From Pseudomonas sp. GM78 (GTDB taxonomy: Bacteria > Pseudomonadota > Gammaproteobacteria > Pseudomonadales > Pseudomonadaceae), in NCBI RefSeq assembly GCF_000282475.1, contig NZ_AKJF01000067.1:1-55560 (forward strand): 55,560 bases of DNA. Direction: 5' to 3'. The notes under the pieces were generated by a model. That model did no database searches and was not told the DNA's origin. It saw only the letters and a list, made by a program, of their open reading frames with translations. Both the position numbers and the translations under genes were made by a program. This document shows positions 1-55,560 of the stretch, piece after piece (position 1 is the stretch's first letter; the number at the start of each line of letters is the position of its first letter).

Positions 1-224
1 AAACCATAAGTGGCCGTTACCGCAGGAATGGATATGTACTCAGAAAACAATCTCCCACAAGCTTCGACGCGGCATGGATCAACGTTGGTAGAGACGCCGA
101 TGAAGGTAGTCACAGGTTGACGGACAGGCTCAGGGCGTAAGGGGTCAATAAAATCAAAAGCCAGAGCCAAAGCGAGGCGGTCTACCGGCCGGCCTGTTTT
201 CGGGAGGGAGGGGCAAGGGGAGGA
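1..224. other. window edge, no supported gene
   Basis: I see no gene I can support between the window edge and the histidine kinase stop codon. A 36-codon frame runs from a GTG at 10 (internal ATG at 28) to TGA at 118-120. A second frame is open from base 3 to a TAA at 138-140 without a start, so it could be the tail of a gene lying to the left. Neither has a visible ribosome binding site or a recognisable motif. A GC-rich stretch near 181-215 lies just past the end of the efflux operon, but I could not draw a clean terminator there. Confidence 0.3.
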
Positions 225-1589
225 TCAGACAGGCAAATGCATGCCAAAGGTGTTCATGCCATGGTCGCTGCGCACGAACACATCCCCGCCATGCATCAGT
301 GCAATCGCCTTGACGATGGCCAGGCCCAGCCCGTGGTTGTTGCCACTGTTGCTGCGCGAGGCGTCGACCCGGTAGAAGCGCTCGAACAGGCGCGGCAGAT
401 GCTCGCTGGAAATCGGCACACCCGGGTTGGCGACACCGATGCTGACCTGGTGCTCGCCCGCTTCGATTCGCACCTCGATGACTTGTCCGGGGCCGGTGTG
501 CTGCACGGCGTTATTCAGCAGGTTGATCAAGGCCCGGCGCAGGTGCGCGATCTCGATTCGTACCAGGGCATCGCCACTGACCTGAACCTGTACCTGGGCA
601 TCCTCGAGAATGAAATCCAGGTAGTCCAGGGTCGTGGCCACTTCTTCCGCCAGCGAGGTGGAGGTCAGTTTGGTGGCCTTGCTGCCCTGGTCGGCGCTGG
701 CCAGGAACAGCATATCGTTGATGATCGAGCGCAGTCGCTCAAGCTCTTCAAGGTTCGATTGCAGCACCTCGAAATAGTGCTCTGCCGAACGTCCGCGTGT
801 GAGGGCGACCTGGGTCTGGCCGATCAGGTTGGTCAGCGGCGAGCGCAGTTCATGGGCGACATCGGCGTTGAACGATTCCAGGCGCGAGTAGGCCTGTTCG
901 ACCCGCTCCAGTGTCGAGTTGAACGAATCGACGAACTGGTTCAGCTCCGGGGGCAGCGATGACAGGCGCAAGCGGCCTGAACGCAACGGCGGGGCCAGGC
1001 GCTGGGCTTCCTGGGACAGCTTGATCAACGGTTTGAGCCCGATCCGCGCCACCCAGTAGCCCAACGCCGAGGCCATCAGCACACCGATAACCGCCAGGCT
1101 GATCAGGGCGATCAGCAACTGGTGCTGGGTATGGTAGAACGTTTCGGTATCGATACCGATCATGAAGCGCAGGGGCGGGCGCTGGTCCTTGGCCGGAAAT
1201 TGGCTGACCAGCACTTTCAGCGGGTAGGGGTGATCCGCCAGTTGCATGTCGCGCGTGCCCAGCGGTCCCTCAGCGAAGGCGCGGATGGTCGGTGTCGGAT
1301 TGCCATATTCGTAATGCGGGTCGCCGCTGACGATCCAGAAACTGATGCGCTTGTCTTCTTCGCCGAGCAGCTTGAGCTTGTTATTGATCTTCACCCAGTG
1401 CTCGGGCGTGCCGTAGCGGCCGACGGTGGATTCGAGCACGCTGTAGCGCGCGTCCAGTTCGGCTTCTGGCAACAATCCCAAACCTTTATCGACCTGCTGA
1501 TAGAGCGCCCAACCGATCAACAAGAACACCAGGAGCGCCACCAGCGTGAACATTCCGCTCAGGCGCAGCGCAATCGAATTACTGGACAC
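225..1589 (-). CDS. heavy-metal-type sensor histidine kinase
   Basis: Inner-membrane sensor kinase of the CusS/CopS/CzcS type, about 454 residues. Order seen: a first membrane helix in the first 30 residues, a periplasmic sensor of about 130 residues, a second helix (LLIALISLAVIGVLMASALG), HAMP, a HisKA domain with the phospho-acceptor His in VAHELRSPL, then a HATPase with N box NLLNNAVQHT and the GLGLAIVKA box. The start is taken as GTG at 1589 (GTG at 1592 is also possible) because GGAGAG lies just upstream; the frame is open further 5' but there it only shadows the regulator gene. It overlaps the regulator by about 11 bases and is last in the adaptor-pump-regulator-kinase operon, so it probably senses the pump's substrate, a metal or a toxic compound. 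The ligand cannot be read from the sequence. Confidence 0.88.
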   Translation of the reverse strand: MSSNSIALRLSGMFTLVALLVFLLIGWALYQQVDKGLGLLPEAELDARYSVLESTVGRYGTPEHWVKINNKLKLLGEEDKRISFWIVSGDPHYEYGNPTPTIRAFAEGPLGTRDMQLADHPYPLKVLVSQFPAKDQRPPLRFMIGIDTETFYHTQHQLLIALISLAVIGVLMASALGYWVARIGLKPLIKLSQEAQRLAPPLRSGRLRLSSLPPELNQFVDSFNSTLERVEQAYSRLESFNADVAHELRSPLTNLIGQTQVALTRGRSAEHYFEVLQSNLEELERLRSIINDMLFLASADQGSKATKLTSTSLAEEVATTLDYLDFILEDAQVQVQVSGDALVRIEIAHLRRALINLLNNAVQHTGPGQVIEVRIEAGEHQVSIGVANPGVPISSEHLPRLFERFYRVDASRSNSGNNHGLGLAIVKAIALMHGGDVFVRSDHGMNTFGMHLPV

Positions 1590-2256
1590 CACGGCTCTCC
1601 AGCACATAACCCATGCCACGGATGGTGTGCAGCAATTTCTCTTCGAACGGCCCGTCGAGCTTGGCCCGCAGACGTTTGATCGCGACTTCGACCACGTTGG
1701 CGTCGCTGTCGAAATTGATGTCCCAGACCATTTCGGCAATCGCTGTTTTCGACAGGATTTCGCCCTGGCGACGGGCCAGCACACTGAGCAGCGAGAACTC
1801 CTTGGCGGTCAGGTCCAGGCGCGTGCCGCCACGGGTGGCCTTGCGGCTGATCAAGTCTATCCACAGGTCGGCGATGCTCACTTGCACCGGTTCGTGGCCG
1901 CCGCTGCGCCGGGTCAGCGCCTGCAGGCGTGCCACCAGTTCGAGGAAGGAAAACGGCTTGCCCAGGTAGTCGTCGGCACCATCGCGCAGGCCCTTGATGC
2001 GGTCTTCGACCCGTTCGCGGGCGGTGAGCATGATCACCGGGGTTTGCTTGCGCGCACGCAAGGCGCGCAATACACCGAAGCCGTCCAGGCCCGGCAGCAT
2101 GACGTCGAGGACGATCACCGCGTAGTCGCTTTCCAGTGCCAGGTGCAGGCCTTCCACGCCATCGCGGGCCAGGTCCACGGTGTAACCCTGTTCCGTCAGG
2201 CCGCGGTGCAGATAGTCCGCGGTTTTTTCTTCGTCTTCGATAATCAGGACGCGCAT
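1579..2256 (-). CDS. OmpR/PhoB-family response regulator
   Basis: Cytoplasmic DNA-binding regulator, 225 residues, the normal length for the family. The receiver domain has the acidic pair in IIEDEE, the phospho-acceptor Asp51 in VLDVMLPG, the Thr/Ser switch in MLTARE and Lys100 in LGKPF. The C-terminal winged helix ends in the typical HTIRGMGYVLE strand-turn. It is the closest in type to CusR/CopR metal-responsive regulators. It starts 9 bases after the RND pump stop and overlaps the kinase, so the pair is translated with the pump it most likely controls. Self-regulation of the operon is inferred from this arrangement; I did not find a clear direct-repeat operator upstream of the first gene. 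Confidence 0.92.
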   Translation of the reverse strand: MRVLIIEDEEKTADYLHRGLTEQGYTVDLARDGVEGLHLALESDYAVIVLDVMLPGLDGFGVLRALRARKQTPVIMLTARERVEDRIKGLRDGADDYLGKPFSFLELVARLQALTRRSGGHEPVQVSIADLWIDLISRKATRGGTRLDLTAKEFSLLSVLARRQGEILSKTAIAEMVWDINFDSDANVVEVAIKRLRAKLDGPFEEKLLHTIRGMGYVLESRGVQ

Positions 2257-2265
2257 GACCCCGCC

Positions 2266-5200
2266 TCAGTCTGTGGTCGCCAGCGCCGGCAGCGCTGTAG
2301 GTTTAGGTCGATGAAATAGCCGCTCCAGCCACAAGTATATGACCGGCGTAGTGAACAGCGTCAGTGCCTGGCTCACCAGCAGGCCGCCGACCACGGCGAT
2401 CCCCAGGGGTTGGCGCAGTTCGGCACCGGTGCCGTAGCCGAGCATCAGCGGTAGGGCACCGAGCAAAGCGGCGAGGGTGGTCATGATGATCGGCCGGAAC
2501 CGCGTGAGGCACGCCTGGTAGATCGCTTCTTGCGGCGCCAGGCCACCGTTGCGCTGCGCGTCGAGGGCGAAGTCGATCATCAGGATGCCGTTTTTCTTGA
2601 CGATGCCGATCAGCAGCACCAGCCCGATCAGCGCCATGATCGAAAAGTCCTGGCCGCAGATCCACAGCATGATCACCGCGCCCAGCCCGGCCGAGGGCAG
2701 TGTCGAGATGATTGTCAGCGGGTGGACGAAGCTCTCGTAGAGCACGCCGAGAATGATGTATACCGCCACCAGTGCCGCCAGGATCAACCATGGCTGGCTG
2801 GCCAGCGAACTCTGGAACGCCTGGGCCGCACCCTGGAAATTACCGCTGATGGCCGTTGGCATGCCGATGTCGACCTTGGCCTGGTTGAGCATGATCACCG
2901 CATCGCCCAGCGCCACACCGGGCGCCAGGTTGAACGACAGGTTGGCGGCCGGAAACATGCCGTCATGGGCGATGGACAGCGGCCCCACCGTTGGCGCATC
3001 GAATTTCGCCAGGGCCGACAGCGGCACCATTTCCCCGCTCAGGGGTGAACGCAGGTAGAAGTAGTTGAGGCTTTCGGCCTTGCCGCGTTGCCGGGTGTCC
3101 AGCTCCAGGATCACGTTGTATTGGTTGATCTGGGTCTGGAATTCGTTGATCTGGCGCTGGCCGAAGGCGTCGTACAGCGCTTCGTCGACATCGCTGGCGG
3201 TCAGGCCAAAACGTGCCGCGGCACTGCGGTCGATGCTGATGTGGGTGATGCTGCCGCCCAGTTGCAGGTCGTTGGAAATGTCGCGGAAGGCCGGGTTGCC
3301 GCGCAGTTTTTCCGTGAGGCGCTGGGTCCAGGTGCTCAGGACCGCACCGTCGTTGCTCTTGAGCACGTATTGGTACTGGGCCCGGCTCGGGCCGGAGCTG
3401 AGGTTGATGTCTTGCCCGGCGCGCAGATACAGGACGATGCCCGGTACTTTCATCAATTGCGGGCGAATACGGTCGATGAACTCGCTGGCTGAAACATCGC
3501 GGTCGCCGCGTTTTTTCAGGGCGATCCAGAAGCGGCCGTTGGCGATGGTCTGGTTGCTGCCCGACACCCCGACCGAGTGCGAGAAGGTCTCGACTGCGGG
3601 GTCGGCGGCGACGATTTCAGCCATTGCCAGGTGTTTTTTCACCATGTCGCCGTAGGAAATATCGGCGGCAGCTTCGGTGGTACCGAGGACGAACCCGGTG
3701 TCCTGGATCGGGAAGAAACCCTTGGGTATAAAAATGTAACCGGCAATGGCCAGGGCCAGCGACAGACCGAACACGCCGATCATCAATTTCTGGTGCGCGA
3801 GGGCGCGGCGCAGGCCTTTTTCGTACAGCGCCAGCAGGCGTTCGCCAAAGCCCGGCTTGTCGTGGGCGTGATGCACGGGCGCGCGCATGAACAGCGCTGC
3901 CAGGGTGGGCGCCAACGTCAGCGATACCACCACCGAAATCATGATGGTGGAGGTGGCGGTCAGGGCGAACTCCTTGAACAGGCGTCCGACCACACCTCCC
4001 ATGAACAGCAACGGAATGAACGCCGCGACCAGTGAGAAACTGATCGAAACCACCGTGAAGCCGATTTCTCCTGCGCCCTTGATCGCGGCCTCGCGCATGC
4101 CGTCGCCAGCCTCCAGGTGGCGGTGAATGTTTTCCACCACCACGATCGCATCGTCGACCACAAACCCCACGGCCACCACGATCGCCACCAGCGTCAGGTT
4201 GTTCAGGCTGAAGCCCATCACGTACATCAACGCAAAACTGGCGATCAGTGAAACCCCAAGTACTGCCGACACGATCAGGGTTGCCGACAGCTGGCGCAGG
4301 AACAACGCCATCACCGCCACCACCAGCATGATCGCGATCAGCAAGGTGATTTCCACTTCATGCAGCGAAGCGCGGATTGTCTGCGTGCGGTCGATCAGCG
4401 TCTTGACCTGCACCGAAGCCGGCAGCATCCCTTCCAGGCCCGGAAGCGCCGCCTGAATCCGGTCCACGGTCTCGACGATATTGGCCCCCGGCTGGCGGAA
4501 GATCACCAGGTTGACGCCCGGTTGTGAGCCCGCCCACGCCTGGACGTAGGCATCTTCCGAGCCGTTGACGACTTTGGCGACATCTCTTAGATGAACCGGT
4601 GCGCCATCCTTGTAGGAAACGATCAGTTGGTTGTATTGCTCGGGATGGAACAACTGGTCGTTGGTGGACAGGGTCGAGATGCTCGATTCCCCATAGAGTG
4701 CACCTTTGGCCAGGTTGAGGCTGGTCTGCTGGATCGCCAGGCGAATATCGGCCAGGGTCAGGCCGATGGCCGCCAGTTTGTCCGCCGAGACCTGGACACG
4801 AATCGCCGGACGTTGCTGGCCGGTGATAGCGACCTGGCCTACACCGTCGATCTGACTGATCTGACGGGACAACAGGGTTTCCACCAAATCACTGAGTTCG
4901 GGGCCTGGCATCAAGGACGAGTTGACGCTGAGGATCAGCACCGGGCTGTCGGCCGGGTTGACCTTGCGCCAGGTCGGCAGGTTCGGCATGTCCTTGGGCA
5001 GTTTGCCTGCCGCGGTGTTGATGGCGGCCTGGACTTCCTGGGCGGCGGTATCGATGCTTTTGTCGAGGGTGAACTGTAGCGTCAGGATGGTAGAGCCCAG
5101 AGCGCTGCTCGAGGTCATTTGCGTTACGCCGGGAATGGCGCTGAATTGCACTTCAAGGGGCGTGGCCACCGATGACGCCATGGTTTCCGGGCTGGCGCCG

Positions 5201-5367
5201 GGCAGTTGGGCGGCCACCTGTATCGTCGGAAATTCAGCCTCCGGAAGCGGCGCGATGGGCAGGCGCGGGAAGGCGATGACCCCCAGCAGCACCAAGGCAA
5301 AGGTCAGCAGAATCGTTGCCACAGGGTGGTCGATGCACCAGGCGGATACCGAACCGTGGCCTTTCAT
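2266..5367 (-). CDS. RND efflux pump, MdtB/MdtC/MuxB-like
   Basis: Inner-membrane proton-driven drug or toxin exporter of the HAE1 RND class, 1033 residues, the normal length. It has the N-terminal helix (PVATILLTFALVLLGVIAFP), the proton-relay pair in the TM4 motif VGFVVDDAIVVVENIHRH, two large periplasmic porter halves and the second helix bundle with LVLLIGIVKKNGILMIDFA. The sequence resembles MdtC/MuxC more than AcrB/MexB. Its start overlaps the adaptor stop by four bases (ATGA), so the two are translationally coupled. MdtBC and MuxBC work as pairs of two different RND proteins, but only one RND gene is present here and no outer-membrane channel gene is in the operon; it probably borrows an OprM/TolC-type channel. 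A kinase related to metal sensors sits in the same operon, but the HAE1-like sequence argues for organic substrates. Confidence 0.93.
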   Translation of the reverse strand: MKGHGSVSAWCIDHPVATILLTFALVLLGVIAFPRLPIAPLPEAEFPTIQVAAQLPGASPETMASSVATPLEVQFSAIPGVTQMTSSSALGSTILTLQFTLDKSIDTAAQEVQAAINTAAGKLPKDMPNLPTWRKVNPADSPVLILSVNSSLMPGPELSDLVETLLSRQISQIDGVGQVAITGQQRPAIRVQVSADKLAAIGLTLADIRLAIQQTSLNLAKGALYGESSISTLSTNDQLFHPEQYNQLIVSYKDGAPVHLRDVAKVVNGSEDAYVQAWAGSQPGVNLVIFRQPGANIVETVDRIQAALPGLEGMLPASVQVKTLIDRTQTIRASLHEVEITLLIAIMLVVAVMALFLRQLSATLIVSAVLGVSLIASFALMYVMGFSLNNLTLVAIVVAVGFVVDDAIVVVENIHRHLEAGDGMREAAIKGAGEIGFTVVSISFSLVAAFIPLLFMGGVVGRLFKEFALTATSTIMISVVVSLTLAPTLAALFMRAPVHHAHDKPGFGERLLALYEKGLRRALAHQKLMIGVFGLSLALAIAGYIFIPKGFFPIQDTGFVLGTTEAAADISYGDMVKKHLAMAEIVAADPAVETFSHSVGVSGSNQTIANGRFWIALKKRGDRDVSASEFIDRIRPQLMKVPGIVLYLRAGQDINLSSGPSRAQYQYVLKSNDGAVLSTWTQRLTEKLRGNPAFRDISNDLQLGGSITHISIDRSAAARFGLTASDVDEALYDAFGQRQINEFQTQINQYNVILELDTRQRGKAESLNYFYLRSPLSGEMVPLSALAKFDAPTVGPLSIAHDGMFPAANLSFNLAPGVALGDAVIMLNQAKVDIGMPTAISGNFQGAAQAFQSSLASQPWLILAALVAVYIILGVLYESFVHPLTIISTLPSAGLGAVIMLWICGQDFSIMALIGLVLLIGIVKKNGILMIDFALDAQRNGGLAPQEAIYQACLTRFRPIIMTTLAALLGALPLMLGYGTGAELRQPLGIAVVGGLLVSQALTLFTTPVIYLWLERLFHRPKPTALPALATTD

Positions 5368-6524
5368 GGCGCCGACTCCGATTGCACAACCTGCGCAGGC
5401 TCGGTGAGCACTTGCACTGTGGCGCCGGGCTTGAGCCGCGACTGACCGTCGCTGACCAGCACGTCACCGGGTTTCACCCCTTTGATGATGCTCTCGCCGC
5501 TGCCTTGGTGAACCATCTGCACCGTCACGGTTTCAACCTTGTTGCCGTTTACCCGATAGACGAAGTGCTGGTCGAGGCCACGCTGTACGACAGTGGGCGG
5601 TACGACCAGCGCATCTTTATCCAGCGCTGTCTGAATCTTTACCGTCACCAACAGGCCGGGCCAGAGTTTTTGCCCAGGATTGTTGAATTCGGCTTTGGCG
5701 CGGATGGTGCCGGTGTTGGCGTTGATCTGGTTGTCGATCAGGGTCAAGTGGCCTTCGCCCAGCAGGTTGCCGGTTTCGCCGTCGGTGTCGGCGCCGATGT
5801 AGGCCTTGACCTTGGCACGTTGCGGGTCGCTGATCAGGCCTTGCAGGGTCGGCAGCATCTGCTGCGGCAGGGAGAACTCCACGGCGATAGGGTCGATCTG
5901 GGTCACCGTGAACAGGCCTTGGGTGTCAGTCATGCGCAGGAAGTTACCCTCATCCACCGTACGAATGCCGACGCGGCCACTGACCGGGGAGCGAATCTGC
6001 GTGTACGACAACTGCACCTGAGCCGCGTCAATCGAAGCCTGGTTGCCTTGAGCCGTGGCCTTGAGCTGGTTGACCAATGCTTGTTGCTGGTCGTAGGTCT
6101 GTTTGGACACACCGTCATCGACGCTCAACAGTTTGTAGCGCTTGAGGTTGACCTGGGCCACTTGCAGTTGCGCCTGGCTTTCGCCCAGTTGCGCCCTGGC
6201 CTGATCCAGGCTGGCGCGGATCGATCGGTCGTCGATAGTGGCCAGCAGGTCGCCTTTGCTCACCAACTGGCCTTCCTTGACCAGGATTTTGGTGAGGATG
6301 CCGTCGATTTGCGGGCGGACCACCACGCTGTGCAGCGACAGCACTGAACCGATGCCGCTGACGTAGCGCGGCACGTCTTTTTCGACCACGTTGACCACGC
6401 GCACCGGAATGGCGGTCGGTGCTGCCACCCTGGCCGCGGAGGGTTTGGCCAGGTACCACGCACCCAGCGCTACCAGCACGATCAGAAAGGCTGCAAGAAC
6501 GACGGTTTTTTTCTGGGTTCGCAT
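5364..6524 (-). CDS. RND periplasmic adaptor, MdtA-like
   Basis: Membrane-fusion protein linking the RND pump to an outer-membrane channel, 386 residues. An N-terminal anchor (VVLAAFLIVLVALGAWYLA) without a lipobox Cys is followed by the first half-lipoyl motif (VRPQIDGILTKILVKEGQ), an alpha hairpin of about 70 residues, the second half-lipoyl motif (IRSPVSGRVGIRTVDEGN), a beta barrel and a membrane-proximal domain. It is the first gene of the four-gene operon. Upstream, on the minus strand, a TATAAC at 6583-6578 could be a -10 box, but no good -35 box stands 17 bases away, so I leave the promoter open. Family assignment is solid; substrate is unknown. Confidence 0.92.
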   Translation of the reverse strand: MRTQKKTVVLAAFLIVLVALGAWYLAKPSAARVAAPTAIPVRVVNVVEKDVPRYVSGIGSVLSLHSVVVRPQIDGILTKILVKEGQLVSKGDLLATIDDRSIRASLDQARAQLGESQAQLQVAQVNLKRYKLLSVDDGVSKQTYDQQQALVNQLKATAQGNQASIDAAQVQLSYTQIRSPVSGRVGIRTVDEGNFLRMTDTQGLFTVTQIDPIAVEFSLPQQMLPTLQGLISDPQRAKVKAYIGADTDGETGNLLGEGHLTLIDNQINANTGTIRAKAEFNNPGQKLWPGLLVTVKIQTALDKDALVVPPTVVQRGLDQHFVYRVNGNKVETVTVQMVHQGSGESIIKGVKPGDVLVSDGQSRLKPGATVQVLTEPAQVVQSESAP

Positions 6525-6628
6525 GCGAGTGGGGCGCCGGGTCGGAAGATGGAAGTGTGCGCAGCTTTAACTACTACGTTATATCCCTGTGACCCGGTCA
6601 GGAAAGTGACCGCTGACTGACAGCCGTG

Positions 6629-6943
6629 TCAGTTTGGTCGTATGGAGTCCCACTCGGTCACGTAGGCTGTTTTGCTTTTCTTGTTGTACAGGCACAGTTC
6701 GGTACCTTGCCGGCCTTTCATGTGCTTTTGCGGGTACTGGCCTTGCAGCAGCAGGGCGGTGTAGCCGACCCGATCATCGAACTGCGCGGCGTTGCCGACG
6801 GGTTTGGCATTCGCCAGACCGCTGGCCTTGGTGCAACTGGCGAGCAGGGCTTTGTCAAAGGCGGCCCAGGCCTCGGGGCTGGAGGCATGGGCTTGGGTAG
6901 TGAGGGCTGTGAGGCAAACGAAGGTCAGGGTGACGGCTTTCAT
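6629..6943 (-). CDS. small periplasmic protein, unknown function
   Basis: Predicted 104-residue exported protein that I do not recognise beyond being a conserved-looking Pseudomonas hypothetical. Residues 1-20 form a classical signal peptide (positive start, hydrophobic core, cleavage after AHA). The mature part of about 84 residues has two cysteines, one in LLASCTKASG and one in ELCLYNK, that could form a disulphide, and ends in a Trp-containing tail. A short hairpin (CTGACA/TGTCAG, 6617-6632) overlaps the stop codon and could help end transcription, although no T run follows. It stands alone between the efflux operon and the acetyltransferase gene on the same strand. No function is proposed. 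Confidence 0.75.
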   Translation of the reverse strand: MKAVTLTFVCLTALTTQAHASSPEAWAAFDKALLASCTKASGLANAKPVGNAAQFDDRVGYTALLLQGQYPQKHMKGRQGTELCLYNKKSKTAYVTEWDSIRPN

Positions 6944-7001
6944 GGTTCAGGGATCCTTGGGCGGGTGTTGGCCAAGGCCTGAGTATGCCTGAAGGTTTGG
7001 G

Positions 7002-7484
7002 TCAGACCGGCACCGGTTCCCGGCGGACTACATACATCCCGGCGCTTTCATACAGCCGTCGTGCGCGAACGTTGTCTTCCAGCACTTTCAAATCGACATA
7101 CCCTTCGCGCCGAAGTTGAAACACCTTGAAGGCATTGAGCAGCAACGCTCGCCCCAGACCGTGGCCTTGAGCCCGTGGATGCACCACCAGATTCTTGATG
7201 TAGGCACTGGTCCAGCACTGGCATACACCCGCGATACCCTGGGCATCCAGGGCGATGAAGCACAATGCCGGATCATATTCAGGATCGGTTTCAAACCGTT
7301 GTTGCCAGATGCCCAGGGCCGGGACGCGGCCACCTCCTTGGGAGTGACCCAGTTCCAGCAAGCGATGAACCTCTTCTGCCTGGCCTGGACCATACCCGGC
7401 CAGGACGATCCCCTGAGGCCAGGTGATGGCGGGCACAGCTTCAGTGAGACTGCGCCGCATGAGAAAGCAGAATGGCTCGTTCAA
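7002..7484 (-). CDS. GNAT-family N-acetyltransferase
   Basis: Cytoplasmic acetyl-CoA-dependent acetyltransferase of about 160 residues. The acetyl-CoA pyrophosphate loop is visible as VVHPRAQGHGLGRALL, preceded by the beta strand YIKNLVVHP, and the C-terminal half has the usual LKVLEDNVRARRLYESAGM helix-turn that closes the fold. The acceptor cannot be predicted. The start is uncertain: the frame can begin at TTG 7484, three bases past the cheV stop and with AAGG upstream, or at ATG 7460. I kept the longer form because the residues between them look like part of the protein. The short gap suggests co-transcription with cheV, but no functional link between them is known to me. Confidence 0.85.
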   Translation of the reverse strand: MNEPFCFLMRRSLTEAVPAITWPQGIVLAGYGPGQAEEVHRLLELGHSQGGGRVPALGIWQQRFETDPEYDPALCFIALDAQGIAGVCQCWTSAYIKNLVVHPRAQGHGLGRALLLNAFKVFQLRREGYVDLKVLEDNVRARRLYESAGMYVVRREPVPV

Positions 7485-7487
7485 GAC

Positions 7488-8390
7488 TCAATGACCTTGT
7501 TCGGCCACGGCCTTGGCCGCGTCGATCAGGCACTTGGTCAGCTCCGGCGAAGAGAACTTGGTCAGTACCGCATTCGCCCCCGCAAGCCGTGCTTTTTCGC
7601 TGTTCATCGCACTGTCCAGGGACGTATGCAACAGCACGTAGAGGTGCGCGAAGTCCGGGGTTTCACGCAGGGTACGGGTGAAGGCGTAGCCGTCCATTTC
7701 GGACATTTCGATATCGGAGACGATCAGGTTGATCTGCTGGGCGGTGCCTTGCAGGTCCAGCAGGCAGTCGATTGCTTCCTTGGCACTGCGGGCCGTGTGG
7801 CATTGCAGACCGAGGTTGCGCAAGGTGTGCACCGATTGTTGCAGCGCGACCTGACTGTCATCGACCACCAGGATACGAGCGCTGCCCAGTATTTCTGCAT
7901 CTTCCATGCTGAGTTCGGTCGGCGCCATGTCGATGGGCACCGGGGCGATGCCATGGATGACCTTTTCGATGTCCAGCACCTGCACCAGGGTGCCGTCGAC
8001 CGAGGTGACGCCGGTGATGTACGAGCGCGAACCGCCCGAGCCAAAGGGCGGTGGACGGATGTCGGTGGTCAGGCAGTGCACGATCTTGCTCACCGCCTGT
8101 ACATGCAAGCCTTGCTTGGAGCGGCTGACGTCAGTGACGATCAGGCAGCCACCGTCAGGGTCTTCCAGCGGGCGCTCCCCGATCGCGCGGCTGAGATCAA
8201 TCACCGACAAGGATGCGCCGCGCAGGGTGGCGATGCCTTTGACGTGGGGATGCGATTCGGGGAGTTTGGTCAGTGGCGGGCACGGGATGATTTCACTGAC
8301 TTTGAGCAGGTTGATCGCCATCAGCTTGCCGCTGCGCAAGGTAAACAGCAGAAGCGAAAGTGAATCTGCGCGGGCTTTGGTGGAGGACAT
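7488..8390 (-). CDS. cheV: CheV-type chemotaxis coupling protein
   Basis: Cytoplasmic chemotaxis adaptor, 300 residues, with an N-terminal CheW-like domain (about 10-155) that docks chemoreceptors and CheA, and a C-terminal receiver domain (about 172-297) phosphorylated by CheA. The receiver has VVDDSQ, phospho-acceptor Asp226 in IVSDIEMSEMDGY, Thr/Ser257 region in LLHTSLDS and the conserved Lys in VLTKF. The CheW part keeps the V-x-G-x-x-x-LRG signature (VKGIATLRG). The start is ATG 8390, with GAAGG five bases upstream; an upstream in-frame ATG at 8435 would lie inside the leader. It is isolated from any che operon, and a sigma-28 promoter match lies 66 bases upstream, so expression together with late flagellar genes is expected. 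Confidence 0.9.
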   Translation of the reverse strand: MSSTKARADSLSLLLFTLRSGKLMAINLLKVSEIIPCPPLTKLPESHPHVKGIATLRGASLSVIDLSRAIGERPLEDPDGGCLIVTDVSRSKQGLHVQAVSKIVHCLTTDIRPPPFGSGGSRSYITGVTSVDGTLVQVLDIEKVIHGIAPVPIDMAPTELSMEDAEILGSARILVVDDSQVALQQSVHTLRNLGLQCHTARSAKEAIDCLLDLQGTAQQINLIVSDIEMSEMDGYAFTRTLRETPDFAHLYVLLHTSLDSAMNSEKARLAGANAVLTKFSSPELTKCLIDAAKAVAEQGH

Positions 8391-8455
8391 AAAAACCTTC
8401 TGTGGAAAAAGGTGGCGAGGCGATCGGTGGATCACCCACAGCTATCGATGTCAGG

Positions 8456-8482
8456 TTATCGACGTGTCGGGGGCAGGCTTTA
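8456..8482 (-). promoter_or_regulatory. sigma-28 (FliA) promoter of cheV
   Basis: On the minus strand TAAAGCCT (8482-8475), an 11-base spacer and GTCGATAA (8463-8456) match the FliA consensus TAAAGTTT-N11-GCCGATAA at 6 of 8 and 7 of 8 bases with exact spacing. The -10 box ends 66 bases before the cheV ATG, the same distance seen at motY. Confidence 0.8.
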
Positions 8483-8525
8483 GGAAAAATCCCCTGAGCC
8501 CGTCCAGAGCCTTGCAAAAATTGAA

Positions 8526-8562
8526 ACAAAAAAGCCCCGCCTCTTCAAAAGAGAGCGGGGCT
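8526..8562 (-). terminator. rho-independent terminator of bfr
   Basis: GCCCCGC (8534-8540) pairs with GCGGGGC (8555-8561), extended inward by a CTCTT/AGAG stem. Read on the minus strand, the hairpin is followed by a run of T, which places it 30 bases past the bfr stop codon. It separates bfr transcription from cheV. Confidence 0.9.
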
Positions 8563-8594
8563 CTTGTATTGCATCGAGGCGGTTGGAGTAGAAC

Positions 8595-9071
8595 TTACTC
8601 GTCGTCGCCCATCTGCGATTGCAGGTAGTTCTCGATTCCGATCTTGTCGATCAGGCCCAATTGGGTTTCCAGCCAGTCGATATGTTCTTCTTCGGACTCG
8701 AGGATATCTTCGAGCAGTTCACGGCTGCCGAAGTCACCCACTTTTTCGCAATGGGCGATCGCCACTTTCAGATCGGCATGGCCGGTTTTCTCGATTCGCA
8801 GGTCGCACTCGATCATTTCCTGAGTGTGCTCGCCGATCTGCAGCTTGCCCAGGTCCTGGACATTCGGCAGGCCTTCAAGGAACAGGATGCGCTTGATCAG
8901 CTTGTCCGCGTGCTTCATCTCGTCGATGGATTCGTGGTACTCGTGCTTGCCGAGCTTGTTCAGACCCCAATCTTCGTACATGCGTGCATGCAGGAAGTAC
9001 TGATTGATCGCGACCAGCTCATTGGCAAGGATCTTGTTGAGATGCTGGATGACTGTAACGTCGCCTTTCAT
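8595..9071 (-). CDS. bfr: bacterioferritin (haem-binding ferritin)
   Basis: Subunit of the 24-mer iron-storage shell, 158 residues, full length. The ferroxidase-centre ligands are all present at the expected positions: Glu18, Glu51, His54, Glu94, Glu127 and His130. Met52, the axial haem ligand that separates bacterioferritin from plain ferritin, is present in DEMKHADKL. It is of the BfrB type whose iron is released by electrons from the ferredoxin Bfd, encoded just upstream on the same strand 198 bases away. A terminator between bfd and bfr and the long gap imply that bfr has its own promoter; a TTGACA stands in the gap but its -10 partner is poor. It is followed by a strong terminator. Confidence 0.96.
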
Positions 9072-9233
9072 GATGGGGTCCTGCCCTGTATTAGCTGTCT
9101 ATAAGGCAGAGTTTGAGCCGCACAACTAAGAGTGTCAAACCTAAGTTATTGAATAATAAATGAAAATTAATCGGAATAAGAATGTTTGTGTTCCGCGTCT
9201 AGAGCCTAAGCAATTGATTTTCAGGCATAAAAA

Positions 9234-9253
9234 AACCGGACTAGAGTCCGGTT
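9234..9253 (-). terminator. rho-independent terminator of bfd
   Basis: AACCGGAC (9234-9241), loop TAGA, GTCCGGTT (9246-9253), a perfect 8-bp stem followed on the minus strand by seven T. It lies 17 bases beyond the bfd stop, so bfd is mainly a single-gene transcript. Confidence 0.92.
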
Positions 9254-9269
9254 CTTTGAAATACGGTAT

Positions 9270-9488
9270 TTATGCAGCAGTAAATTCAACTGGAAAAGGA
9301 ATCGCAGCCTGGGCCGTTTGCAATTTGGTCAGGGTCTCGCGGACCACTTCCTTGGCAAGGCAGGCACATTTGCCGCATTGACTGGCAACGCCGGTGGCCT
9401 GGCGCACTTCCTTGTAGCTGCAGCATCCTTCATAGATCGCATCGCGGATTTGGCCGTCGGTGACGCCAGTGCAGAGGCAAACATACAT
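9270..9488 (-). CDS. bfd: bacterioferritin-associated ferredoxin
   Basis: Small [2Fe-2S] protein, 72 residues, that docks on bacterioferritin and passes electrons inward to release Fe2+ from the core. The four cluster ligands are in place: Cys4 and Cys6 (VCLCTGVTD) and Cys38 and Cys41 (SQCGKCACLAKE). Extra cysteines at 22, 23 and 43 are common in the family. It lies upstream of bfr on the same strand but is separated by its own terminator. A promoter whose spacer and -35 box coincide with a Fur-like sequence is centred about 55 bases upstream, fitting the expected induction when iron is scarce. Confidence 0.96.
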   Translation of the reverse strand: MYVCLCTGVTDGQIRDAIYEGCCSYKEVRQATGVASQCGKCACLAKEVVRETLTKLQTAQAAIPFPVEFTAA

Positions 9489-9527
9489 AAGTGAAAACCG
9501 TCGCTGTTTATGTCTCGAATGCGATGG

Positions 9528-9556
9528 ATCTTAATGTTAACGAGAATGATTGTCAA
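9528..9556 (-). promoter_or_regulatory. bfd promoter overlapped by Fur-like box
   Basis: On the minus strand TTGACA (9556-9551), a 17-base spacer and TAAGAT (9533-9528) form a sigma-70 promoter with a consensus -35. The bases from the -35 into the spacer read ACAATCATTCTCGTTA, close to Pseudomonas Fur boxes, so iron-loaded Fur would block the polymerase. The rest of the 9489-9792 gap holds no gene and no other clear signal apart from a ribosome binding site before the peroxiredoxin. Confidence 0.75.
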
Positions 9557-9792
9557 AGTGCTTTGGGAGCGGTTTTTGACAGGTCTGACGAACGGTTGGC
9601 CAACCCAAGCTGTAAACCGAAAGACCCTTCGTCCTTTTTTGCGCCCAGGGGAGAAACCGTTAAGGACAGGCCAAAAACGCAGTGTATGATGGCCGGTCTT
9701 TTCGAAACGGGTTCGTGTCACAGGGCTGTCGCCTGAGGGTGGCAGGCTGACGCAAACCTTGTTCTTAACGCTTCTACACCAGGAGATATCCA

Positions 9793-10395
9793 ATGAGCGT
9801 ACTCGTAGGCAAACAAGCCCCTGACTTCACCGTACCGGCCGTACTCGGCAATGGCGAAATCGTGGACAGCTTCACCCTGTCGTCGGCCATCAAAGGCAAA
9901 TACGGCCTGGTGTTCTTCTACCCACTGGACTTCACCTTCGTTTGCCCGTCGGAGCTGATCGCTCTGGACAACCGCATGTCCGAGTTCAAGGCGCGCAACG
10001 TTGAAGTGGTCGCTGTGTCGATCGACTCGCACTTCACCCACAACGCCTGGCGCAACACCCCGGTAAACGATGGCGGTATCGGCGCAGTTCGTTACACAAT
10101 GGCTGCCGACATCAAGCAGGAAATCATGAAGGCCTACGACGTTCAGTCCGCTGACGGCGTGGCTTTCCGTGGCGCATTCCTGATCGACGACAAAGGCGTT
10201 GTCCGCTCGCAGATCATCAACGACCTGCCGCTGGGCCGTAACATGGAAGAGCTGCTGCGTCTGGTCGATGCTCTGCAATTCCACGAAGAGCACGGTGAAG
10301 TTTGCCCTGCCAACTGGAAAAAAGGCGACAAAGGCATGAACGCTTCGCCAGAAGGCGTTGCGGCTTACCTGACCGAGCACGCTGCTGCGCTGTAA
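9793..10395 (+). CDS. 2-Cys peroxiredoxin (AhpC/TSA family)
   Basis: Cytoplasmic thiol peroxidase that reduces H2O2 and organic hydroperoxides, 200 residues. The peroxidatic Cys51 lies in FTFVCPSEL and the resolving Cys170 in EVCPANW, so it is a typical 2-Cys enzyme of the Prx1/AhpC group. The GG-I-G loop (NDGGIGAVRYT) of peroxide-sensitive peroxiredoxins is present, while the C-terminal tail is longer and without a clear YF motif. ATG follows AGGAGATATCC, a strong ribosome binding site. No ahpF is adjacent, so the reductant could be thioredoxin. Its place next to bfd/bfr fits protection against peroxide produced during iron handling. It is closed by a strong bidirectional terminator. Confidence 0.93.
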   Translation: MSVLVGKQAPDFTVPAVLGNGEIVDSFTLSSAIKGKYGLVFFYPLDFTFVCPSELIALDNRMSEFKARNVEVVAVSIDSHFTHNAWRNTPVNDGGIGAVRYTMAADIKQEIMKAYDVQSADGVAFRGAFLIDDKGVVRSQIINDLPLGRNMEELLRLVDALQFHEEHGEVCPANWKKGDKGMNASPEGVAAYLTEHAAAL

Positions 10396-10430
10396 GGCAC
10401 ACGCTCCGGCTATAAAAAGCAGGTACAAAA

Positions 10431-10453
10431 AAACCGGCCTCTGAGGCCGGTTT
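10431..10453. terminator. bidirectional terminator, peroxiredoxin/rnt
   Basis: AAACCGGCCT (10431-10440), loop CTG, AGGCCGGTTT (10444-10453), with A run before and T run after. It serves the plus-strand peroxiredoxin and the convergent rnt gene. Confidence 0.95.
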
Positions 10454-10484
10454 TTTTATGGGTGGGATTCAATCCGCGAATGTA

Positions 10485-11162
10485 TCAATCGCCGAAATCT
10501 TCCCAACCGCCCATTTGTTTCCAGCGATTGACGATGCCGCAGAACAGCTCGGCAGTCTTCTCGGTGTCGTAGCGAGCCGAGTGCGCCTCGCGACCGTCGA
10601 AGTCGATGTCGGCGGCCTGGCAGGCCTTGGCCAGCACGGTCTGGCCATAAGCCAGGCCCGCGAGCGTCGCGGTATCGAAACTGGAGAATGGATGGAACGG
10701 GTTGCGCTTCATGTCCAGGCGCGCAACCGCGGCATTGAGGAAGCCCAGGTCGAAGCTGCTGTTGTGCCCAACCAGGATCGCCCGTTTGCAGCCGTTGGCC
10801 TTGAGCGCCTTGCGCACGCCGCGGAAGATATCGTTCAGCGCTGCTTCTTCACTCACGGCCATGCGCAGCGGGTGATCGAGCTTGATCCCGGTAAACTCCA
10901 GGGCCGCCGCTTCGATGTTCGCACCTTCAAATGGCTCGACCCGGAAGAAGTAGGTGTGATCGGGGTACACAAAACCCTTTTCATCCATGGCGATCGTCGT
11001 TGCAGCGATTTCCAGCAAGGCGTCGGTGGCCGAGTTGAAACCACCGGTTTCTACGTCGACGACAACTGGCAAGTAGCCACGAAACCTGGCGGCCATTGGA
11101 TGACGGGAACCGCCGCCACCGCCTTGACCTTCCTGTTCGTCGTCGAAATGGTCTTCACTCAC
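10485..11162 (-). CDS. rnt: ribonuclease T
   Basis: DEDD-family 3' exoribonuclease that trims tRNA and other stable RNA 3' ends as a dimer, 225 residues. The catalytic set is visible: Asp36 and Glu38 in VVDVETGG (ExoI), Asp138 in [10 protein letters not shown] (ExoII), His194 and Asp199 in [10 protein letters not shown] (ExoIII). The offset to the E. coli enzyme is 13 residues, explained by a Gly-rich N-terminal extension (QGGGGGS) typical of Pseudomonas. ATG 11162 overlaps the pyrC stop by four bases (ATGA), so the two are coupled. An inner Met23 could be an alternative start, but the coupling favours the long form. Confidence 0.95.
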
Positions 11163-12205
11163 GCGTGTTCCTCCAGCAGGCGCCAGCGCAGTTTTTCACC
11201 GGCGCGCAGCGGGATAACGGTCAGCTCGCCAAACGGCAGGCTGGTTGGGGCGGTCCATTCTTCGCGGACCAGGGTAATGCGATCGGTGTTGGCCGGCAGG
11301 CCGTAGAAACGCGGGCCGTTGAGGCTGGCGAAAGCTTCGAGCTTGTCCAGCGCGTTGCGCTGTTCGAAGGCTTCGGCGTACATCTCGATCGCCGCATAGG
11401 CGGTGTAGCAGCCGGCGCAGCCGCAAGCGGCCTCTTTGGCGTGCTGGGCGTGGGGCGCCGAGTCGGTGCCGAGGAAGAACTTTTCGCTGCCGCTGGTGGC
11501 GGCGTCGAGCAAGGCTTCCTGGTGCGTATTGCGCTTGAGGATCGGCAAGCAGTAGAAGTGCGGCCGAATTCCGCCCACCAGCATGTGGTTGCGGTTGTAC
11601 AGCAGGTGGTGCGCGGTGATGGTTGCGCCAACGTTGGCCGAAGCAGAGTTGACGAACTGCACGGCGTCGGCGGTGGTGATGTGTTCGAACACCACTTTGA
11701 GCGTCGGGAAACGCTCGACCACACGACGCATGTGCTCATCGATGAAGATTTTTTCGCGGTCGAACACGTCGACATCGCCGCGGGTGACTTCACCGTGGAT
11801 CAACAAAGGCATCCCGATTTCGGCCATGGCCTCGAGTGCAGGGAAGATCTTGTCGATGCTGGTGACGCCAGAGTCCGAGTTGGTGGTCGCGCCGGCCGGG
11901 TACAGCTTGGCGGCGTGAATGAAACCGCTGGCCTTGGCCTCGCGAATTTCTTCAGGCTGGGTGCGGTCGGTGAGGTACAGCACCATCAGCGGTTCGAACT
12001 GGCTGCCGGCCGGGCGGGCAGCGAGAATCCGCTGGCGATAGCCGTCGGCTTCAGCCGCATTGCGCACCGGTGGTACCAGGTTGGGCATGATGATGGCGCG
12101 GCCAAAGGTGCGCGCGACATCCGCGACGGTATTGGTCAACACGGCACCATCGCGAAGATGAATATGCCAGTCGTCGGGACGCAGCAGGGTCAGGCGGTCG
12201 GACAT
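11159..12205 (-). CDS. pyrC: dihydroorotase
   Basis: Zinc amidohydrolase of pyrimidine synthesis: it cyclises N-carbamoyl-aspartate to dihydroorotate in the cytoplasm. The protein has 348 residues and is of the class II (E. coli-like) type. Metal ligands are His14 and His16 in WHIHLRDG, carbamylated Lys100 in HAAKLYPAG, His137 in IHGEV, His175 in EHITTAD and the Asp of GTDSAPH. It is first of a two-gene unit with rnt. The 159 bases upstream also hold the promoter of divergent motY. Confidence 0.96.
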
Positions 12206-12272
12206 GAGGGGATTCCAGGCGGGTCAAACTCAAGGGAATGCTACCGGAAAAGACTCTTGCAGGCACTCGCTA

Positions 12273-12299
12273 TCAAGTTTTACGGGAAGCTTCCGATAT
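12273..12299 (+). promoter_or_regulatory. sigma-28 (FliA) promoter of motY
   Basis: TCAAGTTT (12273-12280), an 11-base spacer and TCCGATAT (12292-12299) match TAAAGTTT-N11-GCCGATAA at 7 of 8 and 6 of 8 bases with exact spacing. The box ends 66 bases before the chosen motY start. Confidence 0.8.
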
Positions 12300-12364
12300 C
12301 CAACAGGTATGCCGTAAACATCTGTGTGTCGGTCTTTTTGTTGTAGAAGCCAGTGGAGCCTCCC

Positions 12365-13270
12365 GTGCGCCAGCGTTATTTAGCCTTGCTCAGTGTGTTT
12401 GCCAGCCTTCCCGCCATGGCGCTCACTTTCCAGACTCGCCTGGAGAGCATCGAGTGGACGGTCGAAGGCGACAAATTCGAGTGCCGGCTGACTCAGCCGA
12501 TCACCGATTTCGGCTCGGGTGAATTCGTGCGGCGCGCAGGCGAACAGGCGACGTTTCGTTTGAATGCCTACAACGCAATGCTGGGCGGCGGTTCTGCCAC
12601 CTTGCTGGCGGCCGCCGCGCCTTGGCAGCCGGGACGCGGTGATATCAATCTGGGCACGGTGCGGATTGGCGGCGGCAATGTCCTGTTCAACAGCTCGCAG
12701 GCCCAGGCCGGACGCTTGATCAGCGGCCTGATGGATGGACGCAGTCCTGTGGTTCGGAGCTCCTCGGGTGATGGCCGGGTCTCGGAGGTGCGTTTGTTGC
12801 CGGTCAAGTTCAACAAGGCATTTGCCGACTATCAGGGTTGTGTGGCCAAGTTGCTGCCGCAGAACTTCGATCAGGTGAAGCAATCCCAGGTCGGCTTCCC
12901 CGGTGGCGGTATCGATCTGGACGGGGCCGCCAAGGACAGGCTGCAAGTGATGCTGGAATACATGAAGGCCGATCCGACGGTCAATCGCATCGAACTGGAC
13001 GGCCACTCCGATAACAGCGGCAATCGCCTCACCAACCGTGACCTGTCACGGCGAAGGGCGCTGGCGGTGATGGAGTTCTTCAAGGCCAACGGCATCCAGG
13101 AATCGCAGATTACCCTGCGTTTCCATGGCGAGCGCTATCCGCTGGCACCCAATACCAGCAACGTTAACCGAGCGAAAAACCGCCGGGTAGCGATACGCCT
13201 GGAGCGCGGAGCCCCCGCAGAGCAGGTGGCCCCTCAAGCGACCAGGCCCGCCGCTTCGGCAACTTCCTGA
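12365..13270 (+). CDS. motY: MotY-like flagellar T-ring / OmpA-family protein
   Basis: Periplasmic flagellar protein of about 301 residues that forms the T-ring and recruits the MotCD-type stator. A short signal peptide (cleavage near PAMA) is followed by a MotY-type N-terminal domain and an OmpA/Pal-type peptidoglycan-binding domain over roughly the last 120 residues ([19 protein letters not shown], then [11 protein letters not shown]). GTG 12365 is chosen as start because GGAG lies six bases upstream; another GTG at 12353 would place that site inside the coding region. It is away from other flagellar genes, but a sigma-28 promoter match precedes it. In P. aeruginosa the gene next to pyrC in the same place is motY, as I recall. 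Confidence 0.88.
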
Positions 13271-13400
13271 CCCCTCTGGTCATCGTCGCGCTCTCGACAT
13301 AATCTGTCGCTTCGTCGTCATAAGCTGTCGCGCCACTGTAAATTATTCTGTATGGGCGGTAGACTTGACGGCTTTCCGTAGAACCCCGTGGAGTGATGGC

Positions 13401-14618
13401 ATGGCGGACGTAAACAAGGTCGTTCTGGCGTATTCCGGCGGCCTGGACACTTCGGTGATCCTCAAGTGGCTGCAGGATACTTATAACTGTGAAGTGGTGA
13501 CCTTCACCGCTGACCTGGGTCAGGGCGAAGAGGTCGAACCTGCACGTGCCAAGGCTCAAGCCATGGGCGTGAAAGAGATCTACATCGACGACTTGCGCGA
13601 AGAGTTCGTGCGCGATTTCGTTTTCCCGATGTTCCGCGCCAACACCGTTTACGAAGGCGAGTACCTGCTGGGTACTTCCATCGCTCGTCCGTTGATCGCC
13701 AAACGCCTGATCGAAATCGCCAACGAAACCGGCGCTGACGCCATATCCCACGGCGCCACCGGCAAGGGTAACGACCAGGTTCGTTTCGAACTGGGCGCCT
13801 ACGCCTTGAAACCAGGTGTGAAAGTGATCGCTCCGTGGCGTGAATGGGACCTGCTGTCCCGTGAGAAGCTGATGGATTACGCTGAAAAGCACGCCATCCC
13901 GATCGAGCGTCACGGCAAGAAAAAATCCCCGTACTCGATGGATGCCAACCTGCTGCACATCTCCTATGAAGGCGGCGTGCTGGAAGACACCTGGACCGAG
14001 CACGAAGAAGACATGTGGCGCTGGACCGTCTCCCCGGAGAACGCTCCCGACAAACCGCAGTACCTGGAACTGACCTACCGTAACGGCGACATCGTGGCAC
14101 TGGACGGCGTCGAAATGACCCCGGCCACCGTGCTGGCGACCCTGAACCGCATCGGTGGCGAACACGGTATCGGCCGCCTGGACATCGTCGAGAACCGTTA
14201 CGTGGGCATGAAGTCCCGTGGCTGCTACGAAACCCCTGGTGGCACCATCATGCTGCGCGCCCACCGTGCGATCGAATCGATCACCCTGGACCGCGAAGTG
14301 GCTCACCTCAAAGACGAGCTGATGCCCAAGTACGCCAGCCTGATCTACACCGGTTACTGGTGGAGCCCTGAGCGTCTGATGCTGCAACAGATGATCGATG
14401 CCTCCCAGGCCCACGTGAACGGCGTGGTTCGCCTGAAGCTGTACAAAGGCAACGTGATTGTCACCGGTCGCAAGTCCGATGAGTCGTTGTTCGACGCCAA
14501 CATTGCCACTTTCGAAGAAGATGGCGGCGCGTACAACCAGGCTGACGCAGCGGGCTTCATCAAGCTCAACGCCTTGCGCATGCGCATCGCGGCGAACAAA
14601 GGTCGCAAGCTGTTCTGA
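13401..14618 (+). CDS. argG: argininosuccinate synthase
   Basis: Cytoplasmic ligase joining citrulline and aspartate with ATP to argininosuccinate, the penultimate step to arginine. 405 residues, full length. The N-type ATP pyrophosphatase P-loop is [12 protein letters not shown] at the start; the substrate motifs [15 protein letters not shown] and SYEGGVLED are clear. ATG 13401 has GGAG nine bases before it; an upstream in-frame codon at 13365 gives an unlikely extension. It is a single-gene unit with a hairpin after the stop. Confidence 0.97.
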
Positions 14619-14636
14619 GACCTTTGATGTAATGGA

Positions 14637-14669
14637 ATGTGTGGCCCGGTCATCGACGGGGCCACACAT
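14637..14669 (+). terminator. argG terminator hairpin (no T run)
   Basis: ATGTGTGGCCC (14637-14647) and GGGCCACACAT (14659-14669) form a perfect 11-bp stem around an 11-base loop, 18 bases past the argG stop. The following bases are TTGAAAA, so it lacks a proper T run on the plus strand and may act less efficiently or as an mRNA 3' end stabiliser. Confidence 0.7.
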
Positions 14670-14693
14670 TTGAAAAGGGGGATCTTGCCTGTT

Positions 14694-15455
14694 TCAGCAT
14701 TCTTCCTGGTTTTTACCATCACCTCTCTCATCCTTCCCTTCTGATTGATCGTCAAACGCTACGGGCTGCCGTAAGTCGATTGGCAAATGTTGATCAATGA
14801 CCGTCAAACCCTGTGAACTCAAGTTGTAAGCAGCACAGAACGTTGTGCGGCAGCGTTTCCTCGCGTGTTTTGAAGGGGTGGCCGCGCTTTCCTTCAGCTT
14901 TGAATCTGACTCGGTACAGGTGAGGAAAACAACTGCACGTGCAGCTTTTCCCGGTTCGTTGTGAAGGCTTTCCATCAAGTGGCTGAACTCGACGTTTCTT
15001 GTCATCGCGCGTGCATCAACGACATACAGGTCTCTGAGCCGTTCAGGCAGGCGTATGCGGTGTAGCGCCGAAAGAGCGACGCCATGGAACGATTCTGAAG
15101 GTGGGTCTTGTGCTTTGGAGGGACGGTGAATGGATCTGCCACCACTGTCCGATGTCCTGCCGGCGGACTTTCTGCTCTTCCTGTTCTCGGGTTGCTCGAC
15201 ACCGTCCATGACTTTAATGAAGTGTTTCCCCTTTTCGAAGTCGGAGGGGGCGTAAAGCGATCGATAGTTGAAGTTGAGCGTGGCGAAGAACAGCAACAGC
15301 AGATAGAAGGGAAAGCTGATCAGGAACCAGATATAGACGTCTCTATCGTCGTCATCGAGGAAGGGCAGTGAAACCGCCGCTGATGTTTCAGACAGGGTTG
15401 CGAATATGGCAATCACTGTCATGGGGTTGCTTATTCTTTTTTTGAGCTTATCCAT
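14694..15455 (-). CDS. two-TM membrane protein of unknown function
   Basis: Unrecognised 253-residue protein. Two membrane helices lie near residues 12-31 (MTVIAIFATLSETSAAVSLP) and 42-62 (YIWFLISFPFYLLLLFF), joined by a DDDDRD loop. After the second helix comes FATLNFNYRSLYAPSDF, a motif I associate with a widespread family of uncharacterised bacterial membrane proteins. A polar, Ser-rich linker (about 95-130) leads to a cytoplasmic part with alternating strands and helices (LRDLYVVDARAM, ARAVVFLTCTESD), which I cannot assign, and a charged tail. ATG 15455 is chosen; a TTG six bases upstream is the only alternative. It stands alone, and the 518 bases upstream are AT-rich, unlike its neighbours, which suggests acquired DNA. 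No function is proposed. Confidence 0.7.
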   Translation of the reverse strand: MDKLKKRISNPMTVIAIFATLSETSAAVSLPFLDDDDRDVYIWFLISFPFYLLLLFFATLNFNYRSLYAPSDFEKGKHFIKVMDGVEQPENRKSRKSAGRTSDSGGRSIHRPSKAQDPPSESFHGVALSALHRIRLPERLRDLYVVDARAMTRNVEFSHLMESLHNEPGKAARAVVFLTCTESDSKLKESAATPSKHARKRCRTTFCAAYNLSSQGLTVIDQHLPIDLRQPVAFDDQSEGKDERGDGKNQEEC

Positions 15456-15973
15456 GTTCAATCCCTTCGTTGGTAGTTCCTGTTTTTTGAATTTAAAGCA
15501 TCTAACGTATGTTTGGCATCCAAGGGGTTTCTATTTTTCAATTGATTTAATGTCAGGCGGGCGCCATTTCCGTTTGTGGTTTTCTTATGATTAGCGGTGT
15601 GTTGGTTTTTACTGTAAGAGTGAGTGAATAAGTTGTGTGTGATATTTCTTGGGTTAGAGGTGATGTTGGATAACCTTAGTTACTTTTTGGTTTGTGAATA
15701 GGGATGGTATATGTCGGGTCGCTGTCTAAAAATCAAATTTCCCTGATTTTTTTGTTGCAGATCGATACAAAAAAATAATCTCAATTAGAAAGTCAAGTGC
15801 TCAATAAAAGTTTTCTACCCCGCAAATTCTTGGATTTTTTGTAAGAAAAATCTCTGTTTTTTGTAGGGAATGTCTCTCGGTGCGAGTGACCGGGGGGGGC
15901 GACATGCCAGGGGGGAAACGACTAGGCTATTGTGCGGGCTCTAAAAATTCGAATAGCGAAATTGGACTTGCCC
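15456..15973. other. AT-rich intergenic region with G8 tract
   Basis: About 520 bases between two divergent genes with no convincing coding frame; A and T are far more frequent than in the rest of the window, with many T5-T6 runs. A weak hairpin with an AT-rich stem (AAAAATCA/TGATTTTT, 15728-15751) is followed by T. A run of eight G at 15892-15899 and one of six G about 12 bases later stand 75 bases before the regulator start. Promoters for both flanking genes must lie here, but I could not pick boxes with confidence. Confidence 0.6.
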
Positions 15974-16600
15974 ATGAATAAAGTGCTGATTGTGGATGAT
16001 CACCCCGTCATTCGTCTTGCGGTACGAATGCTGATGGAGCGTCATGGCTACGAAGTCATTGCAGAAACAGATAATGGTGTGGATGCATTACAACTAGCCA
16101 GAGAATATATGCCGGACATAGTCATCCTGGATATTGGAATACCGAAGCTGGACGGCCTGGAAGTTATTGCGCGACTGACATCGGCTGCGATGCCGATGAA
16201 AGTGCTGATATTGACCTCCCAGTCCCCTGGACATTTTTCCATGCGCTGCATGCAGTCGGGAGCCGCCGGATATGTGTGCAAACAACAGGACCTTACGGAG
16301 TTACTCAGTGCAATAAAGGCTGTCTTGTCTGGCTACAGTTACTTTCCCAATCAGGCTTTGCATACCGTGCGTGCCAGTCTTGGCAACGCCAGTGAAGCCG
16401 ATATGGTGGATCGTCTGTCAGGGCGGGAGATGATGGTGTTGCAACAGTTGGCCAGGGGCAAGACCAATAAAGAGATTGCCGATGGGATGTTTCTCAGCAA
16501 CAAGACCGTCAGTACCTACAAGACCCGACTGCTATTGAAACTCAATGCTCGCTCCCTGGTCGATCTGATCGAGTTGGCCCAGCGTAACGGCCTGGCATGA
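15974..16600 (+). CDS. orphan NarL/LuxR-type response regulator
   Basis: Cytoplasmic two-component regulator, 208 residues. The receiver domain has VDDH at the start, phospho-acceptor Asp53 in VILDIGIPKLDG, Thr/Ser in LILTSQ and the usual Lys position replaced within YVCKQQD (Lys present). The C-terminal LuxR helix-turn-helix reads LSGREMMVLQQLARGKTNKEI, then SNKTVSTYKTRLLLKL. The type is that of EvgA/BvgA/RocA1 regulators. ATG 15974 is chosen over an upstream in-frame codon at 15932 because the protein then begins with the standard MNKVLIVDD; the ribosome binding site is weak (GGA). No histidine kinase lies nearby, so the partner is elsewhere. Those relatives work with hybrid kinases that control surface attachment or virulence; a similar role here is only inference. 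Confidence 0.88.
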   Translation: MNKVLIVDDHPVIRLAVRMLMERHGYEVIAETDNGVDALQLAREYMPDIVILDIGIPKLDGLEVIARLTSAAMPMKVLILTSQSPGHFSMRCMQSGAAGYVCKQQDLTELLSAIKAVLSGYSYFPNQALHTVRASLGNASEADMVDRLSGREMMVLQQLARGKTNKEIADGMFLSNKTVSTYKTRLLLKLNARSLVDLIELAQRNGLA

Positions 16601-16659
16601 TGAGCCCTGGGTTGACGAAGTACGACAGGCGGGCATTTATCGCGACTCGACACTTGGTA

Positions 16660-16685
16660 AAAAGCCTCCGTTTCGGGAGGCTTTT
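16660..16685. terminator. terminator shared by regulator and small gene
   Basis: AAAAGCCTCC (16660-16669) and GGAGGCTTTT (16676-16685) with a six-base loop. A before and T after allow use in both directions: 60 bases past the response regulator stop and 6 bases past the stop of the convergent small gene. Confidence 0.9.
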
Positions 16686-16690
16686 AGGTT

Positions 16691-16870
16691 TTACAAGTCA
16701 AAATCGTAATCGGCCAATTGCTTTTGCAGTCGGCGCTCCTCCAGCAGGTTGTCGATGGTCCGGCGCTTGCTCAGGTTGGTTTTCGCAACTTCAGCCACCG
16801 GCTCGGCATCATCAGCCTCTACGGGGGTGAAGTCGTCATCTACGTCCAATTGCTCTTTGCCAGTGCTCAT
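16691..16870 (-). CDS. small conserved acidic protein (PA3496-like)
   Basis: A 59-residue protein: acidic N-terminal half (QLDVDDDFTPVEADDAEP), then a basic helix (LSKRRTIDNLLEERRLQKQL) and the tail ADYDFDL. ATG 16870 has GGAG eight bases upstream. I recall the same protein, PA3496, next to nth in P. aeruginosa, so its place here beside nth supports it as a real gene. It has no signal peptide or membrane segment. The function is unknown; the charge layout would suit a partner-binding peptide, but that is only an impression. Confidence 0.85.
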   Translation of the reverse strand: MSTGKEQLDVDDDFTPVEADDAEPVAEVAKTNLSKRRTIDNLLEERRLQKQLADYDFDL

Positions 16871-16976
16871 TTAGTTACTCCAGGCGAAGAAGGCCTTTGG
16901 GGCTCCTTATATCGACAATCGTGCGATGGGTAAAAAAGATTTTTTCAATCGATAAATCGAAAAGCCCAATAGCGGC

Positions 16977-17615
16977 TCAATCGTCCGAGGTCTTGTGCTT
17001 GTATTCGCACAAGTCTTCGATCCGGCAACTGCCGCAGCGAGGCTTGCGGGCCAGGCAAACGTAACGTCCATGAAGGATCAGCCAGTGATGGGAGTCGAGC
17101 AGGTACTCCTTGGGCACGAACTTCATCAATTTATTCTCGACCTCGACCACATTCTTGCCGGGCGCGATGCCGGTGCGGTTGCTGACCCGAAAAATGTGGG
17201 TGTCCACGGCCATCGTCAATTGGCGAAATGCAGTGTTGAGCACCACGTTGGCGGTCTTGCGGCCTACGCCGGGCAAGGCTTCCAGTTCCTCGCGGGTCTG
17301 CGGCACTTCACCGGCATGACGCTCAACCAGCAGGCGGCAGGTCTCGATCACGTTTTTGGCCTTGCTGTTGTACAGGCCGATGGTCTTGATGTATTCGGAC
17401 AATCCTTCGACGCCCAAGGCATGAATCGCCGCCGGCGTGTTGGCAACCGGAAACAGTTTGGCCGTGGCCTTGTTGACGCCGACATCGGTCGATTGCGCCG
17501 AAAGAATCACTGCAATCAGCAATTCAAAGGGTGAGGAGTAGGCCAGTTCGGTCTTCGGTTCCGGATTGTCTTCATGCAGCCTGCGGAAAATTTCCAGACG
17601 TTTTGCAGCGTTCAT
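16977..17615 (-). CDS. nth: endonuclease III
   Basis: Base-excision DNA glycosylase/AP lyase that removes oxidised pyrimidines, 212 residues, full length. The helix-hairpin-helix LEALPGVGRKTANVVLNTAF carries the catalytic Lys (GRK), and the catalytic Asp lies in MAVDTHIFRVSNR. The [4Fe-4S] cluster cysteines follow the C-x6-C-x2-C-x5-C pattern in CLARKPRCGSCRIEDLC. It lies 25 bases downstream of rnfE and probably ends the rnf transcript, an order shared with E. coli and P. aeruginosa. Confidence 0.97.
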   Translation of the reverse strand: MNAAKRLEIFRRLHEDNPEPKTELAYSSPFELLIAVILSAQSTDVGVNKATAKLFPVANTPAAIHALGVEGLSEYIKTIGLYNSKAKNVIETCRLLVERHAGEVPQTREELEALPGVGRKTANVVLNTAFRQLTMAVDTHIFRVSNRTGIAPGKNVVEVENKLMKFVPKEYLLDSHHWLILHGRYVCLARKPRCGSCRIEDLCEYKHKTSDD

Positions 17616-17640
17616 GTGCGGTGCGTTTCCTCGTAGGCGG

Positions 17641-18228
17641 TCAGTGTGAGGGCGGCGGGCGGTGCCAGGCTTGCCAGGCGGCGATCAGTAATCCCAACAG
17701 TATGAAACCGCCAGGAGCCAGCGTGGCCAGGCGCAAGCCACCGTCAGCGGTCAGCACCCAGCCCTGCCAATCGGCGTGCGTCGCAGCAGCCAGCCACGGC
17801 AGATGATTGCCGAGTGTTCCGTAGCCAATGAGTTCGCGCAGAAGGCCCAGGCCCACCATCAATGCGCCGAACAGGCCACAGAGGCGCCAACGTTCGCGCC
17901 AGGGGCTCTGGAAGAAATCATTGCGCTCCAGCACGACGCATTGCAAGGCGATCAAGCCGGCATAGATCCCGGCATGCTGATGCCATTGCAGCGACCAGAC
18001 CTGCGCGCCGAGTTCTGCGCAACTGGTCAGCGTTGCTGCAAGCAATACGCTGGCCGACAATTGGGTCGCCGGGAGCAGCCGCGAGCGCAAGGCGTTCATG
18101 CAGAGGCCAAAAGCACTGGTCACCACAATGAACATCACCCACAGGCCCAGGGCACTCACCAGTGAGCCGGTGGCGCCAATCAGCGGCGCGAGCATCAAGG
18201 AGTTCTGCAACCACAACGCTTTAGTCAT
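17641..18228 (-). CDS. rnfE: Rnf/Rsx complex membrane subunit E
   Basis: Integral inner-membrane subunit of the ion-coupled electron transport complex, about 195 residues with six predicted helices. RnfA and RnfE face opposite ways and together hold a [2Fe-2S] cluster in the membrane; the Cys in AFGLCMNALRSR and another in SCAELG fit this pattern. ATG 18228 is chosen: it overlaps the rnfG stop by eight bases, as expected for coupled translation. Compared with better-known RnfE the C-terminal third is divergent. It lies between rnfG and nth. Confidence 0.88.
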   Translation of the reverse strand: MTKALWLQNSLMLAPLIGATGSLVSALGLWVMFIVVTSAFGLCMNALRSRLLPATQLSASVLLAATLTSCAELGAQVWSLQWHQHAGIYAGLIALQCVVLERNDFFQSPWRERWRLCGLFGALMVGLGLLRELIGYGTLGNHLPWLAAATHADWQGWVLTADGGLRLATLAPGGFILLGLLIAAWQAWHRPPPSH

Positions 18229-18832
18229 CTGGAGGGCTCCCAATCAGTGAGCGCCGGTGCTCATCGAAATAGCGCAAGGCATCATGGGTGGCCTGGATCA
18301 CCGCTCTTGAAGTGATGGTCGCTCCCGCAATCTGGTCAAACTGTCCCTGGTCCTTTTTCAAAGCCCAGGCGTTGTCACCCGGATCGGTTCGCGACCTGCC
18401 GGCAAAGGCCTCAAGCCAGGCATTGGGCCAGTCGGCGATGCGTGCGCCGAGCCCTGGGGTTTCCGTTTGCTTGAGGGTTTTGACCCCCAACACTCTGCCG
18501 TCGGTATCGATGGCGATCAGCAAGTCGATGGCGCCCTCGTAGCCCAGGGTCTGGCTGCGCAGCAGCACGGCACAGGCTCGGCCGGCCTTGGTCGCGCGGT
18601 AACCCGCCAACAGCGTGCTGTTGCCCAGCGTGGTGTTTTCGAGGCTGAGCGGTTGTTCCAGCGGTTGATTGTCATAGCTGTCGGGCGGTAGCAGGTCCAG
18701 CAGGTTGCGACTGTCGATCAGACGCTGTTCAGCCGCAATCCGTGGCGCGCTGCCCTGCTGCGCGAGATAGGTCAGGCCAGCCCCGAGGGTGGCCAGTAAT
18801 GTCAGGATGACGGCGCTCGACGCTCGGCTCAT
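18221..18832 (-). CDS. rnfG: Rnf/Rsx complex FMN-binding subunit G
   Basis: Periplasmic subunit carrying a covalently attached FMN, 203 residues. A single N-terminal membrane anchor (VILTLLATLGAGLTYLA) is followed by the FMN-binding domain; the flavinylation motif is AGATITSRAV with the acceptor Thr172. The motif LKQTETPGLGARI earlier in the chain is the family signature. It overlaps rnfD by four bases (ATGA) and rnfE by eight. The same frame runs on far upstream, but only as a shadow of rnfD. The flavin attachment site is intact, so the protein looks functional even though rnfC is missing. Confidence 0.93.
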   Translation of the reverse strand: MSRASSAVILTLLATLGAGLTYLAQQGSAPRIAAEQRLIDSRNLLDLLPPDSYDNQPLEQPLSLENTTLGNSTLLAGYRATKAGRACAVLLRSQTLGYEGAIDLLIAIDTDGRVLGVKTLKQTETPGLGARIADWPNAWLEAFAGRSRTDPGDNAWALKKDQGQFDQIAGATITSRAVIQATHDALRYFDEHRRSLIGSPPDD

Positions 18833-19815
18833 GGTGCGCGCAGCTCCTGCCTGGCCGCGACAAGCCGCTCCAGCGCCGGTACACAGAGGTTCATCAACAG
18901 CACGGCAAAGGCCACGCCGTCCGGGTAGCCGCCCCAGGTGCGAATAAGGTAGGTCAGCAACCCCACGCCGGCACCAAACAGCAATCGCGCACCCGGGCTT
19001 TTTGCACCGGACACCGGTTCCGTGACGATGAAGAAAGCGCCCAGCATGCTGGCGCCGGTGAGCAGATGAAACAGCGGCGATCCGTGAGAGTCTGAGCCCG
19101 AACCGTTCCAGCACAACAGGCTGATGACGAACAGGCTGGCGAGCATGCCGACTGGCGCGTGCCAGCTGAATACGCGACGTTGCAGCAAAAACGCGCCGCC
19201 GGCGAGAAAGGCCAGGTTGACCCATTCCACGCCGCGGCCACCGAATTGACCAAAGGCCGGATTTGCCGAGAACAGCTCGTCCATGGTCAGGCTTTTGTTG
19301 ATCCGCAGGCTGTCCAGTGCCGTGGCCCGCACCCAGGCGTCCGGGCCCTGGCCTGCACCGAACACCTGCTGCACCCCCCCCCACAGGTCCATGCCATGGG
19401 CGGCGGGCCAATGGGTCATCTGTTGTGGAAAGGTCACCATCACCAGGGCGAAACCGAGCATCGCCGGGTTGAACGGATTGCTGCCGACCCCGCCGTAGAG
19501 GTGCTTGCCGAACAACATCGCAAGCGCGGCAGCGCTGACCGTCATCCACCAGGGGCAATAGGGCGGCAAGGCCAGGGCCAATAGCGTGGCGCTGACCAGG
19601 GCGCTGCCGTCGCTCAAGGTCGGCTTGAGCGCGCGCTTGCGCAATCGCAACACCGCCGCTTCCGCGGCTAATGCACTGGCGCCTGCCAGAATCAGGTTGA
19701 TCAACACCCCCCAGCCGTAGAACCAGAACAACGCCAACATCCCTGGCAGCGTCGCCAGTAGAACCAGTTTCATCGCCTGCTGAAGGCGTAAATCGACCGG
19801 TTCAAGGGGCGGCAT
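18829..19815 (-). CDS. rnfD: Rnf/Rsx complex membrane subunit D
   Basis: Integral inner-membrane subunit with a covalent FMN, about 328 residues and eight to ten helices, homologous to NqrB. The likely flavinylated Thr is about residue 165 in WVRATALD, at the place of the usual SGAT motif but with Arg-Ala before the Thr. Landmarks such as [16 protein letters not shown] and [19 protein letters not shown] are well kept. ATG 19815 is chosen because AGGTGG stands six bases before it; ATG 19821 is possible. It overlaps the rnfB 3' end by 14 bases, with no room for rnfC. A run of nine G (coding strand) at 19382-19374, about codon 145, could slip and shift the frame. Confidence 0.92.
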
Positions 19816-20824
19816 GGGCATCCACCTGGCGTTCGGCTTCGCCCAGGGCGCGCTCCAGGGCTTCGATCTGCTCCGCGGGTGTGGCGCTGGCCTGGGCTTT
19901 CTTCAGTTCGGCGCGGCGCATGGCCAGCTGGATTTTCGCCCGTTTCAGTTCGGCGTCCTTCGCTGGAGCCGACACGGGGGCAGGGGCCGTCGGTGCAGCG
20001 CGTTCCAGTTGGGCCAAGGCTTGCTCGGCGGCTTCGAACTGCTGTTGCAGGACAATCAGCTGCGATTGCTGTTCGAAGGTCGGCGGATGACCAAAGGCCT
20101 TGAGCGACTTGTTCAATTGCGCCCGGCTCATCGCCAGGTCGACCTTGGCTTTTTTCAGGGCAGCATCGGCGTTCGCCGCCTTCTGCGCGCGCACGCGTTC
20201 CAGGGCTGCCTGTACCGGGTCGAGCGGAATATCTGCGTGTGCCGGGCTGGGTTGGGCGCTCCGTTTCGCACGGGCTTCCCGCTCGGCAGTTTTTTGTTGT
20301 TCTTCACGCTGCAAGCGGGCGTTGCGCTGCTCGAAACGGCGCCGAGCATGGTTGCGTTTGGCGGCACGGGCCCGTTGCTCTTCCAGGCTGAAAGCCAGGC
20401 CACCGACTATCGGTAGCACGCCGCTCAAGGGCAGTGGATGCATTTCGATGCAGTCCACCGGGCAGGGCGCCACGCAGAGATCGCAACCGGTGCATTCGTC
20501 GATGATGACCGTGTGCATCAACTTGGCCGCACCGACGATGGCATCCACCGGACAGGCCTGGATGCATTTGGTGCAACCAATGCACTCCGCTTCACGGATA
20601 AAGGCGATCTGCGCCGGGGCCGAACCGCGACTGACGTCCAGTTCCAGCACCGGCACGTTCAACAGTTCGGCCAGGGCGTTGATGGTTTCACTGCCGCCAG
20701 GCGGGCATTTGTTGATCGGCTCACCGCTGGCGATGCCTTCGGCGTACGGCTTGCATCCGGGGTGGCCACACTTGCCGCATTGGGTTTGCGGCAAGAGGGC
20801 GTCGATGCGTTGAATCAGACTCAT
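19802..20824 (-). CDS. rnfB: RnfB-like iron-sulphur protein with RnfC-like tail
   Basis: 340 residues. The RnfB part has the [4Fe-4S] signature Cys16, 19, 24 and 40 ([11 protein letters not shown]) and two ferredoxin clusters, Cys81/84/87/91 and Cys111/114/117/121. Unlike standard RnfB it lacks the N-terminal membrane helix and begins directly at the first cluster domain. From about residue 146 it changes to a long charged, Ala-rich coiled tail ([20 protein letters not shown]) that looks like the C-terminal tail of RnfC, not of RnfB. The tail holds two related units of about 50 residues (219-274 and 289-335), both beginning A-x-LK-x-AK-x-x-LAM-x-RA. No rnfC gene follows. A fusion after loss of the RnfC core is one reading; an independent tail is another. 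It overlaps rnfA by four bases. Confidence 0.88.
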
Positions 20825-21390
20825 GTTTTGATCAGCCCGCTGAATCCGAGAAAGGCCACTGCAATCAGGCCGGCACCGATCAGGTCGATCGGCAGGCCGC
20901 GAAAGGGCAGGGGCACATCGTTGTCGAGTGTGCGCTGGCGCAAGTCATGGAACAGACTCAGTACCAGCCAGAAGCCCAGCCCGGCACCGATGCTCAAGGC
21001 TGTAGCGTGAAAAAATCCTTTGTCCTCCCGAGCATTGAGCAAGGCCACGCCGAGCACCCCGGCATTGCACAGCAGCAACGGCCAGAGGCCTTCGAAAGAC
21101 AATGTTGAAAATACCCGTGCCAGCAGATTCAACAACGGGCCGATCAGCAGCGCACTCAATGGCAGAAACACAAACAGGTGCAGCGCCGTCAACGCCAGCG
21201 GTACCAGCAGCCATTGATAGAACGCATAGCCGAGCACCCCGGTGATCAGCATCAGGCAGGTCGTCGCGATGCCCAGGGCGTGGACCTGGCGACGTTCGCT
21301 GCCCAAGAGCGGATCGACACCCAGCGGCCAATGCAACACGAGGTTGTTGAGCAGGGCGGTGCTGATGAGCGCAAGCAGGGTTTCGGTCAT
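20821..21390 (-). CDS. rnfA: Rnf/Rsx complex membrane subunit A
   Basis: Integral inner-membrane subunit, 189 residues with six helices, paired with RnfE. The N-terminal [20 protein letters not shown] matches the RnfA pattern of LLxNNxVLxxxxGxCP with the Cys replaced by Val-Asp, and another cysteine occurs in [12 protein letters not shown]. RnfA normally brings a Cys from each half for the membrane [2Fe-2S] cluster, so the loss of the first one deserves attention. ATG 21390 is chosen over an upstream in-frame codon at 21411; the site before it is weak. It is the first gene of the cluster and follows a REP-type repeat. Confidence 0.85.
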
Positions 21391-21415
21391 GATCGTCCGT
21401 ATCCGTCGCATAACC

Positions 21416-21518
21416 CTGTAGGAGCTGCCGCAGGCTGCGATCTTTTGATTTTGCTCTTAAAAAAGCCAAGATCAAAAGATCGTCCGAACGCGGCCCGAGC
21501 CTGCGGCAGCTCCTACAG
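21416..21518. repeat. REP/BIME-type inverted repeat
   Basis: Perfect 21-base arms (21416-21436 and 21498-21518, ending in CTGTAGGAGCTGCC and its complement) with a second inner pair, GATCTTTTGAT (21439-21449) and ATCAAAAGATC (21471-21481). It lies between rnfA and metG, outside any gene. Confidence 0.88.
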
Positions 21519-21542
21519 AGATAGTATGGGCCAGACATGAAA

Positions 21543-21575
21543 ATCCCACAGTCGCGCCAGGCACGACTGTGGGAT
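21543..21575 (-). terminator. metG terminator
   Basis: ATCCCACAGTCG (21543-21554) and CGACTGTGGGAT (21564-21575), a perfect 12-bp stem with a nine-base loop, followed on the minus strand by TTTTCA. It lies 17 bases past the metG stop. Confidence 0.88.
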
Positions 21576-21592
21576 CGGTTTACCGCAGTGCC

Positions 21593-23644
21593 TTACTTGA
21601 TCCGCTGACCAGGCTTGGCGCCGCTGTCAGGGCTCAGCAGGTAGATTTCTTCACCGCCAGGGCCGGCCGCCATCACCATGCCTTCGGAAATCCCGAACTT
21701 CATTTTGCGCGGCTTGAGGTTGGCGATCATCATCGTCAGGCGACCATCGAGCTTGGACGGGTCCGGATAAGCGCTCTTGATCCCGGAGAATACGTTGCGC
21801 TGCTCGTCGCCGATGTCCAGGGTCAGGCGCAACAGCTTGTCGGCGCCCTCCACGTGCTCGGCCTTGACGATCAGGGCGACGCGCAAATCGACAGCCGCGA
21901 AGGTGTCGAACTCGATCTCCGGCGACAGCGGATCCTTGGCCAGTTCGCCGTTGCCGGCAGGTGCGGCTTCGCCGGTGTCGGTCTGACTGGCGGTCAGGTC
22001 TTCTTTCGAAGCGTCGGTCATGGCTTGCACTTTTACCGGGTCGATACGGGTCATCAGCGGCTTGAACTCGTTCAACTGATGGTTGGCGAGCAAGGTCGCG
22101 TGGTCGTTCCAGGTCAGCGGCGCGACGTTAAGGAATGCCTCGGCATCGGCGGCCAGCAGCGGCAGCACTGGCTTGAGGAAGATCACCAGTTGACGGAACA
22201 GGTTGACGCCGGTGGCGCAGATGGCCTGGACTTCTTCCTGCTTGCCTTCCTGTTTGTTCAGCGACCACGGCGCCTTGTCGGCAATCCAGGCGTTGGCACG
22301 GTCGGCCAGGCCCATGATCTCGCGCATGGCGCGGGCAAAGTCGCGGGCTTCATAGGCATCGGCGATGCTTGGCGCGGCGGCCAGGAACGCTTCGGTCAGC
22401 TCCGGCGCGGCGTTGGTCTCGACCATCACCCCGGCATTGCCCTTGTTGATGAACCCGGCGCAACGGCTGGCGATGTTGACGACTTTGCCGACCAGGTCGG
22501 AGTTGACCTTCTGCACGAAGTCTTCGAGGTTCAGGTCCAGGTCGTCGACGCCACGGCTCAGCTTGGCCGCGTAGTAGTAGCGCAGGTATTCCGGCGACAG
22601 GTGATCCAGGTAGGTCCGGGCCTTGATGAAGGTGCCGCGGGACTTGGACATTTTCTGGCCGTTGACGGTCAGGTAGCCGTGTACGTTGATGCCGGATGGC
22701 TTGCGGTAGCCGGCGCCTTCGAGCATGGCTGGCCAGAACAGGGCGTGGAAGTTGACGATGTCCTTGCCGATGAAGTGGTACAGCTCGGCGGTGGAATCCT
22801 TGCCCCAGAACGCGTCGAAGTCCAGCTCCGGCGTGCGGTCGCAGAGGTTCTTGAAGCTCGCCATGTAGCCGATTGGTGCGTCCAGCCACACGTAGAAATA
22901 CTTGCCCGGCTCGTCGGGGATTTCAAAACCGAAGTACGGCGCATCGCGGGAGATGTCCCACTGTTGCAGGCCGGCATCCAGCCATTCGGCGATCTTGTTG
23001 GCCACGGCGTCCTGCAGGGTGCCGCTGCGGGTCCAGGATTGCAGCATTTCCTGGAAGTCCGGCAACTTGAAGAAGAAGTGCTGGGAGTCCTTGAGCACCG
23101 GGGTGGCGCCGGAAATCGCCGACTTCGGATCCTTCAGGTCAGTCGGTGCGTAGGTCGCGCCGCATTTTTCGCAGTTGTCGCCGTACTGGTCTTCGGTGCC
23201 GCATTTCGGGCATGTGCCCTTGATGAAGCGGTCGGCCAGGAACATTTTCTTTTCCGGGTCGAAGTATTGGGTGATCGAACGCGTGGCGATGTGCCCGGCG
23301 TCGCGCAGCTTCAGGTAGATCTGGCTCGACAGTTCACGGTTTTCTTCGGCGTGAGTGGAGTGGAAATTGTCGAAATCCACCAGGAACTCGGCAAAGTCGG
23401 CGCTGTGTTCAGCCTGGACGTTGGCGATCAGTTGTTCAGGGGTGATGCCTTCCTTTTCCGCGCGCAGCATGATCGCCGAACCGTGGGCGTCGTCGGCGCA
23501 GACATAAATGCATTGGTTGCCGCGGTGCTTCTGGAAGCGCACCCACATATCGGTCTGGATGTATTCCAGCATGTGGCCAAGATGGATCGAACCATTGGCA
23601 TAGGGCAGGGCGCTGGTGACGAGGATCTTGCGTGGCTCGGACAT
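21593..23644 (-). CDS. metG: methionyl-tRNA synthetase
   Basis: Class I aminoacyl-tRNA synthetase charging tRNA-Met, 683 residues, the long form. The HIGH motif appears as HLGH in [11 protein letters not shown], the KMSKS loop as [10 protein letters not shown], and the zinc knuckles as [17 protein letters not shown]. The C-terminal 100 residues are the extra EMAP/Trbp111-like tRNA-binding dimerisation domain ([21 protein letters not shown]). It is divergent from mrp, with 151 bases between start codons, and ends in its own terminator. Confidence 0.97.
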
Positions 23645-23795
23645 GGGGCTCGGCTACTTGATGAAACGGAGGTCGGCCACTATAAAGCGCTGGCAAAGAT
23701 ATTTCACCCCTGCAAATCGTTGCCGGGCATGCCGTCCGGAAGACAGAAGGGGTAGGATACCGCCAACTTTTCCCAGTCTTGTTTCGGAGTTGCCC

Positions 23796-24890
23796 ATGAG
23801 CGCCGTCAATCGCGCAGCGGTGGAAGCCGTCCTTCGCCAATACACCGACCCCTATCTGAACCAGGATCCGGTCAGCGCCGGGTGCGTGCGCAACATCGAG
23901 ATCCAGGGCGAGCGCGTCAGCGTGCAGCTGGAACTGGGTTATGCCGCCGGTCTGTTCAAGAGCGGTTGGGCGCAGATGCTGCAAATGGCCATTGAAGGCC
24001 TTGACGGTGTCAGCGCTGCCCGCGTCGACATCACCAGTGTGATCGCCGCGCACAAGGCCCAGGCACAGATCCCGGGCCTGGCCAACGTCAAGAACGTCGT
24101 GGCCGTAGCCTCCGGCAAGGGTGGCGTGGGCAAGTCCACCACTGCCGCCAACCTCGCGCTGGCCCTGGCCCGCGAAGGCGCCAAGGTGGGGATTCTCGAT
24201 GCGGACATCTACGGTCCGAGCCAGGGCATCATGTTCGGCATCGCCGAAGGCACCCGGCCGCAGATCAAGGATCAGAAATGGTTCGTGCCGATCCAGTCCC
24301 ATGGCGTCGAAGTGATGTCCATGGCGTTCCTCACCGATGACAACACGCCGATGGTCTGGCGCGGGCCAATGGTCTCCGGCGCATTGCTGCAATTGGTGAC
24401 ACAAACCGCGTGGGGCGACCTGGATTACCTGGTCATCGACATGCCGCCAGGCACCGGTGACATCCAGCTGACCCTGGCACAGAAAGTCCCGGTGGCCGGC
24501 GCGGTAATCGTGACCACGCCACAGGACCTGGCATTGCTGGACGCGCGCAAGGGCGTGGAGATGTTCCGCAAGGTCAATATCCCGGTGCTGGGCGTGGTGG
24601 AAAACATGGCCGTGCACATCTGCTCGAACTGCGGGCATGCCGAGCATCTGTTCGGTGAGGGCGGCGGTGTGAAACTGGCCAATCAGTATGGCGTCGAGCT
24701 GCTGGCGTCGTTGCCGCTGGCGATGGCAATCCGCGAACAGGCCGATGGCGGCAAGCCAACGGTGATCGCCGAGCCGGACAGCCCGATTGCCCTGGTTTAC
24801 CAGGAACTGGCCCGCCACGTCGGCGCGCGGATCGTGCTGCAGGAAGCCGCAACGCCGGCGATGCCGAACATCACCATCAGCGACGATTAA
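23796..24890 (+). CDS. apbC: Mrp/ApbC iron-sulphur cluster carrier ATPase
   Basis: Cytoplasmic P-loop ATPase that carries and delivers [4Fe-4S] clusters, 364 residues. An N-terminal MIP18/DUF59-like domain (about 1-90) is followed by the deviant Walker A SGKGGVGKSTTAANLALAL, Walker B-like DADIYGPSQG, and the cluster-binding CxxC in HICSNCGHAEHLFG. ATG 23796 has GGAG seven bases upstream; the frame is open further 5' but without a start site. It is divergent from metG, an arrangement common in gamma-proteobacteria. The name mrp is also used. Confidence 0.95.
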   Translation: MSAVNRAAVEAVLRQYTDPYLNQDPVSAGCVRNIEIQGERVSVQLELGYAAGLFKSGWAQMLQMAIEGLDGVSAARVDITSVIAAHKAQAQIPGLANVKNVVAVASGKGGVGKSTTAANLALALAREGAKVGILDADIYGPSQGIMFGIAEGTRPQIKDQKWFVPIQSHGVEVMSMAFLTDDNTPMVWRGPMVSGALLQLVTQTAWGDLDYLVIDMPPGTGDIQLTLAQKVPVAGAVIVTTPQDLALLDARKGVEMFRKVNIPVLGVVENMAVHICSNCGHAEHLFGEGGGVKLANQYGVELLASLPLAMAIREQADGGKPTVIAEPDSPIALVYQELARHVGARIVLQEAATPAMPNITISDD

Positions 24891-24899
24891 TAAGATACC

Positions 24900-24973
24900 C
24901 CCTGTAGGAGCACGGCTTGCCGGCGATGGCGAATTCACATCCGCCATCGCCGGCAAGCCGTGCTCCTACAGGG
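24900..24973. repeat. perfect 32-bp REP-type inverted repeat
   Basis: Perfect arms 24900-24931 and 24942-24973 with a 10-base loop (AATTCACATC); the ends read CCCTGTAGGAGCACGGC and complement. It sits between the convergent apbC and SDR genes and could serve as terminator for both, although it lacks T runs. Confidence 0.93.
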
Positions 24974-24985
24974 TGAAGCGTTGCC

Positions 24986-25744
24986 TTAGATGCGCAATCC
25001 GCCATCCAACTCCAGAATCCGACCGGTGTAATAGTCGTTTTCGAAGATGTAAGCCGCCGATTGGGCGATTTCTTCAGGTTTGCCCATGCGCTTGAGCGGA
25101 ATTCCCGACGTCATCTTCTCCAGCGCTTCCGGTTTCATGCTCAGGGTCATTTCGGTTTCGATGAAGCCCGGCGCAATGCCGGCCACACGAATGCCGTAGC
25201 GCGCCAGTTCCTTGGCCCAGGTCACGGTGGCTGCAGCGACACCGGCCTTGGCGGCGGAGTAGTTGGTCTGGCCAACGTTGCCAGCGCGGGAAATCGACGA
25301 GATATTGATGATCGCGCCGCGGTTGTCGAGCTCGACCATTTTCGCCGCGACCTCTCGGGTGCACAGGAAGACGCCGGTCAGGTTGACGTCGATGACCGCT
25401 TGCCACTGGGCGAGGCTCATCTTGGTCATTTCACCATCCTTGACCTTGAGCAGCAGGCCGTCACGCAAGATCCCGGCGTTGTTGATCAGGCCATGGATCG
25501 CGCCAAAGTCGTCGGCGACCTGGGCGACCATGTGGCTCACCTGCTCTTCATTGGCCACGTTGCACAGGTAGGCGCGGGCTTCGACGCCCAAGGCCGTGCA
25601 GGCAGCGACGGTGTCGTCGAGCTTTTCCTGGTTCAAGTCCACGAGCGCCAGCTTCGCGCCCCTGGCGGCGAAATACTCGGCCATCGAGCGGCCTAAACCT
25701 TGGCAACCGCCCGTGATAATGATTACTTTGTCAGTGAGTTGCAT
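24986..25744 (-). CDS. SDR-family NAD(P)-dependent oxidoreductase (FabG-like)
   Basis: Classical short-chain dehydrogenase, 252 residues, cytoplasmic. Cofactor motif TGGCQGLG (11-18), NNAG (88-91), catalytic Ser about 149-150 in INISSIS, Tyr162 and Lys166 in NYSAAK, and the C-terminal PGFIETEM. Asp36 at the end of the second strand (LALVDLN) points to NAD(H) preference rather than NADP(H). It resembles 3-oxoacyl-ACP reductases but is not in a fatty-acid operon, so the substrate is open. The gene is divergent from the HugZ-like gene, with 159 bases between. Confidence 0.9.
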
Positions 25745-25903
25745 TCGTATGCCCCCGGTAGCAGATCTGGTGGATTCCTTTTAGAGAGTCTCTCGATCTG
25801 CACCTGATATGGCCTGGCTGCAGAACTGCCCCCGATCGCGTACCGGGACTTTCCCGGGTCGCCCGTCCGTTTTTTAGACGGAATCTCTATAAGGAGTCAT
25901 AAA

Positions 25904-26635
25904 TTGAGCGTTGAAGCGGCCAAGAATGCCCGAGAATTGCTTCTCAAGGAATACCGTGGAGTGCTTTCGACGCACTCCAAGTCTATGCCAGGTTTTCCGT
26001 TTGGTTCTGTGGTGCCTTATTGCCTGGACGACGAGGGTCGACCGCTGATTTTGATCAGCCGCATCGCCCAACACACCCATAATCTGCAAAAAGACCCGAA
26101 ATGCTCACTTTTTGTAGGGGAGCGTGGGGCTGAAGACGTGCAAGCCGTTGGTCGGCTGACCTACCTGGCCGAGGCAGAACAGCTTCAGGAAGCGCAGGCC
26201 ATCGAAGCAGCCGCTGAGCGTTACTACCGCTACTTCCCTGATTCGCAGAACTATCACCAGGCCCACGATTTCGATTTTTGGGTGCTCAAGCCTGTACGCC
26301 ATCGGTACATCGGCGGTTTTGGCGCGATTCACTGGGTCAACGACCTGATCCTGGCTAACCCCTTTGCGGGCAAGGCCGAGGTGAGCATGGTCGAACACAT
26401 GAACGCCGATCACGCCAAGGCCATTGCCCATTACGTCGACCTGGCCGGTCTGCCGAAAACCTCGCCGGCGCAGATGGTCGGTATCGACAGCGAAGGTATG
26501 CACCTGCGCATCGGTCAAAGTCTCCACTGGCTGCGGTTCCAGGCGCCATGTAATACGCCGACACAAGTTCGCGAAGCCTTGGTTTTCCTGGCTCACGCCG
26601 AACATTGGCCGAAAAATGCCGTGGCCGACGCTTGA
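25904..26635 (+). CDS. HugZ-type haem-utilisation/PPOX protein
   Basis: Cytoplasmic protein of 243 residues with an N-terminal pyridoxamine-phosphate-oxidase-like split barrel (about 10-150, GVLSTHSKSMPGFPFGS) and a C-terminal DUF2470 domain (VEHMNADHAKAIAHYV). This two-part layout is that of HugZ/HutZ haem-degrading proteins and of putative flavin-dependent relatives; the sequence alone cannot say which. Translation begins at TTG 25904, five bases after a strong AAGGAG; no ATG or GTG in frame lies near, so the rare start looks real. A weak hairpin, CCGTC/GACGG (25865-25881), lies in the leader. fxsA follows 66 bases later on the same strand. Confidence 0.85.
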   Translation: MSVEAAKNARELLLKEYRGVLSTHSKSMPGFPFGSVVPYCLDDEGRPLILISRIAQHTHNLQKDPKCSLFVGERGAEDVQAVGRLTYLAEAEQLQEAQAIEAAAERYYRYFPDSQNYHQAHDFDFWVLKPVRHRYIGGFGAIHWVNDLILANPFAGKAEVSMVEHMNADHAKAIAHYVDLAGLPKTSPAQMVGIDSEGMHLRIGQSLHWLRFQAPCNTPTQVREALVFLAHAEHWPKNAVADA

Positions 26636-26701
26636 ATTCACGCAATGGCGACGTCATCTAGGGAAGACTGGCAAGGCATTCTTGCGTTGAGGAACCATTT
26701 G

Positions 26702-27178
26702 ATGCGCCCTTTTTTGTTGCTCTTTCTGCTGTTCCCGGTGTTGGAGCTGTTCGTATTCGTCAAGGTGGCAGGGGCGATCGGGTTTTTCCCGGCCCTGCTG
26801 CTGATCATTCTCGGCTCGATGTTCGGGGTGTTCGTGTTGCGCGTCGCGGGGCTGGCCACGGCGCTGCGTGCCCGTGAAAGCCTGAACCGAGGCGAACTGC
26901 CGGCCCAGACCATGCTTGAGGGCTTGATGCTGGCGTTGGCCGGCGGCCTGTTGATCCTTCCGGGTTTCATCAGCGACGTGATCGGCCTGATCATGCTGCT
27001 GCCGATCAGCCGTCGCCTGCTGGCCAATAAAATGCGCCAGCGAGCCGAGGAGCAAGCGATCCGCCAGCGTGCGTTCGCCGATGACCTCCAGCCCCGTGGC
27101 GGCCCTGTGCCACGCGAGCCACTGGGCCGCGAGCCCAATGTGATCGAGGGCGAGTTCGAACACCGCGATACCAAGTAA
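26702..27178 (+). CDS. fxsA: FxsA-family inner-membrane protein
   Basis: Small inner-membrane protein, 158 residues, of the FxsA family (suppressor of F exclusion of phage T7 in E. coli). Two to three helices: LLLFLLFPVLELFVFVKVAG, FFPALLLIILGSMFGVFVLR and GGLLILPGFISDVIGLIMLL, then a charged Arg/Gln-rich cytoplasmic tail ending in VIEGEFEHRDTK. ATG 26702 is chosen because the sequence MRPFLLLFLLF is the family start and GAGG stands upstream; an in-frame codon at 26645 would add a non-conserved stretch. It lies just before groESL, as in other pseudomonads and E. coli, but ends in its own terminator. Confidence 0.92.
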   Translation: MRPFLLLFLLFPVLELFVFVKVAGAIGFFPALLLIILGSMFGVFVLRVAGLATALRARESLNRGELPAQTMLEGLMLALAGGLLILPGFISDVIGLIMLLPISRRLLANKMRQRAEEQAIRQRAFADDLQPRGGPVPREPLGREPNVIEGEFEHRDTK

Positions 27179-27189
27179 CACCCCTATCG

Positions 27190-27213
27190 ACACGGCACCT
27201 TCGGGTGCCGTGT
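27190..27213 (+). terminator. fxsA terminator
   Basis: ACACGGCACC (27190-27199), loop TTCG, GGTGCCGTGT (27204-27213), then TCGTTTTCG. It lies 11 bases past fxsA and isolates it from groESL. Confidence 0.9.
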
Positions 27214-27253
27214 TCGTTTTCGGGAGATTGCCGTAAAAATTTTTCGATCCCCG

Positions 27254-27285
27254 CCCTTGTAATAAGCTTATGCGCCCTTATGTAT
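27254..27285 (+). promoter_or_regulatory. heat-shock (sigma-32) promoter candidate of groESL
   Basis: CCCTTGTAA (27254-27262) and GCCCTTATGTAT (27274-27285) resemble the sigma-32 boxes CTTGAAA and CCCCATNT at suitable spacing. No CIRCE inverted repeat (TTAGCACTC type) is present, so HrcA control is not expected. TTGTAA with TTATGT could also be read as a weak sigma-70 promoter. Confidence 0.55.
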
Positions 27286-27302
27286 CGGTCACCGCAAGGT
27301 TT

Positions 27303-27349
27303 CTGGTGATCACGCCAGACAGACTTCCGCGGTTCGCTCGACGAACCGC
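27303..27349 (+). promoter_or_regulatory. structured groESL leader with two hairpins
   Basis: CTGG/CCAG (27303-27318) and the perfect GCGGTTCG/CGAACCGC (27329-27349, loop CTCGA) lie in the roughly 140-base leader before groES. They may affect mRNA stability or access to the ribosome; AGGAGAG stands just before the groES ATG, outside these hairpins. Confidence 0.45.
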
Positions 27350-27426
27350 ACCCGGCTCCGCCGGACTTTGTTAAACCCGCCGGGACTACACCGGCCGATG
27401 AAAACCACAATTAGGAGAGATCGACA

Positions 27427-27720
27427 ATGAAGCTTCGTCCTCTGCATGACCGCGTCGTCATCCGTCGCAGCGAAGAAGAAAAGAAAACCGCTGGCGGTAT
27501 CGTCCTGCCAGGTTCGGCTGCTGAAAAAGCCAACAGCGGCGAAATCCTCGCTGTCGGCACCGGCCGCGTATTGGAAAACGGTGAAGTGCGTGCACTGTCC
27601 GTGAAAGTGGGCGACAAGGTTGTGTTCGGTCCTTACTCCGGCAGCAACACTGTGAAAGTCGACGGCGAAGACCTGCTGGTAATGAGCGAGAACGAAATCC
27701 TCGCTGTTATCGAAGGCTGA
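27427..27720 (+). CDS. groES: co-chaperonin GroES
   Basis: Cytoplasmic 10-kDa lid of the GroEL folding chamber, 97 residues, forming a heptamer. The start [14 protein letters not shown], the mobile loop [15 protein letters not shown] and the end [12 protein letters not shown] are all standard. ATG follows AGGAGAGATCGACA. It is the first gene of the two-gene chaperonin operon, 49 bases before groEL. Confidence 0.98.
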
Positions 27721-27757
27721 TTACCCGCTCATTTTCCCGTTACTACAAAGTATTTAA

Positions 27758-29416
<1,659 letters not shown>

Positions 29417-29439
29417 GCCAGCCTTACCCCTGTACTAAA

Positions 29440-29472
29440 AACCCCGTCTGCGTAAGCAGGCGGGGTTTTTTA
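29440..29472 (+). terminator. groESL terminator
   Basis: ACCCCGTCTGC (29441-29451), loop GTAA, GCAGGCGGGGT (29456-29466), with one T-G pair, then TTTTTT. It lies 24 bases past the groEL stop. Confidence 0.95.
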
Positions 29473-29506
29473 TTGCCTCCATTTTGAGAATCACACACCA
29501 ATCCCT

Positions 29507-29534
29507 TGTAGGAGTGAGCCTGCTCGCGATGGCG
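29507..29534. repeat. half-site of REP-type repeat
   Basis: The 28 bases beginning TGTAGGAGTGAGCC and ending GCGATGGCG match one arm of the repeats elsewhere in the window (for example 38681), but no second arm follows. It ends 5 bases before the PAP2 gene stop codon. Confidence 0.6.
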
Positions 29535-29539
29535 TCGGA

Positions 29540-30283
29540 TCAGGCGCTGACCGGTTCTGCATTTGCCTCAGATTCAGCCTTCACAGTCGGCAGATACAAA
29601 ATCCAGTAATACGACCCCAGGCAAATCAGCCAGCAGAACACCGCCGTCCACACGTTGTGCGAGAAAAAGTGCGCCCCCTGCAGCATGCGGCCAATGGAGA
29701 ACACCGAGCCCAGGGTGAAGGCGAAAACCAGCGCCGCACGCGCCATGCGTGGACGGCGATCACGCAACACGAAGAACAGCGCAAACAGGGTGAAACCGGT
29801 CGCGGCGTGACCGCCAGGCCAGCAACGACCCGGTTTTTCCGTGGCCGGGCGTGGACTCAACAATTCGCTGTAGGTCTCGTGACCGCCGAATTGCTCAAGG
29901 CTCCACGGGCATTGCACCGCCGTCACCGCCTTCATCGGCGTGACGAAGGACGTCGCCAGCCCCAGGGACAGCACCAGGCAGCCCAGTTCGCGCTTGAACG
30001 GCTTGAGCCGGGTCATGAACAACGAACCGGCAAAACCGAGGATAGCCAGCACCGAAAAGGCGATGACCACTTGCTTGGCCCGATCATGCAGGATGGTTTC
30101 CAGGAAATAGCTGTGTCGCCCGATAAAATCCCCGGCGACCGGGTCGTAGAACAGCCTGGCCAAATCCATGTCCAGGGTCGTCAGTTCGAGCAATATCAAA
30201 ATGATTGCTGCAAAGGCAGGAACACCCAGGCACACCCAGAAGTTGAGCGGTCGGGAAGCGGGGCGTGCAGAGATCGAAACCAT
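29540..30283 (-). CDS. PAP2-family phosphatase (lipid/lipid A type)
   Basis: Inner-membrane phosphatase of about 247 residues with six helices. Active-site motif 2 is CWPGGHAATGF (PGGH instead of PSGH) and motif 3 is GRMLQGAHFFSHNVWT; motif 1 is only partly visible around KAVTAVQCPWSL. The QGAHFxSH form belongs to PAP2 proteins acting on phosphorylated lipids such as lipid A or undecaprenyl diphosphate; the true substrate cannot be told. ATG 30283 has AAGGAT upstream; an open frame runs 48 codons further but over the leader. It is divergent from colR with 219 bases between, and a ColR-like motif stands 87 bases upstream, suggesting membership in the ColR envelope regulon. Confidence 0.85.
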   Translation of the reverse strand: MVSISARPASRPLNFWVCLGVPAFAAIILILLELTTLDMDLARLFYDPVAGDFIGRHSYFLETILHDRAKQVVIAFSVLAILGFAGSLFMTRLKPFKRELGCLVLSLGLATSFVTPMKAVTAVQCPWSLEQFGGHETYSELLSPRPATEKPGRCWPGGHAATGFTLFALFFVLRDRRPRMARAALVFAFTLGSVFSIGRMLQGAHFFSHNVWTAVFCWLICLGSYYWILYLPTVKAESEANAEPVSA

Positions 30284-30369
30284 GGCGAATCCTTGGTCAG
30301 TAAAATGTTCTTGAATACGCAGCCGCGCGGAGTCTGAGCTCGATCCTGTCGTCAACCTGTGAACCGATA

Positions 30370-30385
30370 GTGAAAAAAACGTTGA
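30370..30385 (-). promoter_or_regulatory. ColR-like binding motif before PAP2 gene
   Basis: On the minus strand the site reads TCAACGTTTTTTTCAC, that is AC-N3-TTTTTCAC. The published ColR site, as I recall it, ends in TTTTCAC with an AC a few bases earlier; this copy has one more base in the spacer than my memory of it. A second copy of the same form lies at 32523-32538. Confidence 0.5.
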
Positions 30386-30502
30386 GGCTTGAGCCGGCCA
30401 TTTCGCCAGACAGGCCACTGCACACAACCCTGGCCCTGAGCCACACTTGGCCTTAAGCTGCGCGGGCCAAGACGGCCGTTACTGTGTACGGAGAAGGTGC
30501 CC

Positions 30503-31186
30503 ATGCGAATTTTATTGGTTGAAGACAACCGCGATATCCTGGCCAATCTGGCCGATTACCTGGGACTCAAAGGCTATACCGTGGATTGCGCACAGGACGG
30601 GTTGTCGGGCCTGCATCTGGCGGCCACCGAGCATTACGACTTGATCGTGCTCGATATCATGCTGCCCGGCATCGACGGTTACACCCTGTGCAAACGCCTG
30701 CGCGAAGACGCCCGGCGCGACACGCCGGTGATCATGCTCACGGCGCGCGATCAACTGGACGACCGCCTGCAGGGCTTCAAGTCCGGTGCCGACGATTACC
30801 TGATCAAACCCTTCGCCTTGTCTGAACTGGCGGCGCGGGTCGAAGCCGTGATGCGGCGCACCCAGGGCGGCGGTCGCCGGACCTTGCAGGTCGGCGACCT
30901 GAGTTATGACCTCGACACGCTGGAAGTCACTCGCGAAGGCCGATTGCTCAAGCTCAACCCGGTAGGCCTGAAGTTGCTGGCGGTGCTGATGCAAAAAAGC
31001 CCGCATGTACTGCGCCGCGAAATTCTCGAAGAGGCCCTGTGGGGCGATGACTGCCCGGACAGCGACAGCCTGCGCAGCCACGTCCATCAATTGCGCCAGG
31101 TGATCGACAAGCCGTTCGCAAAACCGCTGCTGCACACCGTTCACGGTGTGGGTTACCGCCTGGCCGAGGGGCGTGATGGAGTTTAG
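30503..31186 (+). CDS. colR: response regulator ColR
   Basis: OmpR-family regulator, 227 residues. Receiver domain with VEDN, phospho-acceptor Asp51 in IVLDIMLPGIDGY, MLTARD and Lys in LIKPF; winged-helix C-terminus ending LHTVHGVGYRLAE. Together with ColS it keeps outer-membrane structure and was found as a root-colonisation system in P. fluorescens. ATG 30503 is chosen with GGAGAAGG before it; the GTG six bases upstream overlaps that site. It overlaps colS by 11 bases. The neighbours (methyltransferase and inaA downstream) match the known colRS locus order. Confidence 0.93.
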   Translation: MRILLVEDNRDILANLADYLGLKGYTVDCAQDGLSGLHLAATEHYDLIVLDIMLPGIDGYTLCKRLREDARRDTPVIMLTARDQLDDRLQGFKSGADDYLIKPFALSELAARVEAVMRRTQGGGRRTLQVGDLSYDLDTLEVTREGRLLKLNPVGLKLLAVLMQKSPHVLRREILEEALWGDDCPDSDSLRSHVHQLRQVIDKPFAKPLLHTVHGVGYRLAEGRDGV

Positions 31187-32459
31187 ACAGAGCCTTGCTC
31201 AACGGATCATCATTGCCTTTGCGCTGATGAGCGCACTGGTGGCGGGTGCCTTTGCCATGGGCATCGTCGCCACTGTGCACCTGGTGGAAGAAAAACTGAT
31301 CTCGGCGGGCCTGGGCGGCGATTTGCAGCGCCTGTTGCTGATGGACAACGTCTCGGACTGGAGCCATCGCCCGGAACCGGACCAGTTGTTCTATTTCAGC
31401 GGCGGGCCGGGCGATTTCGAGTTGCCCAAGGATTTGCGGCACCTGGACTCGGGGTTTCACGAAGTCTTTCGCGAGCAGCTGTCGTACCACGCGATGGTCG
31501 AGATCGTCGATGGCCGGCGGTATGTGTTGTTGCAGGACCAGAGTGACTTCGAAGAACGCGAGCGGGTGCTGTTTGCCGTAGTGCTGGTGGGCTTCGTGCT
31601 GAGTCTGGCGCTGGCGGTGTTCCTCGGCTGGGTGCTGGCCCGCAAGGTAATGGCGCCGGTGGTAAGGCTGGCGCGCCAGGTACGTCATCGCGATCAGTTG
31701 CTGGGGCTGGCACCGCCACTGGCGCCGGATTATGCGGCCGATGAAGTGGGCGAGCTGGCCGTGGCCTTCGACGCTACCCTTGGCCGTTTGCGCCAGGCGC
31801 TGACCCGCGAACGCATGTTCACCAGTGACGTCAGCCATGAACTGCGTACGCCCTTGATGGTGCTAGCCAGTTCCTGCGAGTTGTTGTTGGAAAACCCCGG
31901 TATCGATCAGCGCGGCCGTGCCCAGGTAGAGCGAATTGCCCGCGCCAGTGAGGAAATGCGCGAGTTGGTACAAACCTTCCTGATGCTCGCCCGCACCCAG
32001 CGCGAAGACGCCGGCATGTCTGCGCAGCAGACGCTGGGCGAAGTGGCCGATGGCTTGATCAACCTGTGGCGCGAACCGATCGAGGCCAAAGGTCTCAAGT
32101 TGATCGTTGACCAGGGAACCCCAAACAAAACTCGTTACAACGCAACGCTCCTGCATGCGGTCATGGGCAACCTGCTTCGTAACGCCCTGCATTACACCGA
32201 CCGGGGGTTTATCCGCTTGAGCCTGATGCCCATGGGGTTCATGGTCGAGGACAGTGGCGTAGGCATTCCCGAGGAAAAACGCGAAGCGATGTTCGAGCCT
32301 TTCGTGCGAGGCAGCGAGAAACGCGGAGAGGGTCTGGGGCTTGGGCTATCGTTAGTACAACGGATTTGTGAAAACCAGGGGTGGAGTGTCAGCCTGACGA
32401 CCATGGAACCCAATGGCTGTCGTTTTCAGGTTCAGTTCAATGCATCGACCGTGAGTTGA
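31176..32459 (+). CDS. colS: sensor histidine kinase ColS
   Basis: Inner-membrane kinase, 427 residues. TM1 about 10-32, a periplasmic loop of about 95 residues, TM2 about 132-154, HAMP, HisKA with the phospho-acceptor His221 in DVSHELRTPL, and a HATPase with NLLRNALHYT and GEGLGLGLSLV. The loop holds the ExxE motif Glu126-Glu129 (DFEERERV) just before TM2, known in P. putida ColS as part of the Fe3+/Zn2+ sensing site. ATG 31176 is inside the end of colR, so translation is coupled. Excess iron or zinc is the expected signal. Confidence 0.93.
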   Translation: MEFRQSLAQRIIIAFALMSALVAGAFAMGIVATVHLVEEKLISAGLGGDLQRLLLMDNVSDWSHRPEPDQLFYFSGGPGDFELPKDLRHLDSGFHEVFREQLSYHAMVEIVDGRRYVLLQDQSDFEERERVLFAVVLVGFVLSLALAVFLGWVLARKVMAPVVRLARQVRHRDQLLGLAPPLAPDYAADEVGELAVAFDATLGRLRQALTRERMFTSDVSHELRTPLMVLASSCELLLENPGIDQRGRAQVERIARASEEMRELVQTFLMLARTQREDAGMSAQQTLGEVADGLINLWREPIEAKGLKLIVDQGTPNKTRYNATLLHAVMGNLLRNALHYTDRGFIRLSLMPMGFMVEDSGVGIPEEKREAMFEPFVRGSEKRGEGLGLGLSLVQRICENQGWSVSLTTMEPNGCRFQVQFNASTVS

Positions 32460-32522
32460 TGGCCGCTGAAAGATTGATTGAGATCGCTGCCTTGTAATAC
32501 CTCGAAATGATTCGAGGTACTC

Positions 32523-32538
32523 ATGACAAATTTTTCAC
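32523..32538 (+). promoter_or_regulatory. ColR-like binding motif before methyltransferase
   Basis: ATGACAAATTTTTCAC, again AC-N3-TTTTTCAC, 66 bases before the methyltransferase start and on its strand. The 144-base gap after colS holds this site but no clear terminator, so the downstream genes may be read both from colRS and from their own ColR-dependent promoter. Confidence 0.5.
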
Positions 32539-32603
32539 AATCGCATGACCTGACCCTCACACATCGCTACCTAAGGTGGTAGGTATCAGAGCTCAGGAGA
32601 TTG

Positions 32604-33278
32604 ATGATGGTGGATGGCCCGATCAAACTGGATTTTTCCAACAAATACGACGATCAACACGCCCAACGTTACTTGCGCAAGCACAAGGATGGCGTGGGTC
32701 GCCGCTTGTCTCACTGGCGTGATGAGCAGATGGCGCGCAAGGCGTTGACGTTGGTCGGCGAACCGGGCTTGGTCCTGGATCTGCCCTGTGGCGCGGGGCG
32801 CTTCTGGCCGTTGCTGGCGGAAAAACCCAACCGCGTGATCATCGGTGCCGACAATTCCGAGTCCATGATCAAGATCGCTACACAGTCGCAACCAGCTGAT
32901 GTCGTGAAAAGGGTACAACCCTTGCGGACGTCTGCGTTCGACATCGCTTTGCCGGATAACGCCGTCGACAGTATTTTCTGCATGCGTTTGCTCCACCACA
33001 TCGGTGAAGCCGAGCATCGACTGGCGATTTTGCGCGAGTTCGAGCGCGTCAGCCGTGACAGTGTCATCCTCTCGCTGTGGGTCGACGGCAACTTCAAAGC
33101 CTGGAAACGCAAGCGCGCGGAGAGAACCCGTGGGCAGGAAGGTTACCAAAATCGATTTGTGTTACCGGTGGCTACCGTAGAAAAAGAGTTTGAGCAGGCA
33201 GGTTTCCGTATTCAGGAACGTATCGACTTTTTGCCGCTCTATGCCATGTGGCGAGTTTATGTATTGCGCAAGAGGTAA
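32604..33278 (+). CDS. SAM-dependent methyltransferase (colRS-linked)
   Basis: Class I methyltransferase, 224 residues, cytoplasmic. SAM-binding motif I is VLDLPCGAGRFWPLL, followed by the acidic end of strand 2 (IIGADNSESMI), motif II around FDIALPDNAVDSIFC and LLHHIGEAEHRLAIL. It is the gene known as orf222 downstream of colRS in P. fluorescens, believed to act in lipopolysaccharide or envelope modification together with the kinase-like InaA. Start at ATG 32604 after AGGAGA; ATG 32607 has slightly better spacing. inaA follows three bases later. Confidence 0.87.
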   Translation: MMVDGPIKLDFSNKYDDQHAQRYLRKHKDGVGRRLSHWRDEQMARKALTLVGEPGLVLDLPCGAGRFWPLLAEKPNRVIIGADNSESMIKIATQSQPADVVKRVQPLRTSAFDIALPDNAVDSIFCMRLLHHIGEAEHRLAILREFERVSRDSVILSLWVDGNFKAWKRKRAERTRGQEGYQNRFVLPVATVEKEFEQAGFRIQERIDFLPLYAMWRVYVLRKR

Positions 33279-33281
33279 CAG

Positions 33282-33995
33282 ATGGCAGAGCAGTGTGCAG
33301 CAGGATCGGAAGTCGCTTCCCAGGACCCATTCGATTACTACTGGAATCAGCGCGGTGAATGGGTGGAAGAACCCAATGTCCGGCGCGGTGGTGAGAGTGG
33401 CGTGCAGCGCCTCATGGGCAGTGACGGACAACTGCTGTACGTAAAGCGCCAGACTGGCCATATCCATCGTGGTCTTTTGCACCCTTTCGGCCGGCCGACG
33501 GTGTTGCGCGAGCGTGATGCACTCACCGGCCTGCGCCTGCTCGATGTGCGGGTTCCGGAAATCGTTTTCTGTGGTGCGCAACGCGATCCCGTGCACAAAT
33601 GGCGCGCATTGCTGGTGACCAAGTCCCTGGACGGCTTCCAGGAAATCGAGCATTGGTACGCAAGTGGTGGACGCGAGCGCCATGGCGAGGCTGTGCACGA
33701 TCGCGTGCTCAAGGACCTGGCCGAGAACCTGGCGCGGATGCACAAGGGGCGTTGGCAGCACAGCTGCATCTATATCAAGCACGTATTCGTTCGCGTCACC
33801 GGTGAGGGCGAGGCTGCCAAAGTCGAGGTTGCCTTGATCGATCTGGAGAAATGCCGGCAGCGTTTGAGTGCTCGGCAAGCAGCTGCCCATGACATGAAAC
33901 AGCTGCGCCGCCACTCGTCATTCAGCGCGACGGACTGGAAGAAACTCGTCTATTTTTATGAGACGGCGTTTGGCAGCGCTATCAAAGGTTTATAG
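33282..33995 (+). CDS. inaA: InaA/LPS-kinase-like protein
   Basis: 237-residue protein of the lipopolysaccharide kinase (Kdo/WaaP)-like fold, named InaA in Pseudomonas. Visible are a glycine-rich first half (RRGGESGVQRL), an invariant Lys in LLYVKRQ, LAENLARMHKGRWQHSCIYIKHVFV in the catalytic loop region, and ALIDLEKCRQRL with the metal-binding Asp. It would phosphorylate sugar residues of the LPS core at the inner face of the membrane. No signal peptide. It lies between the methyltransferase and a small gene, two or three bases from each, so the three form one unit probably controlled by ColR. Confidence 0.88.
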   Translation: MAEQCAAGSEVASQDPFDYYWNQRGEWVEEPNVRRGGESGVQRLMGSDGQLLYVKRQTGHIHRGLLHPFGRPTVLRERDALTGLRLLDVRVPEIVFCGAQRDPVHKWRALLVTKSLDGFQEIEHWYASGGRERHGEAVHDRVLKDLAENLARMHKGRWQHSCIYIKHVFVRVTGEGEAAKVEVALIDLEKCRQRLSARQAAAHDMKQLRRHSSFSATDWKKLVYFYETAFGSAIKGL

Positions 33996-33997
33996 CA

Positions 33998-34225
33998 ATG
34001 AAACTTGAAGTCGCGCGAGGTTTGTTTCTGGTAGGAGCCTTGGCAGTTGCTTCACTCGCGGTGGCCGCATGGGAGCAGCCTCGCACGCAAGTCCTCAGTT
34101 CAGTACACAGTGACGCGCACTGTCCGTTGCCACGGGTTGCCAAGGCATCCGTCGCGACTCAACCCGATCATGATTTGTTGCTGTTCATGTTCGGGCTTTC
34201 TCAAGGACTGAGGCCGCAAAGTTGA
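33998..34225 (+). CDS. small membrane or exported protein
   Basis: Unrecognised 75-residue protein starting two bases after the inaA stop. One hydrophobic stretch (ARGLFLVGALAVASLAVAAW, about 6-25) can be a signal peptide or a single membrane anchor; the rest is polar with one Cys (AHCPLPRV) and a hydrophobic patch LLLFMFGLSQ near the end. Tight spacing implies co-translation with inaA, so an envelope role is likely. I recall a hypothetical gene in the same place in P. aeruginosa. A strong terminator follows. Confidence 0.7.
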   Translation: MKLEVARGLFLVGALAVASLAVAAWEQPRTQVLSSVHSDAHCPLPRVAKASVATQPDHDLLLFMFGLSQGLRPQS

Positions 34226-34243
34226 ACAGATTGAAGCCCAAGT

Positions 34244-34273
34244 AAAAGGCCTCGCTGATGCGAGGCCTTTTTT
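34244..34273 (+). terminator. terminator of colRS-linked operon
   Basis: AAAAGGCCTCG (34244-34254), six-base loop, CGAGGCCTTTT (34261-34271) and further T. It lies 19 bases past the small gene's stop. Confidence 0.95.
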
Positions 34274-34280
34274 GTTGAAT

Positions 34281-34391
34281 GATCGTTCCCACGTTCTGCG
34301 TGGGAATGCAGCCCGGGACGCTCCGCGTCCCATCCGAAGCCGAACGCAGAGCGTCCGTTGAGGCATTCCCACGCAGAGCGTGGGAACGATC
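34281..34391. repeat. complex inverted repeat between convergent genes
   Basis: Outer arms GATCGTTCCCACG (34281-34293) and CGTGGGAACGATC (34379-34391) with nested partial palindromes (GGGACGCTCCGCGTCCC, 34315-34331). The family differs from the TGTAGGAGC repeats of this window. It reaches exactly to the mexW stop codon. Confidence 0.85.
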
Positions 34392-37300
34392 TTAGCGAGA
34401 GGGTTTTGCCAGCAGGGTATACACACACGGCAGTACAAACAGGGTAAACAACGTACCAATCGACATCCCGGTGGCAATGACTGTACCGATATCGAACCGG
34501 CTTACCGCACCCGCCCCCGTAGCGATGATCAATGGCACCATGCCGAACACCATTGCCGCCGTTGTCATCAACACCGGACGCAGACGAATGGCCGCGGCTT
34601 CCTCCACCGCCTCGCGGGGCGTCAGGCCCTTGTCCTTGCGCAGCTGGTTGGCGAATTCGACGATCAGGATCCCGTGCTTGCTGATCAGGCCGATCAACGT
34701 CACCAACCCGACCTGGGTATAGATGTTCATGCTCGACCAGCCGAGGAACAGCGGCAGCAAGGCGCCGCAGATCGACAGCGGTACGGTCACCAGGATCACC
34801 AGCGGGTCGCGGAAGCTTTCGAACTGGGCAGCCAGTACCAGGAAAATGATCGCCAGTGCCAGGCCGAAGGTCACCCATAGCGCACTGCCTTCCTGAACGT
34901 ACTGCCGCGATGCACCTGCATAGTCGAAGGCAAAGCCCGCCGGCGCTTCTTCCCGGGCGATCTGCCGCACGGCGTCGATGGCTTCACCCATGCTGACCAG
35001 CGGCACCCCGGAAAGAATCGCCGAGTTGAGTTGCTGGAACTGGTTCAGTTGCCGAGGGCGCGCCCGGTCGGTCACGGTGATCAGGGTCGAGAGGGCGAGC
35101 AGTTCGCCCTGGGTGTTCTTGACGTAGTAGTTGTTCAGCCAGTCTGGGTTGTCCCGGAAGGGTCGCTCGACCTGGGCAATGACTTTGTAACTGCGGCCAT
35201 CAACGGTGAAACGGTTGATTTCCGCCTCCCCCAGCAAGGTCGCGAGTGTCCCGCCCAGATCCTGCATCGACACGCCCATCTGGGCAGCCTTGGCGCGGTC
35301 GATATCCACCACCACTTCCGGTTTGTCGAAGGCCAGGTCGACGTCGACGAAGGCGAATTTGCCCGACTCCATCGCGCGCTTTTTCACCCGATCAACCACT
35401 TGCAGCAGCAACTCGTAGTCGTTTGCGGTGTTGATGACGAACTGGAATGGCAGACCCTCGCCCGTGCCCGGCAGGGAAGGCAGGTTGAAGCCGAAAACCT
35501 GCAACCCTGAAATGCTCTCCAGCTTGGCCTGAACCTCGGGCAGGATCTCCATTTGAGTTCGGCTGCGCTCGTTCCAGGGCTTGAGCAGGAAACCGCCGAT
35601 CCCCGATTGCACGCCGTTGAAGCCGTTGATCTGGAACGACGAGTAGTACTCGGGAAACGCCTTGAAGATCGTGATGAACTCGTCGGTGTAGGTGTTCAAG
35701 TAGTCGAGGTTGGTCGGTTGCGGGGCGTTGGCCAGCATGAAAATGATGCCCTGGTCCTCCTCCGGCGCCAGTTCCGACTTGGTGAACTTGAGCAGCACGG
35801 GGATCAGGCACAGCACGATCACCGCAAACACCAGCACCACCGGCCGGGTGTTCAGGGTGCCGTGCAGCATTGTCTGGTAACGGCGCTTCAGGCCTTCGAA
35901 AATCAGGTCCAGGCGATGGGCCAGGCCCGTGGGGTTTTCATCGTGACGCAACAGCAGGGCGCACATCATCGGCGACAGGGTCAGGGCGACGATGCCGGAG
36001 ATCACCACCGCACCGGCCAGGGTCAGGGCGAACTCCTTGAACAACGCTCCGGTAAGGCCCGTCAGGAAGCCGATGGGCGCATACACCGCCGCCAGGGTGA
36101 TGGTCATCGAGACCACCGGCATGGCGATTTCCCGGGCGCCCTCGATGGCGGCGTCCAGCGGTGTCTTGCCTTCCTCGATGTGGCGGTGGATGTTTTCCAC
36201 CACCACGATGGCGTCGTCCACCACCAGGCCGATGGCCAGCACCATCGCCAGCAGGGTCAGCAGGTTAAGGGAGTAACCCATCATCTGCATGAAGAACATC
36301 ACGCCGATCATGGACAGCGGAATGGTGACTACCGGGATCACCACCGAGCGCAACGCACCGAGGAACAGGAACACCACCACTATTACGATCAGCACCGCTT
36401 CGAACAGGGTCTTGACCACCTCATCGATCGATGCCTGGATGAACAGCGTCGCGTCGTAGGCGATTTCCCCCTTGAGGTTGGGCGGCAACTGGGCCTCCAG
36501 CTCCGGCATGATCTTGCGCACTTCCTTGATCACGTCCAGCGGGTTGGCTGCGGGCGTGGCCTTGATGCCGATGTACACCGAGGGCGTACCGCCGAACGAG
36601 CTGATGGAGTCGTAGTTTTCCGCCCCCATCTCGACCCGCGCGACGTCGCGCAGCAGCACGCGACTGTCACCATCGACCTTGAGCGGGATCGCGGCAAAGG
36701 CTTCGGCTGATTTGAGTTCGGTGTTGGCGTTGATGCTGGTGACCACATACTCGCCTTTCAATTCACCAGCGGCGGAAAGGAAGTTGTACTGGCGCACCGC
36801 GTTGGTCACATCGCTGGCGCTCAGGCCGAAACCGGCCAGCTTCGCCGGGTCCAGCCACAGGCGCATGGCGAATACCTGGTTGCCGAGAATCTCGGCTTCG
36901 GCCATGCCCGGCAGGGTCGCCAGTTTCGGCTGGATGACCCGCGACAGATAGTCGGTAATCTGCGGGTTGCCCAGTTCCTTGCTGAAGAAACTGATGTACA
37001 TCAGCGCCGAGGCATCGGCGGCTTCCTTGCTCAGCACCGGGTCTTCGGCATCCTGGGGCAGCTGGTTCTTGACCTCGTTGGCCTTGGACAGCAGCTCGGT
37101 GAACAAGCGGTCGGTGTTGGAGCCGATCCGCGCGTAAATCGATATCACCGAGAAATTCTGGCGACTGACCGAGGTCATGTAGTCGATACCCTCGGCGCTG
37201 GCCAGGCTCTGTTGCAACGGTTGGGTGATGTAGCCCTGGATGGTTTCGGCGTTGGCCCCGGGGTACGCGGTGGTGACCGTGATCAGGGCATTTTCCATTT

Positions 37301-37415
37301 GCGGGTATTGGCGCAGCGGCAACTTGCTCCAGGCCTGGAAGCCCAGCAGCACAATCAACAGGCTGACGACGGTGGCGAGCACCGGGCGACGGATGAACGG
37401 GTCGGTAAAAGCCAT
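34392..37415 (-). CDS. mexW: RND multidrug efflux pump, MexW-like
   Basis: Inner-membrane HAE1-type RND exporter, 1007 residues. Start MAFTDPFIRRPVLATVVSLL, TM4 proton-relay motif GLVVDDAIVVVENIHRHIEE, and the second bundle with IGLISKHGILIVEFANQLR. By similarity and by place (next to the colRS-inaA genes) it is the counterpart of MexW of P. aeruginosa, which exports fluoroquinolones, tetracycline, chloramphenicol and others using OprM. It starts 14 bases after the adaptor stop. No outer-membrane channel or local regulator is present. Confidence 0.92.
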   Translation of the reverse strand: MAFTDPFIRRPVLATVVSLLIVLLGFQAWSKLPLRQYPQMENALITVTTAYPGANAETIQGYITQPLQQSLASAEGIDYMTSVSRQNFSVISIYARIGSNTDRLFTELLSKANEVKNQLPQDAEDPVLSKEAADASALMYISFFSKELGNPQITDYLSRVIQPKLATLPGMAEAEILGNQVFAMRLWLDPAKLAGFGLSASDVTNAVRQYNFLSAAGELKGEYVVTSINANTELKSAEAFAAIPLKVDGDSRVLLRDVARVEMGAENYDSISSFGGTPSVYIGIKATPAANPLDVIKEVRKIMPELEAQLPPNLKGEIAYDATLFIQASIDEVVKTLFEAVLIVIVVVFLFLGALRSVVIPVVTIPLSMIGVMFFMQMMGYSLNLLTLLAMVLAIGLVVDDAIVVVENIHRHIEEGKTPLDAAIEGAREIAMPVVSMTITLAAVYAPIGFLTGLTGALFKEFALTLAGAVVISGIVALTLSPMMCALLLRHDENPTGLAHRLDLIFEGLKRRYQTMLHGTLNTRPVVLVFAVIVLCLIPVLLKFTKSELAPEEDQGIIFMLANAPQPTNLDYLNTYTDEFITIFKAFPEYYSSFQINGFNGVQSGIGGFLLKPWNERSRTQMEILPEVQAKLESISGLQVFGFNLPSLPGTGEGLPFQFVINTANDYELLLQVVDRVKKRAMESGKFAFVDVDLAFDKPEVVVDIDRAKAAQMGVSMQDLGGTLATLLGEAEINRFTVDGRSYKVIAQVERPFRDNPDWLNNYYVKNTQGELLALSTLITVTDRARPRQLNQFQQLNSAILSGVPLVSMGEAIDAVRQIAREEAPAGFAFDYAGASRQYVQEGSALWVTFGLALAIIFLVLAAQFESFRDPLVILVTVPLSICGALLPLFLGWSSMNIYTQVGLVTLIGLISKHGILIVEFANQLRKDKGLTPREAVEEAAAIRLRPVLMTTAAMVFGMVPLIIATGAGAVSRFDIGTVIATGMSIGTLFTLFVLPCVYTLLAKPSR

Positions 37416-37429
37416 TGGGGGTTCCTTGA

Positions 37430-38578
37430 TCAGTCCGCGCGTGGCTGACTGTTCTTCTCGGCCAGGGTCTTGTCGTCGCTGATGGCGATGTGCGCACCGT
37501 TATCCAGTTTGATCTGGCCGGCCGTGACCACTTTTTCGCCGTTCTGCACGCCTTTGCTGATCACCACCTGCCCGTCGCGGCGTTCGCCGGTTTCAATGAA
37601 CCGCCGTTCGGCGATCAGGATCGGTTGGCCCTTGTCGTCTTTTTCCAGGCTGCCGTCTTCGGCCTTTTTCTCTGCAACGATATATAGGGAGTTGCCATAG
37701 AGCGTGTAGGTGATCGCGCTTTCCGGCACGACGATGCTCGGCCGTGGGTTGGGCAACATCACCTGCAGGCTGGCGAACATGCCGGGCAGCAGCTTGCCAT
37801 CGGGGTTGGCCAGGGTCGCGCGGACCTGCATGTTGCGAGTGCTGTTCTCCAGTTTCGGATTGATCGCACTGATGGTGCCCGGGAAGGTCTGGGACGGGTA
37901 GGCCGCGACGATGATTTCAACCGGCTGGCCGAGGGCGATCTTCGGCACCGATTGCTCGGGCACGAAAAAGTCGACGTAGAGGCTGCTGAGGTCTTGCAGG
38001 GTGGCGATCATGGTGCCACTGGCCAGGTAGTCGCCAACGTCCACCTGACGAATGCCGATGGTCCCGCTGAAGGGGGCGACGATGCTTTTTTTGCCCAGCG
38101 CAGCCTTGAGTTGATTGACCGTGGCCTTGCTCTTTTTCAGTACTGCCGACAGTCGGTCGAACTCGCCTTTGGAAATGGCCTGGCTGCCCACCAGCTGGCT
38201 ACCGCGACCGTAATCGAGCTGGGCCAGCCCGAGGTCGGCCTGGGCGGTTTCGAGCAAGGCGCTTTCCACGGCGCTGTCCAGGCGCAGCAGTGGTTGCCCG
38301 GCCTTGACCTTCTGCCCGGACTCGAACTGCAAATCGACGACCGTGCCGTCGGTCTCCAGGCTCAGGTCGACGCCTTGCAGCGCCTTGAGGGTGCCCACGG
38401 TAGGCAGGCGCGCTTGCCAGGGCCGTTCGGTGGCGGTGGCCACGGCGACGCTGATCGGCGGTTTGGGCGCAGAGAAGCCTTGGATCATCGTGTAGATGGA
38501 GAAGGCTTTGTAACCGGCCAGGATCAGCACGATCAGCAGAACAACACCCAACATGATCAGCATGCGGCGACGCAGCAT
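37430..38578 (-). CDS. mexV: RND periplasmic adaptor, MexV-like
   Basis: Membrane-fusion protein, 382 residues. N-terminal anchor (MLIMLGVVLLIVLILAGYKA), half-lipoyl motifs DGTVVDLQFESGQKVKAGQ and IVAPFSGTIGIRQVDVGDY around a short hairpin, then beta barrel and C-terminal domain. ATG 38578 is chosen with AAGGAA upstream; the open frame continues 26 codons further without a start site. First gene of the two-gene mexVW unit. A degenerate REP-type repeat lies upstream, and I saw no operator that would point to a regulator. Confidence 0.92.
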   Translation of the reverse strand: MLRRRMLIMLGVVLLIVLILAGYKAFSIYTMIQGFSAPKPPISVAVATATERPWQARLPTVGTLKALQGVDLSLETDGTVVDLQFESGQKVKAGQPLLRLDSAVESALLETAQADLGLAQLDYGRGSQLVGSQAISKGEFDRLSAVLKKSKATVNQLKAALGKKSIVAPFSGTIGIRQVDVGDYLASGTMIATLQDLSSLYVDFFVPEQSVPKIALGQPVEIIVAAYPSQTFPGTISAINPKLENSTRNMQVRATLANPDGKLLPGMFASLQVMLPNPRPSIVVPESAITYTLYGNSLYIVAEKKAEDGSLEKDDKGQPILIAERRFIETGERRDGQVVISKGVQNGEKVVTAGQIKLDNGAHIAISDDKTLAEKNSQPRAD

Positions 38579-38680
38579 ATTTCCAGTTCCTTGGAGAAAA
38601 TCAGGTGAGACAGTAGGGCACATTACCGCGAGTGGAAGCGTGAATCCAACTGGCACTTGTTACAGGCAGGCGCCAACCCC

Positions 38681-38793
38681 TGTAGGAGCGAGCCTGCTCG
38701 CGATGGACTCAAGAGCGCCGCGTTTAATCAGTAAACACGCGTAATCGTTAACGTCCATTGCGAGCATTCGAACGTCGACCGGCTGCTCCTACA
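38681..38793. repeat. degenerate REP-type inverted repeat
   Basis: Left arm begins TGTAGGAGCGAGCCTGCTCG at 38681; the right arm, ending GCTGCTCCTACA at 38793, has drifted in the middle (CCATTGCGAGCATTCG). It lies between mexV and the DUF1513 gene and is clearly related to the repeats at 29507, 42552, 44187 and 49168. Confidence 0.8.
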
Positions 38794-38806
38794 AAGAGCA
38801 GCGGGC

Positions 38807-39919
38807 TCAGATGAGGTGCAGATGGTTGTCCCAGAGCCCCGCCGGAAGTTCCAACGGTTTTGCAACCAGGTTTGTCTGACGGCAATCGTAGTACCGGCAG
38901 CGCCCCTGGCCCGAGGTCACGACGAAACCGTCGGCTACCGCGCCCACCCCGGCGCAATCGGGCAGTGGCGCGTCCAGGCGCACTTCGCCGCTGTCCAGGT
39001 CCCAGATGAAAAAGCGGTTGCCCCGAGGTGCGGTCAGCGCGACCAGGCGCAAATCGCTATGCACCGCAACGCTGGCAGTGTAGTGCCCCATGGCCTGCAA
39101 TTGATGCTCAGGCACCGGGAACGCCACGAATGGCTGGCCAGGGCGCTTGATCGCCAGCAGCTCCGAGTGTTCGTGGGCCGCCCCCATGAATTGCTGGCCG
39201 GCGACGATGGTGCCATCGCTGGCGATGCCCAGGTGACGCACGCTGTTCATCTGCTGGCCGAGGGTTTCCTTGCTCAGCAGGGTGCCGTCGCGTTGCATCA
39301 GGACCAGGCTCGGCTCCATGGCGTTGAGGTTCATCTCGACCCGGCTTTCGGCCTCAGTGCGGATGCCGCCGTTGGCCACCACCAGGGTTTCGCCGTCGGG
39401 CATCCACGACACTTGATGCGGGCCGATGCCGTGGGTGGAAATCTCGCCGCTGTGGACCAGGCGTTCACCTTCGAACCTGTACACACCGAGTAGGCCGCGA
39501 CCCGGATCGGTGGTGTCGTTTTCGGTGGCGTACAGCCAGTCACCGCTGTGGTGGATCACCGCGTGACCGTAGAAGTGCCGGTTCGCCCGCGACGTCACGG
39601 TTTGCAGCAGCGTGCCGTCACGCAGGTCGATCAGGTAGCTCTCGGTGCCCGGACGCCGGGCAACGAACAGCGCGATCGGCAATGCCGGGTGGTTGATGAT
39701 GTCATGGCAGCGCTGGCCGACCTGGGTGGCAAACACGCGGGTGCCGTCCAGCCGGTAACCGACGGCGTAGTGCTTGCCGTCGGTATCGTCCCGCGCCGAG
39801 AGCAGCAGCGGGCTTTGATCCTTGCGCTTGAACAGCGTCCAGCCGCCCAGTGTCACTGCTCCTAGCAGCAAACTCCCTAATGTCAGAGCCTGGCGTCGCA
39901 GCATGTCACTTGCCCTCAT
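38807..39919 (-). CDS. DUF1513 periplasmic beta-propeller-like protein, Tat signal
   Basis: 370-residue exported protein. The N-terminus has a twin-arginine type signal (LRRQALTLGSLLLGAVTLGG), so it is probably exported folded; the rest has repeated strand patterns as in WD/YVTN propellers (GLLGVYRFEGERL, WLYATENDTTDP) and belongs to DUF1513. Function is unknown. ATG 39919 overlaps the stop of the imelysin-like gene by one base (TGATG); a second ATG, six codons in, lies nearer the Arg pair. It is the last of the run icmP, di-haem protein, second imelysin, DUF1513, a set that occurs together in pseudomonads and suggests a shared periplasmic iron-related task. Confidence 0.82.
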   Translation of the reverse strand: MRASDMLRRQALTLGSLLLGAVTLGGWTLFKRKDQSPLLLSARDDTDGKHYAVGYRLDGTRVFATQVGQRCHDIINHPALPIALFVARRPGTESYLIDLRDGTLLQTVTSRANRHFYGHAVIHHSGDWLYATENDTTDPGRGLLGVYRFEGERLVHSGEISTHGIGPHQVSWMPDGETLVVANGGIRTEAESRVEMNLNAMEPSLVLMQRDGTLLSKETLGQQMNSVRHLGIASDGTIVAGQQFMGAAHEHSELLAIKRPGQPFVAFPVPEHQLQAMGHYTASVAVHSDLRLVALTAPRGNRFFIWDLDSGEVRLDAPLPDCAGVGAVADGFVVTSGQGRCRYYDCRQTNLVAKPLELPAGLWDNHLHLI

Positions 39920-40983
39920 CAGTCACCGTCGTTGGCGTTGAAGCCCAGTTGGATGCCCAGCGCCTTGGCCAGCTCGCCTTCGTGCAGGCGGTGGACGACG
40001 TTGAGGCTGTCGTAGAGATCGTTGAGTTGCTGGCGACCGGCGTCGTCATTGAGCATTTCGGTCAACGAGCGCTGGTTGCTGGCGAACAGTTTCAACGAGG
40101 CGGCATAGGCGGCGTCGATCTTGTCGGCCAATGGCTTCTGCTCGCTCGGCAACAGGCCGCGCAGGCCTTTGTTGTCGACACCTTCCCACACGGTTTTGGC
40201 GGCGGCCAGGCTGGCCTCCAGGGCGGTCAGGGACGACTGGCTACGCCAGGCATCGGCCTGGAACGGCTGCGGCACGCCTTTGCTCTGGCGGCCCATCGGC
40301 GTACCGAGCTTCTTCTTCAAGGTATCGAGGGCGGTGACCTGCACACGCAACAGGTCGGCGATCGCTTCGTGGGAATCGGCGTAACGCTGGTTCGGGAACT
40401 TGCTCATCTGCGCGAGCATGCCGTCGGTGTTGTTCCAGCTTTTGAGGATTTCTTCAGCCAGTTCTTTCTGGCGCTCGCCAATGGCGATCAGCAGTGGGCA
40501 GTACTTGGCCTTTTGCTCGGCATTGGCCACATCAGGCTTGCTGTCGAACAGGATGTATTCGTAGGCCGACAGGCCTTGAACCACCACGCTGGACTTGGCC
40601 AGGGCGGCGGCATCGATCTGCGGTTGTGCAGTGACCAGTTGCTCGACCTGGCGGCCGACCAGGTTCTTCTTGTCCGGCCAGAATTGCACCTGCCAGGCAC
40701 GGTTGCCCTCGGCCAGTGGACCAATCAGCAGCGGCTGCAGCTCGGCCCAGGCTTTTTGCGCGTGCAGGAAGTCGGCGCGGGCGGTTTCGAGGTTCGCCTT
40801 GCCTTCGCAGTAGGCGAGGGCGCTGACGGCCAACTGGCGGTCTGCTTCAACCCAGCGGGTGTAGGTCGGCAGAATCACTGACTTGGCGATCGCGGCCGAG
40901 GTGACGGCTTGTGGGTCCTGCGGCGAGCAGGCGCCCAAGGCTAGCGCGGCAAGGCTGGTGAACAACAATTTGGGACGGAACAT
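39919..40983 (-). CDS. imelysin-family lipoprotein lacking the HxxE histidine
   Basis: 354-residue predicted lipoprotein (lipobox ALGACSP, Cys19) of the imelysin/EfeO-like helical family (Peptidase M75 fold). The central motif reads GLSAYEYILFD, so the His of the HxxE metal motif present in the first imelysin (icmP) is replaced by Ser while the Glu is kept. It may therefore bind metal differently or act as a structural partner. The start is ATG 40983, 26 bases after the di-haem gene stop, and its end overlaps the DUF1513 start by one base, so these genes form an operon. Confidence 0.88.
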   Translation of the reverse strand: MFRPKLLFTSLAALALGACSPQDPQAVTSAAIAKSVILPTYTRWVEADRQLAVSALAYCEGKANLETARADFLHAQKAWAELQPLLIGPLAEGNRAWQVQFWPDKKNLVGRQVEQLVTAQPQIDAAALAKSSVVVQGLSAYEYILFDSKPDVANAEQKAKYCPLLIAIGERQKELAEEILKSWNNTDGMLAQMSKFPNQRYADSHEAIADLLRVQVTALDTLKKKLGTPMGRQSKGVPQPFQADAWRSQSSLTALEASLAAAKTVWEGVDNKGLRGLLPSEQKPLADKIDAAYAASLKLFASNQRSLTEMLNDDAGRQQLNDLYDSLNVVHRLHEGELAKALGIQLGFNANDGD

Positions 40984-41009
40984 GTCGGGCTCCCGCGGGA
41001 AGATGCGTA

Positions 41010-42437
41010 TTAAAGGGAATTCAAGAAGGCCAGCAACGCAGCGCGCTGCTCGGCATTGAAAGACAAAACCTGTTGCTGCGCCGCTGTTGCCTCGCCGCCA
41101 TGCCAGAGCACGGCTTCGAGCAGATTGCGGGCGCGGCCGTCATGCAGGAACTGGGTGTGGCCACTGACGGCTTCAGTCAAACCGATGCCCCACAACGGCG
41201 GGGTGCGCCAGTCGCGGCCTCCGGCCTGGAATTCAGTGCGGTTGTCGGCCAGGCCGTCGCCCATGTCATGCAGCAGCAGATCGCTGTACGGGCGAATCAC
41301 TTGATTGGCCAGTTCAGGTTCGGCGGCGTTGGCGGCGGTGGTGTACTTGGGGGTGTGACAGGATTGGCAGCCGGCCTGGTAGAACAGGTTCTTGCCGGCC
41401 AGAACCTCAGGTGTGCCGACATCGCGGCGTGCCGGTACGGCGAGGTTGCGGGTGTAGAACAGCACCAGGCGCAGGATATTGTCGCTGACTTCCGGCTCGC
41501 CATCGGGGCCATTGCCACTTGTGGCCTGCTTGCAGGCCGTTTGCGTCTCGGTGCAGTCGTCAAAGGGTCTCAGGCGGGTGGTGAGGCCCATATCGCCGGA
41601 AAACGCGTGAACATTTTGTTGATTGAGGTTCGGCTGCCCGGCTTTCCAGCCAAATCGCCCGAGCACGGTTTTCTGCTGCACGTCATCCCAGACCTGGTTC
41701 GGGCGTCCGGCAATGCCGTTTTTCGCTTTAGCCTGCGCGTGCGCATTTGCCAGGATGGCCTCTTCGGGAATGGCCTCCAGCAAGCCCAGGCCAATCATCG
41801 GCGGCGCCACACGTGCCGAGAATCGCGTGTCGGGGTGCATCGGGCCGTAGTTCAGTTGAGTGATGTTCAGGCTCGGTTTGCGCAGCTCGATTTCGGTACC
41901 GTCCTTGAAACGAACCATCACCGGCGTGTAATCGACCCGCACCTTGCCTTCCGGCATGACGCCAGGCACGGCCATGTCCTGGAACTGCCCGCCATACACC
42001 GGCTCAGGTACGACACCCTGTTGCTCGATGACCTTGGCGTAGGCCGGGGTGTCGGGAATCGACAGGCGTACCAGCATCGACACCGCATTGCGCGCATCGG
42101 GCGCCGGCGGGTGACCGCGGCCATCCTTGATATGGCAGCCCTGGCAGGCGTTGGTATTGAACAGCGGGCCGAGGCCGTCGCGGGCGGTGGTGGTCGACGG
42201 AGCGATCACCCAGGGGTTGCGAAAGAAACTGTTGCCGACGCTGAAGTCCACGCGCCGCGACGGAGGCAGGTTGGCGGAGGGCAGCGAAAAGGCGTTCTGG
42301 TCGGTCTTGCGCACGGTCGTGCCACCGCCGGAGCGGGCTTCACCGGGTTCGGCCTGGGTGAACTTCGGGGCGTCATCGCAAGCACTCAGGCCAAGGGCCA
42401 GCAACAGTGCGGACAAGCGAAGAGGCAGCGAGGGCAT
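41010..42437 (-). CDS. di-haem (DUF1111) thiol-oxidoreductase-like lipoprotein
   Basis: 475-residue periplasmic lipoprotein (lipobox GLSACD). Two CxxCH haem c attachment motifs are visible: NACQGCHIKDGRG and GCQSCHTPKY, as in di-haem cytochromes of the DUF1111 family annotated as thiol oxidoreductases. A C-terminal GHTQFLHDGRARNLLEAVLWHGGEA is the family hallmark and is shared with the cytochrome c peroxidase/MauG group. ATG 42437 is chosen with AGGA six bases upstream; the open frame runs 12 codons further. It follows icmP after 272 bases that contain a terminator and a REP repeat, so it may have its own promoter. Confidence 0.9.
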   Translation of the reverse strand: MPSLPLRLSALLLALGLSACDDAPKFTQAEPGEARSGGGTTVRKTDQNAFSLPSANLPPSRRVDFSVGNSFFRNPWVIAPSTTTARDGLGPLFNTNACQGCHIKDGRGHPPAPDARNAVSMLVRLSIPDTPAYAKVIEQQGVVPEPVYGGQFQDMAVPGVMPEGKVRVDYTPVMVRFKDGTEIELRKPSLNITQLNYGPMHPDTRFSARVAPPMIGLGLLEAIPEEAILANAHAQAKAKNGIAGRPNQVWDDVQQKTVLGRFGWKAGQPNLNQQNVHAFSGDMGLTTRLRPFDDCTETQTACKQATSGNGPDGEPEVSDNILRLVLFYTRNLAVPARRDVGTPEVLAGKNLFYQAGCQSCHTPKYTTAANAAEPELANQVIRPYSDLLLHDMGDGLADNRTEFQAGGRDWRTPPLWGIGLTEAVSGHTQFLHDGRARNLLEAVLWHGGEATAAQQQVLSFNAEQRAALLAFLNSL

Positions 42438-42551
42438 CAGACATCCTGCAAGACGAGCAAAACAAGGGCGCAAAGTCTAACAGGGGATGGGAATTTGAAT
42501 AAGAGGAATTATCGTTTGCTTGATGTGGTTGTCCGGCAAACCGCGATCCCC

Positions 42552-42641
42552 TGTGGGAGCGGGCTTGCTCGCGAAAGCGGTGGGTCAGCAAACATCATCG
42601 TTGAATGTGAAACCGTATTCGCGAGCAAGCCCGCTCCCACA
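42552..42641. repeat. REP-type inverted repeat inside the imelysin locus
   Basis: Perfect 24-base arms 42552-42575 and 42618-42641 (ends TGTGGGAGCGGGC / GCCCGCTCCCACA). It lies between icmP and the di-haem gene, downstream of the icmP terminator. Confidence 0.92.
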
Positions 42642-42665
42642 TTGGTCAGTGTTCAGGCAGGCATG

Positions 42666-42693
42666 AAAAAGGCGACCCGAAGGTCGCCTTTTT
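42666..42693 (-). terminator. terminator downstream of icmP
   Basis: AAAAAGGCGACC (42666-42677), loop CGAA, GGTCGCCTTTTT (42682-42693); A/T runs on both sides. It lies 17 bases past the icmP stop and would stop or reduce transcription into the di-haem gene. Confidence 0.9.
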
Positions 42694-42709
42694 ATTCAGC
42701 CAGCGTTGA

Positions 42710-44065
42710 TCAGAACTCGTGATCAGCGTTGTCCGGGTTCAGGTCGCTGATGCCCAGTTTGCCAGCGGCGGCTTCGATCGAACCGGTCTGCTTGACCAGG
42801 GATGCGATGGCGTCACGGACGATCTGGTTACCGGCGGTGTTGCCGGCAGCGATCAGCTGGTCGTAGTGCTCACCCTTGTTGGCGTGGTCGACGATGACCT
42901 GCATTTTGGCTTCGGTCGCAGCCAGGTCGGCTTTCAGGGCGGTGTCTGCCGCCGGATCGACCTTGGCCACCAGGGACGACAGGCTGGCGCCGGTCATTTT
43001 GGTGCCGTCGACACGGGTGTATTCGCCCAGGTACACGTTACGCACGCCTTTGGCATCGTAGAACTGCGAGTTGTGGGTGTTGTCGCTGAAGCAGTCGTGT
43101 TCGTCTTCCGGCGAGTTGGCTTCCAGGGAAACCTTCATGCGCTCGCCCGCCAGTTCGCCCAGGGACAGGCTACCCATGCCGAACAGCATTTTACGCAGGC
43201 CGCTTTCAGCCGGTTCCGCTTCCAGGGTGGCGCGGTAGTTGTCGGCCACGTTCGGCTTCCAGTTACCGACCATTTCTTCCAGGTCGCTGACCAGCAATTG
43301 AGTCACGGATTTGAGGTAAGCGCGGCGACGATCGTTGTGACCGCCGGTGGCGCCTTTGCCTTCCAGGTAGTCGGACGCTGGACGGTTGCCGGCGCCAGGG
43401 CCGGTGCCGTTCAGGTCCTGGCCCCAGAGCAGGAATTCGATGGCGTGGTAGCCGGTGGCGACGTTGGCCTCGGAACCGCCCAGCTCGTTCAGGCTGGCGA
43501 GTTTTTCCGGGGTGATGTCCTTCACGTCGACCTTGTCTTCTCCAACCTGGATTTGCGTATTGGCGATGATGTTGGCCGTGGCGCCAGGGTTACCCAGTGC
43601 GTGCTCGTAGGATTTGTCGACGTAGTCGATCAAGCCTTCGTCCAGTGGCCAGGCGTTCACCTGACCTTCCCAGTCGTCGATGATGGTGTTGCCAAAGCGG
43701 AACACTTCGCTCTGCAGGTAAGGAACGCGAGCAGCGATCCAGGCAGCCTTGGCGGCTTTCAAGGTATCGGCGTTCGGCTTGGCGAGGAACGCGTCGACGG
43801 CTGTTTGCAGGGTTTTCGCGGTAGATTCGGCATCGCTGTAAACGGCGAAAACCATGTCGGCGTAATGCGCGACAACGGCTTTGGCAGCTGCTTCGTCGAC
43901 CTTGCTGGCAGCGGCAGGGGCTGCGGCGGGTGCTACCGGGGCTGCGGCAGTGCTGGCCGCTGGCGCAGGAGCGGCCGCTTTTTCTTTGTCTTTGCCTTCA
44001 CCGCAACCGGCGAGGGAAATTGCGATGGCCAACAGACTGGCGGTAGCCAGAGGCATACGAATCAT
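42710..44065 (-). CDS. icmP: imelysin-family metalloprotein IcmP
   Basis: Exported lipoprotein of about 451 residues (lipobox SLAGCGEG) with an Ala/Pro-rich linker and the helical imelysin domain. The metal motif is complete: TGYHAIEFLLWGQDLNG (HxxE). The P. aeruginosa counterpart was described as an insulin-cleaving outer-membrane metalloprotease; related EfeO/imelysin proteins are thought to take part in iron uptake, so protease activity may be secondary. ATG 44065 is preferred because AGGA stands eight bases upstream; ATG 44074 would overlap that site. A 27-base palindrome resembling a Fur box lies about 60 bases upstream. It heads the locus but is followed by its own terminator. Confidence 0.9.
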   Translation of the reverse strand: MIRMPLATASLLAIAISLAGCGEGKDKEKAAAPAPAASTAAAPVAPAAAPAAASKVDEAAAKAVVAHYADMVFAVYSDAESTAKTLQTAVDAFLAKPNADTLKAAKAAWIAARVPYLQSEVFRFGNTIIDDWEGQVNAWPLDEGLIDYVDKSYEHALGNPGATANIIANTQIQVGEDKVDVKDITPEKLASLNELGGSEANVATGYHAIEFLLWGQDLNGTGPGAGNRPASDYLEGKGATGGHNDRRRAYLKSVTQLLVSDLEEMVGNWKPNVADNYRATLEAEPAESGLRKMLFGMGSLSLGELAGERMKVSLEANSPEDEHDCFSDNTHNSQFYDAKGVRNVYLGEYTRVDGTKMTGASLSSLVAKVDPAADTALKADLAATEAKMQVIVDHANKGEHYDQLIAAGNTAGNQIVRDAIASLVKQTGSIEAAAGKLGISDLNPDNADHEF

Positions 44066-44123
44066 GGCGAACATCCTGCTTCGAGAGGGGGTGGTATAAC
44101 GCGTCCGGCGCGCAAAACTGCCA

Positions 44124-44150
44124 CATAATGCAAATCTTTCGCATTATGTG
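44124..44150 (-). promoter_or_regulatory. Fur-like palindrome upstream of icmP
   Basis: Perfect inverted repeat ACATAATGC (44124-44132), nine bases, GCATTATGT (44142-44150). The core AATGCAAATCTTTCGCATT resembles Pseudomonas Fur boxes. It ends 59 bases before the chosen icmP start. Confidence 0.65.
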
Positions 44151-44186
44151 TAAAGGGTTGTGGTTGGAAATATTTCTTATTCACCT

Positions 44187-44267
44187 TGTAGGAGCGAGGC
44201 TTGCCCGCGAAGGCGGCTTTACTGACACACCGCATCGCCTGGTTCGCCTGCAAGCCGGGCTCCTACA
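44187..44267. repeat. REP-type inverted repeat between icmP and bifA
   Basis: Left arm from TGTAGGAGCGAGGCTTGCC at 44187, right arm ending GCAAGCCGGGCTCCTACA at 44267, with mismatches towards the middle. It follows the bifA stop codon by 7 bases and may end bifA transcription. Confidence 0.85.
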
Positions 44268-44273
44268 CGGGGG

Positions 44274-46325
44274 TTACAAGATTGCGGCATTACTGCGCTG
44301 GGCCTGTTTGAGGTAAGCCACCAGCTCTCGGGCCGGCAGGGGTTTGCTGTAGAAGTAGCCCTGACCCTCGTGGCAGCCTTCGGAGATGATGTAGGCCTCC
44401 TGCTCCAGGGTTTCCACGCCTTCGGCGATCACCTGCATACCCAGGCTCTTGCCCAATTGGATGATGGCGCGAACGATGGTTGCGTCGTCATCGTCATCGA
44501 GCAGGTCCTGGACGAAACTCTTGTCGATCTTGATCTTGTCCAGCGGCAGGCTTTTCAGATAACTCAGTGACGAATAACCCGTACCGAAGTCGTCGATCGC
44601 GATCAGCGCACCGGAGCGACGCAGGCTGAGCAAGTGCTGGGCGGCGGTGCTGATGTCTTCCATCAGGCCGGTTTCGGTGACTTCCAGCTCCAGGCTGCGC
44701 GGCGGCAGGCGATACATCTGCATCAGGTTGTTGATCACCCGCGGCAACTCGGCGTGGTGCAGCTGCACGGTGGAAAGATTTACCGCCATGCGCATGTCGC
44801 TGAAGCCCTGGTCGTGCCAGTCGCGCAACTGCTTGCAGGCCTGGTCCAGCACCCATTCACCGATGGCGATGATGGTGCCGTTCTGCTCGGCCAGGGGGAT
44901 GAACAGGTCTGGTGGTACCAGCCCGTGGTCGGGATGCTGCCAGCGGATCAACGCTTCGACGCCGACCACCCGGTGATCGCGATAGCTGATCTGCGGTTGG
45001 TAGACCAGGTAGAACTGGTCGCGGGCCAGCGCATCGCGCAGGTCCTTTTCCAGCTCGCGGCGGCGGCGCATTTCGGTGTCGACGCTGGCGATATAGAACT
45101 GATAGCGGTTGCGCGAGCGCGTCTTGGCCAGGGTCATGGTCTGCTCGGCTTTTTGCAGCAACTTCTCGGTACTGTCGCCATCCTCGGGGAACAGGGTAAT
45201 GCCGATGGTGGCGCGCAGGCGGATCTGTTGATGATCGAGGGCAAATGCCGCTTCCAGGTCATCGAGAATGCTTTGGGCCAGTTCGGCGGCTTCGTAGGGT
45301 TGCTCGATATCGGCCTGCACCAGGGCGAACTGGTCGCCACCCAGGCGGGCGAGGGCGCCCAGGCGTCCGCTGTGCGCGCGCAGGCGATCGGCCAGGGCCA
45401 GCAGCAACTGGTCGCCGGTCTGGTAGCTGAACTGTTCGTTGATGCCCTTGAAGTCATCGAGCCCGACACACAACACCGCGACCCGGCGTTGCAGCTTGCC
45501 GGCATCGACGAGGATCCTGTCCAGCTGTGTTTGCAATTGCTGGCGGTTCGGCAGGCCGGTAAGGAAATCGTACTGGGCCATGCGCAACAGGCTGTTTTCC
45601 GCTTCGTGGCGCAGGTGGGTGTTGCGCTCGATGGATTCGAGCAACTGGTTGGCGGTGTTGATCCACAGCCCCAGTTCGTTCTTCTCGTGGCCCTTGAGCA
45701 ATGGAATCTTGTGCTCGCTGGGGCGGTCGGGGTTGATTTCGGTCAGGTGCTCGATGATTCGCGACAGGGGTTTGGTCAACAGCCAGTGATAGACCAGGTA
45801 CAGCACCAGTCCCATGGCCATGGCACGCAGTACCCCGGAAATGAAGATGATCACCGAACTGACGATAAAGCCCTTGCCGTAGGTGGCGGTGTCGAGGGTG
45901 ATGCTCAGGTCGCCGTAATACTCGCTGTAAGGGCCGCGCCCCACCAACTGGGTGGTGAAGGTGCGTTCCTTGCCGAGAATCAGGTCGGTCAGCCAGCGAC
46001 TGCTGGAGTGCTGCAGCTCACGGGATTTTTGCGCCAGCATGGCTTCGTTGGGATGGCCAATGGAAGCCTGACGCACCGCATCATCCTGAAACAGGCCTTC
46101 GATCACCTGCATGCCCATTTCCCGGTCCAGGCTGTAGACGGCCTGGGTGGAGGGGTCGCGGAACATGTCGAGGATGCGTTCGGCATCGCCGGCGACGGCC
46201 TGGCGTGTTTTATAGGCATCGAACACGATCTGCGCGCAGCTCAAGACCACGCCGACGATCAATGCCGACAGGAGCACGACCCGGAGCAACTTCACCGACA
46301 AGCTGTTCTTGAGTTCCAGCTTCAA
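44274..46325 (-). CDS. bifA: c-di-GMP phosphodiesterase BifA (degenerate GGDEF, EAL)
   Basis: Inner-membrane protein, 683 residues. TM1 about 12-34, a periplasmic domain to about 152, TM2 about 153-180, a GGDEF domain (about 248-412) whose motif is GGDQF (329-333), and a C-terminal EAL domain with EAL at 457-459, NLSTVQL, EVTETGLMED, DDFGTGYSS and AEGVET all kept. The cyclase part is thus expected to be inactive or regulatory while the phosphodiesterase is active. BifA lowers c-di-GMP and so favours swarming over biofilm. ATG 46325 is used. It is a single-gene unit; 327 bases separate it from gcd. Confidence 0.93.
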   Translation of the reverse strand: MKLELKNSLSVKLLRVVLLSALIVGVVLSCAQIVFDAYKTRQAVAGDAERILDMFRDPSTQAVYSLDREMGMQVIEGLFQDDAVRQASIGHPNEAMLAQKSRELQHSSSRWLTDLILGKERTFTTQLVGRGPYSEYYGDLSITLDTATYGKGFIVSSVIIFISGVLRAMAMGLVLYLVYHWLLTKPLSRIIEHLTEINPDRPSEHKIPLLKGHEKNELGLWINTANQLLESIERNTHLRHEAENSLLRMAQYDFLTGLPNRQQLQTQLDRILVDAGKLQRRVAVLCVGLDDFKGINEQFSYQTGDQLLLALADRLRAHSGRLGALARLGGDQFALVQADIEQPYEAAELAQSILDDLEAAFALDHQQIRLRATIGITLFPEDGDSTEKLLQKAEQTMTLAKTRSRNRYQFYIASVDTEMRRRRELEKDLRDALARDQFYLVYQPQISYRDHRVVGVEALIRWQHPDHGLVPPDLFIPLAEQNGTIIAIGEWVLDQACKQLRDWHDQGFSDMRMAVNLSTVQLHHAELPRVINNLMQMYRLPPRSLELEVTETGLMEDISTAAQHLLSLRRSGALIAIDDFGTGYSSLSYLKSLPLDKIKIDKSFVQDLLDDDDDATIVRAIIQLGKSLGMQVIAEGVETLEQEAYIISEGCHEGQGYFYSKPLPARELVAYLKQAQRSNAAIL

Positions 46326-46600
46326 AGGGTAATTCCTTGTTCCGTGCGGGTAGCATCAAGTTGCCATGAGTATTGGCAATCCCGTGATGGCAGTCAAAGG
46401 GACAATCCATCCTGCGGAATTTTGCCTGCAGCTTGGCCGATTTGCTGTGTCTGGGGCAATTGCCCGATCAGTACTGTGTCGGTAGTCGAGTCCTTCAACT
46501 TGAGGGGAATTGGGACAAAATTTCCTTTCGTTAGATGTTAGACGGCTGTGGCGTTGAGGCAAGGTGCCGGGCGCTGCTTTTGGACTGGTCGCTCGCCCAC
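46326..46600. other. intergenic region upstream of bifA
   Basis: About 275 bases with no supported gene. They must hold the bifA promoter, but I did not find a sigma-70 or sigma-28 pair that I would defend. The short frames here show no ribosome binding site or family motif. Confidence 0.5.
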
Positions 46601-46631
46601 AAAAAAGGCGACCCCCTGCGGGAGTCGCCTT
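46601..46631 (-). terminator. gcd terminator
   Basis: AAGGCGAC (46605-46612) with CCC and, after a CTGC loop, GGG, one bulged A and GTCGCCTT (46624-46631). The minus strand continues with a T run. It lies 22 bases past the gcd stop. Confidence 0.88.
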
Positions 46632-46652
46632 GGCGTTAACTACGGTTGTCGC

Positions 46653-49061
46653 TTATTCCGACAGTTTGTAGGCAATCACGTAGTCACCCTGTTTGGTGCC
46701 CAGCGAGCCGTGACCGCCAGCCACGACCAGCACGTATTGCTTGCCGTCCTTGCCGGTGTAGGTCATCGGCGTGGTTTGCGCGCCTGCTGGCAGGCGGCCT
46801 TCCCACAGTTGCTTGCCGTTTTTCACGTCGTAGGCACGCAGGTACTGGTCGAGGGTGCCGCTGAGGAAACCGACGCCGCCAGCGGTGGTGAAGGTGCCGC
46901 CCAGGCTCGGGACGCCCATGCTCAGGGGGATCGGAACCGGCGAGCTGTCACGCACGGTACCGTTCTTGTGCATCCAGATTTTTTCATGGGTGGTCAGGTC
47001 GATCGCGGCCACGTAGCCCCACGCTGGCGCCTGGCACGGCAGGCCCATTGGCGACAGCAAGGCTTCGAGCACCACGCCGTACGGCGCGCCCTTGTTTGGC
47101 TGCACGCCTTCGGTTTCGCTTTTACGCGGGCCTTGGGCGGCGATTTCGGCGGCCGGGATCATTTTCGATTTGAACGCCATGTAGCTCGGGTTCACGAAGG
47201 CGATCTGACGCACCGGGTCAACCGAGATACCGCCCCAATCGAACACACCGAAATTGCCCGGGTACACGATCGAACCCTGCAGCGACGGCGGGGTGAACGG
47301 GCCGTCGTAGCGCATGGATTTGAAGTCGATCCGGCAGATCAGTTGGTCGAACGGCGTGACGCCCCACATGTCGCGCTCTTGCAGCGGCGGCGGCATCAGG
47401 TTCAGGTCGGATTTGGGTTGCGTCGGCGAGGTGTGGTCGCCTTCCACCGCGCCTTGCGGCACTGGCACTTCGTTGATCGGCACGATGGCCTGGCCGGTGC
47501 TGCGGTCCAGCACGTAGATGCTGCCTTGCTTGGTCGACGCCAGGACGGCCTGTTTCACGCCATCGGCGGTTTTCAGGTCCATCAGGGTCGGCTGGCCGCC
47601 GACGTCCATGTCCCACAGGTCATGGTGAGTGAACTGGAAGTGCCAGCGCACTTTACCGGTGGCGATGTCCAGGGCGGTCAGGCCGGCCGCGTGCAGTTCC
47701 GACTCGGGGGTACGCGCGCCGCCGAACTGGTCCGGGGTCTGGTTGCCCATCGGCAGGTACAGCATGCCGAGTTTTTCATCGACCGCGAACATGGACCACA
47801 TGTTCGGCGAGTTGCGGGTGTAGGTCTTGCCCTCGGCAATCGGCGTCGTATCGTCCGGGTTGCCGCTGTCCCAGTTCCACACCAGCTTGCCGGTGTGCAC
47901 GTCGAACGCGCGGATCACGCCGCTTGGCTCGTCAGTGGAGACGTTATCGGTGACATGGCCGCCAATCACCACCAGATCCTTGGTGACCGCAGGTGGCGAG
48001 GTGGAGTAGTAACCGCCGGCCGTGAAGCCGCCGATGTTGGCGCGCAGGTCGACCTGGCCCTTGTCGCCGAAGTCTTCGCACATCTTGCCGGTGTCGGCGT
48101 TCAGCGCGATCAGGCGGGTGTCGGCGGTCGGCAGGAAGATCTTGCGTGGGCAAGCGCTGGCCGGGGCCGGGCTGGCCGAACCGGTCGGGCTCTGTTCGGA
48201 GGCATACACGGCGTCATCGTGATAGGTCACGCCACGGCAGGTCATGTGTGCCCAACCCTTGAAGTTCGCCGCATTCTGCGTCGAGAGCTTCGGATCGAAA
48301 CGCCAGATTTCCTTGCCGGTGTCCGGGTCCAGCGCGATCACCTGGCTGTGCGGCGTGCACACGTAGAGCATGCCGTTGACTTTCAGCGGGGTGTTTTCAG
48401 CGGTGGTTTCGCCCGGGTCGTTCGGCCCAGGCAGGTCACCGGTGCGGTAGGTCCAGGCCGGTACCAGCTTGTTGACGTTTTGCGGGGTGATCTGCGCCAG
48501 CGGCGAGTAACGGTCACCGTGGGCGCTGCGGCCGTAGGAGTTCCAGTCACCGTCGGGCATGGCCGGGGCGGTGTTGGTCATGCCCGGCACGCTGTCGCGG
48601 TCCAGTTGACCCTTGATTTCACCCGGGTTGGTGAACTGGCTGGCCAGGGCCGTTGCGCCCGCGATCACCACGGCCACGCTCAGGGCGCCGGTGCCCAGGG
48701 GGGCGGCGCCATCACGCAGCAGCGGTCGGCGGAACCACGGCAGCAACATGACCAGGCCCAGCGCGAACAGCATCGCCAGGCGCGGCACCAGCTGCCACCA
48801 GTCCAGGCCGACTTCCCACAGCGCCCAGACGGTGCTGGCGAACAGCACCAGTGCGTACAGGCCCAGCGCGGCACGGCGCGCGGCGATTAACAGGAGGCCG
48901 GTCAGCGCCAGGCCGATACCGGCCAGCAGGTAGTACAGCGAGCCGCCGAGCATGCTCAGCTTGATCCCGCCGGCCAGCATGGCCAGGCCCATTAGCAGAA
49001 GCAGAATGCCGAGCAGGGTCGGCAATAGACGGCTTCGACTCAAAGCACCGTCAGTGCTCAT
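46653..49061 (-). CDS. gcd: membrane-bound PQQ glucose dehydrogenase
   Basis: Quinoprotein that oxidises glucose to gluconolactone in the periplasm and passes electrons to ubiquinone, 802 residues. Five membrane helices fill the first 140 residues; the rest is the eight-blade PQQ propeller with DWNSYGRSAHGDRYSPL, TYHDDAVYASE, HHDLWDMDVGGQPTL and the closing GGHGSLGTKQGDYVIAY. This enzyme gives fluorescent pseudomonads their gluconate production and phosphate-solubilising ability. The OprB-type sugar porin gene lies directly upstream on the same strand, 217 bases away, with a REP repeat between; the pair fits glucose entry and periplasmic oxidation. Confidence 0.97.
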   Translation of the reverse strand: MSTDGALSRSRLLPTLLGILLLLMGLAMLAGGIKLSMLGGSLYYLLAGIGLALTGLLLIAARRAALGLYALVLFASTVWALWEVGLDWWQLVPRLAMLFALGLVMLLPWFRRPLLRDGAAPLGTGALSVAVVIAGATALASQFTNPGEIKGQLDRDSVPGMTNTAPAMPDGDWNSYGRSAHGDRYSPLAQITPQNVNKLVPAWTYRTGDLPGPNDPGETTAENTPLKVNGMLYVCTPHSQVIALDPDTGKEIWRFDPKLSTQNAANFKGWAHMTCRGVTYHDDAVYASEQSPTGSASPAPASACPRKIFLPTADTRLIALNADTGKMCEDFGDKGQVDLRANIGGFTAGGYYSTSPPAVTKDLVVIGGHVTDNVSTDEPSGVIRAFDVHTGKLVWNWDSGNPDDTTPIAEGKTYTRNSPNMWSMFAVDEKLGMLYLPMGNQTPDQFGGARTPESELHAAGLTALDIATGKVRWHFQFTHHDLWDMDVGGQPTLMDLKTADGVKQAVLASTKQGSIYVLDRSTGQAIVPINEVPVPQGAVEGDHTSPTQPKSDLNLMPPPLQERDMWGVTPFDQLICRIDFKSMRYDGPFTPPSLQGSIVYPGNFGVFDWGGISVDPVRQIAFVNPSYMAFKSKMIPAAEIAAQGPRKSETEGVQPNKGAPYGVVLEALLSPMGLPCQAPAWGYVAAIDLTTHEKIWMHKNGTVRDSSPVPIPLSMGVPSLGGTFTTAGGVGFLSGTLDQYLRAYDVKNGKQLWEGRLPAGAQTTPMTYTGKDGKQYVLVVAGGHGSLGTKQGDYVIAYKLSE

Positions 49062-49167
49062 AGTGTGGTTCTCCGTGACGTTTCAAGTGGTCCCGCGCAG
49101 GTTCACTGTAGATGAGGATCCCGCGGGGGCGTGGTTCATACAAAAACCGGTTGGGGCGTCGCATTCC

Positions 49168-49264
49168 CCCTGTAGGAGCAAAGCTTGCTCGCGATTGCGG
49201 ACTGTCGGCCGCATCTGCGGTGACTGACACTCCGTCATCGCGAGCAAGCTTTGCTCCTACAGGG
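49168..49264. repeat. REP-type inverted repeat between oprB and gcd
   Basis: Perfect 28-base arms, 49168-49195 and 49237-49264, ends CCCTGTAGGAGCAAAGC and complement, around a 41-base centre. It lies 14 bases past the oprB stop and may set the 3' end of its mRNA. Confidence 0.93.
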
Positions 49265-49278
49265 TTTTGTGGTGTTGG

Positions 49279-50661
49279 TTAGAACGACGACTGGATCTTG
49301 ATCCCGCCAATCAGCGCGTCATCGACCTCGTTCACGCCACCGGGGTGGCGGATGTATTGCAGGTTCGGGCGCACCGTCAGCCAGTTCGTGACGTGCACGC
49401 CGTAATAGAGTTCGGCGCTGTATTCGGTGTCCTGGGGCGGCAGGAAGGCCGGGTTGTCGTAGTCAAAGACTGCCTTGGCCTGATTGCTCGCCTGGGCATT
49501 CTTGCGATACGCCGGGTTGACGTGCACGCGGGCCATGGCAAAGCCGATGTCATCCCGGGCGCGTGCGTCGAACAGGCCTTTGTAGACGAGGCCGGCCTGG
49601 ACATAGTTGTCGATGGCGTTGGTCTTCTTGTCGTGCATCGTGCCGTTGGCAAACACACTCAAGCCCCGACTGTGATCGCTGGCGACGCTGGTGATTTGTT
49701 GCTGGATACCGAGCCACACACCGTGCTTGCTCGATGCGCTGCGGTAAGCCTCGCCACTCAGGGCGGCGGGCTGACCGTTGCTGTCCTTGTAGACATCCTT
49801 GGCGTCGGCGTTGCTGTAGTAGTAGCCAGCCCGGTATTCACCCGGCAGACCGTTGAGCTTTGGCGTCCACACCAGCTCCACCGGCAGGATTGCCCCTTGG
49901 GTGCCGCTGCCGCTGAGCTTGAAGCCGTTGTCGCGATCGAGGTTCGATGGATTTTGCTCGTAAGCGCCGACCTGCGCGTACAGCTCCGGAGTCAGGTGAT
50001 ACTTGACCCGCAGCGCCCACTGGCTGACGGGCCAGTTGTACCAGATGTCGCCCACCCAGTTGCCGACCTGGGAGCCGCAGAACGCCAGGTTCTGGAAGTC
50101 GCAGGGGAAGCTGTTGAAGTCTTCGCCTTCACCGAAACGGCCGACCTTGATGTCGAGTGTCTGGTCGAAGAATTTCTGCTGGTACCACATCTGCGTCAGG
50201 CGCGTGGTCTGGCCACGGCCCCAGACTTCCTGCGCCGAAGTGAATCCGCCGACCCGCGGGTCGTTGATCCGGTCGTTGCTGATGTTGTTGCCGCTGCGTT
50301 TGGTGAGGGTCAGCTGGAACTCGGCGTCGTCCCAGCCGAGGATTTTCTGCAGGTCCAGGTGAGTGCCAAGCGCGAACTGATCGCTGTAGCGAGCGGTGCG
50401 ATCGTGGTCGTAGCCGCCGTGCAAGTTGCTGCCCATTTCACCGGTGTAGTCGATCTTGAAGTCGTAGCCCTTTGCCGCCAGCTCGCTGCGGGTGCCGTTC
50501 CAGTCACCGAGCATCCACGGTGAGTCGCTGTCGAAGGCGGGCGCCGCCTGGCTAGCAGTGGCGAGGCTCAAAACGCTAAGCCCGGCGAACAGGCTCAAGG
50601 CTTTTTGGCGAGTGAAAGACGTAAAGACAGCGCTGTCTTTCGAGCGTTGTAAATCTGGCAT
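49279..50661 (-). CDS. oprB: OprB-family carbohydrate-selective porin
   Basis: Outer-membrane sugar channel, 460 residues. A signal peptide with an extended N-region ends near ATASQA; the mature part begins APAFDSDSPWMLGDWNGTRSEL, the OprB family signature, and the chain shows alternating beta-strand patterns and ends in Phe (IKIQSSF), as outer-membrane barrels do. Two Cys in FPCDFQNLAFCGSQ probably form a disulphide, as in other OprB. Beside gcd it would bring glucose to the periplasmic dehydrogenase. The 271-base gap before it holds its promoter, but I could not assign boxes. Confidence 0.94.
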   Translation of the reverse strand: MPDLQRSKDSAVFTSFTRQKALSLFAGLSVLSLATASQAAPAFDSDSPWMLGDWNGTRSELAAKGYDFKIDYTGEMGSNLHGGYDHDRTARYSDQFALGTHLDLQKILGWDDAEFQLTLTKRSGNNISNDRINDPRVGGFTSAQEVWGRGQTTRLTQMWYQQKFFDQTLDIKVGRFGEGEDFNSFPCDFQNLAFCGSQVGNWVGDIWYNWPVSQWALRVKYHLTPELYAQVGAYEQNPSNLDRDNGFKLSGSGTQGAILPVELVWTPKLNGLPGEYRAGYYYSNADAKDVYKDSNGQPAALSGEAYRSASSKHGVWLGIQQQITSVASDHSRGLSVFANGTMHDKKTNAIDNYVQAGLVYKGLFDARARDDIGFAMARVHVNPAYRKNAQASNQAKAVFDYDNPAFLPPQDTEYSAELYYGVHVTNWLTVRPNLQYIRHPGGVNEVDDALIGGIKIQSSF

Positions 50662-50932
50662 AGGGAAGAAATTCTTGATCTTTTTCGGGGAAATGAACTG
50701 AAAGCAGCAAGGTGGGACGGGCAGCGGAAGCGTTTCAGCTGGGACGGGCGTAAGGATAATGTTCTGTTACAAATAGAGAAAGGGCTTTTACTGACAAGCT
50801 GCCTTTCAAAATCGGTAACAGTAGGCGCAGATCACCTACATTAAACACACAGGACACAGAGCGCTTCCCCCGAGCGAAGCCCTCGGCTAAGGTGCGCGCC
50901 TTCTGCATTTTCACTTCGCCCAAAGGCCTGGC

Positions 50933-51163
50933 ATGAACGAAAACAACCCCGATCCGCTGCACGGCGTGACCCTGGAACAGATCCTCAATGCGCTGGTGAC
51001 CCATTACGAATGGTCGGGGCTGGCCGAGCGCATCGATATCCGTTGCTTCAAGAGCGATCCGAGCATCAAGTCGAGCCTGGCATTCCTGCGCAAGACGCCG
51101 TGGGCGCGGGAGAAAGTCGAGCGCCTGTACGTGAAACTGATGCGCACCAAGCGCCCGGTCTGA
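50933..51163 (+). CDS. VF530-family (DUF2132) small DNA-binding-like protein
   Basis: 76-residue cytoplasmic protein of the VF530/DUF2132 family. The whole sequence follows the family pattern: [39 protein letters not shown] and [14 protein letters not shown]. The solved Vibrio member was suggested to bind DNA; the function is not known. ATG 50933 has AAAGG six bases upstream. The Pr6Pr gene begins two bases after its stop, so they share a transcript, but I see no functional link. Confidence 0.9.
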
Positions 51164-51165
51164 GC

Positions 51166-51828
51166 ATGGGGCAGCCGACTGCCGCGCGGCGGCGTTTTGT
51201 GGCGGTTGCCGCCATCCTCGGCTGGGCGGGATTGAGTATTCAGCTGTATCTGATCCTCTATTCACGCTGGAGCATCGACGCCAGCCTCATGGGCGGGTTG
51301 CTGAGTTTTTTCAGCTTTTTCACGGTGCTGAGCAACACTCTGGTGGCGACTGTCCTGACCTGCGAATGGACGTCCCGGGAATCGTCGTTGCGGCGCTGGT
51401 TTCTACAGCCGTGGGTGAGCAGCGCGGTGGCGGTGAGCATCGCCGTGGTCGGCCTGGGCTACAACGTCTTGCTGCGCCATTTGTGGCACCCCGAAGGCTG
51501 GCAGTGGCTGGCCGACGAGCTATTGCATGACGTCATGCCACTGCTGTTCCTGGGCTATTGGTGGTGGTGCGTCCCCAAAGGCACGTTGCGCCTGTGGCAC
51601 ATCGGCCTATGGGTGATCTACCCGCTAGTGTACTTCGCCTACTCGTTGCTGCGCGGGCATGTGCTGGCGGTCTATCCGTATCCGTTCATCGATGTGGACA
51701 AACTGGGTTATCCACAGGTGTTCGCCAACGCCGGCGGGCTGCTGGCGGGTTTTGTCCTGATTGCGCTGATAGTGATCGGATTGGACCGGCGGGCTCACTC
51801 TTCCTCGCTGTCATCCAGGCGCCAGTAG
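51166..51828 (+). CDS. Pr6Pr-family six-TM membrane protein
   Basis: Integral membrane protein, 220 residues with six predicted helices. Signature elements of the Pr6Pr (predicted six-TM) family are present: FFSFFTVLSNTLVAT in helix 2, LLHDVMPLLFLGYWWW and IYPLVYFAYSLLRG, followed by YPYPFIDV. The fold resembles the FAR-17a/AIG1-like group; no activity is known. ATG 51166 follows the VF530 stop by two bases; the frame open further upstream is a shadow of VF530. Its last 34 bases overlap the 3' end of the convergent siderophore-interacting protein gene. Confidence 0.85.
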   Translation: MGQPTAARRRFVAVAAILGWAGLSIQLYLILYSRWSIDASLMGGLLSFFSFFTVLSNTLVATVLTCEWTSRESSLRRWFLQPWVSSAVAVSIAVVGLGYNVLLRHLWHPEGWQWLADELLHDVMPLLFLGYWWWCVPKGTLRLWHIGLWVIYPLVYFAYSLLRGHVLAVYPYPFIDVDKLGYPQVFANAGGLLAGFVLIALIVIGLDRRAHSSSLSSRRQ

Positions 51829-52586
51829 CCGACCGCCTTGACGAACTGCTCATCCAGCCCATGCTGGTCCAGCAGCACCCGGCGAATCTGCCGTGACACT
51901 TTGGTCTCGGTCGCCACCCACGCATACAGGCTGCCACCGGGCACCGTCAGTTGTTTCACGGTGCTCAACAAATGGTCCTTGCCACCCTCGCGCAACACCC
52001 AGATCACATCGACCTGCGCCGCACTTTCCAGCTTTTGCTGCTCGGCGCCGTTTTCCACTTCAATGACCACCAGCGCCCGCCGATTGGCCGCCAGGCTTTC
52101 CAGGCGTCGGGCGATGGCGGGCAGGGCGGTTTCGTCGCCGATCAGCAGGTAGCTGTCGAAGATATCCGGCACGATCATCGAGCCCCGAGGCCCGCCAATG
52201 TGCAGGAACTGCCCGGGTTCGGCCTGTTCGGCCCAGGTCGAGGCAGGGCCGTCGCCGTGCAGCACGAAATCGATATCCAGCTCCAGGGATTGCAGGTCGT
52301 AGCGGCGCGGGGTGTAGTCGCGCATGGCCGGCATCGGGCCGTTGTCTTTGCCGGCGCCGAGCACCAGGGTCTGCAGCGCCGCCTGTTGCTCCGCGTTTTG
52401 CGGGAACAGCAGTTTGACGTGGTCGTCGGTGCCGAGGCTGACGAAGCCGGCCAACTCAGGGCCGCCCAGGGTAATGCGGCGCATGCGCGGGGTCAGGTCG
52501 ACGACGCGAAGCACCTCCAGGCGACGGCGTTTTATTTCATGCATGACGCGGTGAATGGTTTGGGACGGCACGATTACTTCAGTCAT
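51795..52586 (-). CDS. siderophore-interacting FAD ferric reductase (NfeF-like)
   Basis: Cytoplasmic flavoprotein, 263 residues, of the SIP family (ViuB/YqjH), which reduces ferric siderophores with NAD(P)H to free the iron. The FAD-binding part has MRDYTPRRYD (RxYTxR), the GPASTWAEQAEPGQ loop and GGPRGSMIVP; the C-terminal half holds the NAD(P)H domain with SYLLIGDETALPAI. ATG 52586 overlaps the padR-type gene stop by four bases (ATGA), and the pair matches NfeR-NfeF (YqjI-YqjH) of E. coli, although there the genes are divergent. The 3' end overlaps the convergent Pr6Pr gene by 34 bases. Confidence 0.92.
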   Translation of the reverse strand: MTEVIVPSQTIHRVMHEIKRRRLEVLRVVDLTPRMRRITLGGPELAGFVSLGTDDHVKLLFPQNAEQQAALQTLVLGAGKDNGPMPAMRDYTPRRYDLQSLELDIDFVLHGDGPASTWAEQAEPGQFLHIGGPRGSMIVPDIFDSYLLIGDETALPAIARRLESLAANRRALVVIEVENGAEQQKLESAAQVDVIWVLREGGKDHLLSTVKQLTVPGGSLYAWVATETKVSRQIRRVLLDQHGLDEQFVKAVGYWRLDDSEEE

Positions 52587-53158
52587 ACGGCGGGCTCCTG
52601 GGCAGATTGAACGGCGGGGCCGTCGACAATGGCTTTGGCGGTGTTATTGAGCAGGGTGGCGACGCGCTGGATTTCTTCGGCGCTCCAGCGGCCGTGGTGC
52701 AGTTGCAAGGCATGGCGCAGGTTATGCACAGCCTCGTGAATTTGCGGCGGGCGATCATGACCGCGCAGCGAGCGCTTGCTGACATCGATGCGTGTGCGCA
52801 CACCTTCCAGGGCAATCGCTTGCTCGCTTAAAGACAGACGTCCGGCGTCGGTCACGCTGTAGCGTTTTTTCCCGCCCTCGGCATCGCCCTGGATCATTTC
52901 GCTCTCTTCCAGAAAGGTCAGGGTCGGGTAGATCACCCCGGGACTGGGGCTGTAGGCGCCGTCGAACATGCCTTCGATCTGGCGGATCAGGTCGTAGCCG
53001 TGGCAAGGCTGCTCGGCAATCAACGCCAGCAGCAGCAATTTCAGGTCACCGGGGGCGAACACCCGTGGACCGCGGCCGCCGCGTTCGCGGCCGGGACGTT
53101 TTTCGAAGCCGTCACGGCCGTCGCCGTGCTCGCGGTGGGGGGAATGATGGTCTCTCAT
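52583..53158 (-). CDS. PadR-family repressor, NfeR/YqjI-like
   Basis: 191-residue transcription regulator. A His/Arg/Asp-rich N-terminal arm (HHSPHREHGDGRD) is followed by a PadR winged helix (APGDLKLLLLALIAEQPCHG, then YSPSPGVIYPTLTFLEE) and a C-terminal helical dimerisation part. The His-rich arm is what distinguishes E. coli YqjI/NfeR, which binds Ni or Fe and controls the ferric reductase gene. Here the arm has fewer His and no Cys. A perfect 14-base palindrome sits 34 bases upstream, very likely its own operator, so the two-gene unit is probably self-regulated by metal. Confidence 0.88.
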   Translation of the reverse strand: MRDHHSPHREHGDGRDGFEKRPGRERGGRGPRVFAPGDLKLLLLALIAEQPCHGYDLIRQIEGMFDGAYSPSPGVIYPTLTFLEESEMIQGDAEGGKKRYSVTDAGRLSLSEQAIALEGVRTRIDVSKRSLRGHDRPPQIHEAVHNLRHALQLHHGRWSAEEIQRVATLLNNTAKAIVDGPAVQSAQEPAV

Positions 53159-53191
53159 TTGCGTCTTCTCTCGTCGTGTTTAGATACAACG

Positions 53192-53205
53192 TAAGATATA
53201 TCTTA
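53192..53205 (-). promoter_or_regulatory. palindromic operator of the PadR/SIP unit
   Basis: TAAGATATATCTTA, a perfect 14-base palindrome with a central ATATAT, as typical for PadR-family operators. It lies 34-47 bases before the repressor start codon, where it would cover the promoter. Confidence 0.72.
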
Positions 53206-53628
53206 TGAAAAGGCAAACGCGATGGATCGGCGGTCAAGGGAGTGATTTGTAGGAAAGCCTGGGCGCGGTTCGGAAATTTGCTCAAGGTAATTTAGAGCTA
53301 TTAATCTAATTGGGCATTTGGTATTTATATATAAGTGCCGACATGCCCGGAAATAAAGGGCTTTATTCCTGTATGTTTTTTTAGTTAAAACTGTATGTAG
53401 TATGGTTCTGACGGTCAAACAGTTTAAATCTAATATTTTGAGGTTTTTTCTTTCTGGTTGTAGTTCGCTTTTACTACATGTTGTGTGGAATTTACGTACT
53501 TACTTTCTTAGGAAATTGGTTGATTATTCCCTCCGTCGAAAGTTGAGCCAGATCGCCACTATTTGAGGCGATAAAAATAAAATGCCGACTTTCACATACC
53601 AATTACTCGAAAAAACAGGTACTCCACA
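53206..53628. other. AT-rich region before fimbrial genes
   Basis: About 420 bases, rich in A and T, with no supported gene; a 71-codon frame on the minus strand (53203-53418) has no ribosome binding site and looks like chance. A short hairpin ATCGCC/GGCGAT (53552-53572) followed by ATAAAAATAAAA lies 57 bases before the fimbrial start. The fimbrial promoter must be here. I found no inverted repeats that would suggest an invertible switch. Confidence 0.5.
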
Positions 53629-54117
53629 ATGTTCAAGAAGTTCGCAATCGCCGTCCCGATGACCCTCCTGGCCCTGAGCGCTTCAATGGCCTTCGCTGCG
53701 GAAGAATCGCGCACCTCCATCAACATCAGCGCCACCATTCCTACCCAGGTCTTCCATGCTCAACCGGTCAACCCTGACTTCGGTAAAGATGAAACAATGG
53801 CCTACCGCCTGGCCGATGGCACCTTGGAGCCGCTGCGTGCGACTTACGATGTTCGACACACCAACGGTTCGGTCGGTGCTTATGTGGAAGGCGGCCCGCA
53901 ACCGCTGTTCAACGGTAGCAGCAACATCGCGCTGACCTATAGCTTCAACGGCGTCACCTTGACCGGCGCTTCTCAGGAAGTGGTTGGCGATACCGAGTCC
54001 AACGGCGGCATGCGGGCGGATCTGGTGATCGCCGCAGCCAAACCCACTGCCGCACAAACGGGCCTGTTCACGGCCACTCCAGTCGTGATCTTCGATGCTA
54101 TTCCGCGCATCAACTAA
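53629..54117 (+). CDS. CS1-type (alpha) fimbrial major subunit
   Basis: Secreted pilin of 162 residues of the CS1/CFA-I fimbrial major subunit family. Signal peptide about 1-23 (cleavage after MAFA). The mature start ESRTSINISATIPTQVFHAQPV fits the family: strand-rich, no cysteines, as expected for the alternate chaperone/CS1 class, and ending in FDAIPRIN. ATG 53629 has ACAGG nine bases upstream. It precedes the usher gene on the same strand with 108 bases and a small hairpin between; no chaperone gene precedes it, so the chaperone may lie after the usher, outside the window. Confidence 0.85.
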   Translation: MFKKFAIAVPMTLLALSASMAFAAEESRTSINISATIPTQVFHAQPVNPDFGKDETMAYRLADGTLEPLRATYDVRHTNGSVGAYVEGGPQPLFNGSSNIALTYSFNGVTLTGASQEVVGDTESNGGMRADLVIAAAKPTAAQTGLFTATPVVIFDAIPRIN

Positions 54118-54129
54118 GACAGCATGACT

Positions 54130-54144
54130 TAAGGCTCGGCCTTA
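54130..54144 (+). terminator. small hairpin between pilin and usher
   Basis: TAAGGC (54130-54135), loop TCG, GCCTTA (54139-54144), then TTCGTT. The short stem without a full T run could act as a partial terminator or 3' stabiliser, giving more pilin than usher mRNA. Confidence 0.5.
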
Positions 54145-54225
54145 TTCGTTAACACTTGCCGGTCGATGGGCAGTTACTGCCTGTCGATCGGGTTTTAACG
54201 CACTTATCCTCAGAGTATTTCGTTC

Positions 54226-55560
54226 ATGTTCCCGATGACTTCCATCGCGACGGCGCTTGCCCTTTTTTTCTGTGCAACGGCCTTGGCCGAACCAGCGGAT
54301 AACGCTAATACGCCTCGAAGTTTGCTGGCGCAGGCCAAGGGTCTGCCCAGTGAGTTCGAAGAGCATTTTTTTGATGTGCCCCTGGCTGTGCGCGTGGAGC
54401 TCGACCAACAATTTCTCGGCGAGGCGATGGTGGTGTTAACACGCGACGATCGCATCACCCTCGTTGACTTCGCGGATGTCAGCGACAGCAGGCTCAAATC
54501 CAGTGAGCGCGACACCTGGTCAAATTATTTGAAGCAAGGTGTGGCGCTGGGTGGCTGCCAGGCCAACTGCCCGGAGCAACTGATGGCGGTGCACTACAGC
54601 CTGGAAAATTCACTGGTCTCGATCCTCACGGAAAACGCCGAGCGCGATGACCAGGCGCCGCTTTATTACAGTCAACCTGAAGGCGGCAGCACCGGACTGA
54701 TCGTGCGCAACCAGCTCAACCTCAACGGTGGCCAGAATCAGGACCTGGGTGGGCGTTATGGCCTTGAGGCCAGCAGCAGCCTGGGCAACTGGACCCAAGC
54801 GGTCAACATCCAACTGTCGCGACTGGGTGGCCTGGATGATCAGACGTATCACTCGGTGAACGAGCTCTACACCCAGCGCGAACTGGAGGGCAGTTTTCTC
54901 CGTTTGGGTTTGTTCACGCCTTCGTCCGAAGGTCTGACCCGACAACCGCGCACGTTCGGCACCAGCCCCGACACGGCGCTGGGCGTGATGTATGGCAGTT
55001 CCGACAGCCTGGCGATCAATAACCCGAAGCCGGCGGTCTATCCGATTTATGTCACCGCCAACCGCCAGGGTTCGGTGGAAATCTACCGCGACGGTTTGCT
55101 GATCAATACCCAGGCGATGCCCGCGGGGCTGCAGACCCTCGATACCCGCCCGCTACCGGGTGGCATCTATGAAGTGGAAGTACGCCTGATCGAAGACGGT
55201 CAGATCACTTCCAGCACCCAGGAGCTGGTCTACAAACCGAGCAACTGGCGCAATCACGAAGAACGCTGGCGCTACAACCTGTTTGCCGGTCGTGAGTCCA
55301 AAGTGCTCAGCAACTGGGACGAGCAGGACGATGGCGACATGACCGCGGGCGCGGCGTTCAACTTCCTGCTGCACCCACGCGTGATCCTGGGCTTGAGTGG
55401 ACGACAGGTGCGCGACGCGTTGCAGTACGGCACGTCGGTGGATTGGGCGATCGTCAACAATGCGAGTCTCTTTGCCAACATCTACCAGACCGAAGACTAT
55501 GGCACCGGCCTGGATGTACAGGGGCTGTATTCCTACGGCAGCGGCAGCATCGTCGCCAGC
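54226..55560 (+). CDS. CS1-type fimbrial outer-membrane usher (partial)
   Basis: Outer-membrane usher of the CS1/TcfC family, cut by the window end after 445 codons with no stop. Signal peptide about 1-21 (cleavage after ALA). Family features are AKGLPSEFEEHFFDVPLAV near the N-terminus, a Cys pair in GGCQANCPEQ, barrel strands (LIVRNQLNLNGG), and the loop RQGSVEIYRDGLLINTQAM with RPLPGGIYEVEVRL, typical of ushers. The start ATG 54226 has only a weak GAG site; ATG 54235 is an alternative. It would thread pilin subunits delivered by a periplasmic chaperone not seen in this window. Confidence 0.88.
   Translation, partial: MFPMTSIATALALFFCATALAEPADNANTPRSLLAQAKGLPSEFEEHFFDVPLAVRVELDQQFLGEAMVVLTRDDRITLVDFADVSDSRLKSSERDTWSNYLKQGVALGGCQANCPEQLMAVHYSLENSLVSILTENAERDDQAPLYYSQPEGGSTGLIVRNQLNLNGGQNQDLGGRYGLEASSSLGNWTQAVNIQLSRLGGLDDQTYHSVNELYTQRELEGSFLRLGLFTPSSEGLTRQPRTFGTSPDTALGVMYGSSDSLAINNPKPAVYPIYVTANRQGSVEIYRDGLLINTQAMPAGLQTLDTRPLPGGIYEVEVRLIEDGQITSSTQELVYKPSNWRNHEERWRYNLFAGRESKVLSNWDEQDDGDMTAGAAFNFLLHPRVILGLSGRQVRDALQYGTSVDWAIVNNASLFANIYQTEDYGTGLDVQGLYSYGSGSIVAS

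Follow-up and report, generated by a model that had tools for sequence, protein, structure and literature searches.

The six-subunit RNF complex (A, B, C, D, G and E) is known as Rsx in E. coli, where it keeps SoxR reduced; in the textbook view it is a redox pump in which ion pumping is driven between ferredoxin and NAD. We analyzed a stretch of 55,560 nucleotides (the window) from Pseudomonas sp. GM78 (assembly GCF_000282475.1, contig NZ_AKJF01000067.1, positions 1 to 55,560, forward strand), in which the rnf cluster contains no rnfC. This raises the question of what an rnf cluster can still do without RnfC. The sequence-only reading had held that the complex does not look decayed, and that it may take electrons from a donor other than NADH or use an unlinked protein.

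The rnf locus of the window

The features of the locus, all on the minus strand, are as follows.

21593..23644, minus strand: metG, upstream flank, named from its sequence
20821..21390, minus strand: rnfA, 189 aa; D26 and A110, not Cys, at the [2Fe-2S] ligand positions
19802..20824, minus strand: rnfB, 340 aa; 4Fe-4S protein with 12 ligand Cys and no N-terminal membrane helix
19805..20434, minus strand: C-terminal tail of RnfB (residues 131-340), homologue of the C-terminal tail of Pseudomonas RnfC
18829..19815, minus strand: rnfD, 328 aa; expected FMN site at Thr165, in the context VRAT
18221..18832, minus strand: rnfG, 203 aa; FMN-binding domain, AGAT with Thr172
17641..18228, minus strand: rnfE, 195 aa; A14 in place of one ligand Cys, C97 retained at the other
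16977..17615, minus strand: nth (endonuclease III), downstream flank

The order of rnfA, B, D, G, E and nth and the overlaps of 4, 14, 4 and 8 bases were as previously described, where the 14 bases between rnfB and rnfD assume that rnfD starts at the ATG at 19815 (the ATG at 19821 would give 20). The profile search assigned the five proteins A, B, D, G and E to Rnf families. RnfB, RnfD and RnfG passed the curated cut-offs of TIGR01944, TIGR01946 and TIGR01947, respectively, and with 362.6 bits against a cut-off of 207.05 the RnfD belongs to its family. RnfA (112.9 bits; TIGR01943 cut-off, 229.3) and RnfE (62.3 bits; TIGR01948 cut-off, 213.4) fell far below theirs.

The claimed absence of rnfC from the cluster proved correct, so the set of six RNF subunits is incomplete here. 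We found no RnfC over the cut-off elsewhere in the whole genome either (7.29 Mb, 235-contig assembly, completeness 100). Three weak matches to the RnfC model were detected (55.4, 25.4 and 25.8 bits; cut-off, 245.95), and they are NuoF, a formate-dehydrogenase-beta-like protein and NuoI, as named from the sequences alone without a family search. An Nqr complex was considered as a partner and rejected, because the RnfD/NqrB model matched only the RnfD of the window in its own genome.

Iron-sulfur ligands and the tail of RnfB

According to the review PMC12174285, the membrane [2Fe-2S] cluster of RNF is held by four cysteines of RnfA and RnfE and is part of the electron path. In the window only C97 of RnfE survives, the other positions being D26, A110 and A14. 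We compared these positions among Pseudomonas genomes, with genome G034 excluded from the counts. All four cysteines were present in 19/19 complete clusters. Among RnfC-less clusters, the RnfA ligands were found in 0/77 rows at both places (one row is gapped at the first), and the first RnfE ligand in 0/88 rows. Because Cys97 and Cys70 of RnfE were mostly retained (86/88 and 78/88 rows), RnfE may keep an altered metal site. RnfA and RnfE have also diverged, with mean identities of 0.62 and 0.45 in RnfC-less clusters versus 0.94 and 0.86 in complete ones.

RnfB carries all 12 cluster cysteines, as had been claimed, and its Fe-S domain is thus present. However, its match to TIGR01944 begins at model position 35, which means that the N-terminal membrane helix found beside the ferredoxin domain in RNF is missing. 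The match started at positions 1-2 in complete clusters and at positions 18-37 in the RnfC-less and orphan RnfB proteins listed. Since the aligned RnfB starts were set close to that of the window, the helix loss in relatives rests on these model matches and on the upstream residues of 12 loci.

The RnfB tail matched the RnfC of 19/19 complete clusters (phmmer). The 16 comparisons with the long tails of loci L152 and L158 gave shuffle z values of 8.4-33.4. In basal members, RnfB bears a nearly complete RnfC C-terminus. Given this homology, the tail is likely to be the scar of a deletion-fusion. A structure prediction of RnfB (mean pLDDT 61.3) modelled the tail mostly as a confident helix and the Fe-S part poorly. 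The lost RnfA/RnfE cysteines, the missing helix and the RnfC-like tail had all been overlooked in the sequence-only reading. Its statement that the complex does not look decayed is wrong, as three of the four membrane [2Fe-2S] cysteines and the RnfB helix are gone.

Distribution, selection and flavin sites

We surveyed 149 genomes of the genus and found 78 with ABDGE, 11 with ADGE (no RnfB over the cut-off), 33 with only B, 8 with none and 19 with complete clusters. The cluster without rnfC is therefore lineage-wide (89/149), and 83 of these 89 genomes had no RnfC over the cut-off anywhere. In L312, one of the 80 named loci, an RnfC-tail part lies in a second frame, and this locus was scored as lacking the RnfC body. 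In the 33 genomes with an orphan RnfB, this gene sits between metG and nth. Thus, RnfB and RnfADGE are separable, and each persists without the other. We found no description of RnfC-less Pseudomonas clusters in the titles and abstract starts of open-licence PMC papers, and the term rnfABDGE had no match among such papers.

We used metG as species marker for the tree and as reference for dN/dS. On the best metG tree, in which many branches are weak, ADGE changed state 16 times, B 5 times and ApbE 12 times; the 16 changes indicate that many species can do without ADGE. A repeated origin of the RnfC-less state within Pseudomonas was considered and need not be assumed, because RnfC-less RnfD+RnfG (88 rows, G034 excluded) formed one clade (99*). 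On the metG tree, five RnfC-less genomes fell within the complete-cluster clade, suggesting either transfer or an old coexistence of the two states. Loci L054-L063, whose flanks are cut, were excluded from the RnfA, nth and metG rows, and their metG was obtained separately.

Selection was estimated by a simple pairwise dN/dS method restricted to pairs with dS of 0.1-0.8, with L127 (contig edge), L178 (of G034, frameshifts) and L199 excluded. Median dN/dS was 0.11-0.26 for all five genes, so A, B, D, G and E are maintained under purifying selection, although all five values were above those of metG and nth. Relative to metG (ratios of medians), the values from complete to RnfC-less clusters rose from 0.7 to 3.6 for A, from 1.2 to 3.2 for E and from 0.7 to 1.5 for B; relaxation was strongest for A and E. 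Those of D (1.7 and 1.8) and G (2.7 and 2.6) were unchanged. The mean identities of D and G were 0.72 and 0.56 in RnfC-less clusters versus 0.85 and 0.75 in complete ones. Pseudogenes in relatives, which would have spoken against a maintained cluster, are not the rule; we observed clean losses in 41/149 genomes, one short RnfE remnant (L190), and frameshifts in rnfD and apbE of G034, which may be assembly errors.

The flavin threonine reported for RnfG was confirmed (Thr172 in AGAT, PF04205), and flavin attachment is predicted there; RnfG is the sole PF04205 (FMN_bind) match in the window genome. RnfD retains Thr165, but in VRAT rather than [S/T]GAT. Most clusters, the complete Pseudomonas ones included, have QAT or a similar motif at this place, which makes it less certain that RnfD carries an attached flavin. 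PMC12174285 describes the quinone site of NqrB as formed by N-terminal helices that RnfD lacks; a quinone partner thus has no direct support.

The presence of RnfD tracks that of the flavin transferase ApbE, which is encoded once in the window genome. ApbE was present in 108/108 RnfD-bearing and 9/41 RnfD-less genomes. Among 7 independent pairs on supported branches, ApbE moved with RnfD in 4.9 on average and in the opposite direction in 0 (sign test, median p = 0.0625, range 0.031-0.5). The nine genomes with ApbE and no RnfD, two of which have NqrB, indicate that ApbE serves other purposes in some.

Possible explanations and related systems

The reading we prefer, with a probability of roughly 0.6, is a deletion-fusion followed by division of the complex. 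The ancestor would have had a metG-rnfABCDGE-nth locus, from which a deletion would have removed the rnfC body and joined the ferredoxin domain of RnfB to the C-terminal tail of RnfC. The complex would then have split into two modules. One would be a soluble, independent RnfB with the RnfC tail and no membrane helix, alone in many species. The other would be RnfADGE, whose RnfA and RnfE have presumably lost the ability to bind the canonical membrane [2Fe-2S] cluster, and whose RnfG and RnfD still have the threonines of their FMN sites and co-occur with ApbE. RnfADGE would most likely act as a one-way, flavin-only relay at the inner membrane, linking a partner of RnfD in the membrane or on its cytoplasmic side with a partner of RnfG in the periplasm, and the flavins, presumably covalent, would work with neither NADH chemistry nor coupled ion pumping. 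Because the NADH subunit and the Fe-S wire site are lost and the flavin parts retained, electron transfer by the RnfC-less cluster is probably simpler than that of the textbook Rnf pump. More tentatively, RnfADGE might be a conduit without a membrane Fe-S cluster, in which the RnfD and RnfG flavins pass electrons across the membrane, or along it, to a periplasmic acceptor, RnfA and RnfE serve as scaffold, and the released tail-bearing RnfB is an independent cytoplasmic electron carrier.

RnfB could instead have stayed in the complex, docking by its tail at the former place of RnfC and passing ferredoxin electrons directly to the riboflavin of RnfD, with B, D and G as one complex without the A/E cluster. 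B and D are kept together in 78/149 genomes and the tail is RnfC-like; moreover, PMC12174285 describes contacts of the RnfC tail helix with RnfB and RnfH in A. vinelandii. However, the 11 genomes with ADGE and no RnfB over the cut-off and the 33 with RnfB alone make this docking unlikely. We judge it a little less probable still that the cluster is a relic in slow decay, of no important function. The frequent changes of state (16 ADGE, 5 B, 12 ApbE), the lost Fe-S ligands, the fast divergence of RnfA and RnfE, dN/dS above metG and nth, and the RnfE remnant of L190 would fit erosion, but the median dN/dS of 0.11-0.26 would not, and, with metG as reference, D and G show no more relaxation than they do in complete clusters. 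The gene overlaps in the window and the FMN-site threonines with ApbE are also retained.

The sequence-only reading amounted to a normal Rnf, with an NADH module in trans (NuoF-like or other) or with electrons taken up at RnfB and an unbroken wire. The clusters of RnfB and the flavin site of RnfG are indeed intact, but the genome has no RnfC, three of the four cluster ligands are missing from RnfA and RnfE, and RnfB has no membrane helix, so that we regard it as very improbable. What stands of that reading is the absence of RnfC and the maintenance of the genes. An otherwise intact complex with a non-NADH donor finds no support, considering also the RnfC-like tail and the separability of B and ADGE.

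Compared with known systems, the window cluster resembles the RNF complex in its metG-rnf-nth locus, arranged as in complete Pseudomonas clusters with homologous A, B, D, G and E in the same order, in the RnfG FMN site and in the 12 ligand cysteines of RnfB. It differs in lacking the RnfC body and three of the four RnfA/RnfE ligands, and in its helix-less RnfB with an RnfC-like tail. The NCBIfam RnfB models PRK06991 and PRK08764 are typical of orphan RnfB proteins from other Proteobacteria. The window RnfB resembles PRK06991, matching over residues 2-270 with more bits than to TIGR01944; however, it stays under the cut-off (245.5 of 281 bits) and still has RnfADGE beside it. At two loci outside Pseudomonas (L280 and L281), the rnfC body is likewise gone between B and D and RnfB is fused to the RnfC C-terminal part, but these loci retain the ferredoxin domain of RnfC, the N-terminal helix of RnfB and all four A/E cysteines. 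The NQR/RNF-like systems of Meheust et al. 2021 (PMC8238504) also have a partial RNF electron path and ApbE-dependent flavins. They carry RnfD/NqrB fused to an NqrF-type NAD domain and occur mainly in Actinobacteria and in the candidate phyla radiation, whereas the RnfD of the window has PF03116 as its sole domain, without a fused PF00175 NAD domain, and is retained alongside A, G and E.

A large group of Pseudomonas thus retains only parts of Rnf, and the repeated losses reveal which parts persist without the others. Caution is needed when rnf genes without RnfC are annotated as a ferredoxin:NAD pump. The RnfC-less clusters are a natural dissection of the Rnf complex, and they offer a direct test of whether its flavin half works without its iron-sulfur half.

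The rnf locus of the window and its spread in the genus

The sequence-only reading had described an rnf cluster without rnfC, whose successive genes overlap by 4, 14, 4 and 8 bases. This gene order and these overlaps were confirmed in the window, and a genome-wide search (completeness 100) gave no RnfC over the cut-off. The cluster is flanked by two genes:

21593-23644, minus strand, metG, the first gene, followed by rnfA, rnfB, rnfD, rnfG and rnfE
16977-17615, minus strand, nth, after rnfE

All five proteins were recognisable as Rnf subunits by model search. RnfB, RnfD and RnfG exceeded the curated cut-offs; RnfA reached 112.9 bits against a cut-off of 229.3 (about half) and RnfE 62.3 bits against 213.4 (about a third). 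The weak matches of the RnfC search were, as named from sequence, NuoF, a formate-dehydrogenase-like protein and NuoI. RnfG is the genome's single FMN_bind protein, and there is one flavin transferase, ApbE. Inverted repeats with arms of 26 and 16 bases lie between metG and rnfA (window 21411-21523) and resemble repetitive extragenic elements.

We analyzed 149 genomes of the genus (G numbers), evenly drawn from a larger group and including the window's own. RnfC was over the cut-off in 25, RnfD in 107, RnfB in 130, ApbE in 117 and FMN_bind in 110; RnfD of G034, split over two frames, was counted as present, which gives 108/149. The locus was complete (ABCDGE) in 19 genomes, lacked rnfC as in the window (ABDGE) in 78, lacked rnfB as well (ADGE) in 11, kept rnfB alone in 33 and held nothing in 8. 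For 67 of the 78 ABDGE loci, metG was found in the same fetched stretch and strand; ten stretches were not long enough, and G120 has its metG at a greater distance. The cluster of G076 is split across two contigs. The order metG-rnfB-nth was found in 33/33 rnfB-only genomes, with at most 1.05 kb from metG to the rnfB frame, and a gap of 65-473 bases separates metG from nth in all eight empty genomes.

No RnfC passed the cut-off in 83 of the 89 genomes with an RnfC-less cluster, and six (G021, G022, G057, G072, G093, G103) have it in a second, different cluster. A two-gene pair, rnfC-like and rnfD-like, occurs in 7/149 genomes (G021, G057, G060, G072, G082, G093, G103; at L143:2579-4923 and like places, L numbers being fetched loci). 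It adjoins apbE in five of them, not in G060 and G082, and comparison with the window proteins revealed no neighbouring rnfA, B, G or E in L143, L144 and L164, the three loci inspected.

Named genomes were scanned with the RnfC-less RnfD alignment. The best 80 of 564 relatives, which are weighted to close kin, were all Pseudomonas, including P. umsongensis, P. frederiksbergensis, P. mandelii, P. brassicacearum and P. chlororaphis. No rnfC signal was found between B and D in 79 of these best 80; the exception, L312, has only part of an RnfC tail in another frame.

Cluster ligands and selection

In canonical Rnf, two Cys each of RnfA and RnfE bind a membrane [2Fe-2S] cluster. By alignment to solved RNF structures, the window has Asp26 and Ala110 at these positions in RnfA, and Ala14 and the kept Cys97 in RnfE. 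All four Cys are present in 19/19 complete Pseudomonas clusters. Among the RnfC-less clusters, RnfA has Cys at neither place (0/77, one row gapped at the first), and within three columns of the first and second places Cys occurs in 0/77 and 2/77 rows; RnfE has Cys at the first place in 0/88 and at the second in 86/88. Asp26 is common in ABDGE (58/66). Because these ligands are lost, the sequences predict that the canonical RnfA/RnfE cluster cannot form.

Baselines differ between cluster types, so dN/dS was compared as the ratio to metG.

Table. Median pairwise dN/dS, its ratio to metG, and mean identity.
Gene; dN/dS complete, ABDGE; ratio complete, ABDGE; identity complete, RnfC-less
rnfA; 0.09, 0.26; 0.7, 3.6; 0.94, 0.62
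rnfB; 0.09, 0.11; 0.7, 1.5; 0.91, 0.73
rnfD; 0.21, 0.13; 1.7, 1.8; 0.85, 0.72
rnfG; 0.33, 0.19; 2.7, 2.6; 0.75, 0.56
rnfE; 0.15, 0.23; 1.2, 3.2; 0.86, 0.45
metG; 0.12, 0.07; -; 0.90, 0.93
nth; 0.09, 0.035; -; -

From the ratio shifts and identities, relaxation is therefore strongest on the A/E iron-sulfur pair, present to some extent on RnfB and not measurable on the flavin subunits D and G, whose ratios are steady. For A and E, the values of single pairs go up to 0.9-1.1. The 11 ADGE genomes gave 0.23 for A, 0.26 for D, 0.13 for G and 0.39 for E (8-30 pairs), and orphan RnfB gave 0.125 (8 pairs).

Origin and separable modules

The match of window RnfB to the RnfB model begins at position 35, and the N-terminal membrane helix is absent; matches start at 1-2 in complete clusters and at 18-37 in the listed RnfC-less and orphan proteins. 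RnfB residues 131-340 match the RnfC C-terminal tails of 19/19 complete Pseudomonas clusters, with E-values of 1.6e-24 to 2.9e-50 that are subject to strong composition bias. We scored eight RnfB tails against RnfC tails, with block-shuffled tails as null. Against RnfC of L152 and L158 they lay 8.4 to 33.4 SD above the shuffles (16 comparisons); against the short tail of L142, z was <2 in 7/8, and 3.6, below the best shuffle, for the window. In basal RnfC-less genomes RnfB carries the nearly complete last part of RnfC. On the simplest reading, a deletion would have fused rnfB to the end of rnfC. In RnfC-less clusters (88 rows), the RnfD plus RnfG sequences form a single clade (99*), so that, on this phylogeny, one origin would be enough.

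The species tree was built from 149 metG proteins, and many of its branches are weak. One fully supported branch separates 123 genomes (73 ABDGE, 31 B only, 11 ADGE, 8 none), with no complete cluster among them, from 26 (19 complete, 5 ABDGE, 2 B only). Five RnfC-less genomes (G120, G123, G013, G028, G054) sit in the complete-cluster clade. Their RnfD and RnfG fall in the RnfC-less clade, by either cluster transfer or old coexistence. The best tree has 16 state changes for ADGE, 5 for RnfB and 12 for ApbE; RnfB and ADGE are two separable modules.

ApbE occurs in 108/108 genomes with RnfD vs 9/41 without, two of these nine having NqrB. Among 7 independent pairs that lie on supported branches, 4.9 (mean) had ApbE going with ADGE and 0 had it going against (median p 0.0625), which is suggestive only. 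In G006 ADGE is lost and ApbE is still there; 31 RnfE residues are left at the locus (L190:4814-4906), adjoining the orphan rnfB, probably a recent loss.

Class-wide, 171 of 274 genomes had RnfD over the cut-off and 158 RnfC. Six genomes with RnfD and without over-cut-off RnfC were fetched from a larger number. L280 and L281, from one genus outside Pseudomonas, have a true ABDGE order within metG-rnf-nth, rnfC missing and all four A/E ligand Cys kept:

L280, 4750-5721, minus strand, rnfB fused to the RnfC ferredoxin domain and tail
L281, 3537-4550, plus strand, rnfB fused to the RnfC ferredoxin domain and tail

Apparently only the NADH module was lost here, in an independent event. A contig end cuts L282 and L283 upstream of D, L285 has the end of an RnfC at the contig edge, and L284 has D and G only.

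Twenty loci were chosen from among the best RnfB matches outside Pseudomonas. Seven hold more of the cluster, RnfC included; 13 have RnfB without other subunits (L260-L262, L264-L269, L271-L273, L275), 12 with nth in the stretch and L273 with metG only. Since lone rnfB is common there, B often outlasts the other rnf genes. In L260, which comes from a different family within the order of Pseudomonas, the orphan RnfB has a long tail; this suggests that tailed RnfB extends beyond Pseudomonas.

Possible electron path

The canonical path (ferredoxin to RnfB, A/E, RnfG, RnfD, RnfC and NAD) cannot run as described with RnfC gone and the A/E cluster predicted to be lost. What remains is the flavin segment RnfG-RnfD plus its maturase. 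RnfB docking on RnfD in RnfC's stead is a live alternative for the 78 genomes having both; however, ADGE persists without RnfB. An altered metal site may be built on RnfE Cys97 and Cys70, the latter being present in 78/88 RnfC-less clusters.

Thus the observation of the sequence-only reading stands, and its interpretation, an intact complex with another electron donor or an unlinked protein, is supported in part only. The RnfC-less clusters are a reduced, divided Rnf, most likely serving, as far as the sequences indicate, as a flavin relay that would link one partner of RnfD with one partner of RnfG.
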